This document shows positions 1-56,997 of a DNA stretch of 56,997 nucleotides, piece after piece. The stretch's first letter is position 1; every line of letters begins with the position of its first letter. A program made the translations under genes and the position numbers. A model generated the notes under the pieces. That model ran no database searches. It was given only the letters and a program-made list of their open reading frames with translations, and was not told where the DNA came from. Source of the DNA: Polyangium fumosum (GTDB taxonomy: Bacteria; Myxococcota_A; Polyangia; Polyangiales; Polyangiaceae); contig NZ_SSMQ01000081.1 of NCBI RefSeq assembly GCF_005144585.1, forward strand, positions 1 to 56,997. Direction: 5' to 3'.

Positions 1-950
1 GGCCGCGCCGGGGCCGCAGCGCGCGCCGGGGCTGCGCGGACCGACGCGCGCGTCGGCCGACCTACCGCGGCGTGCCCAGCGCGCGAGGAGCGAGGCCCGC
101 GGCCGCGGCGGCTCGACGGCACGGGCTGGTCGGGCTCGAAGCCCGGAGCGCGTGCGCGATAGATGCTCGTGCTGTCGTGGCCCACATCGGCGAAAAACGC
201 CGTGTTCGGTCGAGGATCGGCGGGCGCCACGATGAGCAATCCGCCGGGCCGGAGCACACGATGAAACTCGCGATATGCGTCGACGATCACGCTCGGGCTG
301 AGGTAGATGGCGACGTTCCGGAAAAACACGGCGTCCACCGAGGCCGCGGGCAACGTCGCCGCGTGGTGCACCACGTGCCCCACGTCGAAGTTCACCGCCC
401 GCCGGACGAGGTCCGCCACCTCGGCGCTCGTTCCTTCGCCGCGCCGGAAGTAGCTGGCCGAGAGCCAGGCCGGCGCCTCGCGAAAGGCCCACGCGCCGTA
501 GACGGCGGCGCGCGCCCTGCGGATCGCCTCGGGGCTGATGTCCGACCCGAGGATGCGGACGCGCGCGAGGGCGTTCGCGCCGAGCCGCGCGTGGACGGCG
601 ATGGCGATGGAATACGGCTCCTCGCCGGTCGCGCAGCCCGCCGAGAGCACACACGCGCCCGCGAGCGGATCGGCGGAGAGCCGCGCATGGAGCGCGTCGA
701 CCAGAAAATCGAAATGGCCGTTGTGCCGAAAAAAAAACGTCTCCCGGACCGTGAGGTGGTCGAGGAGCTCGGGCAGGAGCGAGGGCCACGTCGCCGGTTC
801 CCGCTTCAGCGCCTCGACCGTGGTGCCGCGACGAACCGCGATGTGCTCGAGCCCGCGCGAGGCCTGGTCCGCCCAGTCGTCGCGGGGCGAGAGCCCACTC
901 GCGCGCGCGATCGCGTCGAGCAACGCGTCGAGCCCACCCTCGCCGCTCAT
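1..950 (-). CDS. cheR: CheR-type chemotaxis protein methyltransferase (C-terminus cut by window edge)
   Basis: SAM-dependent methyltransferase that methylates glutamates of chemoreceptors. Reading from ATG at 950, the frame stays open to base 1. The N-terminal helical domain contains the phrase TVRETFFFRHNGHFDFL (about residues 60-76), typical of the CheR N-domain. The SAM-binding motif LSAGCATGEEPYSIA and the stretch ILGSDIS follow, then VFFRNVAIYLS and FHRVLRPGGLLIV, all in CheR order. The last part before the edge is low-complexity Ala/Arg/Pro, so a linker to a further domain (TPR or receiver domains are common in myxobacterial CheR) may lie outside. The start codon overlaps the CheW stop as ATGA, so the two are translationally coupled. 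Family call is firm; the C-terminal architecture is unknown. Confidence 0.9.
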   Translation of the reverse strand, partial: MSGEGGLDALLDAIARASGLSPRDDWADQASRGLEHIAVRRGTTVEALKREPATWPSLLPELLDHLTVRETFFFRHNGHFDFLVDALHARLSADPLAGACVLSAGCATGEEPYSIAIAVHARLGANALARVRILGSDISPEAIRRARAAVYGAWAFREAPAWLSASYFRRGEGTSAEVADLVRRAVNFDVGHVVHHAATLPAASVDAVFFRNVAIYLSPSVIVDAYREFHRVLRPGGLLIVAPADPRPNTAFFADVGHDSTSIYRARAPGFEPDQPVPSSRRGRGPRSSRAGHAAVGRPTRASVRAAPARAAAPAR

Positions 951-1543
951 CGCCCCGGCGTCTCCTCGTGCCCCGCGCGCTCTGCCTCGGGAGGTTCGTC
1001 GAGGGGCGGGATGTCCGAGGTGGCGATGAGGCGGCTCAGGCTGAAGAGGAGCACGAGCCCTTTGGCGTCGCGGAGCGTCGCCCGCACGTAGGGCGCGATG
1101 GGCAAACTCGCCCCCGGCCCGTTCGTCCGTTCTCCCAGCGCGAACTCGCTCACGCCGAGCACCTCCTGCACGACGAGGCCGAGCCGCTGCTCGGCGTGCC
1201 GGCAGATGACGATTTGATCGTCGAGATCGAGCGTTCGCCCTCGGCGTTCGATCCGGGCCGCCACGTCGAGCACCGGGAGCGCCCGACCTCGGAGGTTCAA
1301 GAGCCCGTGCACCCACGGAGGCGCTTCGGGCAAGGGGGCCATCGCGGCCGCGGGGACCGCGCGTTCGACGACGTCGAGGGGCAAGGCGACCCGCGTCTGC
1401 TCGACCCGACAAACGACCGCCTGGATCTCGCCCGCGAGGGGCAGCGGTTCGTCGGCTTCGTGCGCCGACGTGGTGCACTCGAGCTCGTAGAGGCGTCGCT
1501 TGAGTTCGGCGATTTCCCGCCCGATGTCGTGCCGCGTGCTCAC
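947..1543 (-). CDS. cheW: CheW-like coupling protein
   Basis: A 198-residue protein with a short charged helical N-terminus (about 1-38) and one CheW domain (about 40-175), the adaptor that joins receptors to a CheA kinase. Visible CheW features are VVCRVEQTRVALPLDVVERAV, the conserved glycine region WVHGLLNLRGRALPVLDV, and the late strand LGLVVQEVLGVSEF. It starts with GTG, and that codon overlaps the upstream Hpt-REC stop (GTGA); its own stop overlaps the CheR start. The set Hpt-REC / CheW / CheR is thus one tightly coupled operon. No CheA or receptor is visible here; they may lie beyond base 1 or elsewhere. Confidence 0.86.
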   Translation of the reverse strand: MSTRHDIGREIAELKRRLYELECTTSAHEADEPLPLAGEIQAVVCRVEQTRVALPLDVVERAVPAAAMAPLPEAPPWVHGLLNLRGRALPVLDVAARIERRGRTLDLDDQIVICRHAEQRLGLVVQEVLGVSEFALGERTNGPGASLPIAPYVRATLRDAKGLVLLFSLSRLIATSDIPPLDEPPEAERAGHEETPGR

Positions 1544-2325
1544 GGTCCCCCCGATGCGCGTGCCGGCTTTGCGAGCTGCGCGGAGACCGCCGCGACGATC
1601 GCGCGCGCGTCGCCCGTCTTGCGCAGATGACCCGCAGCGCCGAGGCGCTTGGCCGTCGCGCGGAGCAAGGTATCCGGTTGGTTGGAAAAAAGAACGACGG
1701 GCGTCCGGTGGAAGACGCCATTCTGCGAGAGCCGTCGGAGCAGGGCGCCGGCATCCTGCTCCGCGATGGACAGGTCGAGCAGGATCAGCGCGGGCGGCTC
1801 CCCGGCGAGCGCTTCGACGGCAGCCGTCGACGTGTTTGCCGTGAGCACGCGGAACCCCGCTTCTTCGAGCGCGCGTTGCACGACGCGGAGCACGGTGCGG
1901 CTATCGTCCACGACGAGGACGGTCTGCAGCAGCGGTCGCGCCGCGAGGGAGACGGCCTCGCGCCCCCGACGTTCGGCGCGCGCCGGGGCGTGGCTCCTGC
2001 TCTGCGTGGCCGCGCCCCGCAGCACGTCCGAGAGCGCCCGAACTGTCTCGTCGACGAGCCGCAGCGCGTCCTCGGGGCTCCGGCTCGTGTCCCGTCGCAG
2101 CTCCCCCACGGCCCCTTCGAGCCGATACGCGAGGTCCCGGAGCGCCGGCAGATCGACCATCAAGAGAATGCCTCGCAGCGTGTGCGCGTCGCGGGAGAGC
2201 TCACGCACGGCGGCTCGATCCGACGGGCAGGCCCGCAGCGAGTCCCGCGAGCGCACCATCGAGGCGAGGAGCAGCTCGGATTCCGCAAGGAAATCGCTCA
2301 TGAGGAGCGGGTGCTCGGAGGCCAT
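1540..2325 (-). CDS. Hpt-domain and receiver-domain hybrid protein
   Basis: 261 residues. The N-terminal third is a helical histidine phosphotransfer (Hpt) domain with the signature DAHTLRGILLMV, where the His is the expected phospho-acceptor. After a basic linker comes a REC domain: LVVDDSRTVLRVVQ (acidic pocket), LILLDLS (phospho-Asp), PVVLFSNQ and the switch Lys in HLRKTGD. The Hpt and REC could exchange phosphate within the protein, as in CheA-type or multistep relays, but no kinase domain is present. It overlaps the CheW start and lies 78 bases downstream of another receiver protein, so it probably belongs to the same operon. The ATG at 2325 is used; an in-frame ATG at 2301 is an alternative. 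Confidence 0.8.
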   Translation of the reverse strand: MASEHPLLMSDFLAESELLLASMVRSRDSLRACPSDRAAVRELSRDAHTLRGILLMVDLPALRDLAYRLEGAVGELRRDTSRSPEDALRLVDETVRALSDVLRGAATQSRSHAPARAERRGREAVSLAARPLLQTVLVVDDSRTVLRVVQRALEEAGFRVLTANTSTAAVEALAGEPPALILLDLSIAEQDAGALLRRLSQNGVFHRTPVVLFSNQPDTLLRATAKRLGAAGHLRKTGDARAIVAAVSAQLAKPARASGGP

Positions 2326-2403
2326 TTCGTATGCTCTGTCTTTCTCTGCGCGGATCGTGTCGACGCGCCGCGGGCCGGGCGGCCGAGCGACGGCGCCAGG
2401 ATC

Positions 2404-3339
2404 TCAGCTCCCTGGGAGGAGACCCGACCGCACCTTGTCGAGCCACGCCCTCGCCGCGGCTTCGTCCCGGGAGAAATGTCGGTGCAGGGGCTTCCCGGTG
2501 AGCTTCGACACCGCACGCTGGACCATTTCGAGGACCACCTGAATATGGAAGTCCGCACCAAACGCGGCCATCGCGTGGGGCGGCACGCGCCTGGCCCAAG
2601 CGCTCATGTGATCCCGCGCCGCTGCATCGAGGGCGACGGTCTCGGACATATCAAAAAGGATGAGGTAATAGGGACGCGGGCCCGCCCACTCCTCCAGCCG
2701 CGAGAGTCCGGCCTTGTCGCTGCCATTCCCGCCACAGCTCCGCGCCTTGAGCAACACGAGGTCCGGCGGCTCGATGGTGATGTCGAAGCTGCCGGTTTCC
2801 GGGGCCTGCGCCCTCCGCGTGGAAGGGGGACCTTCGCCGCCGCTTTGCCGGGTGGATGCTTCGCCGAGAGGGTCCGAGAGGAACGCTGTCGCAGACATAC
2901 GCACCCGGCTCGACGGCTCGATGAGCATCGCGGCTTCGAGCGCGCCGACGAGCTCCTGCGTGTCCTCGGGCTTCTGGATGGCGCCGTCGGCCCCGAGGCG
3001 ATCCGCGAGCTTCTGCAAGACACCCTTGTGCATGTTGCTGCACAGGATCACGCGTACACGCGGCGCGGTGAAGGTCTCGCGGATCATCCGCATCAGACGC
3101 GGGCCGTCGAGCTGCGGCATATTGACGTCGAGCAACACGACCTCGCAGCCCGTCTCCCGTATCGCCTGCAAGCTCCCCTGGGGCCCGTGGTGAAAACGCG
3201 CGACCAAGCCCGCGCCGTCGAGCGTCCATGCCGCACGCCGGCCGAAGTCGTCGTCATCGTCGATGATGAGGACTTTTTTCCGAGGTGCAGCGATCACCCC
3301 CCGCCGCGGAACCCTGAGGGCTGTGTTGCGATGATTCAA
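2404..3339 (-). CDS. Response regulator with C-terminal STAS-like domain
   Basis: 311 residues. A REC domain occupies about 20-140: VLIIDDDDDFGRRAAW (acidic residues), VVLLDVNMPQLDGP (phospho-Asp and GP turn), VILCSN and IQKPED (switch Lys). After a linker, residues about 195-305 contain DITIEPPDLVLLKARSC and a central YYLILFDMSE strand, resembling SpoIIAA/STAS-like modules found in myxobacterial regulators; this second assignment is by pattern only. The start appears to be TTG at 3339, supported by a GGGGAGAG Shine-Dalgarno a few bases upstream. It is the first gene of the chemosensory-type group (REC-STAS, Hpt-REC, CheW, CheR). The 273 bases upstream hold no convincing gene. Confidence 0.78.
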   Translation of the reverse strand: MNHRNTALRVPRRGVIAAPRKKVLIIDDDDDFGRRAAWTLDGAGLVARFHHGPQGSLQAIRETGCEVVLLDVNMPQLDGPRLMRMIRETFTAPRVRVILCSNMHKGVLQKLADRLGADGAIQKPEDTQELVGALEAAMLIEPSSRVRMSATAFLSDPLGEASTRQSGGEGPPSTRRAQAPETGSFDITIEPPDLVLLKARSCGGNGSDKAGLSRLEEWAGPRPYYLILFDMSETVALDAAARDHMSAWARRVPPHAMAAFGADFHIQVVLEMVQRAVSKLTGKPLHRHFSRDEAAARAWLDKVRSGLLPGS

Positions 3340-3612
3340 AATCTCTCCCCATCGTTCGGATTAACACAATCAACAACCCGGCGTCAATCGCCATCACCGT
3401 GGTCTGTCCACGAAAATGCCCAGACCCGTCCACCGGCTCGACCCACCGGTCGAGGCCGCGAGTGACGTCAATACGATGACGATCTCGCCCCGCATCGCGC
3501 GACGCATGGTCAACGTAGAGACCACGGTGATTGGGGCCCCGCATCGCGCTGGCGTACGTGTGTTGTCCACCCTCCATGGAGTTCGCGTCCTTCTGGGACG
3601 CGGAATCCACGA

Positions 3613-5046
3613 TTAAGGTGTCGGGGTTCCCGCGCAGGTCACCGGGGCGCTCGTGGCGCAGGCCTTCTCGAATGGTTTGCCCGCGACGCGATCCCCGAGG
3701 AAGGTGAGGATCTCCGGCAGCGCCCAGGTCGTGGCCCTCGTGTGCGAGGCGCCGGCGCACTCGAGGTAACGCATGGGCATCCCCGCGTCGCACAGCGCCC
3801 CGAACGCGACGCGCTCGGTCGGCGTATCGACCAGCGTGTCCGCCTCGCCCGTGACGAACAGGATGCCATAACTCGCCGCGTCCTTCTGGATGCGCGATAC
3901 GCTCGTGGTGGTCAACCCATTCTCGGCGGCCATGCATCCCCACGGCGCGAACGCATCCAGCTTCCCGGACGCGGCGGCGTCGAGCGCCTCGGGCTGGAAA
4001 ATGGACGTCAGCATGTCCTTGCCCGAAAGGAGATCGCCCGGATCACACCCCGCGCCGAGGGCGGCCGGGACCTCCGCGTCGAGGGGCGGGAGCAGCACCT
4101 CCGCGAGTTTGTCCGCCGCGCCGTACCAGCCCGCGCTCGCGCCATAAAAGGCGACCATGTTGTCCGTCGATTCGCGCTTCGTGGTGAGCGCGAGCGTGCC
4201 CTCGCCGAGCATGTCCGCGGGCGGGACGGTGGTCGCAATGCCGACGATCTCGAGTTCGCGCGCATAATAAGGCGCGAGACGATCGACCCAAAGCGCCGCG
4301 TGCCCGCCCTGGGATCCACCCACCACGGCGAGGCGCGTCGAGGGCCGCGCGCCGCCCTCGCGGATCTCCTCGGGCAAACGCAGGACCGCGCGGGCCGCGT
4401 CGAGCGAGGCGATGGCTGTCGCCTGGCCGACCAGGTACGGGTGCAAGAAGCCCGTGGGCGGCGGCTCGTTCTTGAGGCCGATGTAATCGGGCGCCACGAC
4501 GACATACCCAATCGACGCGAGCGCGGCCGCGAGCGCCGCGGTATCCGTTTCTGCGCTCGGGCCGCAGCCGTCGGTGAAGCCGCTGGTGCCGTGCAGGACC
4601 ATGAGCGTCGGCAGCGCCTCGGCGTCCTCGGGCACGCTCGTCGGCCACGCGAGCAGCGCCGTCGCCTCCACTGCCTTGCCGCGATCCTGCGTCACGTACG
4701 TGAAGACATGGGTCACGACGTCGTATTGCAGCGAGACGGGCAGGTTGCCGAGCGCCTCGGCCGCGAGCGCGTCGAGCAGGCCTTTGGGGTACGTGGCCGT
4801 CGCCCTGTGCGAGGTGATCTCGCCGAGCGAGAGATCCCTCTGCCAGGCGTGATCGGGCTGCCCGCAGCGGGCCGGGGCATCGGCGAGGGCGTTGGTCTCG
4901 GGTGTCCCCGCGACCTCGGGGGCCGGGATCTCCGGCTTCCCCGGGCCGCTGGGCGGCGGGGGACTGTCCTCCCCGCCACATGCGGCGAGGGCGAGGGTGC
5001 TGCCAAGGAGAATGCCGCGAACGCGGCGATCCAAAAGGTACCTCAT
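3613..5046 (-). CDS. Secreted alpha/beta hydrolase (lipase/esterase-like) lipoprotein
   Basis: 477 residues. The N-terminus is a lipoprotein signal peptide with lipobox LAAC followed by a Pro-rich spacer. The body has an alpha/beta-hydrolase fold: oxyanion-region sequence TLMVLHGTSGFTDGCG, YVVVAPDYIGL, nucleophile elbow VVGGSQGGHAAL (Ser as nucleophile), a late acid in FVTGEADTLVDTP and a candidate catalytic His in CAGASHTRATTW. The layout resembles the secretory lipase family and related bacterial esterases. Several cysteines suggest extracytoplasmic disulfides. It is a monocistronic minus-strand gene. Substrate is not predictable from sequence; lipid or polyester hydrolysis is likely. Confidence 0.8.
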   Translation of the reverse strand: MRYLLDRRVRGILLGSTLALAACGGEDSPPPPSGPGKPEIPAPEVAGTPETNALADAPARCGQPDHAWQRDLSLGEITSHRATATYPKGLLDALAAEALGNLPVSLQYDVVTHVFTYVTQDRGKAVEATALLAWPTSVPEDAEALPTLMVLHGTSGFTDGCGPSAETDTAALAAALASIGYVVVAPDYIGLKNEPPPTGFLHPYLVGQATAIASLDAARAVLRLPEEIREGGARPSTRLAVVGGSQGGHAALWVDRLAPYYARELEIVGIATTVPPADMLGEGTLALTTKRESTDNMVAFYGASAGWYGAADKLAEVLLPPLDAEVPAALGAGCDPGDLLSGKDMLTSIFQPEALDAAASGKLDAFAPWGCMAAENGLTTTSVSRIQKDAASYGILFVTGEADTLVDTPTERVAFGALCDAGMPMRYLECAGASHTRATTWALPEILTFLGDRVAGKPFEKACATSAPVTCAGTPTP

Positions 5047-5175
5047 GGGCCGCGCACCTTACGCGTTGCGCCGCGGGACGACAATGGCCTGCGCGCGCCG
5101 CGCAACGCAGAGCACGACCGACGAAGCGCGGATGTCAAAAGGATTCGCGCCGAAAACGCGCGCGCCGGCCTCGGA

Positions 5176-5562
5176 TCAACGAGCCGCGTTCGCCGCGCGT
5201 CCGGAGCGCCAGTACAGGAAGCCGGCCACCAGGGGCGCCAGCGCCGCGACGAGAATCGAGCCTGCCACCAGCGTGCGTCCGCAGTCCCCGGCGCGCGCGC
5301 TCATCCACGAGCCCGGATGAAGCGCCACCACGAGGAACAAGGGCCCCTGTGTTCGCCAGCCCGCCGAGCGCAGCCGAGGTGTGAAGGCCGCGCCACCGGC
5401 CACGAGCAGCGTCACGAGCCACAGGATCCAGCCGAGCCGCTCGGCGCGAAGAATCGCTTCCATCGCACCCGGACCCGAGCACGCAAACGCGGAACCCGGG
5501 ACCGCCAGCATGGCTGCGGCGATTCCCGAGAGGCACGACTGGAAAGAATTCGAGGGGCGCAT
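5176..5562 (-). CDS. Small membrane protein of unknown function
   Basis: 128 residues with an N-terminal signal-like segment (LSGIAAAMLAVPGSAFA) and three further hydrophobic helices (WILWLVTLLVAGGAAF, LFLVVALHPGSW, LVAGSILVAALAPLVAGFLY), ending in a short Arg-rich cytoplasmic tail. No family was recognised. Codon use is GC-rich at third positions like its neighbours, which supports a real gene. It lies 129 bases upstream of the hydrolase start and is not clearly co-transcribed with anything. Confidence 0.55.
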   Translation of the reverse strand: MRPSNSFQSCLSGIAAAMLAVPGSAFACSGPGAMEAILRAERLGWILWLVTLLVAGGAAFTPRLRSAGWRTQGPLFLVVALHPGSWMSARAGDCGRTLVAGSILVAALAPLVAGFLYWRSGRAANAAR

Positions 5563-5792
5563 GTTCGGAAAGTCAGCTAAGCAAACGATCTCGCGATGTC
5601 AAGAAACGTCGCTCGTGGGCATAACGGAGGGGACTCCAGGGTTGGAACAGGGTTCCGTTGACGAAATCGTCGCCATCGCGATCGCGTTTCCGGAGCCGTG
5701 GTGGGTAGCGCGCGCCCGGTTCCCCAACGAGGGGGGCGGCGGCTTTCAGATCGGCGATGGGTGACCCGGAAGGACGATTTCGATCGTCCCTG

Positions 5793-6542
5793 TCACGCCC
5801 GCGTGGGCACCTGCTCGGCCGGCCCTGGCGGGCCCGGGCGCGCCTTGCGGAGCACCTGATCCGGCTCGAGCGCGCGCGCCGTGAGCCCCGCGAGCGCGGC
5901 GCCGAGCAGCGGCGCGATCCAGAACATCCAGAGCTGCGCGAGCGCCCAGCCGCCCACGAACAGCGCTGGCCCCGTGGAGCGCGCAGGGTTGACGGAGGCA
6001 TTGGTGATCGGGAGGTCGACGAGGTGAATCAGCGTCAGGCAGAGGCCAATCGCGATTCCGCCGAACGTATTCATCGCGCGCTTCGACGTGGCGCCGAGGA
6101 TCACGACGACGAAAAAGAACGTCAGCACGACCTCGGCGAAAAACGCGGACGACGCGGCATAACCGGCCGGCGAGTGCGCGCCGTAGCCGTTCGCGCCGAG
6201 GCCGCTCGCGACGGGGTCGTAGCCGCCGGGCATGCCTCGCGCGATGAGCAGCAGGAGGCCCGCGCCGACGACGCCGCCGACGAGCTGGGCCACGATGTAC
6301 GGCAGCACCTCCGCGCGCGGGAACCGCCCGGCTGCCGCGAGCCCCACCGTGACGGCCGGGTTGAGGTGCGCGCCCGAGATGTGGCCGAATGCGTAGGCCA
6401 TGGTGAGTACGGTGAGGCCGAACGCGAACGCGACGCCGAGGTTTCCGATCTTGTCGCCCGCGATGACGGCGCTGCCGACGCCGCCGAGCACGAGCCAGCA
6501 CGTCCCGACAGCCTCTGCGATGATCTTTTTTCCAATGGACAT
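5793..6542 (-). CDS. aqpZ: Aquaporin Z-type water channel
   Basis: 249-residue MIP-family channel. Both pore half-helices are intact: HLNPAVTVG (NPA at about 61-63) and [12 protein letters not shown] (NPA at about 185-187), with the selectivity-filter Arg directly after the second motif and a His in [10 protein letters not shown] upstream of it, as in water-selective AqpZ. Six membrane segments can be traced. A linker between the third and fourth segments (about 104-128, Gly/Ala-rich) is somewhat long. Expected role: fast water flow across the inner membrane for osmotic adjustment. It stands alone, downstream of the PAS kinase on the same strand with a 187-base gap. Confidence 0.95.
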
Positions 6543-6729
6543 CAGAACTCCCCCCCTTTCCCCGAACGTGGGGTAGGGCGCGCGTACGTCCAGGCGCCCA
6601 CCTGTTCACGTTCGACGCGGGAGATCCGGATCAAAACAGCCAAGCGAGCGCACCTCGCCAAGGCTCGCAGACGAGCGCCGCCGTTTCGGTCGCGCCAGCG
6701 AATCCGGAACGTCGCTCCTGCGGTTTCGT

Positions 6730-9207
6730 CTACCGCCCGGTTGTCTTTCCGGCCTTCGAGGGCGCGACCTGCTCATCTCTGGTGGCATTCGCCGATTCTT
6801 TCGACGTGTCCTCGCGTATCCCCTCCACGCAGGCCTCGATGGGCAAGGAAAACGAAAACGTGGTGGTCTCGCCGGGGACGCTGTGGGCCTCGATCCGCCC
6901 GCCGTGCGCTTCCACGAGGCCCCGCACGATGTAGAGCCCGAGCCCGAGCCCCTTGATCATGCTGCCTTTCGCGCGCCCTCGCTGAAATCGTTCGAACAGG
7001 GTGCGGATGTCCTCGGCGGCGATGCCCGGCCCCTGGTTCCGCACCGCCACCACCACCTCGTCGCCGCGCCGCTCCGCGACGAGCTCGATGGGGGTCCCGG
7101 GGGAGCCGTATTTGATCGCATTGGAGAGGAGGTTCTCCGCGACCTGCTCGATCCGTTGCGCGTCCACGAAGAGGGCCGGGATCTCGCCGTGGATCGAGAG
7201 CGTGACGCGCTCGCGGCTGCCGCTCGCCTCGAGGACGCGCCCGAGCAGCGCAGGGAGGTCGGCCTTCGCGCGCAAGAGCTCCAGCCTGTGTGCCTCGATT
7301 CTCGACACATCGAGCAGGTCGCCGATCATGCGGCTGAGCCGCGCTGCACTTCCGACGATCCGCTCGCCGCGGCTGCGCGCCGTGGCGTCGGCCCCGGAGC
7401 GCGCGAGGACCCCGGCGAGCGTCATGATGGTCGCGACCGGCTGGCGCAGGTCATGGGCCACCACGCTGGTCCATTCCTGGCGCAATCGTTCGAGCTCCTT
7501 CAGCGGCGTGATGTCCTCGTACGTCACCACGGCGCCGACGATCTCGCCGCCCTCGTCGCGAATGGGGGACACATTGTTCAAGACGGGCACGTCGGGCTCG
7601 TGGGGCGTCCGGATGATGAGCTCCCGTCCTGTGACGATCTCGCCGCGAAGGGCACGATCCAGCGAGATATCCTCATCGGGGACCGGCGAGCCGTCCGGCA
7701 GGTGGAGCCGCTGCCGCAAGAGGCCGAGCACGTCCGTCGGCATGGCCTGCCCCATGAGCTCCTCCGCCTTGTGGTTCATGAGAAACTCCGGCCCTTTGTC
7801 CAGCTTGCAGAGCACGATTCCAATGGGCGAGCGATCGATCACGGTCCGGAGCCACCGCCGCTCCGTGGACAACGCGTGAACGAGCCGTTCACGCTCCGCT
7901 TCGAGCCGGTGCTGCTCGGTCACGTCGTCATTGATGGCGAAAGCCCCGAGGAGCCGGCCGTTCGGATCTCGCACCGGCGCCGCCGAGTTCAGCACGAACT
8001 TGCGGATGCCGTCGAAGGTCTGGATCTCGACGAGCTCGTTCAGCGCGGTCTCGCCTTTCTTCACGGCGCGAGAGAGGGCCCATTCGTCCGACTTGACCTC
8101 CTTGCCCGTGTCGGCCCACCATCCCTTGTATTCGTCGAATTGTTCGGGTCCGACGAACCTCGCCCCGCCCCAGATGCGGTGTCCGGCGGGGTTGATCAGG
8201 ACCAGGTGGCCGTGCTCGTCGGAGACCCATACCCCGACCGGCAACGTCTCGAGGACCTTCCGGAAGAGCGCCTCGCTCTTCTGGAGCGCCTTCTCCGCGC
8301 GGCGCTGCTCCGTCACGTCCTCGACCGTCCCCCACATGCGGATCGCGCGCCCCGCGTCGTCGCGGCTCACGTCGCAGTCCACGTGCAGGATCCGCTCCCG
8401 GTCGTCGGCGGCGAGGATACGGTGATCGATCGAATACGAGGAGGCGGCCCCGTCGAGGGCGCCTCGTATGACTTCCTCGACCTCCACGCGATCGTCGGGA
8501 TGCACGAACGAAAGGAAGTCCTCGCAGGTCTTTTTTTCGGCTGAGGGGGGCAGGCCGAAGAGGCGGGAGCACTCGTCCGACCAGAAGACCTCGTTTGTGT
8601 CGATCTCCCATTCCCAGCTCCCGAGATGGGCGATCCGCTGGGCGCGGGCGAGGCGCTCCCGGCTCCGTCGCAGCGCATTCTCCTCCGCCGGACGCGCGGA
8701 GCCGAGCGCGGCCCCGATCAAACTGGCGAGGGCCGAAAGCATGGGGAGTGTCCGGTCCTCACCGTTTTTGGCAGGCGCCGCGAAGCAAAGGAGGAGCCCG
8801 AGCAGACGCTCCCCGGCCACGAGGGGCGCCGCGAGGGCTCTCTGGCCGCATCCGAGCTCCGCGGCCACGCGCGCGTCGGAGGGGGCGTTTTTTGCTGCGG
8901 CGTCGACCTCCGCGGCTTTGCGCGTGCGCGCCACCCGGGCAATCAGGCTGGCGGATTCGAGCGGGAGCGAGGCGAGACGGGCGAGCAGCGCCTCAGGTGC
9001 GCCGTGATGCGCGGAAACGGCGAGCGTACGCCCGTCTTCGCTGACGCCGTAAAAGAGCGTCACGTGTGTGTCGAGCGCCGAGGCCACGAAGTCGACGGCG
9101 ATGCGGTGCGCGTCCCGAGGCTCGACGGAGCTGCTCAGGAGGCGCGCCGCGAGCGTGGAAAACGTATCTTCGCTGCTGGCAACGATGCTTGTGTCGGCGC
9201 CCGCCAT
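6730..9207 (-). CDS. Multi-sensor histidine kinase (GAF-PAS-PAS-PAS-HisKA-HATPase)
   Basis: 825 residues, no membrane segment, so a soluble sensor kinase. In order: a GAF-like domain (about 15-165), then PAS modules near 195-305 (ending GTVEDVTEQRRAEKAL), 310-435 (ending AINDDVTEQHRL) and 450-570 (ending VVTYEDITPLKEL). The HisKA H-box is SVVAHDLRQPVATIMTL. HATPase motifs are the N-box ENLLSNAIKYG, the G1 box NQGPGI and GLGLGLYIVRGLVEAHGG. No receiver domain is attached and no cognate regulator is adjacent, so its partner is unknown. It lies 173 bases downstream of a class IV aminotransferase on the same strand. It is paralogous to the frameshifted kinase at 10396-13254, sharing domain order at the C-terminal half. 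Confidence 0.93.
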   Translation of the reverse strand: MAGADTSIVASSEDTFSTLAARLLSSSVEPRDAHRIAVDFVASALDTHVTLFYGVSEDGRTLAVSAHHGAPEALLARLASLPLESASLIARVARTRKAAEVDAAAKNAPSDARVAAELGCGQRALAAPLVAGERLLGLLLCFAAPAKNGEDRTLPMLSALASLIGAALGSARPAEENALRRSRERLARAQRIAHLGSWEWEIDTNEVFWSDECSRLFGLPPSAEKKTCEDFLSFVHPDDRVEVEEVIRGALDGAASSYSIDHRILAADDRERILHVDCDVSRDDAGRAIRMWGTVEDVTEQRRAEKALQKSEALFRKVLETLPVGVWVSDEHGHLVLINPAGHRIWGGARFVGPEQFDEYKGWWADTGKEVKSDEWALSRAVKKGETALNELVEIQTFDGIRKFVLNSAAPVRDPNGRLLGAFAINDDVTEQHRLEAERERLVHALSTERRWLRTVIDRSPIGIVLCKLDKGPEFLMNHKAEELMGQAMPTDVLGLLRQRLHLPDGSPVPDEDISLDRALRGEIVTGRELIIRTPHEPDVPVLNNVSPIRDEGGEIVGAVVTYEDITPLKELERLRQEWTSVVAHDLRQPVATIMTLAGVLARSGADATARSRGERIVGSAARLSRMIGDLLDVSRIEAHRLELLRAKADLPALLGRVLEASGSRERVTLSIHGEIPALFVDAQRIEQVAENLLSNAIKYGSPGTPIELVAERRGDEVVVAVRNQGPGIAAEDIRTLFERFQRGRAKGSMIKGLGLGLYIVRGLVEAHGGRIEAHSVPGETTTFSFSLPIEACVEGIREDTSKESANATRDEQVAPSKAGKTTGR

Positions 9208-9380
9208 CTTGTCCCACGCCGCGCCAGTAAAACATGATCAAGGCTTCGTGTCACGCTTACAAAGTTCGTCGAAAGTAGGAGCCTGCTCGCGCTCGTGCGC
9301 CGGGGGCTTCGTCGGATCAGGCGCTCCCACGAACCTGACGCCCTCGTGGCAGCGTCGGCTCGCTCGAACCGAGCGGAGCT

Positions 9381-10208
9381 TCAATAACGAGCCATGTAGT
9401 CAGCAGACAGGGTCATCAGCCGGCGCGTCACCACGCCCGGCTTTCCGTTGCCGATTGCGAGGTCGTCGACCTGGACCACCGGCACGATGTTTTTGTTGGT
9501 CGCCGTGAGAAACGCTTCCTCGGCCGAGGCGAGCTCCGTTTCCGCGACGTCTCGTTCCTCGAACACGATTCCGGCTTTTTTCGCGAGATCGAGGACGAGA
9601 TTTCGCGTCGTCCCGAGGAGCACCGCGTCACGCGCGGTGATCAGGCGCCCGTCCTTCACGAGGAAGAAGTTGCTCGTGGAGCACTCCAGGACCCTGCCAT
9701 GCACCACGTAGAGGATTTCCACCGCCCCGGCGCGGATTCGCTCTTTCTGCAGGCGCACCGCGGCGAGATAGTCCGTCGTTTTGGCCTCCGGCACGATTCG
9801 CTCGTGTGCGCACCGGATGACCTTCGCTCCCTTCTCGAAGACCTTCCTGGGGAGCATTTGGATGGGCTCCGAGAGAACATACAAACGCGGCTCGTCGACG
9901 AGGAGCCCATTCCTGGCGACGCCGCCCGTGAGCAGAAGCCGGATGTTGCAGTCCTCCCCTTCGTTCTTCGCGAGCAGCCGATCGATCGCCTCGCGCACGG
10001 CCTTCTCCGGGAGCGGGATCTTCATGCCGAGGAGCTTCGCCGAGCGTTGCAAGCGCCTCCAGTGCTCCTTCCACAAGAATGGTTTGCCGTTCACCGTCTT
10101 CAGGAAATCGAACACGCCATAACCACGCAAGACCGCCAGATCCGTGACCGGCAACGTCGCCTTCTCCGTCGGCACTATCTTTCCGTCGTGATAGCAGTGA
10201 GGCTTCAT
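9381..10208 (-). CDS. Class IV PLP-dependent aminotransferase (BCAT / D-amino acid aminotransferase family)
   Basis: 275 residues, a normal length for the fold-type IV family. Visible motifs: the early LRGYGVFDFLKT segment, Arg-rich LWKEHWRRLQRSAKLLG, the PLP-Lys region PEAKTTDYLAAV (Lys as Schiff base), the conserved glutamate in VLECSTSNFFLVKDG, and the phosphate-binding LLGTTRNLVLDLA followed by EAFLTATNKNIVPV. The family covers IlvE-like, D-amino acid and aminodeoxychorismate lyase enzymes, and sequence alone does not separate these. The start ATG at 10208 has GGTGGGG upstream. The gene is divergent from the PAS kinase on the plus strand. Confidence 0.92.
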   Translation of the reverse strand: MKPHCYHDGKIVPTEKATLPVTDLAVLRGYGVFDFLKTVNGKPFLWKEHWRRLQRSAKLLGMKIPLPEKAVREAIDRLLAKNEGEDCNIRLLLTGGVARNGLLVDEPRLYVLSEPIQMLPRKVFEKGAKVIRCAHERIVPEAKTTDYLAAVRLQKERIRAGAVEILYVVHGRVLECSTSNFFLVKDGRLITARDAVLLGTTRNLVLDLAKKAGIVFEERDVAETELASAEEAFLTATNKNIVPVVQVDDLAIGNGKPGVVTRRLMTLSADYMARY

Positions 10209-10395
10209 GCGGCCCCCACCTTAGCAGGCGGGCCGCTTGGCGTGCCAGGGCGCCGTGCGTCGGGAGGGCCGCGGGTCGGTTTGGCAAAGCACGCGCAGGC
10301 GTGCCCGTTCCTGTCGTGCGCGGCAGTTCGCCGACGAGCGCGAGTGGCCCGTGCACCACGTGGGTCTTATATTCGTCGGAGGACGAGCCGCCTGC

Positions 10396-13254
10396 ATGAG
10401 CCTGGCCGTAAAGCGAGAGCCGGAGGCATCGGTCTCCAGTCCGGACCGTGCGAAGTCGCTCGTGCTCCGCGCCGCGAAGCCTGGACAGGGAGGCGAACCG
10501 CCCGGGGGCGGGTCGCGCTCGCCGTCGGCGAATCCGTGGCGGCGCTCGCTGCCGGCGCCTGCTCGCCGGAATACGTGATCGAAACGCTCCTCGTGCAGCT
10601 CGAGCGTCATCTCGACGCGCGGATCGCCTGCCTGTACGGCTTTGTCGACGGTCCACCGCTTCGGCTGCTCGCGCAGCACGGCATCCCGAGCGCGGCCCTT
10701 GCCGGGGTATCGGAGATCGCGCCCGCGCAAGGACCCACCCTCGTGACCGAGGTCATCGCAATGCGGAGCCCCCTTCGTGTCGAGGCGGCCATGCCCGAGG
10801 CCAGCACATTCGTCGATGCTCGCACGATCGTTTCGTGTTGCGAGGTGAAGGTCGTGATCGTGGCGCCTCTCGTCGCCGCAGGGCAAATCCTCGGGGCGGT
10901 CACGTGTGGCATCGGGCACGAGCTCTCCGATCGCGACGAGGAGCAAGCCGTCGTCGTGGCGCTCGCCTCCGTGTTCGCGTGGGCGCTCGACGGGGCCCGG
11001 TCGCAGGAGCGATTGCTCAAACACATCGACGAGCTCGCGCGTGCCCAGGAGGTGCTCCGCGATGTGGAAGAACGCCTCAACCGTACGATCGACGACGCGT
11101 CCATCGGAATGGCGCTGGTGGGCCTCGACGGCCGCTTCGTCCGCGTCAACCGTGCGCTCTGCGATATCGTCGGTTACGGTCGCGAAGAGCTCGAGCGCCT
11201 GCGCTTTCAGGACATCACCCACCCCGAAGATCTCGAGGTCGATCTCGAGCAAGTCGCGCGGCTGCTGCGTGGGGACATCGAGCGGTATCAGCTCGCCAAG
11301 CGGTACGTTCGCAAGACGGGCGAGGTCGTCGACGTCATGCAGAGCGCCTCGATGGTGCGCGACGCCCGCGGCATCCCGCTCCATTACATTTCACAGATCG
11401 AGGACATCACCGAAAAACGACGGATCGAGGATCGGCTGCGGCAGAGCGAGCGCAAGTACCACGCGATCTTCCACAGCGCCCGCGAGGCGATCGTGCTCCT
11501 GGACGAGCAGATGCGCTTCGTCGACGCGAACCCGGCCGCGTGCGAGCTCTTTCACGAGACGCGCGAGGCGCTGATCGGGCGGCGGATGACGTCCCTGGTC
11601 ACGCCCACCACGGTGGCGCTGCTCGAAGAGCCGTGGCGGCGCCTCTCCGTGCAAGGGGAGCTCGACCTCGAGATCACCCTGCACCTCCACGACAGCAGCA
11701 CGATCCCCGTCGAGCTCGGCGCGAGGGCGCATTTCGTCCCGGGGTTTCACCTCGTGACCCTGCGCGACGTCTCGCGCCGCAAGCGCACCGAGGCGGCGCT
11801 GCGCCTCAGCGAGGCGCGCTTCCGGTTCCTCGCGGAGAACGCCTCGGACGTCGTGTATCAGGTCTCCTTCAAGCCGCGCCGTCGATTCGAATACGTGAGC
11901 CCCTCCGTGCTCGCCATGACCGGCTATTCCGTCGAGCAATGGTACGCCGATCCCGATCTCGGCATGAAGATCGCGCACGAGGACGATCGAGAGGCCTACG
12001 AGCGTTTTCGGAGCGATAACGAGGCCGAGTCGCTCCTCATCCGGTTTCATCGAAAAGACGGGGCGCTCGTGTGGGCGGAGATCAAGGGCACGACCATAAG
12101 GGACGAGTTCGGTGTCCCGATCGGGCTCATCGCTGTGGCGCGCGACGTCACCGAGCGAAAGAGAGCGGAGCAGGAGCGCGAGCTCCTCCTCGAACAAATG
12201 GAGGCCGATCGGAGCCGGTTGAGGAGCGTCATCGAGCACACGCCGGTGGGGATCGTGCTGGCCGTCGGGGCGAAAGGGGATCGGCTCTTGGCGAACCGCA
12301 GGGCCGCGGAGATCCTGGGCCGACCCCCGCGGCCCGACGAGGTCTCGTCGTCGTACCTCGCGGCCCTTTGTGATCCGTCCGGAAAAACCCTTTCCCCGGA
12401 GAAGCACGCCATGGCGCGCGCATTGCGCGGCGAGCGAGGAGACGCGCAGCCGCGAGCTGCGCGTGGGCCGCCCGGACAATCCTGGGTTGCCAGTGCTCGA
12501 GAGCGCGGGCCCCGTCCGCGACGCGCATGGCCACATCGTCGGCGCCATTGCGACGTACGAGGACATCACGCGGCTCAAGTGGCTCGAGCAAATGCGCGAC
12601 GAGTGGAGCTCCATCGTGGCGCACGAGCTGCGCCAGCCCCTCACGGCGATCGCCAGCCACGCGGCGCTGCTCGCGCGCACCGAAGAGCCCACGCAGAAGC
12701 GGCGCGCGGAGAACATTTCGCAAAGCGCCGCGCGGCTCAACCGGTTGATCGGGGATCTGCTGGATACCACCCGCATCGACGCGAAGCAGCTCGAGCTCGC
12801 GCTCGAGCCGACGGATCTGCCTTTGCTCGTGCGGGGCGCCGTCGAGCGCGCCTCCCTCGGAGGGCGAGGCGAGATCGTGATCGTGGGGCAGATCCCGCGG
12901 GTGCTCGTGGATCCCACGCGTATCGAGCAGGTGCTCGGGAACCTCCTTTCGAATGCCGTGAACTATGGAGCGGCCGATACGCCGATCCGCGTATGGGTCG
13001 AGGGCACGGAGGAGGGCGCGCGCATCTCGGTGCACAACCGGGGGACGCGGATTCCGGCCGAGGACATTCCACGCCTCTTTCAGCGGTTTCGGCGGCTGCA
13101 CAAGGGGCCCGTGCTCGGGGTGGGTCTCGGGCTGTACGTTTGTCGGGGCATCGTCGAGGCGCACGGCGGGAGGATCTGGGTCGAGAGCGACGACGCGGGG
13201 ACGACGTTCCGGTTTTCGTTGCCGAGGGCGGAGATCGAGGCCGCGCGGGGGTGA
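10396..13254 (+). pseudogene. Multi-PAS histidine kinase, reading frame broken twice as sequenced
   Basis: Domains read in order: GAF-like (about 10540-11020), PAS 1 (ending YISQIEDITEKRRIE), PAS 2, PAS 3 (ending IAVARDVTERKRAEQ), PAS 4 (ending AIATYEDITRLKWL), HisKA (SSIVAHELRQPLTAIASH) and HATPase (NLLSNAVNYG, GVGLGLYVCRGIVEAHGG). Two frame changes are needed. The ATG at 10396 starts a peptide (MSLAVKREPE...) that joins the GAF frame only if one G is added to the G5 run at 10504-10508. Near 12435 the frame shifts again; removing one base there gives LRGEEETRSREL, matching the intact paralogue at 6730-9207. If the first break is disregarded, a GTG at 10536 could start the GAF frame. Restored length is about 950 residues. 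The kinase part alone is open at 12370-13254. Confidence 0.75.
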
Positions 13255-13369
13255 TGCCGTCATGGGCAAAGGCAGGAGGCGCCAGGAAGGGTGCAGAGAC
13301 GGGCGCTGCAGGATCGAGGATGGTCGGGCCGCCATCCCAGCCGGTGATTCCGCCGGCGAGGGATGATGC

Positions 13370-14791
13370 ATGTCGATCAAGAACGATCCGGGGCGGAGCT
13401 CCCTGCCTTCGTCGCCTCCCGAGGCCTGGGAGCCGCTCTTGCGTTTCACGCGGCTCGCGGGCCGTCCGCTCGAGCGTTTCCTCCGGATCGAGGCCGCGAG
13501 CGGCATTCTGCTGCTCGTCGCGGCGGCCGTCGCGCTCGTCTGGGCAAACTCGCGGTGGGCCGAGAGTTACTTCCACCTCTGGAACTCGCCGATCGGGATT
13601 CGTGTCGGCGCGTTCGCCTTCGAGCGGACGCTCGCGGGGTTCGTCAATGACGGCCTGATGGTGATTTTCTTTTTCGTCGTCGGAATGGAGATCCGCCGCG
13701 AGATCCACCACGGCGAGCTTTCCGAGTGGCGTCGCGCGGCGCTGCCCGCCGCGGCTGCGCTGGGCGGCATGCTCGCGCCGGCGGCGCTGTACCTCGCTTT
13801 CGCCGGGGCTCCTGCGACCCGCTCGGGGTGGGGCGTCCCAATGGCCACGGACATCGCTTTCGCCGTCGGTATCCTCACCCTGCTCGGCAAGCGTGTCCCC
13901 GCGGCGCTGCGCGTGCTCCTGCTCGCGCTTGCCGTCATCGACGACCTCGGGGCCATCGTCGTCATCGCGCTGTTTTATTCGTCGGGAATCGTGGTCTCGG
14001 GGCTCCTCGTCGCCGCGGCAGGGTTTGGCGGGGTGCTCCTGATGCAGCGGTTCGGCGTGCGCGTGAAGCTCGCGTACGTCCTGCCGGCCCTCGTCGCGTG
14101 GGCCGGCATCTATGCGGCCGGCGTGCATCCGACGATCGCCGGTGTGCTCGTCGGGCTCGTGACGCCCGTGCGCGCGTGGCTCGGGCCGGAGGGATTCGTC
14201 GCCGGCGTTCGCGGAGACATCGAGCAGCTCGCGAAGGCCCCGCCGGAGGCGCTCTCGTCGCACGAGCTCGCGGCGACGCTGCGTCACGTGGACGCCCTGC
14301 GCCGGGAAGCCATGTCGCCCGCCGAGAGCCTGATCGAATCCCTGCACCCCTGGGTGGCCTTTGGTATCATGCCGGTGTTTGCGCTGGCGAATGCGGGCGT
14401 TTCGGTGACGGGTGGCTCGCTCGATCCCGCTGCGTGGCGTGTCTTCGTGGCCGTCGCCGTGGGTCTCGTCGTGGGCAAACCACTCGGTGTGCTCCTCGCG
14501 AGCGCGATCGTGTTGCGCCTGCGCGTCGCGACGTTGCCGCGGGGAATGCGTTTGCGGCACCTCGTGGTGCTGGGGGTCGTCGCGGGTGTGGGGTTCACGA
14601 TGGCGCTGTTCATCGCGCAGCTTGCTTTTGAGGATGCGTCGCTGCTCGCCGCGGCGAAGCTCGGCGTGCTCGCGGCGAGCGGCGCGGCGGCAATCGTCGG
14701 CCTCGTCCTCGGACGGCTGCTGCTCGCGCCCGTGCAGACGGCGGGCGCCGCGCAGACGGCCGACGAGGCGGAGAGCTCAACGGAGGCGTGA
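13370..14791 (+). CDS. nhaA: Na+/H+ antiporter NhaA
   Basis: 473 residues, longer than the E. coli protein because of an extended basic N-terminus and a hydrophilic C-terminal tail. Characteristic parts: ASGILLLVAAAVALVWANS (first helix), FFFVVGMEIRREI, the unwound-helix stretch MATDIAFAVGILTLLG, the ion-binding double Asp in ALAVIDDLGAIVVIALFY, and the late helix GVGFTMALFIAQLAF. It exchanges cytoplasmic Na+ for protons across the inner membrane at alkaline pH or high salt. It begins 115 bases after the frameshifted kinase on the same strand and is convergent with the next lipoprotein gene. ATG at 13370 was chosen because upstream in-frame codons are not coding-like. Confidence 0.95.
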   Translation: MSIKNDPGRSSLPSSPPEAWEPLLRFTRLAGRPLERFLRIEAASGILLLVAAAVALVWANSRWAESYFHLWNSPIGIRVGAFAFERTLAGFVNDGLMVIFFFVVGMEIRREIHHGELSEWRRAALPAAAALGGMLAPAALYLAFAGAPATRSGWGVPMATDIAFAVGILTLLGKRVPAALRVLLLALAVIDDLGAIVVIALFYSSGIVVSGLLVAAAGFGGVLLMQRFGVRVKLAYVLPALVAWAGIYAAGVHPTIAGVLVGLVTPVRAWLGPEGFVAGVRGDIEQLAKAPPEALSSHELAATLRHVDALRREAMSPAESLIESLHPWVAFGIMPVFALANAGVSVTGGSLDPAAWRVFVAVAVGLVVGKPLGVLLASAIVLRLRVATLPRGMRLRHLVVLGVVAGVGFTMALFIAQLAFEDASLLAAAKLGVLAASGAAAIVGLVLGRLLLAPVQTAGAAQTADEAESSTEA

Positions 14792-14825
14792 GCTTACGGA
14801 ATGGAGTGTCGAGCGGGAGGCGCGT

Positions 14826-16334
14826 TCAGGGGGCGAGCCAGGCGACGAAGAAGTCGCTCTGTCCGGGGACCGTGTTGTGCACCTTCGGGGCTCCGCCGAA
14901 ATCGATGGAGGCGTTGCGCCCCGTGAGGATGACGCGCCCGGTGTGATCCATACGAATCGCCGCGGTCTCGTCCTCGGCCTGCGTACTGAACCGCTGATTC
15001 GCGAGCCAGCCACCGGACGGATCGAACTTCGCGAGGAAGATATCGAGAGCGCTGGTATTCACGAGCGGACCGCCGCCGAGATCCGCCGTTCCGACGTAAC
15101 TCCCTCCGACGATGACGTTATCGGCGCCGTCCACGTCGATGGACATGCCCTGCGTGCTCGCCGCCTGGACGACGCTGACGAGGCCTCGGCTCCAGAGGTG
15201 ATGGCCCGAAGGATCGTATTTGGCGAGAGCCGTGTCGGGACTGCCCGGGTTCACGATCGGACCGCCCCCCATGTCCACGGACCAGTTGAATGGCGCCAAG
15301 AGGAGGATGTTGTCGGCGCTGTCCACGGCGACGTCATGCATCGTCCCGGAGGCGGTACCTTCGAAGCTCTGGCTCCAGAGGTGGTTGCCCGCGTCGTCGA
15401 ACTTCGCGAGGAAGGTATCGCGATCGTACCCCGCCGTGAGCGGCGCTCCGCCAAAATCGGTCGTCCCCAGGATGTCACCCGTGAGGACGATGTTGTCCCC
15501 GCTGTCGACGGCCAACGCGGCGCTCTGCGAGCCTCCGAAGCTCTTGGCCCATACGACGCTGCCGTTCGGGCTCAATTTCATGAGCACGGCGCTGATCAGG
15601 CCATTGGTGTGGAGCGTCGTGCCGATCTCGTCGAAGGTCAGGTCGCCGGCCGTCATGTAACCAGCCACGACGATATCGCCGTCGCTGTTCGTGAGCACGT
15701 CGACGCCCGCTTGGTCTCCCGGGGCAGGGAAGACGCGCGTCCAGAGCAGGTTCCCGTCCGGATCCAGCTTCGACACGAGGATGTCCTGATTGACCGGGAG
15801 GCCAGAGGGCATGTCGTCGCAGATCATGCCTCCGAAGACATACCCGGTGACGATGACATTGCCTTCTCGATCGAACGCGACTCCGTTCCCATCGCCATTC
15901 CTTGCGTGGAGTTGACGGGTCCAGAGCGGCTTGCTCTCCGCGTCGAGTTTTGCGACGAAGATGTCCGGCCCCACGTCGTACGCTTGGACGGGCGAACCGT
16001 CGCCGAGGTCCAAAACACCCGAAAAGGTTCCGGTGACGGCCACGTTGTTCGCAGGGTCGACGTCGACGGCCGAGCTCACCTGCAGGGGCACGATACCTGG
16101 GCTCTGGACGCCCTCGCCGCAGCTATTCGCGCCGCCGCCGCCGCCGCCGCTGCCGCTGCCTGCGTCGCCGCCGCTGCCACCGCTGCCGCCGCTGCCGCCG
16201 CTGCCGCTGGGATCCGGCGGCGTTTGTGTGGAACTGGCGATGTCTCCAGCCGGGGCGGTGCCGCAGGAAGCCGTCCCGAGCACGCAAGGCAGGAACACGA
16301 GCGCGCTGGCCATCCCGAGAAATGAGTGTTTCAT
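14826..16334 (-). CDS. Beta-propeller (SBBP-type repeat) lipoprotein
   Basis: 502 residues. A lipoprotein signal peptide (cleavage before Cys in TASC) is followed by a Gly/Ser spacer of GGSGGS type (about 44-68) and then about eight repeats of roughly 45-50 residues with the pattern DIFVAKLDxxGxxLWxxxF ... VAVDSxDNIVLTG, the signature of SBBP/7-bladed beta-propeller repeats. Such proteins are exposed on myxobacterial outer membranes; substrate or partner is unknown. A strong ribosome site (GGAGGATCCTT before ATG) fixes the start. The spacer is encoded by a simple gccgcc/gctgcc microsatellite at about 16125-16205. Confidence 0.85.
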   Translation of the reverse strand: MKHSFLGMASALVFLPCVLGTASCGTAPAGDIASSTQTPPDPSGSGGSGGSGGSGGDAGSGSGGGGGGANSCGEGVQSPGIVPLQVSSAVDVDPANNVAVTGTFSGVLDLGDGSPVQAYDVGPDIFVAKLDAESKPLWTRQLHARNGDGNGVAFDREGNVIVTGYVFGGMICDDMPSGLPVNQDILVSKLDPDGNLLWTRVFPAPGDQAGVDVLTNSDGDIVVAGYMTAGDLTFDEIGTTLHTNGLISAVLMKLSPNGSVVWAKSFGGSQSAALAVDSGDNIVLTGDILGTTDFGGAPLTAGYDRDTFLAKFDDAGNHLWSQSFEGTASGTMHDVAVDSADNILLLAPFNWSVDMGGGPIVNPGSPDTALAKYDPSGHHLWSRGLVSVVQAASTQGMSIDVDGADNVIVGGSYVGTADLGGGPLVNTSALDIFLAKFDPSGGWLANQRFSTQAEDETAAIRMDHTGRVILTGRNASIDFGGAPKVHNTVPGQSDFFVAWLAP

Positions 16335-16355
16335 AAGGATCCTCCGGAAACGAGC

Positions 16356-16381
16356 CCCGAGGGCATATGCGCGCCCTCGGG
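16356..16381. terminator. Stem-loop between carotenoid oxygenase and lipoprotein gene
   Basis: Perfect 9-bp inverted repeat CCCGAGGGC / GCCCTCGGG with an 8-base loop, extended by an outer GAGC/GCTC pairing. It lies downstream of the carotenoid oxygenase and 22 bases upstream of the lipoprotein ATG, both on the minus strand. There is no T-run, so it may be a factor-dependent terminator or a 5' UTR hairpin. Confidence 0.4.
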
Positions 16382-16495
16382 CGGCTCAAGGGGGTGTCGT
16401 CCGATCGTGCGTGGGCAGCGACGCAGACTACACAATTCGGAGGGTAGTCGCACTCTTCGCTCCTTGTAAACGTGGCCTTCGTGTCGTAAACGTGC

Positions 16496-17842
16496 TCACG
16501 GTGTGCTCACCCACGTCCCGTGGAAGCCGAAGGGGACACGCTGGGGCAATTGGACACGGGCCACCGGGGCCGCGCCGAAGGTCTCGGCATCCAGTACGAC
16601 GAGCTCGCTGCCGTCACGCTCGCCGTCGTAGACGATGCTGAGCAGATAACCTGCGTCTTCGGAAGGGTCATCGCCCCTGGGGACGAAGACGCATTCGCCC
16701 GGAATGCGCCGCGGTCCGAGATCCTGCGCGGCCGAGGCGCCCGTCGCCGCGTCGTAGCGGCGCAAGCGCGCGCTCGTCGGGGCGCCGCCCACGAAATCGC
16801 ACAGCTCGACGACGTAGGTGTAGCGATGCGGCCGCCCGACGCGGCGGTCGTCGATGCGAGGAAAATCGACGATACGCTCGTCGATCGCCCGTTCGCGGGT
16901 TTGCCCGGACCCGAGGTCGATCTCCCAGCGATGGAGACACGGTGGGCTGGCCTCGAAGCGCGCGCAGCGGGTCCCCTCCAGGACGATCGTCCCGTCGCGC
17001 TCGAATGCATTGGCGGTGTGGCTGAGGTGACCCGGCTCGATGTCGAACCAGCGCGCCGCCCCTCCCGCGCGCGGCACCACGCCGAGGCGCGCCGTATGGG
17101 TCTCGCTCCACGCGAAGGGCATCCCGTCGCCCCAGTCGCGCGTCATGCGGGCGGGTGAATCGAAAAAGACCGCATCGTGCTCCGTGAGGGCGAAGTCATG
17201 CATGTGGGAGGGGCTGTCGACCTCGATTTCCCGCTTCGAGATCACCCGCCCCCCCGCATCGGCGATGTAATAGGTGAGGTAAGGCCGCACCGTCTGGTAG
17301 CTGAAGAAGTGGAGCTCGCCCGTCGAGGGACAACGTTTCGGGTGCGCCGTCATGGGGGTGTCGAGGGCTCCGTCGAAATCGAAGATGCCGACGGTCGACA
17401 GCTCCCGATCGAGCTGCATCGGCAGCGCCGCCTCGACCATCGAGAGGAGCCGGCCCGCGTGCTCGATGATGTGCGTATTCGAAGTGCCGCCGCCGCGCAG
17501 CCGCCGCGCACGAGCCGCGCTCGTGTCCTCGCCGTTCGCCGCCGCGTCGAGGTTCGTCCCGCCATACCTGGCGGTCCGTACGTAACGGTTTCGGTACCAG
17601 CGCGCTTTTCCGTTGTCGAGGTGGACGCCGTGCACCATCCCGTCGCCGAACCACCAATGCCGGGAGGCGCCGTCCTTGGGATTGGGTCCGTTGCGCACGT
17701 AGGTCCCGGCGAGGTCGCGCGGGAGCTCGCCCGCCACGGGCAGGTCGTGCGCCGTCACCTCGTCGACGACCGGCGCAAAGGGACCGCGCAACCAGAACGG
17801 CTGGGCGGCAGAACGAGCATCGGCCTCTTCGCGGGTGGACAT
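16496..17842 (-). CDS. Carotenoid oxygenase (RPE65 / CCD family)
   Basis: 448 residues from ATG at 17842; a further upstream ATG at 17875 exists but its codons run through the operator, whereas 17842 has a good GGAAGAGG ribosome site. Non-haem Fe(II) dioxygenase that cleaves carotenoid or related conjugated chains. Typical features are GTYVRNGPNPK near the start, HWWFGDGMVHGVHLD, and four candidate iron histidines, in TAHPKR, HMHDFALTEH, GHLSHTANAFE and the C-terminal FGFHGTW. The family usually acts on carotenoids, apocarotenoids or stilbenes; the substrate here is not deducible. It is divergently arranged with a MarR regulator sharing twin palindromes, which implies regulation by that protein, possibly in response to a small aromatic or carotenoid-derived signal. 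Confidence 0.92.
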   Translation of the reverse strand: MSTREEADARSAAQPFWLRGPFAPVVDEVTAHDLPVAGELPRDLAGTYVRNGPNPKDGASRHWWFGDGMVHGVHLDNGKARWYRNRYVRTARYGGTNLDAAANGEDTSAARARRLRGGGTSNTHIIEHAGRLLSMVEAALPMQLDRELSTVGIFDFDGALDTPMTAHPKRCPSTGELHFFSYQTVRPYLTYYIADAGGRVISKREIEVDSPSHMHDFALTEHDAVFFDSPARMTRDWGDGMPFAWSETHTARLGVVPRAGGAARWFDIEPGHLSHTANAFERDGTIVLEGTRCARFEASPPCLHRWEIDLGSGQTRERAIDERIVDFPRIDDRRVGRPHRYTYVVELCDFVGGAPTSARLRRYDAATGASAAQDLGPRRIPGECVFVPRGDDPSEDAGYLLSIVYDGERDGSELVVLDAETFGAAPVARVQLPQRVPFGFHGTWVSTP

Positions 17843-17863
17843 GCGCCTCTTCCTTGTCGTTGC

Positions 17864-17875
17864 TTGAGTTCTCAA
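17864..17875. promoter_or_regulatory. Probable MarR operator 1 (TTGAGTTCTCAA)
   Basis: TTGAG-N2-CTCAA near-palindrome, 21 bases upstream of the carotenoid oxygenase start. It matches operator 2 at 17911 at 11 of 12 bases. Assigned to the divergent MarR protein by position and duplication, not by experiment. Confidence 0.6.
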
Positions 17876-17910
17876 CTAACACCCTTGCATCTCCCTCGCA
17901 AGTGATTTAT

Positions 17911-17922
17911 TTGAGTGCTCAA
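17911..17922. promoter_or_regulatory. Probable MarR operator 2 (TTGAGTGCTCAA)
   Basis: Second copy of the TTGAG-N2-CTCAA motif, 47 bases from the first and 16 bases upstream of the MarR start codon. The pair occupies both sides of the divergent promoter region, as expected for autoregulation plus control of the oxygenase. Confidence 0.6.
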
Positions 17923-17938
17923 CAAAAGAGAGGCGCAC

Positions 17939-18361
17939 ATGTCGGCGTATCATCTGACGTTCTTTTTCGACTTGAACCGGGCACACGCGACCGTGATCCG
18001 CCGCTTCGACGCCTCGCTCGGCGGGGTGCACGGCATCGGCCTCAACGACCTGCACCTGCTCCAGGTGCTCGATCACGCGCCCGAGCGCCGGCTCCGGCGG
18101 ATCGATCTGGCAGCGCAGCTCGGCGTGACGGCCTCGGGCGTGACGTGGATGTTGCGCCCGCTGACGCAGCGCGGGCTCGTCACGAGCCAGCCGAGCGAAG
18201 AGGACGGACGTGTCACGTTTGCGGTGCTGACCCCAGCGGGGCAAAAGCTCCTCGCGGACGCCGTGCCGACGGCCCGACGGATTGCGGCGGATCTTCTGGG
18301 CCCGGAGGCAAACAAGGAGGAGCTCACGAGGGTCGCGGCGGTGATCACGCGGCTCGGTTGA
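17939..18361 (+). CDS. MarR-family transcriptional regulator
   Basis: 140 residues from ATG at 17939, chosen because it has AGAGAGG just upstream; a GTG at 17915 lies inside operator 2. It has the winged-helix layout of MarR: a dimerisation helix (FDLNRAHATVIRRFDASL), HTH with LRRIDLAAQLGVTASGVTWMLR, and wing SEEDGRVTFAVLTPAGQKLL. It most likely represses itself and the divergent carotenoid oxygenase through the two TTGAGNNCTCAA boxes. The ligand is unknown. Confidence 0.88.
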   Translation: MSAYHLTFFFDLNRAHATVIRRFDASLGGVHGIGLNDLHLLQVLDHAPERRLRRIDLAAQLGVTASGVTWMLRPLTQRGLVTSQPSEEDGRVTFAVLTPAGQKLLADAVPTARRIAADLLGPEANKEELTRVAAVITRLG

Positions 18362-18456
18362 AGGACGTCGTCCCGGCTCGGCCGAGGGAACGGGATCGCA
18401 CGAATTCTTCTCCAGGGGTACTCCCCCAAACGCGCGGCGGTGCGGTAGCCTGAGGT

Positions 18457-19992
18457 ATGCGCCGCACACCGCTTTTTGCTTCCTCCCTCGCCCTCGTCCT
18501 CGCCGCAAGCACCGCCGACGCGCTCGTCACGGAGCCGAACGGCCTCGTCGTGCCGCTCGATTCGGCCAACGGCGAGGTCCAGCTCTACACCATGTTCCAG
18601 AACCTGAACGATCCCGTCGACTGGAAGGCCGACGCGCATACCACGCCGAACGCGTTCTCGCCGCTGTGCGGCTTCACCGCGAGGTTCGTGCTCAACGAGG
18701 CCGGCTCGCACTTCGGCCTCGCCTGGTACAACGAGACCGGGCAGAAGCCGCAGCCTGCGGATCTGCACGTCCTCGTGCCGCCGAACTCGCCGGTCGGCAC
18801 CATGTTCAACGGCACGTCGATCAAGAACGATCCGGGCTACGCCGGCGGGCTCGTCGGCTTCGCGCTCGTGGGCGGCGAGACGCACTACACGAACCCGGCC
18901 TACAACAACCTCTGCTCGGCCTGCAACCCGGCGGCGCCGTGGGTCACGGCGATGATTTACGCCTCGAAGACCACGCCGAACGCCTATTACATCGCCTTCG
19001 AGGACGGGTCGACCAGCGCGTCGGGCTGGAACAACGACGGCGATTTCAACGACGACGTCTATTTCCTCACCGGCATCACCTGTTCCGGCGGCGGCCAGCC
19101 TTGCGAGACGGGCAATCCCGGCGTCTGCGCGGCGGGCGTGACGCAATGCACCTCGAACGGCGTCGTGTGCCAGCAGCTCACGCAGCCGGCGGGCGAGAGC
19201 TGCAACGGGATCGACGACGATTGCAACGGGCCGGTCGACGAGGGGGACATCTGCCCGGCGGGGTACGTTTGCGACAAGGGCACCTGCGTGCAGAGCTGCA
19301 AGGGCGGCGAGTTCGACTGTTTGCCCGATCAGGCCTGCAACAGCAGCGGCTACTGCGTCGATGCCGCGTGCAAGGACGTGTCCTGCGAGGCCGGCAAGGT
19401 CTGCGTCGGTGGCACGTGCAAGGGCCCGTGCGACGACGTCACGTGTCCGTTCCCGCAGGTTTGTCGCGTGGGTGCGTGCGTCGATCCGTGCGCCGGGGTG
19501 ACGTGCGAGAGTGGCCAGGTCTGCGACGGCGGCGTGTGCGTCACGCGCTGCGATTGCCTGCCCTGCGCCGGCGGCAAGGCGTGCGAGACGATGAGCGGCC
19601 TCTGCGTGGACGTGGCGTGCATTGGCGTGACGTGCGACGCGGGGACGCATTGCGCGGGCGGGACGTGCGTGGACGATTGCATGGGCGCGGTGTGCCCGAC
19701 GGGCCAGACGTGCATGGCGGGGCAATGCGTGGAGAACCCGAGCAGCTCGGACGCGAGCAGCAGCTCGTCGGGGATCTTCGGCACCGGCGGCGAGGGCGGC
19801 GCCGCGGGGGGCGGCGGGATGGGCGGCATGGCGGGAAGCGGCGGGAGTGGTGGTCCCGGCGGCCCCGACTTGAGCGGCAGCGAAGGGTCGTGCGGATGCC
19901 GGGTGGCGGGAGACGAGGAGACGACGGGGGCCGCGTGGGCGGCGCTGGCGATGATGGGGCTCGCGGCCATGCGGCGGCGGCGAGCGCGCTGA
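18457..19992 (+). CDS. Secreted cysteine-rich protein with DUF4114-like domain and MYXO-CTERM tag
   Basis: 511 residues with an N-terminal signal peptide. Residues about 25-205 resemble the DUF4114 type domain (late stretch YIAFEDGS...DGDFNDDVYFL). Then comes a MopE-like Ca-binding motif CNGIDDDCNGPVDEG and about seven tandem Cys-rich units (for example TCESGQVCDGGVCV), then a Ser/Gly linker. The end has GSCGCRV, a hydrophobic stretch AALAMMGLAAM and RRRRAR, which fits a MYXO-CTERM sorting tag (Cys lipidation and surface anchoring). Start has GAGGT upstream of ATG. Role is likely cell-surface adhesion or scaffolding; a binding partner is not visible. Confidence 0.85.
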   Translation: MRRTPLFASSLALVLAASTADALVTEPNGLVVPLDSANGEVQLYTMFQNLNDPVDWKADAHTTPNAFSPLCGFTARFVLNEAGSHFGLAWYNETGQKPQPADLHVLVPPNSPVGTMFNGTSIKNDPGYAGGLVGFALVGGETHYTNPAYNNLCSACNPAAPWVTAMIYASKTTPNAYYIAFEDGSTSASGWNNDGDFNDDVYFLTGITCSGGGQPCETGNPGVCAAGVTQCTSNGVVCQQLTQPAGESCNGIDDDCNGPVDEGDICPAGYVCDKGTCVQSCKGGEFDCLPDQACNSSGYCVDAACKDVSCEAGKVCVGGTCKGPCDDVTCPFPQVCRVGACVDPCAGVTCESGQVCDGGVCVTRCDCLPCAGGKACETMSGLCVDVACIGVTCDAGTHCAGGTCVDDCMGAVCPTGQTCMAGQCVENPSSSDASSSSSGIFGTGGEGGAAGGGGMGGMAGSGGSGGPGGPDLSGSEGSCGCRVAGDEETTGAAWAALAMMGLAAMRRRRAR

Positions 19993-20025
19993 GGTTTGCC
20001 CTGGGCGTGCCAGGCGCGGGACGTC

Positions 20026-20844
20026 CTACGCCCCACCCCGCCCGAGGCTCCGTCCTCGAAACGCATGCATCGTCCGCGTGCCGGCGGAAAACCTCCCCGA
20101 GACCCGCGCGCCCCTCGGGACCACGAATTCCCGCCCGGCGCCAAGCTCCATATCCATGCCATTGATGCGCAGCACGTAGCTGCCTTCCAGGACGGCGAGG
20201 TATTCGTCGGCGTCGCGCCACTGCTCGTCCGTATCCGCGTCGGTCTTGGCGTGGCACAGCAGGATCTGCGTGCCATCCGCGCCGTCGAACACGTAGGCCT
20301 CGACGCCGGGGATGTGCAGGGAATCCGCCGCGACGTGGTTCGCCGCGCTCGTCAGGAAGGCCGGGAAGCTGCCCAGGCCGAAACGCGCGGCGTACTCCGC
20401 ATTGAGCGCGGAGAAGCGCGCCTTGTCGAATCCGGCGGCCGGCGTTCCGTCGACCGCTGCCTCCAGGTTGTCGAGGCAAAAGTGCCAGCCCGTGGCGTCG
20501 CGGGCGACGTTCGCGCGCTCCGCCGGGATCGTCGTGAAGATCAAGAGGCAGCCTTTGCCCTCGGGCACGAGCTCCCACCGGAGCAGGTCTCCTTCCCACG
20601 TGTATTCGAGCAAGCGCGGCGGCTCGAAGACCAAAAGTTTTCCCGCGCCCGGCGCGCCTTCCTCGAAGAAGAACTGCAGCTCGGCGCCGGCCTTGCGGGC
20701 GCCCTCGATGCGGGCGGGGAACCAGTGGGCGAGCTCCTGGGTTTCCGTGAGCGCGCGCCAAACCTTTTCGGGGGCGTGGGCGAGGCGCCGCTCGAATCGA
20801 AGCTCGACGTGATTGCCTTTTGTGGTCAGGGTCCCGTTTTTCAT
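20026..20844 (-). CDS. SRPBCC (AHSA1-type) and cupin fusion protein
   Basis: 272 residues, start ATG at 20844 with a strong GAGGAGG site. The N-terminal half (about 1-150) is an AHSA1/START-like ligand-binding domain: RFERRLAHAPEKVWRALTET, LAHWFPARIEG, LLEYTWEGDLLRWELVPEG and GWHFCLDNLEAAVDG. The C-terminal half (about 185-265) is a cupin: ADEYLAVLEGSYVLRINGMD and AGREFVVPRGARVSGRFSAG, without the classic His-rich metal set. The start overlaps the ArsR stop (ATGA). An ArsR-type regulator followed by an SRPBCC protein is a common bacterial pair, but the substrate is unknown. Stand-alone AHSA1 proteins usually lack a cupin tail. Confidence 0.85.
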   Translation of the reverse strand: MKNGTLTTKGNHVELRFERRLAHAPEKVWRALTETQELAHWFPARIEGARKAGAELQFFFEEGAPGAGKLLVFEPPRLLEYTWEGDLLRWELVPEGKGCLLIFTTIPAERANVARDATGWHFCLDNLEAAVDGTPAAGFDKARFSALNAEYAARFGLGSFPAFLTSAANHVAADSLHIPGVEAYVFDGADGTQILLCHAKTDADTDEQWRDADEYLAVLEGSYVLRINGMDMELGAGREFVVPRGARVSGRFSAGTRTMHAFRGRSLGRGGA

Positions 20845-21197
20845 CGTTTCCTCCTCGGGGGCGGGCTCGGGCGGGCGCTCGCGGGGGGGTCGTCCGCCAT
20901 CGTGGTAAGGTGGCGCTCGAGCGCGTCGAGCCGCTGCGACCAGAGCTCGCGATACGGCGCGAGCCAGGCGTCGAGCTCCACGAGGGGCTCCGGGCGCAAG
21001 CGGTAGAGCCGGCGCTGCGCGTCCTGCTCCACATCGACGAGCCGCGCATCCTTGAGCACGCGCAGGTGCTTGGACACGGTGGGCTGGGTGAGCCCGAGCC
21101 GATGCGAAAGCTCCCCGACAGGGCAACGTCCCTCGCGGAGAACGTCGAGGATGCGCCTTCGGTTCGGCTCTGCAACGACTTCGAACGCGCTCAACAT
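20841..21197 (-). CDS. ArsR-family winged-helix regulator
   Basis: 118 residues from ATG at 21197; an earlier in-frame ATG at 21218 would lie inside the palindromic operator, so the internal start is preferred. The N-terminus LSAFEVVAEPNRRRILDVLR and recognition region GLTQPTVSKHLRVLKDARLV are typical of ArsR proteins paired with AHSA1 genes. There is no cysteine metal-binding motif of the ArsR/SmtB type (no ELCVCD), so it probably senses something other than metals. Operon with the SRPBCC-cupin gene, coupled by ATGA overlap. Confidence 0.88.
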   Translation of the reverse strand: MLSAFEVVAEPNRRRILDVLREGRCPVGELSHRLGLTQPTVSKHLRVLKDARLVDVEQDAQRRLYRLRPEPLVELDAWLAPYRELWSQRLDALERHLTTMADDPPASARPSPPPRRKR

Positions 21198-21203
21198 GGA
21201 CGC

Positions 21204-21227
21204 GTATATGCCCATCAAGGCATATAC
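21204..21227. promoter_or_regulatory. Palindromic operator at the ArsR promoter
   Basis: Perfect 9-bp inverted repeat GTATATGCC / GGCATATAC with a 6-base spacer. Reading on the minus strand, TTGACA lies 14 bases upstream of a CATATA/TATACG stretch inside the repeat, so the site sits across a probable promoter. A degenerate extra half-site (TCAAGGCATGTAC) follows on the plus side. Confidence 0.55.
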
Positions 21228-21322
21228 TTGTCAAGGCATGTACGATCAGAAGCGCCTCGCCCGAAAGAAATTCCCCGTCGGATCGTTGACACGAGCGCGA
21301 GCGCACGATGGGCTGAGGGGCG

Positions 21323-22054
21323 ATGGGCGAGACGACCGAGAGCAAAACCGTGGGGGATGTCACGATCACCATCCTGCGACCCAAGAGCAGGCTCGCGGAG
21401 CTCGCGGGTCGGGTCCGTGTGGTGCTCGGAAAAGACCTCCCCGACGACGTCGCGGCGTTCTACGAAAGGAGCGACGGCCTCACGTTCCGCGCCACCCGCG
21501 GCGGCGTGCCCCTGGGCGAGGAAGCCTCGATCTGCGGGCTCGAAGCGGCCTTCGCGGGCTTTCGCCCGCACCGACAATACCGTCGCAGGAGCGACTACGA
21601 GAACGACGTGGAAGCGGGGGATCTTTACGATCAGCCGTTCTGCGAGGAGCTCTGGAGCGACGGATTCGAGGTGGCGTCGAAGCGCGATCTCGATCGCCTG
21701 AACACGCTGAAGCGGTCGAAGCTGCTCGTATCCGTCCCCGGCGCGTCCGCATGGCTCACCATCGACCCCTTCGATCCGAAGGGCGCACCCTATCGGATCG
21801 GCCTCGCGCAGGACGGATGCGAGCTCTTCCCCCTCGATCTTTTGTTTTCGGACTTCGTCGCGTGGTTTTGTCGTTTCGGGGCGGCCCCCTGGTACCTCGC
21901 CTTCGCCGGCAAAAAGGCCGAGAAGGCGATGAACATCGATTTCGCAGCCGAGATCGAGAGGAGCCTCGCGGCGTATGCCGGTGCGTTCCCGGCCGAGGTC
22001 GCGGCGCTCCTCCAGCGGGTGGATCGGCGGCGAAGACCCCACGCGTCGGGTTGA
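21323..22054 (+). CDS. SMI1/KNR4 (SUKH) domain protein
   Basis: 243 residues. The core reads RVRVVLGKDLPDDVAAFYERSD, then GEEASICGLEAAFAGF, FPLDLLFSDFVAWFCRF and PWYLAFAG, typical of the SUKH superfamily, whose members are often immunity proteins for polymorphic toxins but also have regulatory roles. No toxin gene is visible nearby. The stop is at 22054 and the next gene (radical SAM) follows within 31 bases, so it may be the first gene of the SUKH / radical SAM / PLP operon. The ATG at 21323 follows a GAGGGG ribosome site. It is divergent from the ArsR operon. Confidence 0.78.
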   Translation: MGETTESKTVGDVTITILRPKSRLAELAGRVRVVLGKDLPDDVAAFYERSDGLTFRATRGGVPLGEEASICGLEAAFAGFRPHRQYRRRSDYENDVEAGDLYDQPFCEELWSDGFEVASKRDLDRLNTLKRSKLLVSVPGASAWLTIDPFDPKGAPYRIGLAQDGCELFPLDLLFSDFVAWFCRFGAAPWYLAFAGKKAEKAMNIDFAAEIERSLAAYAGAFPAEVAALLQRVDRRRRPHASG

Positions 22055-22085
22055 CTTGAGCCTGTACGTCGAGAACCATGTCGTG

Positions 22086-23357
22086 ATGGATTCCTTCCTC
22101 GCTTTCATTCCGCTTTCCAACTGGCTGCGGGGCTTCGACCGCTACGGGATGCGGTATTCGAAGGCGCTGATCGGCGAATCGAGGTTTCCCGACGCGTTCT
22201 ACATGCTGAAGGAGGACGAGCGCTGGGCGCCGGGGCTCGAAAAGGCGCGGCGGCTCGTGGCGAAGCTCGGTCGGCCACAGGATCGCGTGGTGGCGCTGCG
22301 GGCGCGGCTCCCGGTCGGGCCTGCGGGGATGCGCCCGAACGACGTGACCGGCACGGGCATTGGCTGGCGCTGGCCAGCGAGCGAGATCCCGCTCTCCGGC
22401 GTGGCGTGGGTCGACGAGAAGGATTCGCTCGTCCCCACGCGGCACGAGGAGATCACCGCGGAGGCCTTCCGCCTCGACGACGACAGGCTCGTCGAATGGG
22501 CGAAGTGCCGGCCGCGGAGCGTGTCGGTGCTGCCCGTCGCGAAGGCCTGCCAGGCGCGGTGTGGCTTCTGCTTCTCGAAGGCGAGCGTGTCCGATCTCGC
22601 GCGCCAGCGGAGTGGCACGCTCGCGCATTCTCTCACCTGGGCGAAGCTCGCGAAGGAGCGGGGCGCCGAGCGCGCCGTCATCACCGGGGGCGGCGAGCCG
22701 ACGCTGCTCGAACCCGAGAAGCTCCGCGCGCTCGTGCGTGGCCTCGCGGGGTTGTTCCCGACAACCTTGCTCATCACGAATGGCGCGCGCCTCGACCTCG
22801 CGCAGCTCGAAGCCCTCCGGGAAGCCGGGCTCACGACGCTCGCGGTGAGCCGCCACGGCGTGACGCGAGAAGACGATGCGCGGATCATGGGGATCGAGGT
22901 CGACTCCGGGGCGCTCGGGCGTGCGCCGGGGCTCCGCACGCGGGCGATTTGTGTGCTCCAGCGGGGCGGCGTCGACGACGCCGCGAAGGTGCGCGCCTAC
23001 CTCGAACGCAGCGCCGCCGAGGGGTTTCAGGAGGTTTGTTTCAAGGAGCTCTACGTTTCGAGCCTCTCGGAAAACCCGTGGGCGCCGAGCCGCGCGAACC
23101 AGTTTTGCGAGACGAACCAGGTGCCGCTCTCGCTCGTGCTCCACACGCTCGCCGAGCTCGGCTTCGAGAAATGCGCGGAATTGCCCTGGGGGAGCCCCGT
23201 GTTCGAAGGCGACATCCAAGGCCGCGCGCTGCGCGTGGCCGCGTATACGGAGCCCTCGGTCGGCTGGGAGCGCACGCATGGGATCGTTCGCTCGTGGAAC
23301 GTGATGGCCGACGGAACCTGCCTCGCCTCGCTGGAAGATCCGAGCTCCACGTTATGA
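22086..23357 (+). CDS. Radical SAM enzyme
   Basis: 423 residues from ATG at 22086. An in-frame TTG at 22056 or GTG at 22083 could also start it, and the region before the ATG (YVENHVV) is coding-like. The 4Fe-4S motif is SVLPVAKACQARCGFCFSKA (CX3CX2C), followed by the GGGEPTLL SAM-binding strand and LLITNGARLDL. The rest is compatible with the barrel (AVSRHGVTREDD, FKELYVSS), with two further cysteines near the C-terminus (QFCETN, EKCAELP). It is not close to any radical SAM subgroup I can name. It overlaps the next gene by ATGA, so the PLP protein is its functional partner. No RiPP precursor or SPASM domain was seen here. Confidence 0.86.
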   Translation: MDSFLAFIPLSNWLRGFDRYGMRYSKALIGESRFPDAFYMLKEDERWAPGLEKARRLVAKLGRPQDRVVALRARLPVGPAGMRPNDVTGTGIGWRWPASEIPLSGVAWVDEKDSLVPTRHEEITAEAFRLDDDRLVEWAKCRPRSVSVLPVAKACQARCGFCFSKASVSDLARQRSGTLAHSLTWAKLAKERGAERAVITGGGEPTLLEPEKLRALVRGLAGLFPTTLLITNGARLDLAQLEALREAGLTTLAVSRHGVTREDDARIMGIEVDSGALGRAPGLRTRAICVLQRGGVDDAAKVRAYLERSAAEGFQEVCFKELYVSSLSENPWAPSRANQFCETNQVPLSLVLHTLAELGFEKCAELPWGSPVFEGDIQGRALRVAAYTEPSVGWERTHGIVRSWNVMADGTCLASLEDPSSTL

Positions 23358-24307
23358 ACCACGAAACCTTCCTCGCGCGCCGCGCCGAGCTCCGGGCCGC
23401 GCGGCCTTCGCTCGTCGACCTCGCGGAGCTGAACGTCTACCGGAGCCTCGGGCGTGCCTTCCCCTCCATCGTGCCCTCGACCCACCCGGAAGCGCCTTAT
23501 CGTTGTCACCTCGCGGAGCGATTCCTCGCGCACCTCGATCTCCCGCAGGCGCTGAAGCCACGCACGCAGGTCAGCCACGGCGTCCGCCGTTCGCTCCGCG
23601 CGCTCTTCGGTCTCCTCGCAAGGCGGAACGCGCGTGTTGGCGTGCCCGCCGATGTCTACCCCGTCTATCTGCACCTCGCGGCGGAGGCGGGCGCGACGAT
23701 CGTCCCGTGGGAGGCGCGCGCCGGTCTTCCCGCGCTCGACGCGCTCGACGCATTGTTGATTTGCGAGCCCCTGAAGCCCTGGGGCACGGCGCTTGCGCCC
23801 CACGAAGCGGACGCGCTTCGGCGCTGGGCGCGCGCGGACGACCGTCGTATGCTGATCCTCGATTCGGTTTATGCGACGCCGCCGACGGAGGTCTCGCGGG
23901 CCTTGCTCGAAGACGAGAGCGCCGTTTTTCTCACGTCGCTCTCGAAGGGCTGGCTCGTCCCGGATCACGCGGGGATCTGCATCGTGCCCGAGCGCTTCCG
24001 GAAGCAGACGCGGGACGTGTTCGCCGAGCTGCCGAAGGACGAAGGACGCCTTCGAATCGGATATGCGGCGCTCACCGAACATGCTGCCCGTCCCCAGGAA
24101 GTCTCGGCCGCCTTGCGCGAGCGTGCGCGCAGGCTCGACGCCCTGACGAGCGCGAGGCCCGAGCTGAAAGCCTCTCCGTGCACCGGCTACTTCGCGACAT
24201 CGTCGAGGTCGTTCCACGAATTGCTGGAAATGGGCATCCTCGGTGTCCCCGCGACAGTCTTCGGCGGACCCGAGGACCTCAGCGTGCTGTCGAGCCTCGA
24301 AGGCTGA
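23354..24307 (+). CDS. PLP-dependent fold-type I enzyme (aminotransferase-like), short form
   Basis: 317 residues, about 60-80 shorter than usual class I/II aminotransferases. Core motifs: the cofactor-binding LLICEPLKPWGT (in place of the N-P-x-x-P-T-G motif), RRMLILDSVYATPP (Asp to pyridine nitrogen and Tyr), and the Schiff-base Lys in VFLTSLSKGWLVPDHAG. The usual late Arg motif is less clear. The first ATG overlaps the radical SAM stop (ATGA), so the pair is co-translated. Together with the SUKH gene this forms an unusual three-gene unit. The PLP enzyme may act on a product or substrate of the radical SAM enzyme; that is inference from pairing alone. Confidence 0.84.
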   Translation: MNHETFLARRAELRAARPSLVDLAELNVYRSLGRAFPSIVPSTHPEAPYRCHLAERFLAHLDLPQALKPRTQVSHGVRRSLRALFGLLARRNARVGVPADVYPVYLHLAAEAGATIVPWEARAGLPALDALDALLICEPLKPWGTALAPHEADALRRWARADDRRMLILDSVYATPPTEVSRALLEDESAVFLTSLSKGWLVPDHAGICIVPERFRKQTRDVFAELPKDEGRLRIGYAALTEHAARPQEVSAALRERARRLDALTSARPELKASPCTGYFATSSRSFHELLEMGILGVPATVFGGPEDLSVLSSLEG

Positions 24308-24308
24308 G

Positions 24309-24333
24309 CCGCCGGCCGCTCTCCGGCCGGTGG
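24309..24333 (+). terminator. GC-rich stem-loop after the PLP gene
   Basis: CCGGCC / GGCCGG stem with loop gctctcc, extended by wobble pairs to about 9 bp, directly after the stop codon at 24307. No T-run follows. Confidence 0.4.
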
Positions 24334-24376
24334 GTCTTCGGGCGGTTGGGGATGACGTCCGGAGGGTCGAGGCTCC

Positions 24377-25225
24377 ATGACGATCGCAGATCCCGTGGCC
24401 TCGTACCGACCATTGCCGGCGTTTGCCGCAATCGCTCTCGTCCTCGTGTCCGGCGCTCGCGCCTCGGCCGTCACGCCGCCACCCGTCTCGGCGCGGGCGG
24501 GCACGGCCAGGGTCGACCGCAGCAAACCGAGCGGTCCCACGCCCATGGTGCAACGCGGGCTCATCCTGCCCACGGGGCTGCTCGATCCCTACGTGAGCAC
24601 CTTCGCCGAGCGCCCCATCGATAGAGGCTTCCATCGCTTCGGGGCGAGCATCGGCACGTTATGGGGCATCGTCCCCGAGGTGCACGTCGATCTCCAGATC
24701 GGCCCCTATTACATCGGCCAGGAGCCGCTCCCGGGCACGAACCGCCTCACCTTCACCGGTCGGTTCGTCAAAACCCGGCCCGTCGACCTCGGCGCCTCCT
24801 TCATGACCGTCTTCGACCCGAACCCCACGCACCCGTTCGTCAGCTACGTTCAGCCGGGCCTGCCTGCCATCCTCCGTCCGAACAAGCACCTCCGTATCGA
24901 TACCGGCGTTTATGTCCCCTGGTATCCCACCACGGATTCGCATGTCGGCGTTCGTGTCCCGATGAACGTGTACGTCCAGCTCGCGGAGCGTTTCCACATC
25001 GGCGGGGCGAGCGTCCTCATCGTTGGAGACCTCCGTGATCCGCGAGCGACCACGTCCATTCCCGTGGGGTTGACCGGCGGCTACAGCGCGGGCCCAGAGC
25101 TCGATTTCCTGGCGCTCACGCCCTATGTGACCTGGACGCGCTTCTATTCGCCCGCGACCGGCGCCCTGGACACGCGCGCGTTCGTCGTCGGACTCATCGC
25201 CGACTTCATTCTCGATCTTCGGTAA
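24377..25225 (+). CDS. Predicted envelope protein of unknown function
   Basis: 282 residues. It starts with a signal-like segment (AFAAIALVLVSGARASA), then a short linker and a body rich in alternating hydrophobic and polar residues (VHVDLQIGPYYIGQ, FTGRFVKTRPVDLGASF, LRIDTGVYVPWY, VYVQLAERFHIGGASVLI, DFLALTPYVTWTRFY, AFVVGLIADFILDL). This pattern suggests an outer-membrane beta-barrel. No family was recognised. ATG follows GGAGGGTCGAGG. Probably monocistronic, with a stem-loop after it. Confidence 0.7.
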   Translation: MTIADPVASYRPLPAFAAIALVLVSGARASAVTPPPVSARAGTARVDRSKPSGPTPMVQRGLILPTGLLDPYVSTFAERPIDRGFHRFGASIGTLWGIVPEVHVDLQIGPYYIGQEPLPGTNRLTFTGRFVKTRPVDLGASFMTVFDPNPTHPFVSYVQPGLPAILRPNKHLRIDTGVYVPWYPTTDSHVGVRVPMNVYVQLAERFHIGGASVLIVGDLRDPRATTSIPVGLTGGYSAGPELDFLALTPYVTWTRFYSPATGALDTRAFVVGLIADFILDLR

Positions 25226-25230
25226 ATCAG

Positions 25231-25251
25231 ACGTCACGGAGCGCGTGACGT
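25231..25251 (+). terminator. Stem-loop after the predicted envelope gene
   Basis: Perfect 8-bp stem ACGTCACG / CGTGACGT with loop gagcg, starting 6 bases after the stop. No T-run. Confidence 0.45.
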
Positions 25252-25290
25252 GACTCGGGTTACCTCCTATCCTCGGGATCGGAGGTTCCC

Positions 25291-26265
25291 ATGCATTTTC
25301 TTCACCGCTCGTTGCAATTTGTAGTCCCTGCGGTGCTCGTCCTCTCCGCGTGCACGGTCACGCCCCATGGCACGTTCTCTTCGGAGAGCGGCGCCGAGGT
25401 GGGCGAATCGAGCGGTGGGCAGGGCGGGAGCGCCGGGGCCGGTGGAATGGGCAGCGGGAACGCCGGAATGGGCGGCGAGGGCGGAGATCTTTTCGGCGAA
25501 GGCGGATTCATGGGCGCGGGAGGTGGATCCGGCGGCGACGGTTGCGTGGACGAGGCGAGGCTCGTGTACATCATCGGCCAGGACAACGAGCTCTACAGCT
25601 TCAACCCGCCCACGCTCGAGGTGAAGCTCATCGGCGTGATCGATTGCCCCACCGGCGGCCTCGGCACGCCGTTCTCGATGGCCGTCGACCGCCGAGGGAC
25701 GGCGTGGATCCTCTTCAGCGACGGCCGCATCTACCACGTCGACGTGAAGACGGCGGCCTGCGCGGCGACCACGTTCACCCCGGGACAGCAGGGGTTTACC
25801 ACGTTCGGGATGGGGTTTGTCTCCAATGCGAAGGGCAGCGCGGAGGAGACGCTTTACGTCGCCGACTACAACGGCAAGGGCCTCGCGCAGATCGACCCGA
25901 AGACGTTCGAGCTCTCGTTCGTCGGCCCGTGGGACCAGCTCTCCGGCGCGGCGGAGCTCACGGGCACGGGCGACGCGCGTATCTTCGGGTTTTTTAATTA
26001 CAGCCCGATCATCATCGCCGAGATCGACAAACTCTCGGGCAAAATCCTGAGCCAGGCCCCGCAGCCGACGGTGACGATCGGGAGCGGCTGGGCATTCGCG
26101 GTGTGGGGCGGCGATTTCTGGTTGTTCACGAGCCCCACGGGCGACTCGCAGATCCAGCAGTATCGACCGTCGACCGGAAAGACGACCGTGGTGAAGACGG
26201 GCCTCGGCACGAACATCGTCGGCGCGGGCGTGTCCACCTGCGCGCCGATCGAGACGCCGAAATGA
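25291..26265 (+). CDS. Gly-rich spacer lipoprotein with propeller-like body
   Basis: 324 residues. Lipobox LSAC near residue 20 is followed by a Gly-rich spacer (about 40-85) with GEGG and GAGG units. The remaining 240 residues contain repeats of the type VYIIGQDNELYSFNPPTLEV, WILFSDGRIYHVDVKT and TLYVADYNGKGLAQIDPKT, suggesting a beta-propeller or NHL-like fold. The family is common in Polyangiales but not characterised. GGAGG lies 5 bases before ATG. It is convergent with the CAP gene, ending 3 bases from that stop. Confidence 0.82.
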   Translation: MHFLHRSLQFVVPAVLVLSACTVTPHGTFSSESGAEVGESSGGQGGSAGAGGMGSGNAGMGGEGGDLFGEGGFMGAGGGSGGDGCVDEARLVYIIGQDNELYSFNPPTLEVKLIGVIDCPTGGLGTPFSMAVDRRGTAWILFSDGRIYHVDVKTAACAATTFTPGQQGFTTFGMGFVSNAKGSAEETLYVADYNGKGLAQIDPKTFELSFVGPWDQLSGAAELTGTGDARIFGFFNYSPIIIAEIDKLSGKILSQAPQPTVTIGSGWAFAVWGGDFWLFTSPTGDSQIQQYRPSTGKTTVVKTGLGTNIVGAGVSTCAPIETPK

Positions 26266-26268
26266 GCG

Positions 26269-26946
26269 CTACTGGAAGTTGATGGCGATCCACCCGCCGG
26301 CCGCGCTGAAGCCACAGGCGACCTTCGAGAAGTATTTCGCGCTCATGTTCACGTAATGCCCGCACACATCGCCCGTGGCTTGCCCGTAGAAATCACAGTT
26401 CGGGCAGTCCGGGTTGTACCCTTCGTTGCAGGCGTCGCAGCCGGAGCATCCGTTCTGGTCCCGCTCGGCCCACATCCCGTCGAGGCAGCCCGAGACATTC
26501 TCGGCCCCGTGGCCCAGGCACTCGTTCTGGCCGCTGCCATTGCAGGTCGGGTAGAGGCCCATGCCCCACGACCCGTGCGCCTTGTTGTTCTCTTGATCCC
26601 ACGTCGCCTGCTGATCCACGCAGGGCTCCGCTTCCTTCCAGCGCGCGAAGGGCGGGAGCCCCATCGTCGCGCGGTGCGTGTTGATCGTGTCGACACACGC
26701 CTGCCGGGCCGCCTCGTACGGATCGGACCCGCCGCCGCTGCTGCTGGTCGTGCCGCCGCCGCCGTTGCCGCCGCTGCCGCTCGACGCGCTGCTGCTCGGC
26801 ATTCCTCCTTGGCCGGCGTTGCCGCCGCTGCCGCCTTCACCCGCCCCGCCTTCACCGCCGCTTCCTTGGGAATCCGCGCCCGAACACGCGGCGACGCCGG
26901 CCGCCAAAAGACACAGAAGAACCCGAGAGGCCATCTTCATCGACAT
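26269..26946 (-). CDS. CAP (SCP/PR-1) domain lipoprotein
   Basis: 225 residues from ATG at 26946 with an AAGGAGC ribosome site. Lipobox VAAC, a Gly/Ser spacer, then a CAP domain: ACVDTINTHRATMGLPPFAR, HGSWGMGLYP, GHGAENVSG, VCGHYVNMSAKYFSKVACGF and GGWIAINFQ, with the His/Glu positions of the CAP cavity present (His in HGSWGM, Glu in GHGAEN, His in CGHYVNM). Extra cysteines (CNGSGQNEC, CSGCDAC, CPNC) indicate a disulfide-rich insertion, which is unusual. CAP proteins in bacteria are secreted or surface-bound with unknown roles. Confidence 0.87.
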   Translation of the reverse strand: MSMKMASRVLLCLLAAGVAACSGADSQGSGGEGGAGEGGSGGNAGQGGMPSSSASSGSGGNGGGGTTSSSGGGSDPYEAARQACVDTINTHRATMGLPPFARWKEAEPCVDQQATWDQENNKAHGSWGMGLYPTCNGSGQNECLGHGAENVSGCLDGMWAERDQNGCSGCDACNEGYNPDCPNCDFYGQATGDVCGHYVNMSAKYFSKVACGFSAAGGWIAINFQ

Positions 26947-27023
26947 GGGGAAGCTCCTTGCTACCGCCCCGAGTGTAGAGGACGACAACGGGCGCCTGGT
27001 ATGGAAAACGACCCGGGCAGCCG

Positions 27024-28235
27024 TCAAACCCGGTGGGCGGAAGGGGCAGGGGCGCGGCGTGGCTTGCCGGCGCGGCGCTTCATGACGTACCGGAGCGCCT
27101 CCTCCAGATTTCCGAGCGTCACGACGCTCCCGAGATCCACGCCGAGGCCCACGAGCGCCGTGGCCACCCCGGGATTGACGCCCGTCACGAGCGCCGTCGC
27201 GCCGAGCAACCCGAGCGCCCGTAGCACCTTGAAGAGGTGATCGGCGGTCGTCGCGTCGACCTCGCCGATGCCCGTCATGTCGAGGATCACGTAATGCGCC
27301 TGTTCCCGCACGACCGCTTCGAGCAAGGTGGCGAGGATCTGCTCGGCGCGCGCCCCGTCGATCGTCCCGACGAGCGGCAGCGCGAGCGCGCCCTCCCATA
27401 CACGCGCGATCGGCGTGGAGAGCGTGCGGATCGCGCCCTCTTGCTGCGCGATCAGGTCGAGCTGCCGGCGGAGCGTGCGTTCGGCTTCGACGCGCTCGGT
27501 GACGTCCAGCGCGACGCCGAGCACGCCCTCCACGGGGCCGCCGTCCTCGCGCGTGATCGGGATGTATCGGCATTCCCAGACGGTGCCGTTCGTCGCGGCG
27601 AGGGTCGTCGAAAAGGTGCCGGCGAGGGCGCCGCGGATCGCGCCGACGATCTCGGGGACGTCCCGGTAGACCTCGAATGCGCTCATGCCGACGACCTCGC
27701 CGGGCGCGAACCCGAGCGCGCGCAGCCCTGCGCCGTCGGACAGCGTGAAAATGCCGTTCTTGTCGGTGGACCAGAGGACGAGTGGGGTATTGTCGAGCAT
27801 GCGCCGCAGGAAGCGGCGCTCGGCGGCGAGCGTGGCGCGTGTCTCGGTCTCCTCGGTCGTATCGCGAATGAAAGCGGCGCGGCCGAGGAGCTCGCCCTTC
27901 TCGTCGCGCAGGGCGCGAAAAAGCCATTCACAATGAAAACGCGCGCCGTCTTTCCGGACGCACGGGGCCGTGAACGATTGCGGGCTCGTGGGGTCGAGCT
28001 GCGAGACGAGCGCGCCCGGGTCCGCGTCCGTATCGGGGCCGAGGAGATCGCGTATCGTTTTTCCGATGACCTCGACCCCGACGTAGCCGAAGATCCGCTC
28101 GGCCTCGGGGTTCCACGCGACGATGGTGCCCTTCGTGTCGAGGCCCACGATGCCCATCGGCGCCTCGCGCGTGAGCGCACCCAGCAATTTTGCATCCTCG
28201 AAATGAGCCGGCGCAGCACGTTCCTCGATCCCCAT
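27024..28235 (-). CDS. PAS-PAS-STAS protein (RsbR-like stressosome type)
   Basis: 403 residues. Two PAS modules (about 15-130 with VAWNPEAERIFGYVGVEV, and 145-255 with the LWSTDKNGIFTLSDGAGL motif) precede a short linker and a C-terminal STAS domain (about 275-390) with VILDMTGIGEVDATTADHLF, the region phosphorylated in RsbR/RsbS. Two candidate phospho-Thr positions are present. This fits RsbR-type co-antagonists, which act in stressosomes upstream of sigma-factor control. No RsbS or RsbT gene is visible nearby. The start has no clear Shine-Dalgarno; GTG or ATG starts nearby are possible. Confidence 0.86.
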   Translation of the reverse strand: MGIEERAAPAHFEDAKLLGALTREAPMGIVGLDTKGTIVAWNPEAERIFGYVGVEVIGKTIRDLLGPDTDADPGALVSQLDPTSPQSFTAPCVRKDGARFHCEWLFRALRDEKGELLGRAAFIRDTTEETETRATLAAERRFLRRMLDNTPLVLWSTDKNGIFTLSDGAGLRALGFAPGEVVGMSAFEVYRDVPEIVGAIRGALAGTFSTTLAATNGTVWECRYIPITREDGGPVEGVLGVALDVTERVEAERTLRRQLDLIAQQEGAIRTLSTPIARVWEGALALPLVGTIDGARAEQILATLLEAVVREQAHYVILDMTGIGEVDATTADHLFKVLRALGLLGATALVTGVNPGVATALVGLGVDLGSVVTLGNLEEALRYVMKRRAGKPRRAPAPSAHRV

Positions 28236-28400
28236 CTGGCCCGTGTACCAAAAGAGCAGCCGGCCGGAAAGCGCTGTCCTCCCGCGGGAGTACGCTTCGC
28301 TACGGGGGGATCGGGGAGGCGTGGGACGTCATGGAGGTGACGGTGAGCATCCCTCCCTGGTGCGAACGCGGAGGGTTTGGCGGAGCGAGCCCGTTCGCCC

Positions 28401-29648
28401 TCACGAAAGCAAGGGCTGGGTCGAAAGGCGAGGCGAGCGCGCCGCGCCATTGGCACGCCCTTGTTCGACGAGCGCGTCGCCCGCCGGCCGGAGCACCTGC
28501 GCCGCCGCTTGCCGCCGCAACGAGGTGACCTCCTCCGCGGGGAGAAAACCGTGCTCCCGGGGCGGCGCTTCGCCCGGGACCGTCGTGTCCTTGCAGGCCA
28601 CCCGGAGCGCCTGTTCCAGCGTCGCCGCGACCTCGCGGGCGAGCGACGCGCCGCCCGTGCCGATCGCCCAGCGCACGAAGGCCCATCCGAGCTCGGCGTG
28701 GCGCATCTCGTCCTCGGCGATCTCCAGCAATGCCAGGCGCACCGCCCGTGGCCCCGCCTCCTGCGCGGCCGCGGCGGCCTCGATGGCCGCGAGCGTCTCG
28801 CCCACGCAACCTTCGACCACGGTGGCGAGCGTGGCCGCCGTGAGCGAGCCGAGATCCTCGAAGGCCCCGTCCACGGCGAGCGGACCGAAGCCGAGCGACG
28901 CGCCGCCATACGCCGACGCGAGCGCCATGGCGAGGCGCGCGTGCCGCACTTCGTCGAGCGCCGCTTGATGGGCCGCCTCGACGAGCGCAGGCGGCGCGCC
29001 GATCGCCATCAGCGCCATGGAGAATCGGGCGAACGAGGCCACGGAAGCGTGCTCGTATCGACCTCGCTCGGCCCAGCGCTGCGCGAGGCGCGCGCGCACG
29101 TCGGCCGGAAGATGTGCCGTATCGAGTTCACGGAGCGCGGCATTGAAATCGCGGAGGCCCTCGGCGCGATCGGCAGGCGCGTCCGGCGCGCTCGACCAGG
29201 CGCTCGGCCCTTCACGCACGTCGGCGAGCCTTGGCGTTCCTTGCACGAGGAGCGGCCGGCCATCGCAGCCGATCGAGCCGGCGAGATAACAGCAGCTCTC
29301 GGTGCTGCCGGCGTCTTCATTGGCATACGGCCCGCGGAGCGGCTGGCATTCGCATTCCCCGGAGCCCGGCGGCCGTCCCGCGAGCTCGACCTTGTCCACG
29401 TCAGGACAAACGCCGTTCACGGGCGTGGTGCAGAGGGTGATGTCGCAACATTGGCCATGAAAACCAAAACCGTCGTCGTACACGGGCCCGTAACAGGCGG
29501 GCGCCGGGGCAGGTTCGAGGGTTTGGGGAGCGGTTTCCGTGTCGGGGGCACCCGGGCCGCCCTCGACGTTGGCCCCGCACCCCGAGGCGAGGAGGAGGCT
29601 TGCGCCCCATTGAGAAGCGATGAGAAGGCGATGCAGGTAGACACGCAT
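28401..29648 (-). CDS. Ferritin-like domain lipoprotein
   Basis: 415 residues. A lipoprotein signal (SGC) is followed by a Pro-rich spacer and a Cys-rich section (about 50-130). Residues about 155-330 are a four-helix ferritin-like domain with di-iron motif pairs: ERGRYEHASVASFARFS, AALDEVRHARLAMAL, VEGCVGETLAAIE and EIAEDEMRHAELGWAF. The two ExxH motifs plus Glu ligands fit a di-iron site. A family of such lipoproteins with Cys-rich N-termini is common in myxobacteria. Function unknown; oxygen-dependent chemistry or iron handling at the envelope is inferred only. ATG follows AAGGGG. Confidence 0.82.
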   Translation of the reverse strand: MRVYLHRLLIASQWGASLLLASGCGANVEGGPGAPDTETAPQTLEPAPAPACYGPVYDDGFGFHGQCCDITLCTTPVNGVCPDVDKVELAGRPPGSGECECQPLRGPYANEDAGSTESCCYLAGSIGCDGRPLLVQGTPRLADVREGPSAWSSAPDAPADRAEGLRDFNAALRELDTAHLPADVRARLAQRWAERGRYEHASVASFARFSMALMAIGAPPALVEAAHQAALDEVRHARLAMALASAYGGASLGFGPLAVDGAFEDLGSLTAATLATVVEGCVGETLAAIEAAAAAQEAGPRAVRLALLEIAEDEMRHAELGWAFVRWAIGTGGASLAREVAATLEQALRVACKDTTVPGEAPPREHGFLPAEEVTSLRRQAAAQVLRPAGDALVEQGRANGAARSPRLSTQPLLS

Positions 29649-29764
29649 ATGGATCCCCTTGGCAACTCGCGTGCCGCCGCCGGCACGTTGGTTTTTGCGT
29701 CCGATGCGTCGTTCGGGCTGTGCCGGCTTGTGCCGAGCGTGTCGGGGCGTGCTACCCCCTCGGC

Positions 29765-30484
29765 GTGACCACGGCCGCCCGTCCTCCGCTCCCGCTCCCG
29801 ATCTCCACGCCCCTCGCGCCGCCCGACGGCTTCGACGCGCGCCTCGCGGAGATAGGCGTTCGCCTCGACGCGCCCGTCCTCGCGAAGCTCGGCGACTACC
29901 TCGCGCGGCTGCTCGCGATGAACGAGCAGATGAACCTCACCGCGATCAAAGATCCAACCGAAGCCTGGGAAAAACACGCGCTCGACGCGCTCACGCTCTT
30001 GCCCTTGCTCGGGGACGTCGGCGCGGGATCACGGCTCGTCGATATCGGCTCGGGCGGCGGGTTGCCCGGCATTCCGATCGCGATCGCCCGGCCCGATCTC
30101 CAGGTCACGCTGGTCGACGCGACGCAGAAAAAAACGGCGTTTCTCTCGGCCGTCGCGGAAGCGCTTGGCCTCACGAACGTGGAAGCACGCGCGGGCCGCG
30201 CCGAGCAGCTCGGGGCTTCGGAGCTTCGCGGGGGGTTCGACGTCGTGACCGCGCGCGCCGTGGCGCGCTTGCATGCGCTCGTGCCGCTCACGGCGCCGTT
30301 CGCGAAGCCGGGCGGGCTCGTGCTCCTCGTGAAGGGCCAGCGCGCCGACGAAGAGCTCGCCGAGGCCAAACGCGTGCTCGTCGAGCAAGGGACGACCCAC
30401 GAAAAGACGGTCGCGACGCCGACGGGGCGGATCGTCGTGCTCCGGCGAGGATCGGGCGAGGCGCGGCGCAAGGGAAAGCGGTGA
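29765..30484 (+). CDS. rsmG: 16S rRNA (guanine-N7) methyltransferase RsmG
   Basis: 239 residues from GTG at 29765; an upstream in-frame GTG at 29720 is possible but gives a non-homologous Cys-containing N-terminus. It methylates N7 of G527 in 16S rRNA. Motifs: MNEQMNLTAIKDP, EKHALDALTLLP, the SAM site LVDIGSGGGLPGIPIAI, VTLVDATQKKTAFL and VVTARAVARL. The C-terminal KGKR tail is basic. Present in most bacteria; in many it lies by parA/parB but not here. Confidence 0.93.
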   Translation: MTTAARPPLPLPISTPLAPPDGFDARLAEIGVRLDAPVLAKLGDYLARLLAMNEQMNLTAIKDPTEAWEKHALDALTLLPLLGDVGAGSRLVDIGSGGGLPGIPIAIARPDLQVTLVDATQKKTAFLSAVAEALGLTNVEARAGRAEQLGASELRGGFDVVTARAVARLHALVPLTAPFAKPGGLVLLVKGQRADEELAEAKRVLVEQGTTHEKTVATPTGRIVVLRRGSGEARRKGKR

Positions 30485-30606
30485 ATATGCGCGCCCGGCT
30501 GGGGATTGCGCCGGCCGCATGATTCGCATTTCGCCGCAGAGCTCGAACGTCGATGGCACGATCGGATGGCCGTCGTCGTTCCTCCCACGCCCGCGCCACG
30601 CGTCGC

Positions 30607-31335
30607 TCAGGCGGGCCTCGCGGTCACGACCGAAAGCTGCTCCTCGATCTGCCCGATCAACCACCCGATGAAATGCTCTTTGGGCATGACGCTCGAGACG
30701 TGGAGCCCCGACCAGATGGGCGAGCGGACCGAGGAAGTATCGCAGCTCTGCACGACCACGGGCACGTCGCGGATGCGGGCGTCGCTGCGGATCGCGCGGA
30801 CGAGCTCCACCCCGTTCATCACCGGCATGTGGATGTCCGTGATGACGAGCGCGACCGCGTGCGACGCGAGGAGGGAGAGCGCCTCGCGTCCGTTCTCGGC
30901 TTCGAGCACCTGAAACCGTGGCTCCAGCACCGATCGATACACGTGGCGCAGGAACGGGTCGTCCTCGACGAGCAAGATGGCCCCGCCCGTGGCCCCGCCG
31001 AGGACACGCGCCACCACCGCCCGCAGCTCCCCGGCCGTGACCGGCTTCTCCACGTACCCCGACACGCCGTGGAGGATGGCCTCGGCCTCGCGCTTGACCA
31101 CGGTGACGAAGACCGTGGGAATGCCTTGGCTCCTGAGCACGCGGTTCAGGGCAAACCCATCCATCTCGGGCATGAGGACGTCGAGCAGGGCGAGATCCGG
31201 CTTCCACGTCGAGAGCATCCGGAGCGCGTCACGACTGCCCGGGCTCGTGTGAACCTCGTGCCCGACGTCGGCGAGCGCAGAGGCCATCCAGAGCCTGGTT
31301 TCGTCGTCGTCGTCCACGATCAGGAGCTTCGCCAT
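30607..31335 (-). CDS. Double-receiver response regulator
   Basis: 242 residues, two REC domains in tandem and no output domain. First REC: LIVDDDDETRLWM, LALLDVLMPEMDG, TVFVTVVKRE, VEKPV. Second REC (about 120-240): LLVEDDPFLRHVYRSVLEPR, LVITDIHMPVMNG and VVVQSCDT, with the expected switch Lys in SSVMPKEH. Last gene of the OmpA/GTPase operon, 33 bases after the histidine kinase, which is its probable phosphodonor. Likely acts by protein-protein contact rather than DNA binding. Confidence 0.88.
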   Translation of the reverse strand: MAKLLIVDDDDETRLWMASALADVGHEVHTSPGSRDALRMLSTWKPDLALLDVLMPEMDGFALNRVLRSQGIPTVFVTVVKREAEAILHGVSGYVEKPVTAGELRAVVARVLGGATGGAILLVEDDPFLRHVYRSVLEPRFQVLEAENGREALSLLASHAVALVITDIHMPVMNGVELVRAIRSDARIRDVPVVVQSCDTSSVRSPIWSGLHVSSVMPKEHFIGWLIGQIEEQLSVVTARPA

Positions 31336-31368
31336 GGCCCGTCCTTCCCTCGCTCCGCTTTCCTTCCT

Positions 31369-32490
31369 TCACGCCGCCCTGGCCCCTGTCGAGGTGGCAG
31401 CCCTGCGGAGGCGGAACCAGAACCGGGCCCCTCCCTCGGGAGGCGCGGCGTACCCGATCGCGCCGCCCCAGCGCTCGACGGTGATGCGGCAGAAATAAAG
31501 CCCGAGCCCCGTGCCCGCCTCGGGCCCGATCCCCCGGCCGAACCGCTCGAACAGCCGCGCCGCGAGCGAAGGCGGCACGCCCGGCCCCTCATCCTCGACG
31601 CTCACTTCGAGGCTCGTGTCGTCCCCGCGCACGCGGACGTGCACGTGGCCCCCGACCGGGCTGTGGCGGACGGCGTTGTCGAGCAGGTTCGCGAGGACCC
31701 GCACGAGCCGAGGCTCGTCCGCGACGACGAAGCTGCCCGGCGGCGGCGCGTCCCGCTCGATCCGCACGTTCCGGCCGCGCGCCGTGCGCTCGTGCTCGGC
31801 CACGACGTGGGGGAGCACGACGTGCAGATCGCACACCACGGCCTCCTCGTGCGTGGCGTCGAGGCCGCCGTGCTCGGCGGCGAACACGGTCAGGATCTCG
31901 CGGATCATCGAGCGCTGCCGGAGCGCGGCGTCGAGCGCGGCGTCGAGGAGGACGCCGTCCTCGCCGGGCGGATCTCGCTCGTCGAGGGACGAGAGCACGC
32001 CGAGGATCGTCTGGAGCGGGCTCGCGAGGTCGTGGACGATGCAATGCATGAGGATGTCTTTCTGTTCGATCTCGCGGGCGAGCGCGTCGTAGGTGATGCG
32101 CAGCTCGCGCGCGCGCTGAAGGACGAGGCGCCGCTCGTGGAAGAGCTCGTCGCAGCGGGTGATCACGAGCAGGCGAGCGGGGCCCACGAGGAGCGCGGTC
32201 GCTTCGAGGGGCAGCTCCTCGCCGCCTTCGGCCGTCTCGCACCAGACGTCGGAGTCGATCCGCGTCGCGCCTTCGCCCTGCCAGACGGCCTCCGCCTCGG
32301 GCAGGAAGACCTCGAGGAACGGGAACAGGCTCTCCACGCGGATGGGCGTGTCCGCGTGGAGCACGCCCCGCATCCGGTGCGCGAACCAGGCGGGCGCGTC
32401 GCCGCGTTGCAAGAACGTCCCGTCCGGCTGGCGTTCGAGGACGACCTTCCCGAGGGACGCGAGGATCGAGCTTGCGATCGAGGTCTCCAT
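31369..32490 (-). CDS. Histidine kinase with N-terminal PAS-like domain
   Basis: 373 residues. The N-terminal part (about 10-125) is PAS-like without clear cofactor residues. The HisKA H-box is MHCIVHDLASPLQTILGV. HATPase boxes are ANLLDNAVRHSPVGG, VEDEGPGVPP and TGLGLYFCRITVERWGG. No transmembrane helix, so its input is intracellular. It is 13 bases downstream of the Ras-like GTPase and directly upstream of the double-receiver protein, suggesting that the GTPase and envelope sensor feed this kinase. Confidence 0.9.
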   Translation of the reverse strand: METSIASSILASLGKVVLERQPDGTFLQRGDAPAWFAHRMRGVLHADTPIRVESLFPFLEVFLPEAEAVWQGEGATRIDSDVWCETAEGGEELPLEATALLVGPARLLVITRCDELFHERRLVLQRARELRITYDALAREIEQKDILMHCIVHDLASPLQTILGVLSSLDERDPPGEDGVLLDAALDAALRQRSMIREILTVFAAEHGGLDATHEEAVVCDLHVVLPHVVAEHERTARGRNVRIERDAPPPGSFVVADEPRLVRVLANLLDNAVRHSPVGGHVHVRVRGDDTSLEVSVEDEGPGVPPSLAARLFERFGRGIGPEAGTGLGLYFCRITVERWGGAIGYAAPPEGGARFWFRLRRAATSTGARAA

Positions 32491-32503
32491 GCGAGCGAGC
32501 CCT

Positions 32504-33007
32504 TCAGCGCGGGAGCAGCGCGTGGCCGAGCGCGCGGAAGGCCTCTTCGACGCCCGCGCCGGTCTTGGCGCTGGTCTCGAAGACGGGCCAGCGCGCGGCG
32601 AGCTCCCGCTCGGAGGCGTCGTCGAGCTCCCACAAGGCGCGCAGATCGGCCTTGTTCAGCACGAGGACACGCGGGACGTCGCCGAGCAGCGCCGCGGCGG
32701 TGTGGTGCAGGGCGAGCGCGGTCTCCACCGTCGCGCGGCGGGTCCCGTCGGCGACGAGGAGATACCCCGCGGCGCCGCGCAGGTACGAGAGGCGGACGCG
32801 CTGGAACTCGTCCTCGCCGCTCAGATCCCAGAGGACCAGGACGATCTCGTGATCGTCGTAGTGGATGTGCTTCGTCTCGATCCTCGTCCCGATCGTGGTC
32901 TGGTACGTGTCGGAAAAGATGCTGCGGACGAAGCGCAGGACGAGGCTCGTCTTGCCGACGCCCGTGGCGCCGAGCAGGCACACCTTGCGCTTCGCGAGCG
33001 TGCTCAT
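32504..33007 (-). CDS. Ras-like small GTPase
   Basis: 167 residues with all GTPase boxes: G1 GATGVGKTS (13-21), G2 Thr at about 38 in YQTTIG, G3 DLSG (61-64), G4 NKAD (118-121), G5 SAK (146-148). Position 65, where Ras has Gln, is Glu (DLSGED). No C-terminal Cys lipidation motif. It belongs to the bacterial small Ras-like group to which MglA and related proteins also belong; it is not clearly MglA itself. Its start overlaps the OmpA stop (ATGA). The neighbouring OmpA protein contains a longin/roadblock-like segment, so a regulator and GTPase pair is likely. Confidence 0.9.
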   Translation of the reverse strand: MSTLAKRKVCLLGATGVGKTSLVLRFVRSIFSDTYQTTIGTRIETKHIHYDDHEIVLVLWDLSGEDEFQRVRLSYLRGAAGYLLVADGTRRATVETALALHHTAAALLGDVPRVLVLNKADLRALWELDDASERELAARWPVFETSAKTGAGVEEAFRALGHALLPR

Positions 33008-34734
33008 GAGCCCTCGCGCGCCGGCGAAAGGCGCACGACGAACGTGACCTTGGGCGCGGCCCGAACCGCGTCCCCGACGCCCCGCGCGGCGAGCGGCTCG
33101 GTCGGGACGCCCCGCGCGCCGAGCGCGGTCGACACGCTCGACGCGCGCTCCTCGCTGAGGCGCTGGTTTCTCTCGGGTGTGCCCGTGGCGTCGGCGTGCC
33201 CCACGATCTCGATCCGCGCGGAAAGGCCGCCCCGTGGAGCGGCGTCGAGGAGCCCTTGCACGGCGCGCGCCGCGGCGTCGAGGCGGGCGCGCTCGGCTTG
33301 GGACGGGCGGGCCGAGCCGCGCGGGAACACGATCTCGATGCCCTCCAGCGTGGCCGCCGCCGCCTTTGCGGTACGGAGGGCCTCGGCCTCGAAGAGGCGC
33401 GTATCATCGAGCGCCGTGACGCCCGGCAGGCTCGTGGCGAGCAGCCGCGCCCGGTCGATCCAAGCGCGCTCGGCGACGCCCGTGATCCGAAGCGTCCCGT
33501 CGGCGAGGCCCAGCGAGACCCCGGCCGGCGGCCGGAGCACCTGGGAGGCGCGTCGCTCCGTGAGCGGTGGATCCAGCGAGTAGATCGGCTTGAAGCGCAG
33601 CTCGACCTCCGAGACGTCGAGCCCATGGCGCGCGAGCAATGCGGCCGGATCCTTCGCGAGGGGATCCCCGAGCCCCTCGACGAAGCTGCGCCCTTCCTGA
33701 CGCCCCGTCCTCGTCACCAAAAGGCCAGGCTCTTCGCGGAGCGCATCCACGTACGCGTCGAAGCGTCGATTCCGGTCGTGCACGGTCTTCCACCCGATCC
33801 CGGCGCCGACGAGGGCGAGCGTTGCGATGGCGGCGAGCACGAGCACCCCGCGGCGGCGGCTCGTCGGCTTCTGGATCCGCTCCTCCCGCATGCACCCGAC
33901 GAGCGCGTCGCGGGCCTTCTCGAACGCGGCCACCTCGCCTTGGAAGTGCGAAAGGGCGTCCGCGTAGGTCCGGTGGATCTCCTCCAGCGTTCCGGCGAGC
34001 GACACCTCCACGTCCTTCGACGCGACGCCGCGGACGATGGCGACCAGCATGGCGCGCGGGCCGTGCTCGACGATGCCGGTCAGCTCACCGACGCAGAAGC
34101 GCGACAACCCGGCTTCTGTTTTTTCACGAAAGGCGTCGCGGGCGAAATCGTCGATGGCCGCGAGCATCGCTGACACCTGATCGGGATCCTCCGACGTCAC
34201 GTCCTCCGCGGCCACGTGCTGCAACACGATCCCGCTCTCGTGGTGCACCAGGAACACGTGCTCCACCCGGTAGGCGAGGCTGTGGCGCATCACGACCTCG
34301 ACGAAGGGAAGGCCGGTGCGGGCCGCCTCGATGCGCCAGCGCAGGCTCGTCAGCGTCATCGTCCGCTGGACCATGTCGTCGATCCGCAGGACGAGCGCTT
34401 CGAGCGCGGCGCGGGCGGCCTTCCGGACGGCGGGGCCGATCGAGGGGAAGATGGCCTCCGCGAAGAGCTCCGGGTTCTTGCGGACAGCGTCGTGGATGCT
34501 CGCCAGCAGGAGCGGCTGCATCGCGGACGCGAGCTCCTCGCCGCGCTTCTGGCTCACGACGGCCGCGCGGGCCAGCACCTCGCCGATGGCCTCGGCGAGG
34601 GCCTCGGGCGTCTCGAGCTTGTGTTCGAGGGACTTCAGCCGCTCTTGTTCGGGCTGTACGAGCAGCGGGCGGAGGTCGTCGAGGGTGTAGTCGTGGTCTC
34701 GCCGCCGCGCCCGCGCGCGCAGGCGGGCGCTCAT
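33004..34734 (-). CDS. Envelope OmpA protein with cytosolic roadblock/longin-like domain
   Basis: 576 residues. Residues about 15-130 are helical. About 156-265 form a mixed alpha/beta domain with VEHVFLVHHESGIVLQHV, DPDQVSAMLAAIDDFARDAF and PRAMLVAIVRG, resembling roadblock/longin-type folds. A membrane helix follows at about 297-315 (VLVLAAIATLALVGAGIGW). A periplasmic part has a BON-like stretch (GVSLGLADGTLRITGVAE, about 405-450) and a C-terminal OmpA domain (IEIVGHADATGTPERNQRLS and EERASSV, peptidoglycan-binding pattern). It overlaps genes on both sides. Likely anchors to peptidoglycan outside and holds the GTPase inside; the roadblock call is by pattern only. Confidence 0.84.
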   Translation of the reverse strand: MSARLRARARRRDHDYTLDDLRPLLVQPEQERLKSLEHKLETPEALAEAIGEVLARAAVVSQKRGEELASAMQPLLLASIHDAVRKNPELFAEAIFPSIGPAVRKAARAALEALVLRIDDMVQRTMTLTSLRWRIEAARTGLPFVEVVMRHSLAYRVEHVFLVHHESGIVLQHVAAEDVTSEDPDQVSAMLAAIDDFARDAFREKTEAGLSRFCVGELTGIVEHGPRAMLVAIVRGVASKDVEVSLAGTLEEIHRTYADALSHFQGEVAAFEKARDALVGCMREERIQKPTSRRRGVLVLAAIATLALVGAGIGWKTVHDRNRRFDAYVDALREEPGLLVTRTGRQEGRSFVEGLGDPLAKDPAALLARHGLDVSEVELRFKPIYSLDPPLTERRASQVLRPPAGVSLGLADGTLRITGVAERAWIDRARLLATSLPGVTALDDTRLFEAEALRTAKAAAATLEGIEIVFPRGSARPSQAERARLDAAARAVQGLLDAAPRGGLSARIEIVGHADATGTPERNQRLSEERASSVSTALGARGVPTEPLAARGVGDAVRAAPKVTFVVRLSPAREGS

Positions 34735-35297
34735 GACTGCTCGGCGCGAGGCTCCGGCGTGCGTGCTCCCTCGACGACCCCGCTCGCGGGGCCGCCGGCC
34801 TCGGACGGCTCCCCGGTGTACACGGCGAGCTCCCGCTGGAGCGTGGACATGAGCTCGTCCCGGAGCGAGCGGGATTGCTCGACGAACCCTTTGGCCTCGT
34901 CGAGGATCTGCTGGCGGAAATCACGTTGCGCCCGGACGAGCCCGTCTTCGAGCTTCTTGATGCGCTGGTCGAGCTCGGCGACGGCGTCGCGCGCCTCGCG
35001 CGCCACGTTGTTCAGCGCGGCCACCTGCGCCGCGCGGTCGGACTCCCGCTGCGTGCCCTGCGCGTCCGTCTCTCGCTTCACGTGGGCTTCGAGCACGTCG
35101 ATCATGCGCCTCGTATCGGCGCGCAGCTCCTCGCCTTGGGACGCGACGAGGCCCTCGATGCGCGCGAGCTTTCGCTCGAAATCGCGAACGATGGCCCCGA
35201 AGAGGATCTCGCGCACCTGATCGAGGTTGTTCGCCGGCGGCGGCGCTGCGTGCGTGGTCCCCCTGCTTTCGAGCTCCGCGCGTGCACTCGGGTTCAT
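34731..35297 (-). CDS. Coiled-coil protein of the OmpA/GTPase operon
   Basis: 188 residues from ATG at 35297 with GAGGGGAG upstream; more upstream in-frame starts exist but are not coding-like. It is soluble, without membrane segments. Residues about 25-155 form a long charged helix with heptad-like spacing (VREILFGAIVRDFERKLARI, LRADTRRMIDVLEAHVK, AVAELDQRIKKLEDGLVRAQ), ending with a Pro/Gly/Glu tail. First gene of the operon, overlapping the OmpA gene by ATGA. Similar short coiled-coil proteins often precede envelope-linked GTPase genes; function unknown. Confidence 0.72.
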   Translation of the reverse strand: MNPSARAELESRGTTHAAPPPANNLDQVREILFGAIVRDFERKLARIEGLVASQGEELRADTRRMIDVLEAHVKRETDAQGTQRESDRAAQVAALNNVAREARDAVAELDQRIKKLEDGLVRAQRDFRQQILDEAKGFVEQSRSLRDELMSTLQRELAVYTGEPSEAGGPASGVVEGARTPEPRAEQS

Positions 35298-35500
35298 GGC
35301 TCCCCTCGTCCCGACCGGCCTCTCGCGTGGACTCGGCCGCGAGCGTTCCGGGCCCCCTTGTCGTCCAGATGCGCTGGAATCCATAGGAAATGACTCCCTT
35401 GGCCGCGCTGGATCCATAAAGCCGTGGACGCTCATCGCCACCCCGCGGCGCCGCACCCACCGCTGGCGTCGGCCGATCGGATCGGCCGACGCCCGGCGGC

Positions 35501-37411
35501 TCAGAACTGCTGCTCGATGTCGATCAGCCGCTCCTCGAAATCGATCTTCCGCTTCGGGGCGGCCGGGCTCGGCGAGGGCGGCGATTGCATCTGCTTGCGC
35601 CGCACGTCGAACACGAGCGAGGGCGGGTATTCGACCTGATACGACACGCGGAACTCGCGCTCCTCGCGCGGCGCGAGCGTCATCGTGAAACGAACGATCC
35701 CCTTCGCGTCGGGTTTTTCGTTCGGCGTGATCTTGACGTTGCTCACGCGGATCTCGGTGTTCTCCGAGACGGGGATGCGCTCGGCGAGGACCACGGTGAC
35801 GGGGCGATCCGACAGGTTCTTCGCCTTGCTGACGAACGAGAGCTGCATGCGGTTTCGCGCGTTGCGCTGGAGCGAGCTCTGGTGTTTGTCGAGCTCCCGC
35901 GTCAGCTTGACCTGGTCGGCCACACTAAAAAAGACGGAAAAATCCTCGTCCTTGGTGACGAAATCGATATCGGTCATCCCGAGGAACGCGCCGTCCTGGT
36001 ATCGGGCGACGCTGCCGGGCAGGAGCGGCTGGCCCGTCTTGTTGGCCATCTCCAGGGTGACGGCGGCGTTGAGCGACTCTTCCGGGGCGGCGATGATGCG
36101 GCGTTGCGCCTTGATGCGGCTCGACCCGGTGCGGAGCCGGATCGAGCGGCCGTCCGAGCGCACGATCGCCGGATCCTTCGCGACGAAATGCGCCGTCGTG
36201 CCGCGCGTCTGCAGGCCCTGGAAGATCTGCACGGTCTTGCTCTGCACGCGCTCGAGCAGCGCCAGGTTCGACGAATAGGATTGATCGAACTGCTCCACCT
36301 CCGAGACACGCTGCGAGATCGCCTGGTTCATCCGGTTCCAGTGGCGGTTTTGCTCCTCGAATTTCTTCTGCGCGGAGCTGAACGAGGTCACCTGCCGCGT
36401 CACGCTCCTCGTCACCTCCTGCGTCTTGCCGAGCGCCAGCATTTCGAGCTCCGGGATCCGCTCGCTGTCGGACGAGGACTGCGTCGAGAACGAGAGCTCC
36501 GCGTGGCTCCAATCTTCGCCCGTCGTCTGCGTGACCACGGCGAACGACGTGAGCTCCACCCAGTCGGGATCGGCCGCGCTGGCGCGCACCTCGTGCATCG
36601 GCTCCCACGTGGCGCCGGGCGTGGCATACGTGAGCGTCAGCGACGCATTCGCGGCGGCGGTGCCTTGCACGGTCACGAGCACCGTCGTCTCTTCCAGCTT
36701 GGTCAGGCGGCGCAGCTCCTCCAGATTGCGGGCGCTCGCCTCCACGTCGGGGGCGAGCTGCTCGCGCGCGGCCTGCACCTCGCGCCGCGACGTGCTCGTC
36801 TTGCGCAGCGCCCCGGAGACGAAATCGATCACCTGGCCGTACGTGTCGACCTTGATGTCTTTCGTGACGGCGTCTCCTTCGAGCTTCTCCACGGAGAACA
36901 CCTTGATCGATTCGACGTGCTGCTGCTGCGCGTTCAGGATCGCGAGCTCGTCGTCGAGCGCTTGCAGCTTCCGGAGCAGCGCCCTGTGTTTCTCCTCGAC
37001 CTTGCGAAACCCTTCGTCCGTGGATCGCGCGAGGAAGCGCCGCTCGACGACCACGTCCACGATCTTTCCGGCGCTCGTCGCGGCGCGCACGGAGCCTTCG
37101 TCGACCCAGCCGGGCAGCTTCTTGAAACGGAAGACCGTGGGCTCGGTCGTCAGGGCCACCGCCGCCTCGCGGCTCACGAGGGCCCGATCGGAGTACACCG
37201 TGACCTTCGTGATCCGCGACGCCACGCCTCGGTCGGCGGGGTCCTCGGCCGTATCGGCGACGCTCGCGGCGAGGGCGAACACGGGCGGCGTGCTTTGCGG
37301 CGGCGTGTTTTCCGCGCGCGGCGTCACGGCCGGGGGCGTGCTCGTGCACCCGAGGGCTGCGGAAACCAGGAGAGCGAGGGCGATCCACTTCGAAGGGCGG
37401 GGCGGCGTCAT
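35501..37411 (-). CDS. DUF4139 domain (mucoidy-inhibitor MuiA-like) lipoprotein
   Basis: 636 residues from ATG at 37411. A lipobox (ALGC) and short Pro/Thr spacer precede a DUF4140 N-terminal region (RITKVTVYSDRALVSREA) and a DUF4139 region: LTLTYATPGATWEPMHEVRA, LTSFAVVTQTTGEDWSHAEL, PLLPGSVARYQDGAFLGMTD and VSYQVEYPPSL. These proteins were first noted in mucoidy studies; the enzymatic role is unknown. About 180-270 is coiled-coil. Monocistronic. Confidence 0.87.
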   Translation of the reverse strand: MTPPRPSKWIALALLVSAALGCTSTPPAVTPRAENTPPQSTPPVFALAASVADTAEDPADRGVASRITKVTVYSDRALVSREAAVALTTEPTVFRFKKLPGWVDEGSVRAATSAGKIVDVVVERRFLARSTDEGFRKVEEKHRALLRKLQALDDELAILNAQQQHVESIKVFSVEKLEGDAVTKDIKVDTYGQVIDFVSGALRKTSTSRREVQAAREQLAPDVEASARNLEELRRLTKLEETTVLVTVQGTAAANASLTLTYATPGATWEPMHEVRASAADPDWVELTSFAVVTQTTGEDWSHAELSFSTQSSSDSERIPELEMLALGKTQEVTRSVTRQVTSFSSAQKKFEEQNRHWNRMNQAISQRVSEVEQFDQSYSSNLALLERVQSKTVQIFQGLQTRGTTAHFVAKDPAIVRSDGRSIRLRTGSSRIKAQRRIIAAPEESLNAAVTLEMANKTGQPLLPGSVARYQDGAFLGMTDIDFVTKDEDFSVFFSVADQVKLTRELDKHQSSLQRNARNRMQLSFVSKAKNLSDRPVTVVLAERIPVSENTEIRVSNVKITPNEKPDAKGIVRFTMTLAPREEREFRVSYQVEYPPSLVFDVRRKQMQSPPSPSPAAPKRKIDFEERLIDIEQQF

Positions 37412-37499
37412 GGAAGGCCCTACTGTACGAGCGAGACGCGCCGAAGATCTATTTTTCCCGAGGTGTGACCCAGCAAGCCGCGTGCGGTACGATGCCGCC

Positions 37500-38021
37500 A
37501 TGCTTCTCCCGACGCTGCGTTACCAGCTCGACATCTCCTGGGCTCTCCTCTCCCTGCATTTGGACGGCCTCCGCGACGAAATGTGCCTGTGGGAGCCCGC
37601 GCCCGGCGCGTGGACGGTGCGGCCCGCGAACGGCCGCTGGGTCGCCGATCTCGTCCTGCCCGAGCCGGACCCGCCGCCCACGACCACGATCGGCTGGGTG
37701 ACCTGGCATATCGGCTGGTGGTGGACGGGCGCGTATGCCCATACCTTCGGCGCGAAGCGCGGCGAGCCGCTCGACATGATCGAGCACGCGAAGACCGTGG
37801 ACTGGCCCGGCAGCGCCGAAGCCGCCGCCGCGTGGCTGACCCGCTTGCGGGATCAATGGTCGAAGGCGCTCGACGGTCTCACGGAGGCCGATCTGGACCA
37901 GCACGTGGCGTGGTTCGACAAGCCCCTGGGCCACGTGATTGCCTGGGCCAACATCGAGCTCATGAAGAATGCCGCCGAGGTGGGCCAGCTCAGGCTCCTG
38001 TACAGGGCGCGCCAGGGCTGA
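37500..38021 (+). CDS. DinB-family protein
   Basis: 173 residues starting MLLPTLRYQLDISWALLSLH, with the four-helix DinB layout: an early helix, then DEMCLWEPAPGAWTV, WVTWHIGWWWTGAYAH (His near metal position), and ELMKNAAEVGQLRLL with a partial His/metal signature. DinB proteins include metal-dependent thiol-transferases and hydrolases. The start is divergent from the DUF4139 lipoprotein, 88 bases away. Plausible role: cytosolic thiol or detoxification chemistry, uncertain. Confidence 0.82.
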   Translation: MLLPTLRYQLDISWALLSLHLDGLRDEMCLWEPAPGAWTVRPANGRWVADLVLPEPDPPPTTTIGWVTWHIGWWWTGAYAHTFGAKRGEPLDMIEHAKTVDWPGSAEAAAAWLTRLRDQWSKALDGLTEADLDQHVAWFDKPLGHVIAWANIELMKNAAEVGQLRLLYRARQG

Positions 38022-38153
38022 ACGACCGGAGCATGGGGCTCCTCTCGCGCCGCAGGGTTGCAGCGTTCGGGTGGGACGAGGCCGTCGCTTCCGGGTATCG
38101 AGGGCGAGCCCAAAGGCGACGGGGACGTGTGCGCGAGAGAGGGGGGGCAGGGT

Positions 38154-38532
38154 CGGGAGAGGCGAGGCCGAGTCTCCGGAGACACGAGGTCGAGCCTTGG
38201 AGGGACGACGACGCGTCTCGGGAGAGCGCGGCCGAGCCTCCGGAGACACGAGGTCGAGCCTCCGGAGACACGAGGTCGTGCCTTGGAGACACGAGGTCGA
38301 GCCTTGGAGGGACGACGACGCGTCTCGGGAGAGCGCGGCCGAGCCTCCGGAGACACGAGGTCGAGCCTTGGAGGGACGACGACGCGTCTCGGGAGAGCGC
38401 GGCCGAGCCTCCGGAGACACGAGGTCGAGCCTTGGAGACACGAGGTCGCGCCTTGGAGGGACGACGACGCGTCTCGGGAGAGCGCGGCCGAGCCTCCGGA
38501 GACACGAGGTCGTGCCTTGGAGACACGAGCGC
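38154..38532 (+). repeat. Interleaved 21/42-bp tandem repeat (minisatellite)
   Basis: Lies in the 658-base gap between the DinB and MFS genes. A short unit of 21-22 bases (core GGAGACACGAGGTCGAGCCT, with A/T/C variants at one base) alternates with a 42-base unit whose starts fall at 38198, 38305, 38369 and 38454. Their spacings (107, 64 and 85 bases) equal whole numbers of 21-22-base units. About eight or nine short copies and four long copies, with a degenerate start at 38154. Downstream (38533-38679) I see only an 8-bp hairpin (38570-38592) and no gene. Confidence 0.9.
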
Positions 38533-38679
38533 GAAGGAAGGCGCGGCGGGCTCGAATCCCGCGTGCGTGCGAGCCCGTCCTGCGCGGGCTCGGAAAAACC
38601 CCGTCTTGCGACGGCCACCGGCCGGCGTTACGAGCCGCGTGCGGCGCTCTGGCTCCGCACGTCGGGGGAGGGAACAGGC

Positions 38680-40368
38680 ATGGCGCGCGTGGCGAGGGCG
38701 CTCGGCCACCGGCGAGGGGGCGAAGCGAAGGGGGGGAGCAAGCTCGAGGCCCGCTCCTCGCGGTCGATGCTCGTGCCGCTCGTGCTGGCGCAGTTCCTCG
38801 CGAGTTACGACTCCTCGAGCATGAACGTCGCCATCAGCCGGATCACGGCGGACCTCGGGACGACGGTCACCGGCGTGCAGACGGCCATCACCGTGTTCAC
38901 GTTGACCATGGCGGCGCTGATGATCCCGGGCAGCAAGCTCAGCGACATCTGGGGACGCAAGCGCTGCTTCGTGCTCGGAATCGCCATTTACGGGCTCGGG
39001 GCCTTCGTCACGGCCATCGCGCCCGCCCTTTCGGTCATGGTGATCGGGTGGTCGCTGCTCGAAGGCATCGGCTCGGCGCTGATGATCCCTCCGATCTATA
39101 TCTTGACGACGGTCTCGTTCGCCGATCCGGTCTCGCGCGCGAAGGCGTTCGCGCTGGTCAGCGCCGCGGCAGGCCTCGGCTCGGCCAGCGGCCCGCTCAT
39201 CGGCGGGCTCATCACGTCGACGATTTCGTGGCGCGCCTCGTTTTTCACCGAGGCCCTCATCACCCTCGGGATTCTCTATTCGAGCCGTCGGATCCTCGAC
39301 AAAGGCCCCACCGGTCCGAGGCCCGCATTCGATCTCGTGGGCGCGGCGTTGTCCGCGGCCGGCCTCGCCTCCATCGTCATCGGCATCCTCCAGGCCGGGA
39401 CGTACGGTTGGCTGCGCGCTCGCAAGGATTTCGCGCTCGGTGATTCCGTGATCCTCGCGCGAGGGGACGTCTCGCCGGTCATCGTCTTCACGGCTATCGG
39501 CGCCTTCCTGCTCGCTCTCTTCTTCGTCCACGTACGACGCCGGGAACGGTCGGGAAAAACGCCGCTCTTGTCGACCCGGCTGTTCGCCAGCCGGACGGTG
39601 AACCTCGGGCTCGTGACCCAAAACGCACAGTGGTTCCTGTTGCTCGGGACGTCCTTCGTCATCGCTGTCTTCTTGCAGGTCAGCCGGGGGTACGACGCCA
39701 TTCGAACCGGCATCATCGTGACGCCCGCGACGCTCGGGATCCTGCTCGCTTCGGGGCGAACGGACCGGATGACACGGAGGTACTCCCAGCGCGCGATCAT
39801 CCGCGCTGGATTCGCGACGGCCCTTTCGGGCATCGCCCTCCTGATCTTGCTCGTGCGCGCGACGGCCAGCGTCGCCCTCTTCGCGCCCGGGCTTTTTTTG
39901 CTGGGCTTCGGCGCGGGCATCATGCTCACGGCCTCCGTGAATACCGTGCAGTCGAGCGTGCCGGACGAGGAGCAGGGCGAGATCTCCGGCGTATCGCGCA
40001 GCGTGTCGAACCTGGGATCGTCGCTCGGCACGGCGATCGCGGGCGCTGTGCTGATCTCGGCCCTCCATGCAGGCATCGGCTCCCGCGCGGCGGAGAGCGT
40101 GGTGCTGTCGGCGGACGAGAAACAAGAGCTCACGGCAGCGCTCGAACGCAGCGTCAGCACCGTGAGCGACGCGGAGGTCCGCGAGGTCTTGCAGGGCAAA
40201 CCCCCGTCCGTCGTGGACGAGGTGACGAGGATCAATGCCGAGGCGCGGGACCGAGCGATCGGCCTGGCCCTGGGATCGGTCTTTCTGTTCGGGCTGATCG
40301 GCCTCGCCGCGGCGATGTTCCTCCCGAAAAACACCGGGCGTCCTCGGCCCGAGCAAACCTCGACGTGA
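38680..40368 (+). CDS. MFS transporter, DHA2-like (14-helix) drug efflux type
   Basis: 562 residues with 14 predicted membrane segments. Motif A SDIWGRKRCFVLGIAIYG and motif C-like LGSASGPLIGGLITST are both present, typical of drug/proton antiporters of the DHA2 group. Long cytosolic loops occur near 240-290 and after 460. Start ATG at 38680 follows GGGGGAGGGAAC. The next gene (DUF1269) begins 53 bases later and may be co-transcribed. Confidence 0.88.
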   Translation: MARVARALGHRRGGEAKGGSKLEARSSRSMLVPLVLAQFLASYDSSSMNVAISRITADLGTTVTGVQTAITVFTLTMAALMIPGSKLSDIWGRKRCFVLGIAIYGLGAFVTAIAPALSVMVIGWSLLEGIGSALMIPPIYILTTVSFADPVSRAKAFALVSAAAGLGSASGPLIGGLITSTISWRASFFTEALITLGILYSSRRILDKGPTGPRPAFDLVGAALSAAGLASIVIGILQAGTYGWLRARKDFALGDSVILARGDVSPVIVFTAIGAFLLALFFVHVRRRERSGKTPLLSTRLFASRTVNLGLVTQNAQWFLLLGTSFVIAVFLQVSRGYDAIRTGIIVTPATLGILLASGRTDRMTRRYSQRAIIRAGFATALSGIALLILLVRATASVALFAPGLFLLGFGAGIMLTASVNTVQSSVPDEEQGEISGVSRSVSNLGSSLGTAIAGAVLISALHAGIGSRAAESVVLSADEKQELTAALERSVSTVSDAEVREVLQGKPPSVVDEVTRINAEARDRAIGLALGSVFLFGLIGLAAAMFLPKNTGRPRPEQTST

Positions 40369-40421
40369 AGCTCGCTTCGGCATGGCCGTTGCCTTTCCCA
40401 GGGACCAAAAGGAGCACATCC

Positions 40422-40916
40422 ATGAGCGATCTCGTCGTCATTGCCTATCCCGAGGAGAACCGAGCGGCGGAGGTCATGTCGACCCTCCAACGGCTGAGCA
40501 GCGAGAACCTCGTTGATCTCGAGGACGCCTGTTATGTGACCAAGCGCCCGGATGGCAAGATCCGGCTCCACCAGAGCAGGGACCTCACGGCCGCCGGCGC
40601 GCTGTCGGGCGGATTGTGGGGCATGTTGATCGGCCTCATCTTCCTCGCCCCCGTGTTTGGCGCGGCGATCGGCGCCTTGAGCGGCGCGATCACGGGCAAG
40701 GCGGCGGACTATGGGATCGACGATGCGTTCATCAAGCGGCTCGCGGAGCAGATGAAACCAGGGAGCTCGGCGATCTTCACGCTCACACGCAAGGTCACGG
40801 CCGACAAGGTCGTCCCGGAGCTCGCCAAGTACGGCGGGACCGTGCTGCGGACCTCGCTGGCCAAGGACGCGGAGCAGAAGCTCGAGGCGGCGCTCCAGGG
40901 CCAAAAGGCCGCGTGA
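40422..40916 (+). CDS. DUF1269 membrane protein
   Basis: 164 residues. An N-terminal soluble part (SDLVVIAYPEENRAAEVMST, LVDLEDACYVTKRPDGKI) is followed by a Gly-rich hydrophobic pair (GGLWGMLIGLIFLAPVFGAA and GALSGAITGKAADYG) and a C-terminal domain FIKRLAEQMKPGSSAIFTLT, the DUF1269 signature. The start has AAGGAG upstream. Function unknown; many are co-located with transporters and may modulate them. Confidence 0.86.
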   Translation: MSDLVVIAYPEENRAAEVMSTLQRLSSENLVDLEDACYVTKRPDGKIRLHQSRDLTAAGALSGGLWGMLIGLIFLAPVFGAAIGALSGAITGKAADYGIDDAFIKRLAEQMKPGSSAIFTLTRKVTADKVVPELAKYGGTVLRTSLAKDAEQKLEAALQGQKAA

Positions 40917-40948
40917 ACGTGCGCCGCCCCGGCGCGTAGGAGACCGGC

Positions 40949-43041
40949 TCACGCAGCCTTCCGGAACCCCTCCCTCTCGGCAAGCCAATCCCGGATCACG
41001 TCGATCCGCGACCGAGCGTCCGGGCGCTCCGCGCTCACATCGGCAGGCTCCCATCGCCCTGGCACACGGCGAAGCGAGAGCGACGCAATGCTGTCCGGGA
41101 GCACGGGCGCCGAGGTCAGCTCTTCGCCCTTCGGCTCGAGACCCATGAGGATACGGATGGCGAGCAAGGGCGCTCCGGACGCCCAGGCCTGCGGGCTCGA
41201 TGCCGTGGGGTATTCGACGGGGAAGCCGGTCGCCTTGCGCTCGTACCCGGCGAAGACCTCGGGCAGGCGAAAACGGAAGAACCTCGCGGCGTCGAAGAGA
41301 GCCGCGCAGATGCGGCTCGCTTCCTCGCGATATCCATACCGTGCCAGGCCCGCGGCAATGAGGGCGTTGTCGTGGGGCCAGACCGTACCGTGTGGTACTC
41401 GATCGGATTGAACCCCGCTTCACCGTCGGCCATCGTCCGGATGCCCCAGCCAGAGAAGAGCGCCGGGCCCATGAGGTGGCGGACGATCGGCTCGACCTTG
41501 TCGTCCTCGACGATCCCGCTCCACAGGAGATGCCCGATGTTCGAGGTGAGGCTGTCGACCTTGCGCTTCCGACCATCGAGCGCGAGGGCGAAGAAGCCTC
41601 GCTCCGGAATCCAGAAATCTCGATTGAACCGCGCCTTGAGGTCGGCGGCCTCGCGCTCCAATCGCTCGGCGAAGGCCGCATCGCGGAAGATCGACCGTGC
41701 GAGCCTCGCACACCGGACCTTCGCATCGTACGCATACCCCTGGAGCTCACAGGTCGCGCGCGGCGTGGGCGCGAGCGTCCCGTCCGCGAACAGGATCGAG
41801 TTCCAGGAATCCTTCCAGCATTGGTTTTCGAGGCCCGTCTCGGCCCTTCGTTCGTATTCGATGTACCCGTCGCCGTCGCGGTCGCCGTACTGGTCGATCC
41901 ACTGGAGCGCGGCGCGCGCGGGCCTCTCCAGCCGGCGCACGAGCGCCGCGTCGCCGGTCCATCGCTCGTATTCGTCGAGCAGGATCAAAAACAGCGGGGT
42001 CGCGTCGGCGGTGCCATAATAGGGCGACTGCGGCCGCTCGCCGAAGGCGGTCAGCTCGCCGAAGCGCAGCTCGTGCAGGATTTTCCCCGGCTCCTCGTCG
42101 CGGAAATCATCACATGCCCGGCCCTGCCGCCCGCCGAGCACGACGAGCGAGGTCGCGGCGAGCTCGGGGCGGAAGGGCAGCGCTTGATAACTGGTGATCA
42201 AGCTGTCGCGGCCGAAGAGCGCCATGAACCAGGGCAGCCCCGCGGCCGGGAGCGCGAATTGCGGGAAGATGTCGGGGTAGGGGTAGAAGCGAAGCGCGGC
42301 GAGGTCGACGAGGCTCCTCAGGTAGACTTGCTGGATGATCGGGGGATCGCTGGTCACGAGCGGCGCGTTTTCGATCCATCGCGTGAAGTCTTCGCGCAGG
42401 TCCTGCTTGAGCAGGGGCAACGCCTTCGTCGCTTCGACCGCCGTGACGTCGCCGACGAGCGGGCGCACGGAGAACGTGGTCGTCCACGTGGATTTGGGCT
42501 GCAATTCGAGCTTGAACACGAAGCCCTCCTCGCTCACGTCACCGGGTTGGCTGGACGCGATGAGGGTGCGCCGCACGAAGCTCTCCCGCCGGTACCCGAG
42601 CAGGAGCTCGTGGCCCCGGACCTCACGGGAGACCTCCCCCTTCTTGGCGAGCGCGTCCTTGACCTCGAACAGGTCGGCGAAATCGGCCGCGGCCTCGATA
42701 CGAAGCTCGATCGTGATCGGCTTCAGGGAATGGTTGATGACCTCGATCTCCTCGCGGAAGCCTTCCCCGGCATACCGTCGCCGGAGGATCGAGAGATAGG
42801 GATTCTCATAGATGCTGCCGGTGCGGGGGAACAAGAAAAACTGAGCGAAGTGGTACTCCACGTTGTCTGCCGTGAGCAAGCCGGGGCACTCGCCATTGAC
42901 GCGGAGGGTCCAGCGCGAGAGGTGACGCGTGTCCTTGTAGAAGAGCCCGTGCGGCTGATCCGGCCCAGCGTCGATGTCCCCCGTTCGATGGGACGTGACG
43001 AACGTCGACCCATCGAGGATGCTGATGAAACCTTCGGCCAT
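40949..43041 (-). pseudogene. Amylo-alpha-1,6-glucosidase / glycogen-debranching enzyme family, one-base frameshift
   Basis: The frame from ATG at 43041 holds the N-terminal GDE-N-bis region (FVTSHRTGDIDAG, HGLFYKDTRHLSRWTL) and the (alpha/alpha)6 glucosidase domain (LPWFMALFGRDSLITSYQAL, SPYYGTADATPLFLILLDEY, CWKDSWNSIL). After GIRTMADGEAGFNPIEYH the frame runs out, but one base added near 41391 gives HNGTVWPHDNALIAAGL and continues through FPVEYPTASSPQAWASGAP to the end at 40949 (about 697 residues). A missing A in CACAACGG fits the conserved motif exactly. So the gene is either intact with a sequence error or recently broken. As read, the first piece stops at 41116. Probable role: debranching or hydrolysis of alpha-1,6 links in glycogen or trehalose-type polymers. 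Ribosome site GAAGGGAGGG. Confidence 0.82.
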
Positions 43042-43122
43042 GACGCCCTCCCTTCACGTTCCGGTTTTTCGCCGATGTACCTGCGGCGAACCGGGGAGGG
43101 GCGCAAGGTGCTGGGCAGCAGC

Positions 43123-43539
43123 CTACTGGGCAAACCAATCGCTGGGCCGCTGCCGCTGGGTGACGACGACGCGCGCCTTCGTCCACGCGCCCGTGGAGGG
43201 CGCGATCACGCCCGAGCATTCGATGGGCCGGCCCGACGAACGCTCGTATTCGTCCATGAGGTAGAACCAACCGGAGAACCCGCTGCCGCCCTTCCTCTCG
43301 ACGTTGTGCGCCCCGTAGCCCGTGAGGCTGACGTCGACCGACTGCGCTCGGCTCCCGCGGGAGCAGGAGACGCTGCCTTTGACCTTGAAGCTCGCGCCGC
43401 TCGTGGTCCCCTCGTCGACTACGAGCCAGATGTTGTTGAACGCGTACCCCGTGCCGTGGGCGCCTGCGGAGGCGGCAGGGTGATGCAGGGTGATGAGGAG
43501 CGCCTCGACGCCGGGCGCGGGGTACACCGGCTGTCTCAC
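43123..43539 (-). CDS. Small protein of unknown function, downstream of an SDR
   Basis: 138 residues from GTG at 43539 with GGAGG six bases upstream. No signal peptide or membrane segment. Sequence: two Ala/Gly-rich segments, a mixed beta-rich core (YAFNNIWLVVDEGTTSGASF, KVKGSVSCSRGSRAQSVDVS) and an aromatic C-terminal part (GFSGWFYLMDEYERSSGRPI). No family recognised. It lies 42 bases after the SDR stop on the same strand. Confidence 0.5.
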   Translation of the reverse strand: MRQPVYPAPGVEALLITLHHPAASAGAHGTGYAFNNIWLVVDEGTTSGASFKVKGSVSCSRGSRAQSVDVSLTGYGAHNVERKGGSGFSGWFYLMDEYERSSGRPIECSGVIAPSTGAWTKARVVVTQRQRPSDWFAQ

Positions 43540-43581
43540 CCCGGACCTCCGCCGCCGCCGAGCGTCGGCGCCCCTCTGGTC

Positions 43582-44343
43582 TCACGGGCCGGCCGTCGCG
43601 TCAATGGTTCCGTCGATCGTACGGTCGGTCCGGAACGCGATGAGTTCGGCGACCTCCTCGGGCCGCGCGGGCCGACCGAGGGGGATACCGCCGAGCGAAT
43701 CCATCAGCTTTTGCCGTGCGGCATCCATCCCGATGCCGGTGTGCTCGGCCAAGCGTGCGATCAGCGCGGTGGCTGCCGTGGTCTCGGTGAACCCCGGCGC
43801 GACCGTGTTCACGCGGATCCCGCGTGGCCCGACCTCGTTCGAAACGCCTTTGCTGTACGTCGCGAGCGCGGCCTTGGCGGCGGCATACGCGAGCGTCGCG
43901 TCGTGCAGCGGCATGCGCCGCTGGATGGACGTGACGTGCACGATCGCGCCCGAGCCTTGCGCGAGCATGGCGGGGAGCAAGGCGCGGTCGAGGCGAACGG
44001 CCGAGAGCAAGTCCACGTCGAGCGTGTGTTGCCATTCGTCGTCGTCGAGCGCGAGCACGCCTCCGCCCCGGGACGTCGATCCGCCGACGTTGTGCACCAC
44101 GATATCGATGCCGCCGAGCTGTTCGAGGGTCGCCGCGGCCACGGCGGCGGCGCCTCGGGCCGTGCCGACATCGGCCTTGACGAACGTCACGCCGTCGGGC
44201 AGCTCGTCGGCGTCCGACCGCGCCGTCGTGACGACCCTCGCGCCGCCGCGCACGAGGCGTAAGACCGTCGCGCGGCCGATTCCCTTCGTTCCACCGGTCA
44301 CGAGGGCGCGTTTTTCCGAAAGATCAGCGATTCCTGCAGGCAT
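43582..44343 (-). CDS. Short-chain dehydrogenase/reductase
   Basis: 253 residues from ATG at 44343 with GAAGGGAAG. Classical SDR: cofactor motif TGGTKGIG, DVGTARG, HNVGG (in the NAG position), catalytic Ser (HVTSIQ) and YxxxK (LAYAAAKAAL). NADP(H) preference is likely from Arg/Ser after the second strand (TTARSDAD). The C-terminus is short and lacks the usual xxDGG end. Transcribed divergently from the HxlR gene, suggesting control by that regulator. Confidence 0.88.
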   Translation of the reverse strand: MPAGIADLSEKRALVTGGTKGIGRATVLRLVRGGARVVTTARSDADELPDGVTFVKADVGTARGAAAVAAATLEQLGGIDIVVHNVGGSTSRGGGVLALDDDEWQHTLDVDLLSAVRLDRALLPAMLAQGSGAIVHVTSIQRRMPLHDATLAYAAAKAALATYSKGVSNEVGPRGIRVNTVAPGFTETTAATALIARLAEHTGIGMDAARQKLMDSLGGIPLGRPARPEEVAELIAFRTDRTIDGTIDATAGP

Positions 44344-44426
44344 GGGGCTTCCCTTCTGGCGAGCGTGGGAACGACGGACGTCCCGACCGCGTCGCGATGG
44401 GCGCAAGATTGGGCTAAGCTCTCCGC

Positions 44427-44822
44427 GTGACAAGAACGGACAAAAAAGTAAGGTACTCACCCGAAAGTAAGTCCCCGGCACATCAGGCCGCGCACGACAC
44501 GACCGAGGCGCTCCAGATCCTCGAAGGCCGCTGGAAAATGGTCATCATCTTCCATCTCTTCGTGCAGCCCGTGATGCGCTTCTCCGAGCTCGAGCGCGCG
44601 ATTCCGGAGGTCTCGCAGAAGATGCTCATCCAGCAGCTCCGCGACCTCGAGGCGGACGGCGTCGTCGCGCGCACCGTGTACCCCGAAGTGCCGCCCAAGG
44701 TCGAATACAGCCTCACCGTCCGGGGCAAGGCGTTATGCCCTGCGCTGGATGCATCGCTGAAGTGGGCCTCGTCGCCCGATGCGCCCAAGCGGAACGACGG
44801 TCCCGTGCTCCCGAGCCCATGA
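44427..44822 (+). CDS. HxlR-family transcriptional regulator
   Basis: 131 residues from GTG at 44427. Winged-helix HxlR layout: ALQILEGRWKMVIIFHLF, MRFSELERAIPEVSQKMLIQ, DLEADGVVARTVYPEVPPKV and EYSLTVRGKALCPALDAS. These proteins lack a large ligand domain and often respond to redox or aldehyde stress through Cys; one Cys is near the C-terminus (GKALCPAL). Divergent from the SDR by 83 bases, so it probably controls it. Confidence 0.9.
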   Translation: MTRTDKKVRYSPESKSPAHQAAHDTTEALQILEGRWKMVIIFHLFVQPVMRFSELERAIPEVSQKMLIQQLRDLEADGVVARTVYPEVPPKVEYSLTVRGKALCPALDASLKWASSPDAPKRNDGPVLPSP

Positions 44823-44859
44823 TCTTCCAAACACCGGACCCGCCGTGATAGGGGACATC

Positions 44860-45678
44860 ATGACGACCGACGAAAAGGTGACCTTGAGCGAGGAGAAAGA
44901 GACCCTCCTCATCACGGTGTACGGCAAGGCGGAGGAGAGCCGCCTGCCCGATTCCCTTCTGCGGGATCGCTTCGCCGCGGACGCGATCCGGCGGATCAAC
45001 TACGATTTCTCGAAGCTGAAGGTCCGCCGGGACGACATGATCTCCCTGGCGATACGCGCGCACCTCCTGGATGGCTGGACGCGCGAATTCATCACCCGCC
45101 ACCCCGACGCCACCGTGCTGCATCTCGGCTGCGGGCTCGACAGCCGCGTGTTCCGGGTCGATCCGCCCGCGACCGTCCGCTGGTTCGACGTCGACTATCC
45201 GGAGGTCATCGCGCTGCGCCGTCGCCTCTATCCGGAGCGCGCCGGGTATACCCTCCTCGGCTCGTCGCTCACGGCCCCGCAATGGCTCGACGAGGTGCCG
45301 GCGGATCGCCCGGTGATGATCGTCGCCGAGGGGGTCCTCCCGTATCTCCGCGAGGACGAGGTGCCCCGCCTCTTTGGTCGTCTCACGGCGCATTTCCCGG
45401 CGGGCGAATGTGCGTTCGACTGTTACAGCCGCTTCGGCGTGCGGCTCCTCCGTCGCCACCATTCGATCAAGGCGACCGGCGCGTCCGTGCACTGGGGCCT
45501 CGACGCTCCCCACGAGCTCGAAGTTCAGGTCCCGAAGCTCGTGTTCCTGACGGAGGTCTCGAGCCACGATCCGGCGCAGCTCGCCAGGATGTCGAGGGTG
45601 GCGCGCCTGAGCTACCGCGTCTTCATGGCGATTCCGGCGCTCAAGAAGGCCGGGCGGATCGTGCGTTACCGGTTTTGA
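44860..45678 (+). CDS. SAM-dependent methyltransferase, LCM/TcmP-like
   Basis: 272 residues from ATG at 44860. SAM site TVLHLGCGLDSRVFRVD, followed by RWFDVDYPEVIALRRRLY and MIVAEGVLPYL, the pattern of leucine carboxyl methyltransferase and polyketide O-methyltransferase families. It is convergent with the microviridin-type MdnC gene (13-bp overlap at the 3' ends), so it could be a tailoring enzyme, but nothing proves that. It follows the HxlR gene by 37 bases and may instead be part of that unit. Confidence 0.84.
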   Translation: MTTDEKVTLSEEKETLLITVYGKAEESRLPDSLLRDRFAADAIRRINYDFSKLKVRRDDMISLAIRAHLLDGWTREFITRHPDATVLHLGCGLDSRVFRVDPPATVRWFDVDYPEVIALRRRLYPERAGYTLLGSSLTAPQWLDEVPADRPVMIVAEGVLPYLREDEVPRLFGRLTAHFPAGECAFDCYSRFGVRLLRRHHSIKATGASVHWGLDAPHELEVQVPKLVFLTEVSSHDPAQLARMSRVARLSYRVFMAIPALKKAGRIVRYRF

Positions 45679-46664
45679 GGGACCTCGCGGCGCGCCCCCG
45701 GGACGCCGACGAGCACGTCGACGAGGGCCGCGACCATCGGGTGATGTGGCGGGTTTGCTTCGAGCCAGAAGAACTCGCCGGCGGGGTTCACTTCGAGCAG
45801 CACGTATTCGCCCTCCGGCGTCACGATGAAATCGGCCGCGCCGTATTGCATCCCCACGGCCTCCTGGTACCGGCCGAGCGCGTCCTCGACGTGCTTCGGC
45901 AGGTCGTGGTGGCGCCACGCATCGATCATCGCGAGGCCCTTGTTGCGCCAGTCCACGTCGGCCCCCTCGAATCGCTGCGAGTCGATGCGCGCGGCGAAGA
46001 CCTTCGTGCCGAACACGGTCGCGCGCACCTCGTACGCTTTTTCGACGCGCTCCTGGAAGTACATCGGGCAAAGGCGGAGTTGTTCGAGTCGGTCCATCGT
46101 CTCGGGGCGCACCTCGGTCGTCATCATCACCTGGAGCTTGCCGTCGTCCTTCACGAACGGCTCCGCGCTCAGCAATTTCACGATGGCGCCCTTGGGGCAG
46201 CTCGACAGGAAGGCGCGCGCCTTGGCCGGATCGTTCGTGCCGAGCGTGCGGGGCGTTCGAATGCCCGCCTCCCGAAAGATGCGCTGGTGCAGCGGCTTGT
46301 GGTCGCTCGCCCGGACCCGCGCGAAGGCGTCCACCTTGAATGCGGGGCAGGCGGCGAGCACGCCCTGGAGGAACCGCTCCGACTCCGCGAGGGCCATCCG
46401 CTGGTGGCCCGGGTGCATCTTCTCCGGAAAACCGACGGGCTTGTGATAACGGCGCCCCCAGATCGCGTCGTCTTTGCCGATCGCGTGACCATTCCACAGG
46501 AACGACTCGCCCTCCGGCTCCTGGTGGAACGAGATCGTCGCCTTCACCGGGAAATCGTTCAGGTGGAAGACGACGGGCTCGGCGCCGCGGCCGCGAATTT
46601 CTTCGGCCACGCGCTCGATGAAAGGAGGGGCGTCGTTCTGGTGCGTGAGAATGAGGACGTTCAT
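45666..46664 (-). CDS. mdnC: Microviridin-type ATP-grasp ligase, MdnC/MvdD-like
   Basis: 332 residues. Expected to form ester (lactone) links between Thr/Ser hydroxyls and Asp/Glu side chains in the precursor. The sequence follows cyanobacterial MdnC: LRLCPMYFQERVEKAYEVRA, VFAARIDSQRFEGADVDWRN, GAADFIVTPEGEYVLLEVNP and AGEFFWLEANPPHHP, including the Mg/ATP residues of the ATP-grasp core (Glu and Asn in LLEVNP). Start ATG overlaps the MdnB-like stop (ATGA). It is the last gene of the cluster and meets the methyltransferase gene tail-to-tail. Confidence 0.92.
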   Translation of the reverse strand: MNVLILTHQNDAPPFIERVAEEIRGRGAEPVVFHLNDFPVKATISFHQEPEGESFLWNGHAIGKDDAIWGRRYHKPVGFPEKMHPGHQRMALAESERFLQGVLAACPAFKVDAFARVRASDHKPLHQRIFREAGIRTPRTLGTNDPAKARAFLSSCPKGAIVKLLSAEPFVKDDGKLQVMMTTEVRPETMDRLEQLRLCPMYFQERVEKAYEVRATVFGTKVFAARIDSQRFEGADVDWRNKGLAMIDAWRHHDLPKHVEDALGRYQEAVGMQYGAADFIVTPEGEYVLLEVNPAGEFFWLEANPPHHPMVAALVDVLVGVPGARREVPQNR

Positions 46665-47614
46665 GGTTCGTCGCCTTCCCGGAGGAGGGTTTCTGCGATC
46701 GATGCGGCGATCGGGAGCCCAAGCTCGGCTTCGAGCATCCCCCACTCGCCGGTGGGGTTCACTTCGAGGAAGACCGTCTCGCCGTCCGGCGTGACGATCA
46801 AATCGAGGCAGCCCTGCCGGAGCCCGAGGCGCCTCATGAGGTTGTTTAGGTTCGCTTTCGTCGCCCTATCGAGGACGTGCGGCTTCCAGGAACCTGCCTG
46901 GGAGAAGCGCCAATCGGCGCCACACGCTTTCCCGTCGAGGGCGCCGGTCCAGGCCGCCCCGCCCGCCCAGGCGACGCGCAGCTCCAGGGCCTTCGGGATC
47001 TCCTCCTGGAAGATCATCGGCCCCCGTCGCAATGCGTCGAGCTGCGTGAGGTCCTTGGGACGCAAACGACGTGTCGGGAACGCGCGCCCCCCTCGCATTC
47101 CGTAGTCGAGCGGCGCGTGCAATTTGCACACGACACGCCCCGCGTGCGCCTCGAAGAGCGCGCGCACCGCATCCGGATCCGAGGTGAACCGCGTGTCGGG
47201 GATGCGGAGCCCGCATTCCCGCGCGAGCCGGAGCTGGAGCAGCTTGTTCTCCGCGGCGTGCACGCGCTCGGGCGCGTCGACCCAAAGGCCTTCGAGGAGG
47301 GCGAGCGCCCCGAAAAAGAGGGCGTGCGCCTCCCGGTTGACGGTCTCCTTCTCCGCCGCCGCCATTCCTTTCGCCTCGATGCGCGGCCATGCGCGCCAGA
47401 GCCAGATGGCATCCGGCCGCACACGCTCGCCGCGGACCCAGACCGTACCGGGGTCTTCGGCGGCGAGCGAGGCGCCGAACGTCCCCTCCTCGAAGAGGCG
47501 ATCGGTATCGAGGCGATAGGGGCGCGCGCCGCGGAGGCGGAGCTCCTCCGCGACACGCTCGGTGACGAAGGGCTCTCTCGCGTGGGAGAGCAAAAGAACG
47601 ACCCGTGAAGCCAT
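46661..47614 (-). CDS. mdnB: Microviridin-type ATP-grasp ligase, MdnB/MvdC-like
   Basis: 317 residues from ATG at 47614; a GTG at 47623 is an alternative. Predicted to install the amide (lactam) bond between Lys and Asp/Glu. It matches MdnB in VHAAENKLLQLRLARECGL, GPMIFQEEIPKALELRVAW and the MdnB-type ending VFLEVNPTGEWGMLEAELGL. Asp and Glu residues of the metal site (DLIVTPDGETVFLEVN) are intact. Together with the overlapping MdnC-like gene it makes the full graspetide ligase pair. Confidence 0.92.
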   Translation of the reverse strand: MASRVVLLLSHAREPFVTERVAEELRLRGARPYRLDTDRLFEEGTFGASLAAEDPGTVWVRGERVRPDAIWLWRAWPRIEAKGMAAAEKETVNREAHALFFGALALLEGLWVDAPERVHAAENKLLQLRLARECGLRIPDTRFTSDPDAVRALFEAHAGRVVCKLHAPLDYGMRGGRAFPTRRLRPKDLTQLDALRRGPMIFQEEIPKALELRVAWAGGAAWTGALDGKACGADWRFSQAGSWKPHVLDRATKANLNNLMRRLGLRQGCLDLIVTPDGETVFLEVNPTGEWGMLEAELGLPIAASIAETLLREGDEP

Positions 47615-47696
47615 GGGCGTCACCCGATCAAAGCAAACGAGGTCGTCGCGTTGCGATGTTCACGCGGGTCCATGGCTCCTCGGGATCGTTCGCCTG

Positions 47697-47906
47697 TCAG
47701 AAGTAATCGCAGGAAGGCTTGTACGTGTAACAATCGTCCGCGTCGGACGGGTACTTCTTGGTGCACTCGCTGTCGAGGCAATGGTACGTCGGGGCAGGAT
47801 TGGTGCCGCCGCTCGTGTTCATCTCGGTCGACTGCGTCTGCTCGTCGTCGACCAGCAGGTGCGCGAAGAGCGGGGTCATGTTTTCTTCGTCGTTCGGCAG
47901 GGACAT
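47697..47906 (-). CDS. mdnA: Microviridin-type graspetide precursor, Cys-rich variant
   Basis: 69 residues; ATG at 47906 with a good AAGGAGAA site. The leader carries MSLPNDEENMTPLFAHLL, aligning with the cyanobacterial MdnA leader (PNDQQ and PFFARFL helix that binds MdnC). The core T49-K-K-Y-P-S-D-A-D-D58 matches TxKYPSDx(E/D)(E/D), the microviridin tricyclic depsipeptide motif, with T49, S54 and K51 as donors. Position 57, normally Glu, is Asp; 58 is Asp too. A second degenerate core T61-Y-K-P-S-C-D67 follows. Four Cys (43, 48, 59, 66) lie in and around the core. A GG at 33-34 might mark a cleavage site. It is probably a protease inhibitor like other microviridins. Confidence 0.88.
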   Translation of the reverse strand: MSLPNDEENMTPLFAHLLVDDEQTQSTEMNTSGGTNPAPTYHCLDSECTKKYPSDADDCYTYKPSCDYF

Positions 47907-47998
47907 GGGGGTTCTCCTTGGATTCGGTGAGCGTCGAATCTCTCGACATCCAGCCTTACGCGCCTGCCTGCTCGGGTTGGACAGGTCCTCGATTTTTT

Positions 47999-49780
47999 TC
48001 AACGATAGCCAGCCGCCTGGAGACGGAAGAGAGCCGCATAACGTCCCTCCGCGCCGAGGAGCGCGTCGTGGTCGCCACGCTCGGCGACGCGCCCGCCGTC
48101 CATCACGAGGATCTCGTCGGCGAGGCGGACCGTGGAGAATCGATGGGACACGAGGATCGCCATGCGCCCCTCCGTCTCGGAGCGGACCCGCGCGAAGAGC
48201 GCGGCCTCCGCGGCGGGATCGATGGCGGCGGTCGGCTCGTCGAAGAGGAGCAGGTCCGCTTGTTCGCGGAGGAAGGCCCGCGCGAGGGCGAGCTTTTGCC
48301 ATTCGCCGCCGGAGAGCTCGACGCCGCCGGGGAACCATTTGCCGAGCCGCTGATCGAGTCCCTGCGCGAGCTTTTTGACGATCGGGCCGGCCTCGCTGCG
48401 CGCGAGCGCGCGCCTGATCCCCTCGTCCGGCACGGCATCCTCGGCGGCGCGCGGGGCCACATTGTCGCGGACCGGGAGCTGGTACCGGACGAAGTCCTGG
48501 AACACCACGGCGAGCCGCGCGCGGAGGGCCTCGGGATCCCAGGCGGCGAGATCCCGCCCGTCGAGGAAAATGCGCCCCTCGGTGGGCTCGTAAAGGCCGG
48601 CGACGAGCTTCAGGATCGTCGATTTCCCGGAGCCATTCTCGCCGACGAGCGCGAGCTTTTTCCCCGGGGCGAGGAAAAGGTCGACGCCCAGGAGCGCAGG
48701 GCGCTTCGCGCCCGGGTACGTGAAGCCGACGTTCTCGAAGCGCAGGCCTCGTTCGTCCCGCGCGCGGGCTGCGGGGAGGAGCGGTCTTTTCGGAGGGACC
48801 GGCAGATCGAGAAACCCATAAAGGTTCCCGAGGTACTGCTGGTCCATGTAGAGCCCTCGCAAGCCCCCGAGCGCCTGCTTCAGCGCGCCGTCCCCCTGCT
48901 TGAACGTGACGAGCGCGAGGCCGAGATCCCCGACGGTGAGCGCTCCTGCGAGGGCTCGAACCGCCACGGAGACGTAGACCGCATAAAAGAGAGCAAGCGC
49001 GACGAGGTCCGCGCCGAGGCCCACGAGGAGCCGCCTTCGCGCGAGCGCCTGATCCTCCTCGAACACGAGCGAAAAGACCCGCCGCGCGCGTTCGAGGAAC
49101 GTCGGTCCCGTGCCGAAGAGGCGCACCTCCTTGGCATGGTCGTCGCGGGTGAGCACCTGCTCCAGATAGGCTTGCTCCCGCGCCTCGGTGGCCCGTCGAT
49201 TCTGGAGGCGGAAGATCGCGGTCGCGAAGCGGGTCTCCGTGAAAAAGCTCGGCAACGCGGCGAGGAGGATCGCGAGCGCGCAGAGCGGCGAGAATCGAAA
49301 GAGGAGCGCCGCGGAGCCCGCGAGGACCGCGAAGGCTTGGACCATCGCGAAAAAGCCGGCGAGCAGCGCGACCGGACGACCGACGGCCTCGCGCCGCGCC
49401 CGCGTGAGCGCGTCGTAAAAGCCTGCGTCCTCGAAGCAGGCATAAGGAACGGCGATCGCCTTTTCGAGGATCGCCCGCTGAAGGAGAAAGCCGAGCGTGA
49501 GGCGCAGGCGCGCGGTCGCGAACTGGTTCAGGCCTCCGGCGACGTACGTGAGGAAGAGGAGCACCGCCTCCGCGACGATACCGACGAGCACGACCTGCCT
49601 TTCGCCGCGGGCGACGCCGTCGAGGACACGCCGGGCGTACCAGGCCATGCCGGTCGGCGCGGCGCCGGCGAGGAGGGCGGCGAGGACCATGGACGCGAGG
49701 GCGAAGGGGCTCGCGCGCCACGCGAGCGCGATCGTGCGTGAAAGCCGGGATCGAAGGGAGGAAGTGGGGGGCTCGGGCAC
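47999..49780 (-). CDS. ABC exporter (fused TMD-NBD) of the microviridin-type cluster
   Basis: 593 residues from GTG at 49780 (with GAGG upstream); starts further 5' would run into the divergent lipoprotein gene. An N-terminal membrane domain with six helices (MVLAALLAGAAPTGMAWYA, VVLVGIVAEAVLLFLTYVAG, LVALALFYAVYVSVAVRALA and others) and a C-terminal ATPase: Walker A GENGSGKST, signature LSGGEWQ, Walker B LLLFDEPT, H-loop VSHR. There is no C39 peptidase domain, so the leader is removed by another protease. Similar to MdnE-type exporters of microviridin clusters. The precursor starts 92 bases downstream. Confidence 0.9.
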   Translation of the reverse strand: MPEPPTSSLRSRLSRTIALAWRASPFALASMVLAALLAGAAPTGMAWYARRVLDGVARGERQVVLVGIVAEAVLLFLTYVAGGLNQFATARLRLTLGFLLQRAILEKAIAVPYACFEDAGFYDALTRARREAVGRPVALLAGFFAMVQAFAVLAGSAALLFRFSPLCALAILLAALPSFFTETRFATAIFRLQNRRATEAREQAYLEQVLTRDDHAKEVRLFGTGPTFLERARRVFSLVFEEDQALARRRLLVGLGADLVALALFYAVYVSVAVRALAGALTVGDLGLALVTFKQGDGALKQALGGLRGLYMDQQYLGNLYGFLDLPVPPKRPLLPAARARDERGLRFENVGFTYPGAKRPALLGVDLFLAPGKKLALVGENGSGKSTILKLVAGLYEPTEGRIFLDGRDLAAWDPEALRARLAVVFQDFVRYQLPVRDNVAPRAAEDAVPDEGIRRALARSEAGPIVKKLAQGLDQRLGKWFPGGVELSGGEWQKLALARAFLREQADLLLFDEPTAAIDPAAEAALFARVRSETEGRMAILVSHRFSTVRLADEILVMDGGRVAERGDHDALLGAEGRYAALFRLQAAGYR

Positions 49781-49895
49781 GGGGGCGAGGACCTCGAAAT
49801 CGAGAACACGAGGCCTTACGCCGCGAGCCGCGAGGATTGGACACAGGACCTCGACAGCCACGATGCCCGGAGCGGTTCGTGGTAACGTCGGCGAC

Positions 49896-51251
49896 ATGCG
49901 TAGGCGAACTTGTGTTGTTTCGTGGATGGGGGTCGTCGCGCTCGCGGCTGCGATGGGCTGCGGCGGGACAGTCAAGGACGTGGATGCCACATCGGCGGGC
50001 CCTGGCGGGGCTGGCGGGGCTGGCGGAGGCGGGAGTGGCGGGGCCGGGGCAGGGGGGAGCGGGGGAGGGGACGGACCGGTATGTGATTTCTTCCTCCCCG
50101 TGGGAGCGCCGGTGGTCCTCGATCCTCCGCTGGACCAGTCCGCGCTTTCGCCGAAGCTCGTGCGATCAGGCCTCGACCCGAAGACCGCGGTGCTCGCCTT
50201 CATGGGCGTGCCGGTGAACGGGCCTGCGGGCGCTTTGAATGACATTCACCTCCGCTTTCTTCTGGACCCGTGGAGCACGTGGCCGCCGGTCGAGGGGTCG
50301 AATCACGTGCTGGCCGACGCGCAAGGGCCCTTCGTGGTATCGGAAGGCGCGGCCATGGAGGTTGCGTTGCTCCGCGACACGGGCACAGGTCCGATGCCGT
50401 ATACGGTCGTGCCCGCCCAGCTCATGATTCCCAAATCCGCAAACCTCCCGCCGGACGCGACCCACGCGGCGCTCCTGCGAATGCACCCCGGGGGGCACGT
50501 CCTCGGATACGGGCGCCCCCACGCCGGGAACACGATCGAGCTCCTCGTCGGATTCGGTCGCTACAGTGGAAAGCTGCCGAGCGTGGAGGGATTCACGCCC
50601 GTCGGTTGCACGAAAGACGAAGTGCTGATGGACGCCGTCCCCACGGAGAAAGGCACGCTCGTCGCCTTCGCGAGCAATGACGATCCGGCGAGCGCTTCCG
50701 GCTGCACGGGCTCGCTCTCGAACGCAAAACAAGTCGTCATCGCCCGCGTCATCGATGGCAGCGCGGTCGTCGCCGAGCTCGCCGCGTCGACCCCCGACGG
50801 TCCGTCGGAGATCCAGGGGCTCGGCATGGCAGGCCGCAGCGACGGCGCGTGGGTGGCCTTTGGGCGCGCGGGATGGATCGAAGCGACGGCCACGATCCAG
50901 GCGCAGCGGCTCGACGCGGCAGGGGCCTTCGTGGGAGAGCCGTTTTTCTTGGCGGGGTCGAGTGATCTCAATCCGGCGACGCTTGGCGTCGGCCGCCTGA
51001 ACGACGATCTCGTCGTCGCGTGGTCCACCGGCGCAGAGACCTCCACGCGGATCGAGGTGCGGCGCCTCTCCACGTGGAGCACGGGCAACCCCGAGGCGAC
51101 GATCGAAGAAACGCAGAGCGTGTCCCAGCCGATCGCCGTCCTCGGCTCCCCCACGGCGGACGCCGTGCTCGTCGCGTATTCGGTCGTCTCGGAGGTGGAT
51201 CAGACCTCGCGCATCCACCTCCAGCGGTTCGATTGTGGGGTCGACCTCTGA
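49896..51251 (+). CDS. Gly/Ser-spacer lipoprotein of unknown function
   Basis: 451 residues. Lipobox AMGC near residue 22, then Gly-rich spacer (about 32-60). The body has no domain that I recognise; about 250-400 shows repeated strands (VVIARVIDGSAVVAEL, AWVAFGRAGWIEATATIQA, DDLVVAWSTGAETSTRIEVR) suggesting a beta-propeller-like fold. Divergent from the ABC exporter, 115 bases apart, and upstream of the protease gene. Not obviously part of the microviridin cluster. Confidence 0.8.
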   Translation: MRRRTCVVSWMGVVALAAAMGCGGTVKDVDATSAGPGGAGGAGGGGSGGAGAGGSGGGDGPVCDFFLPVGAPVVLDPPLDQSALSPKLVRSGLDPKTAVLAFMGVPVNGPAGALNDIHLRFLLDPWSTWPPVEGSNHVLADAQGPFVVSEGAAMEVALLRDTGTGPMPYTVVPAQLMIPKSANLPPDATHAALLRMHPGGHVLGYGRPHAGNTIELLVGFGRYSGKLPSVEGFTPVGCTKDEVLMDAVPTEKGTLVAFASNDDPASASGCTGSLSNAKQVVIARVIDGSAVVAELAASTPDGPSEIQGLGMAGRSDGAWVAFGRAGWIEATATIQAQRLDAAGAFVGEPFFLAGSSDLNPATLGVGRLNDDLVVAWSTGAETSTRIEVRRLSTWSTGNPEATIEETQSVSQPIAVLGSPTADAVLVAYSVVSEVDQTSRIHLQRFDCGVDL

Positions 51252-51359
51252 GCTTGCTCCCGGTCCCCGCGATTTTTTTCGTATCCCCCTCCTCGGCGGT
51301 CGTTGTATGAGTCCCAATGGGCGCGGTGCTCCCTGCCGCGCCGTCGAGGGACAGCCGCC

Positions 51360-52844
51360 ATGAATTCGTTCAATTTCACGCAAGCCGACGGCTCGTCACG
51401 GGCCGTCGTTGGATATCGGTATGCGCCGCCCAAGGCCGCCGCGAAGCGTTACGTCGCCGGTCGTGGCAATGTCTCGCGGCTCCCCCCCAAGGTCGACCTG
51501 CGGCCTTTCATGTCGCCGATCGAGGACCAGAGCGACACGAATAGCTGCGCCGCCAACGCGACGGCGGGCGCCTACGAGTACCTCGTCAAGCGCCACCTCG
51601 GCGAAGACGCCTACGACGTCAGCCGCCTCTTCATCTATTACAACGGCCGCTACGTCGACGAGCCCGAGAACATCGAGGACGAGGGCAGCTACCTGCAATC
51701 CGTCATCGCGGGCCTCAAGGAGTACGGCGCGTGTTCGGAAGAGACCTGGACCTTCGACCCGGAGGCCGTCAACGAAGAGCCCTCGGAGGAAGCCTATGAG
51801 GAGGCCAAGCAGTTCCTCATCGAGGACACCGAGCTCGTCCCGACGGACCTGGAGGCCTGGAAGACGGCGATCGCGGAGGGCCACCCGATCATCTTCGGGG
51901 TCAAGCTCTTCTCCTCGTTCGACAAGCACAAGAAGGCGGGCCTCGTGCCGGTCCCGACCCCGCGCGAGACGGGGCGCGAGAGCCACGGCGGCCACGCGAT
52001 GCTCTGCGTCGGCTACTCGGATCCGGACCAGGTCTTCATCGTCCGCAACTCCTGGGGGCCGGAGTGGGGCGACAAGGGATATTGCTACATCCCTTATCGG
52101 TACCTCATGAACGAGGACTACAACTTCGGCGATTCGTGGATCATCAAGCGCATCGACGTGCTCCCGCCCGATGAGGAGACGTGGTCCGAGGATGACGAGT
52201 CCGTGCTGGAAGACGTCGCCGGCGTCCTTGCCCAGCTCGACGAGGAGGAATACACGGGGCTGCTCGATCGAATGGGCGATGTCCCGCTCGACGTGCGGCT
52301 CTCGCTCCTGTTCTTGCGCGCGGCGGGCGCGGACGGGGACCTCGCGGATAGCGAGATTCAGGCCACGGCCGAGCACATCCTGCCCGTGCTGGAGCAGCTC
52401 GGCTCGCGGCAAAGCGCGGAGAAGGTGCTCCGCAATGCGCTGCGCCGCCTCGACGACGAGCGGCTCGTCGAGGAGACCGTCGAGATCCTCGGCGAGGTGT
52501 TCTCGCAGGAAGTCCTCGCCTCGATTGCGTCCGAGCTCCAGGAGATCGTCGGCTCGGACGACGACGTCTCCGAGGAGGAGCAGGCCTTCGTCGATTCCGT
52601 CGTCGAGCACTGGCAGATCGAGCCCGCGGGGGACGAGGGCGACGAGGACGAAGAAGAAGAGGAAGACGACGAGGACGAGGAAGGCGAGGACGAAGAAGAA
52701 GAGGAAGACGACGAGGAAGGCGAGGACGAAGAAGAAGAAGAGGACGAGGGCGACGAGGACGAAGAAGAAGAAGAGGACGAGGGCGACGAGGACGAAGAAG
52801 AAGAGGACGAGGGCGACGAGGACGAAGAAGAGGAAGACGAGTAG
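51360..52844 (+). CDS. Papain-like (C1A) protease with TerB-like domain and poly-acidic tail
   Basis: 494 residues from ATG at 51360. No signal peptide was seen. The C1A domain (about 45-265) has Gln57 and Cys63 in IEDQSDTNSCAANATAG, His212 in ESHGGHAMLCVGYSDP and Asn230 in FIVRNSWGPEWGDKGY, so the catalytic set is complete. About 300-420 is TerB-like (LLFLRAAGADGDLADSE, EIVGSDDDVSEEEQAFVDS). The last about 68 residues are almost all Asp, Glu and Gly in repeats. The propeptide is short. It likely acts in the cytosol or exits by a non-Sec route. The acidic tail could bind Ca2+ or basic partners. Confidence 0.87.
   Translation: MNSFNFTQADGSSRAVVGYRYAPPKAAAKRYVAGRGNVSRLPPKVDLRPFMSPIEDQSDTNSCAANATAGAYEYLVKRHLGEDAYDVSRLFIYYNGRYVDEPENIEDEGSYLQSVIAGLKEYGACSEETWTFDPEAVNEEPSEEAYEEAKQFLIEDTELVPTDLEAWKTAIAEGHPIIFGVKLFSSFDKHKKAGLVPVPTPRETGRESHGGHAMLCVGYSDPDQVFIVRNSWGPEWGDKGYCYIPYRYLMNEDYNFGDSWIIKRIDVLPPDEETWSEDDESVLEDVAGVLAQLDEEEYTGLLDRMGDVPLDVRLSLLFLRAAGADGDLADSEIQATAEHILPVLEQLGSRQSAEKVLRNALRRLDDERLVEETVEILGEVFSQEVLASIASELQEIVGSDDDVSEEEQAFVDSVVEHWQIEPAGDEGDEDEEEEEDDEDEEGEDEEEEEDDEEGEDEEEEEDEGDEDEEEEEDEGDEDEEEEDEGDEDEEEEDE
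52627..52841 (+). repeat. In-frame tandem repeat encoding an Asp/Glu/Gly tail
   Basis: Coding minisatellite inside the protease gene with units of about 30-33 bases (pattern gacgaggacgaagaagaaga then ggacgagggc), giving GDEDEEEEDE-type repeats. Length variation between strains is likely. Confidence 0.85.
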
Positions 52845-52866
52845 CCACCTCTGAAGCCCCCTCCAG

Positions 52867-52891
52867 AAAAGTGAACGCCTCGTTCACTTTT
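52867..52891. promoter_or_regulatory. TetR operator 1 or terminator hairpin
   Basis: Perfect 11-bp inverted repeat AAAAGTGAACG / CGTTCACTTTT with 3-base spacer. It shares the GTGAAC/GTTCAC core with operator 2. It begins 22 bases after the protease stop and ends in T4, so it may also act as a rho-independent terminator of that gene. Confidence 0.65.
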
Positions 52892-52910
52892 CGCCTGCCC
52901 ATCCTTGACG

Positions 52911-52947
52911 TCTCTCTAAAGTGAACGTACGGTTCACTTTAGAGAGA
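52911..52947. promoter_or_regulatory. TetR operator 2 (long palindrome)
   Basis: Perfect 16-bp arms (TCTCTCTAAAGTGAAC / GTTCACTTTAGAGAGA) around a 5-base centre, ending 4 bases before the TetR GTG. It covers the ribosome site and the region downstream of a TTGACG -35-like element at 52904, so the repressor would block its own expression. Confidence 0.72.
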
Positions 52948-52951
52948 CGAC

Positions 52952-53572
52952 GTGGCAAGACATCTCAACGAACAGGTGCGCGAGCGGGTCTTTCGCGCGG
53001 CCGAGGAGGTGTTTGCCCAGGCCGGGTACCAGGGCGCGACGATGGCGGCCATCGCCACGCGCGCCGGGGTCTCGACGGGCAACATCTATCGGTATTTCGA
53101 GCACAAGGACGCGCTGTTCTACGCGGTGCTCCCGGATGAATTCGCGGCGCGGTTCCTCCGGCTCACGCGCAGACGCGTGCAAGCGCTCGTGCGCGCGCCC
53201 GCGCCCACGGAGCTCGACGCGGGCGCGGAGGAGCGCGGCGAGGAGCTGCTCCGTTTCTGGATCGAGCATCGATGGAAGATCATCACGCTCCTCGATCGGG
53301 CCCAGGGATCCCGGCACGAGGGGTTCGCCGAGGCGTTCGTGCGGGAGCTCATGCGCCCCTCGCTCGCCAGGCTCCGCAAAGACGCGCCGCAAAGGCGCGT
53401 GAGCCCCGTCGCGCGTTTCGTCCTCCAAACGATCTTCCGCAACACGGTCCGTACGATCGTGTCGATCCTCGAATCCCACGAGGACGAGGCGCAGATCCGC
53501 AAGGCCTTTCAAGGGTTCTGGAGTTATCAGCTCGCCGGTTTGTCCGGCTTCGCCAAATGGGTGCAGTCATGA
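52952..53572 (+). CDS. TetR-family transcriptional regulator
   Basis: 206 residues from GTG at 52952. N-terminal TetR DNA-binding domain: VRERVFRAAEEVFAQAGYQG, MAAIATRAGVSTGNIYRYFE and HKDALFYAVLP. The C-terminal ligand domain has no close similarity I can name. It overlaps the amidase gene by ATGA, so the amidase and later genes are probably in its regulon, controlled through the two upstream palindromes. Likely an autorepressor. Confidence 0.9.
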   Translation: MARHLNEQVRERVFRAAEEVFAQAGYQGATMAAIATRAGVSTGNIYRYFEHKDALFYAVLPDEFAARFLRLTRRRVQALVRAPAPTELDAGAEERGEELLRFWIEHRWKIITLLDRAQGSRHEGFAEAFVRELMRPSLARLRKDAPQRRVSPVARFVLQTIFRNTVRTIVSILESHEDEAQIRKAFQGFWSYQLAGLSGFAKWVQS

Positions 53573-54993
53573 GCCAAGATCTCTGGGAGCTCGACGCGGT
53601 CGGGCAGGCAGCCCTCGTGCAATCCGGCGAGGTGAGCGCGCTCGACCTCGTGGACGCGGCCATCGCGCGTATCGAGACACTCGAACCCGTGGTCCATGCG
53701 ATTGCGAGCGTGGACTTCGACGCGGCCCGGGCGAAAGCCCGATCGCGGCCGACCGGCCCCCTCGGCGGCGTGCCGTTCCTCCTCAAGGACCTGCTCGCGT
53801 ATCCCGGGCACAAGCTCACGATGGGCTCGCGGCTCTTCCGCGATCACGTCGCGCCGGCCGGGTCGCCTTATACCGAGCGGTTCGACGCCGCGGGGCTCGT
53901 CACGCTCGGAAAAACCACGACGAGCGAGTTTGGCCTCCTCGGCAGCACGGAGACGCTCCTCGCCGGGATCACCCGCAATCCGTGGAACCTCGCGAAATCG
54001 GCGACGGGCTCGTCCGGCGGCGCCGCGGCCGCGGTCGCGTGCGGCATGGTGCCGATGGCGCATGCGAGCGACGGCGGAGGATCGATTCGCATCCCCGCGT
54101 CCGCGTGTGGCCTCTTTGGCTTCAAGCCGGGGCGCAGGCGGTGCGTGTCCACGGGGTACGCCGACGCCTTCGAGCTCCTCATCGAGCATTGCGTGAGCCG
54201 GAGCGTGCGCGACAGCGCGCTCTTGTTGTCATTGACGGAGGACCCGGGCGCCAAACCCGCGGTCGGATACGTGGATCGCCCCCTCGATCGAACCTTGCGT
54301 ATCGGCGTGTACACGACGACGCTCCGCGGCCGGGCGCCCGATCCCGACGTGATGCATTCGCTCGCGCAGGCGATGCGGCTCTGCGCCGACCTCGGGCACG
54401 AGGTGGTGGAAGCGCCGCCGCCGCCCGTCGACGGCGCGTCGCTCTCCGACGCGTTTTTCACGCTGCCCGGCAGCGGAATGCACGACCTCGCCCGCACCAT
54501 GGAGAGCATGCTCGGTCGACCCGTCGGCGAGGACGACCTCGAGCCCTTCACCCTCGCGCTGATCCACCATGTTCGCAGCTTGCCCGAGGGCGCCCGCGCG
54601 CGCGCGGAGGCCGCGTTTGCCCACGCGTCCGCGCAAATGCTCTCCTACATGGCGAGCTACGACGTTCTCCTGTGCCCGACCCTCCCCGTGGCGCCGTACG
54701 ACCTCGGCACGCTCGCGCCGGGGCTCGATCGCGAGCTGCTCGTTCGCCGCACGGAGGTGCTCGCGGGGTACACGCCCATCTACAGCATCGCGGGTGTGCC
54801 GGCCATGTCCGTGCCGCTCGGCTCCTCGGAATCGGGTTTGCCGGTCGGCAGCCATTTTGCAGCGAAGCTCGGACAGGAGGCGACCCTGCTCGGCCTCGCC
54901 TATCAGCTCGAAGAGGCCGCTCCGTGGCGGCACCGCTGGCCCGCGGTGACGCGCGCCGCGCGGGAGGGAAGCGTATCCTCGCGACCGTGCTAG
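53569..54993 (+). CDS. Amidase (amidase-signature family)
   Basis: 474 residues. Ser-cisSer-Lys triad: Lys73 in LGGVPFLLKDLLAYPG, Ser148 in SATGSSGGAAAAVA and Ser172 in DGGGSIRIPASAC. Other signature features: GKTTTSEFGLLGSTETLLAG and FGFKPGRRR. Hydrolyses amides (fatty amides, aryl amides or peptides; not resolved). Directly coupled to the TetR gene and 13 bases before the 2OG-Fe gene, so part of a metabolic operon with an inducible small-molecule substrate. Confidence 0.91.
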   Translation: MSQDLWELDAVGQAALVQSGEVSALDLVDAAIARIETLEPVVHAIASVDFDAARAKARSRPTGPLGGVPFLLKDLLAYPGHKLTMGSRLFRDHVAPAGSPYTERFDAAGLVTLGKTTTSEFGLLGSTETLLAGITRNPWNLAKSATGSSGGAAAAVACGMVPMAHASDGGGSIRIPASACGLFGFKPGRRRCVSTGYADAFELLIEHCVSRSVRDSALLLSLTEDPGAKPAVGYVDRPLDRTLRIGVYTTTLRGRAPDPDVMHSLAQAMRLCADLGHEVVEAPPPPVDGASLSDAFFTLPGSGMHDLARTMESMLGRPVGEDDLEPFTLALIHHVRSLPEGARARAEAAFAHASAQMLSYMASYDVLLCPTLPVAPYDLGTLAPGLDRELLVRRTEVLAGYTPIYSIAGVPAMSVPLGSSESGLPVGSHFAAKLGQEATLLGLAYQLEEAAPWRHRWPAVTRAAREGSVSSRPC

Positions 54994-55006
54994 GGTAGCG
55001 CCCATC

Positions 55007-55765
55007 ATGCCGCCTGCCGAGTTCGAACCGCCGATCACCGCGCCTTCCGACATCGTGGAAGTGGTGCGGCGGCAGGGGTTTGCCGTCGCGAGCTCGTCCT
55101 TCCTTCATGGCCTCACCGGCGCGCCGCGCGTGGACTTCTCCGCGCTCGCCGCGGAATGGGACGACATGCCGCTCGACCCGTACCTCAAGGACGGCGGGCG
55201 TTACCGGCGGCGCCGGCATGCATCGTTTCTCGTCGACGAAGCTTCCTGCCAGCTCGTCCCGCACCGCGCGCACTTTCAGCCCCTGCAATACAATGCGCTC
55301 CACGGCGGCATGGAGCGCTGGTTCGAGCCGATGCGGCAAACCCTGATCGGGCAGCCGTTCTGGTCGACCTTGCTCACGGGCCTCGGGCGGCTCTGCTCCG
55401 ACATCACGCGCCCGGCGCCCTGGTACGTCGAGGCACACCAGTTTCGCATTGACACGAGCGAGGGAATCGGGCGGCCCACGCCGGAGGGGGCGCATCGCGA
55501 CGGCGTCGACTTCGTCGCGTTGTTCCTCATCGAGCGCCAGGGGATTCGCGGCGGCGAGACCCGCGTCTTCGACGCGCGGGGCCCGCAGGGGATCCGCTTC
55601 ACGCTCACCGAGCCCTGGTCGTTCCTCTTGCTCGACGACGAACGCGTGATCCACGAGTCCACGCCGATCCAGCCGCTCCTCGGCGGAGAATCGGGGGCGC
55701 TGCCGTACGGACATCGCGATACGCTGGTCCTCACGTACCGCAGGAATGGGTTTCAGGACCGGTGA
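55007..55765 (+). CDS. 2-oxoglutarate/Fe(II)-dependent dioxygenase (PF10014 type)
   Basis: 252 residues. It contains the HxD iron motif in TPEGAHRDGVDFVALFLIE and a distal His in ERVIHESTPIQPLL, with an Arg in TYRRNG for 2-oxoglutarate. The family (2OG-Fe_Oxy_2) includes free-amino-acid hydroxylases such as isoleucine dioxygenase. It follows the amidase by 13 bases, hinting at hydroxylation of an amino acid or amide substrate made by the neighbour. The N-terminal about 60 residues are less conserved. Confidence 0.84.
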   Translation: MPPAEFEPPITAPSDIVEVVRRQGFAVASSSFLHGLTGAPRVDFSALAAEWDDMPLDPYLKDGGRYRRRRHASFLVDEASCQLVPHRAHFQPLQYNALHGGMERWFEPMRQTLIGQPFWSTLLTGLGRLCSDITRPAPWYVEAHQFRIDTSEGIGRPTPEGAHRDGVDFVALFLIERQGIRGGETRVFDARGPQGIRFTLTEPWSFLLLDDERVIHESTPIQPLLGGESGALPYGHRDTLVLTYRRNGFQDR

Positions 55766-55816
55766 ACCTGCGCGCGCCTCTTGACAGGGGCGGCCATATT
55801 CGATTCTCTTGGGTTC

Positions 55817-56821
55817 ATGGGCGCGGGTCACGCAACGGGAGATCTACCGGCGGCTTATGCGCTGCACCTGGTCGATCTCGCGGCGCGGTGGGGCGTCGCG
55901 CCCGACGAGCTGCTCTCCGGGCTCGGGCTCACGCGTGAATCCTTGACGAACCCGGCGGCCCGGATTTCTCTGGAGACCACGGGCACGCTCGTCAAGCGCG
56001 CGATGAAGCTCACCGGGGAGCCGGGGCTCGCGTTTTTCATGGGCCTCCAGATGCGCCTCTCGTCGCACGGGTATCTCGGCTTCGCGGCCATGACGGCCGG
56101 GACGATCCGCCAGGCGATCGAGCTTGCCATTCGTTTCGTGCCGACACGAACGACGGCGCTCGCGTTTCACCTGCACGTCGAGGGGGAGACGGCGTCCCTC
56201 GTCTTCGAGGAGCGCGCGCCCCTCGGCGAGGCGCGGGAGTTCATCCTCGGCGCGCTCATGATGGGCATTGCCCGGATTGGCCGGGACATCACGAAAAAGG
56301 AGCTCGTGGGGGACGCGGACCTCGCGTTCGAGGCGCCTCCCCATTTCGAGCGGTTCGCGCACCTCGCGCCGGGCAAGGTTCGTTTTGGGCAGCCCTCGAA
56401 CCGCATCATTTTCGCCTCCTCGGTGCTCGACTTGCCCCTCGACATGGCCGATCCCGTGGCGATGCAGCTCGCGCGCGAGCAATGCGAGCGGGAAATGCAG
56501 GCCCTCGGCCAGGACGATCGGACGGCGGCCAAGGTCCGCGAGCTCTTGCCGCTTTCGGAAGGGTATCGCTCGCTCGAAGAGATCGCGCAGCACCTCGGCG
56601 TCTCGCCGCGCACGTTGAAACGGCGCCTCGCGGACGCGGCCACTTCCTATTCCGACATCCTCGACGAGCTGCGGCAGGAGCGCGCCATGCTCCTCCTCCG
56701 GGACGAGAGCCTCTCGCGCGAGCAAATCGCCGAGCGGCTCGGCTACTCCGACGCGGCGAACTTCGCGCGCGCCTTCCGGCGCTGGACGGGCCGAACCCCC
56801 GGCATGCTCCGCAAACCCTGA
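55817..56821 (+). CDS. AraC-family transcriptional regulator (OruR/ArgR-type N-domain)
   Basis: 334 residues from ATG at 55817; a TTG at 55781 in the same frame reads as a promoter -35 (TTGACA) rather than a start. The N-terminal ligand domain (about 1-210) has the layout of the arabinose-binding-like domain of OruR/ArgR regulators (FMGLQMRLSSHGYLGFAAMT). Two HTH motifs at the C-terminus: SLEEIAQHLGVSPRTLKRRL and SREQIAERLGYSDAANFARA, then FRRWTGRTPGMLRK. Fourth gene in the TetR-amidase-dioxygenase run, possibly an activator. Confidence 0.88.
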   Translation: MGAGHATGDLPAAYALHLVDLAARWGVAPDELLSGLGLTRESLTNPAARISLETTGTLVKRAMKLTGEPGLAFFMGLQMRLSSHGYLGFAAMTAGTIRQAIELAIRFVPTRTTALAFHLHVEGETASLVFEERAPLGEAREFILGALMMGIARIGRDITKKELVGDADLAFEAPPHFERFAHLAPGKVRFGQPSNRIIFASSVLDLPLDMADPVAMQLAREQCEREMQALGQDDRTAAKVRELLPLSEGYRSLEEIAQHLGVSPRTLKRRLADAATSYSDILDELRQERAMLLLRDESLSREQIAERLGYSDAANFARAFRRWTGRTPGMLRKP

Positions 56822-56826
56822 CCTTT

Positions 56827-56851
56827 AGAGCGCCGAACGGTTCGGCGCTCT
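56827..56851 (+). terminator. Stem-loop after the AraC gene
   Basis: Perfect 11-bp stem AGAGCGCCGAA / TTCGGCGCTCT with loop CGG, 5 bases after the stop. No T-run, so possibly factor-dependent. Beyond it, 56852-56997 shows no gene. Confidence 0.5.
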
Positions 56852-56997
56852 GCGAGATCGCGAAGCGAGCTCGCCTCGGGGAACAGTTCTGGTCCTTCTG
56901 ACCCGGGGTCGCCAACCCCGCGGATCTTGGCTGGATTGCGACGGATGGAGAGGGCCTCCGCCGCGAGCGTGGTGCCCTTTCCGCCGCCCTTTCCTTC

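Follow-up and report, generated by a model that had tools for sequence, protein, structure and literature searches.

The window, that is, the whole 56,997-nucleotide stretch that was analysed, from the predatory soil bacterium Polyangium fumosum, carries between 45.67 and 49.78 kb a set of four genes on the minus strand, which encode an ABC exporter, a 69-residue precursor, an MvdC/MdnB-type ligase and an MvdD/MdnC-type ligase. All four frames are open, and their order is the one given in the preliminary description of this DNA. The exporter (47999..49780), assigned by Pfam, NCBIfam and its homologues, joins permease and ATPase in 593 amino acids when read from a putative GTG start. The graspetide precursor (47697..47906), assigned by a match to NCBIfam model NF033738 and by family alignment, has a probable ribosome-binding site, AAGGAG (47914..47919), which was read directly and ends 7 bases before the ATG. 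The ATP-grasp ligases, a lactam former (MvdC/MdnB type; 46661..47623) and a lactone former (MvdD/MdnC type; 45666..46664) by homology, were identified by Pfam, NCBIfam, PDB matches and a tree, and their genes share 4 bases (ATGA), the overlap already described. Promoter and terminator scanning and RNA folding upstream of the precursor gave no signal above that of shuffled sequences.

The precursor leader is PNDEENMTPLFAHLL and its core is TKKYPSDADD, in line with the PLFAHLL leader and TxKYPSD core first reported. The microviridin/marinostatin model NF033738 matches the 69-mer at E 9.8e-6 with 26.3 bits, a margin of only 0.3 over the cut-off of 26, and a phmmer search of the PDB, a weak test with so short a core, gave no match to E 10. 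The leader helix motif PLFAHLL (residues 12-18; 47853..47873, minus strand) is the counterpart of PFFARFL; P12, F14, A15, L17 and L18 are invariant in the 10 aligned rows, and the related precursors have PLFAHLL or PLFAYLL in five Polyangium and PFFAHLL in six other genomes, all of the PFFARFL kind. Three further segments follow on the same strand: a conserved extension, PTYHCLDSEC, with Cys43 and Cys48 (residues 39-48; 47763..47792; family alignment and core comparison), the microviridin cage motif TKKYPSDADD, with Lys50 at the specificity position (residues 49-58; 47733..47762; translation and core comparison), and a tail confined to Polyangium, CYTYKPSCDYF, which holds the second pair, Cys59 and Cys66 (residues 59-69; 47700..47732; family alignment).

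Both ligases score above the cut-off of the Pfam MvdD pre-ATP-grasp domain. The top PDB match of the MvdD-type ligase is MdnC (5ig9, E 4.7e-60) and that of the MvdC-type ligase is AMdnB (7m4s, 1.7e-59), followed by MdnB (5ig8, 1.6e-57), which bears out their earlier naming as MdnC-like and MdnB-like, and in a joint tree the two types fall on separate sides (100/100). Against TIGR04184 and TIGR04185 they reach E 1.8e-82 (277 bits; equivalog cut-off 475) and E 1.6e-80 (271 bits; equivalog cut-off 425), respectively. Both scores lie below the NCBI equivalog cut-off, a threshold for naming rather than a chemical definition, which in the case of MvdD is passed by 5 of 317 genomes of the class, and the ligases are therefore divergent. 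Those of the cysteine-bearing family described below form a supported clade of their own for each type; the ligases of the six members outside Polyangium are 42-53% identical to those of the window, and the stems that lead to the Polyangium rows are long, with 0.89 and 1.06 changes per column, so that the pattern of rings may have changed.

A genome that has the site but not the genes, the sixth from Polyangium (G370, locus L088), delimits the cassette at about 4.2 kb (45676..49853, no strand assigned): its alignment to the window stops at 45675 and resumes at 49854 with about 150 bases between. So delimited it contains the four genes and none further. In another Polyangium genome (G292) a 16-kb locus (L017) has only window positions 45686-49758 in common, and when it was compared with 16 window ORFs only the four cassette genes were matched. 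It is because one Polyangium has an empty site and another a copy elsewhere that the four genes are regarded as one unit. Four neighbours were considered as members and rejected, since they lie in the blocks that flank the empty site: an LCM-family methyltransferase (44779-45678), a putative lipoprotein, judged from its N-terminus (49896-51251), a papain-TerB protein (51384-52844) and a 2OG dioxygenase (55007-55765). In the whole G292 genome nothing matches the methyltransferase at E 1e-10, and window positions 51384-54993 have only short scattered matches there.

Precursors of the cysteine-bearing type are present in 11 of 317 Polyangiia genomes, the window's own included, which belong to three families of the class and comprise five Polyangium and six others. 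PTxHCLDSxC directly before TKKYPSDxD is kept in all 11, as is a core of the form TxKxPSD with an acidic pair one position on, and the alignment of 10 precursor rows has 21 invariant columns. Codons for Ser46 and Ser54 alternate between AGC and TCC/TCG among the precursors, so that it is the protein rather than the DNA that is conserved. For comparison, 30 cores were taken from ten other loci with two ligases; an MvdD-like match occurs in 41 of the 317 genomes, and the longer loci studied were the two-ligase and best-scoring ones. A cysteine immediately precedes the TxK motif in 11/11 family members and in 0/30 other cores, while lysine occupies the specificity position in 11/11 and 6/30. The family is not alone in having cysteines close to its cores, as 3/30 other cores have one elsewhere within the 12 residues ahead. 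From leader motif to stop, four cysteines are found in the five Polyangium precursors and two in the six others. The preliminary description had passed over the cysteine extension, the unusual part of this precursor. Asp58 at the amide position, in place of Glu, was discarded as a novelty, given DD in 3/30 and ED in 13/30 of the other cores. A precursor match in G427 has E 0.0064; one in G008 (E 0.0046, 26 residues inside a 346-residue frame) was taken as chance, and in G537 no pattern-matched precursor adjoins the ligase. Plasmids gave no match to the precursor query to E 1, none of 30 pattern matches in viral contigs was confirmed, and scanning genome contigs with the MvdD-type ligase, which detects close relatives only, returned just two Polyangium records; the cluster is present in records of strains y55x31 and 6x1.

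With gene set, homology, family, invariance and borders directly observed, a product can be proposed. The PLFAHLL helix would recruit and activate both ligases, upon which the MvdD-type enzyme would form two esters, Thr49-Asp55 and Ser54-Asp57, and the MvdC-type enzyme would next form one amide, Lys51-Asp58; this cage is predicted by homology, as are the order of the steps and export of the peptide by the dedicated ABC protein. The leader would be removed by a protease encoded outside the cassette. Outside the cytoplasm Cys43 and Cys48 would oxidise to a disulfide, as would Cys59 and Cys66 in Polyangium only. The even cysteine counts in the 11 related sequences are suggestive of disulfides, if not proof. 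The specificity of microviridins is set by position 5; in microviridin J, whose KD for trypsin is 0.68 uM, Arg5 occupies the S1 pocket of the protease (passages of PMC7823629). Lys50, at the specificity position, thus suggests trypsin-type inhibition, in which it would enter the S1 pocket of trypsin-like serine proteases; this target and the disulfides are predicted from conservation only. The expected product is a putative trypsin-type inhibitor with three side-chain rings and one or two disulfides. The calculated monoisotopic mass is 7773.28 for the full precursor and 7719.24 once three waters are lost; for residues 35-69 it is 4040.65, falling to 3986.62 with three waters lost and to 3982.59 when two disulfides are also formed. 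Taken jointly, it is probable that a self-contained four-gene microviridin cassette of Polyangium makes such a caged, disulfide-bearing inhibitor.

Other readings of these genes differ in how much they leave standing. In one of them the ATP-grasp proteins are no graspetide ligases, belonging for example with RimK or with enzymes that tag peptides, and the precursor frame is a product of chance; scores below the equivalog cut-offs and weak RimK matches speak for it. However, the RimK E-values are some 75 orders of magnitude weaker than the best MvdC/MvdD matches, and in 10 of the 11 genomes the precursor accompanies both ligases; in the eleventh (G536) the set lies on two contigs, the ligase contig stopping inside MvdC. 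PDB matches and precursor recurrence refute this reading at the level of sequence, and its probability is negligible. A closer rival keeps the cluster and makes the extension a ligase substrate too, with a fourth ester, for example between Thr40 or Ser46 and Asp45 or another acid, and with the cysteines as bystanders or reduced. Thr40, Asp45 and Ser46 are invariant in 11/11 precursors and might contribute to additional esters, and in the tree the family ligases group separately from the remaining microviridin ligases. Against this, the characterised microviridin ligases work on the TxKxPSD cage, as described in the portions of PMC7823629 and PMC13039773 drawn on here, and the cysteines, which come in pairs, vary no more than the potential donors and acceptors do; we consider a fourth ester unlikely. 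It is less probable again, and by some way, that the cysteines and histidine form no disulfides and bind a metal ion or redox partner, the peptide being a metallophore or signal. HC-x4-C is invariant, with His42 adjoining Cys43, but so are the full cage motif and the lysine at the specificity position (11/11), and the delimited cassette lacks any gene besides the four.

How the leader is removed bears on a further alternative. Exporter homologues with 42-96% identity adjoin nine of the ten other clusters of the family, and the tenth, in G402, lies on a contig of 3230 bases that runs out before the exporter position. As stated in the preliminary description, the cassette exporter has no C39 peptidase domain: Pfam finds ABC-transporter and ATPase-type domains only, and the alignment to an NHLM-type exporter model does not begin until profile position 148. 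Nor was a GNAT (MdnD) found among the neighbouring ORFs submitted to Pfam (six, then four). The description went too far in concluding that leader removal and N-terminal modification must differ, because many microviridin clusters are without GNAT and C39; acetylation is optional and in class I clusters the leader peptidase is mostly not encoded, the one characterised example being NosP, an M1 metalloprotease 0.8 Mb away from its cluster (PMC13039773, in part). Class II/III microviridins have a Gly-Gly leader and a C39 exporter. C39 is absent from the exporter of this cluster; the window precursor has Gly-Gly before the core (Gly33-Gly34, a possible cleavage site; 47805..47810, minus strand), which may or may not correspond to the class II/III trait. 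Double-glycine leaders have hydrophobic residues at positions before Gly-Gly. Cleavage after Gly33-Gly34 by one of two C39-ABC proteins encoded elsewhere in the same genome would fit the Gly-Gly of 9/11 precursors. The pair is not strictly conserved, however, being missing in G402 and G536; T at -4 and E at -7 are unlike those hydrophobic residues; and the genome also has 10 Peptidase_M1 matches, the family of NosP. Cleavage by a C39 exporter is rather unlikely, though it has a better claim than either rival account of the cysteines.

The four genes form a compact cassette, with two separate locations known within Polyangium, for a predicted caged peptide that has lysine at the specificity position in all 11 members found. 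If the disulfides form, nature would have combined them with graspetide rings, and whether this raises inhibitor affinity could be seen from the peptide itself; the divergent ligases allow their substrate preference to be compared with that of cyanobacterial ligases.

Assignment to the microviridin type (graspetide group 1) in a myxobacterium, as was originally proposed, is supported by the kinds of ligase, by the leader and core motifs and by the conservation of the gene set. This is a known kind of cluster, whose products are protease inhibitors familiar above all from cyanobacteria. Myxobacterial examples are already known, from Sorangium (PMC5934393) and from Archangium, Cystobacter and Sorangium (PMC12224551; both sources in part). 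What is unusual is a strictly conserved cysteine-containing extension in a small myxobacterial family. CTKKYPSD and longer motif strings were not found in article text, figures excluded, and no peptide combining graspetide or microviridin with a disulfide is named in the titles or abstract openings covered. The one disulfide passage in the portion of PMC7823629 covered concerns trypsin's own disulfide, and 'disulfide' and 'cysteine' are absent from the part of the PMC13097080 main text covered; the family may be among the 21,584 predicted graspetides of its supplement.

The cyanobacterial mdn/mvd microviridins share with the present cluster MvdC and MvdD ligases, a PFFARFL-like helix, a TxKYPSD core and an ABC protein, whereas only here does PTxHCLDSxC precede the cage, followed in Polyangium by an 11-residue tail with two more cysteines; the PLFAHLL/PFFAHLL leader, the single core and the lack of an observed GNAT also differ. 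Class III precursors of Bacteroidetes (chitinoviridins) are alike by description in their longer cores and Gly-Gly motif, and are set apart by description in that their microviridin match is confined to the C-terminus, while the present family has an internal cage, a Gly-Gly that is not universal and an exporter without C39 (PMC13039773, in part, for the chitinoviridins). Closer at hand, the two-ligase clusters of genus g259 (probably Sorangium), from the same bacterial family, have both ligase types and TLKYPSD/TMKYPSD-like cores. They differ in carrying, in 4/5 loci, a pair of precursor genes that each encode two cores (the fifth locus begins within a precursor at a contig end), in having no cysteine directly before the cage, in a leader end of EDQKR-x-RTGVKAG and in ligases of a different clade. 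The reactive loops of animal Kazal and plant Bowman-Birk trypsin inhibitors carry Cys-Thr-Lys as P3-P2-P1. The resemblance is one of working only; the ring chemistry differs, and the PDB search with the precursor, a weak test for such a short core, gave no homology. We tentatively suggest, as a conjecture with somewhat less than an even chance of being right, that a myxobacterial lineage arrived at a disulfide-locked graspetide by fusing the microviridin ester/amide cage with disulfides at P3 and further out, two ways of making an inhibitor loop rigid, thereby converging on the Cys-Thr-Lys of Kazal and Bowman-Birk inhibitors, and that the second disulfide was gained in Polyangium alongside fast change in both ligases.

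The cassette on the minus strand of the window is a real microviridin cassette of ordinary gene content, unusual for its conserved cysteine-bearing extension and for a ligase clade of its own. As the preliminary description held, an ABC exporter (49780-47999), a 69-residue precursor (47906-47697), an MvdC/MdnB-type ATP-grasp ligase (47623-46661) and an MvdD/MdnC-type ATP-grasp ligase (46664-45666) follow one another on that strand, the two ligase genes sharing the overlap ATGA. Both ligases exceed the cut-off of the Pfam MvdD pre-ATP-grasp domain, and the top NCBIfam model is MvdD for the MvdD-type enzyme (277 bits, below the curated naming cut-off of 475) and MvdC for the MvdC-type (271 bits, below that of 425). 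The closest solved structures are 5ig9 (MdnC; E 4.7e-60) for the MvdD-type enzyme and 7m4s (AMdnB; 1.7e-59) and 5ig8 (MdnB; 1.6e-57) for the MvdC-type; the records of 5ig9 and 5ig8 themselves say 'ATP grasp ligase', and we take these proteins to be MdnC and MdnB. With these best matches, and with the precursor passing the NCBIfam microviridin/marinostatin model (26.3 bits, cut-off 26), the microviridin-type reading is sound.

Among six genomes from the window's genus, G433 and G368 included, the class search finds the cluster in five; two close relatives of the cluster, in records of Polyangium sp. 6x1 and Polyangium sp. y55x31, are probably those of G433 and G368 and enter the counts once. 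The sixth genome, G370, has the window's flanks and lacks the cluster: its alignment stops at 45675 and resumes at 49854, some 150 bases separating the two blocks. G292 carries the four genes in a different setting, and of 16 kb only window positions 45686-49758 align. This empty site and relocated copy indicate that the four genes are acquired or lost together, as a unit of about 4.2 kb. By the same alignments, the genes nearby for a methyltransferase, a lipoprotein-like product, a papain-like protein and a dioxygenase do not belong to the cassette. The papain-like protein (51384-52844, plus strand) combines a papain-family (Peptidase_C1) domain with a TerB domain and a strongly acidic tail of Asp/Glu repeats; its gene adjoins the cassette in G339, G368 and G433 and is also present at the G370 empty site. 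The 2OG-Fe dioxygenase (55007-55765, plus strand; Pfam PF10014) lies between an amidase (53494-54993) and an AraC-type regulator (55781-56821). In G339 some 870 additional bases (L015:5335-6206) separate the methyltransferase gene from that of the MvdD-type ligase, where the window has almost none.

Profile A2, built from ten Cys-type precursors, matches 16 of 317 Polyangiia genomes at E 0.01, and 11 of these carry a window-type precursor: five from Polyangium, G402 from another genus of that family, four from one genus of family f13 and one from f11. The remaining matches are four genomes of genus g259, probably Sorangium, with a different core type, and G427 (E 0.0064). All 11 precursors keep PTxHCLDSxCTKKYPSDxD, the variable positions being Tyr41 (Thr in one), Glu47 (Pro in two) and residue 56. 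The TxKxPSD microviridin motif as described (PMC7823629) does not include the ten residues ahead of the cage, yet their conservation is close to that of the cage itself. In the six members outside Polyangium, ligase identity to the window is only 42-53%. The Ser46 and Ser54 codons vary between AGC and TCC/TCG across the family, so it is the protein that selection preserves. Between the leader motif and the stop codon the precursors have either two or four cysteines, never an odd number: Cys43 and Cys48 only in six precursors, with Cys59 and Cys66 in addition in the five Polyangium. In the other family members with an exporter on the same contig (G351, G531, G533, G534, G536), the exporter lies 3' of the ligases, not ahead of the precursor.

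For comparison, 30 TxKxPSD cores were script-extracted from ten further loci (five g259, G509, G535, G540 and two Nostoc plasmids). Cysteine immediately precedes the motif in 11/11 family members and 0/30 other cores, three of which have one elsewhere among the 12 preceding residues; lysine holds the specificity position in 11/11 versus 6/30. The g259 clusters (L053, L054, L055, L056) differ in having two precursor genes with two TLKYPSD/TMKYPSD-like cores each, and their leaders have the unusual ending RTGVKAG. A joint tree of 46 ligase rows places the family (11 MvdC-type rows; 10 MvdD-type rows, without that of G534) in a single group among the MvdC-type and again among the MvdD-type enzymes, each with support 100/99. 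The tree program warns of long rows (CdnC, G537, G509), of a join at G537 that may be false, and of deviating composition in most of the PDB and Nostoc rows; the tree includes all of these. The Polyangium ligases sit on long stems in both halves (0.89 and 1.06), and the Polyangium core has changes of its own, DD replacing DE and two more cysteines in a tail. The match of a G534 ligase (contig C2:11252182-11253143) consists of two adjoining pieces (profile 1-166 and 174-320), and its gene may be split or frameshifted.

In the characterised pathway the ligases depend on a leader helix for activation; two esters come from the MvdD-type enzyme and one amide from the MvdC-type (PMC13039773, PMC7823629). 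By homology, the leader helix would activate both ligases here, the MvdD-type enzyme would form esters Thr49-Asp55 and Ser54-Asp57, and the MvdC-type the amide Lys51-Asp58. Position 5 sets microviridin specificity, and Arg5 of microviridin J enters the trypsin S1 pocket (PMC7823629); because Lys50 occupies this position in the window core, our best guess is a trypsin-type target. The simplest reading of the sequences is that one disulfide is family-wide and a second occurs in Polyangium only; both would form after export.

The preliminary description had also reasoned that, with neither a GNAT acetyltransferase (MdnD) nor a C39 domain, maturation must differ. The window exporter does lack C39 (Pfam, NCBIfam), and the exporters of G292, G351, G531, G533, G534 and G536 have no 150-residue stretch ahead of the membrane part. 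The conclusion does not follow: in Nostoc, class I microviridin leaders are cut by NosP, the characterised M1 leader peptidase, which is encoded 0.8 Mb away from the cluster (PMC13039773), so absence of a cluster protease and GNAT, common among microviridin clusters, is no sign of a new mechanism. Gly-Gly lies ahead of the core in nine of the 11 precursors, and the host genome (13.0 Mb, 201 contigs) has ten matches to Peptidase_M1, NosP's family, and two C39 exporters elsewhere. One shares its strand with two HlyD-like proteins (L022:6111-10263, contig C171); the other lies in line with a radical SAM protein and a 388-residue ORF without a Pfam match, all on one strand (L023:4830-9588, contig C123), which may be a second RiPP cluster. 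For the exporter MdnE, an alternative role as ligase scaffold has been proposed (PMC7823629).

Microviridin clusters are in print for Sorangium (PMC5934393), as are conserved 'microviridin' types for Archangium, Cystobacter and Sorangium in PMC12224551, which gives 'none' for conserved unknown clusters of Polyangium. Searches of the text of available papers returned no match to the core of the window precursor. Conserved cysteines in newly predicted graspetide precursors have been noted and suggested as thioether donors for radical SAM enzymes (PMC8939145); the window cassette has no such enzyme.
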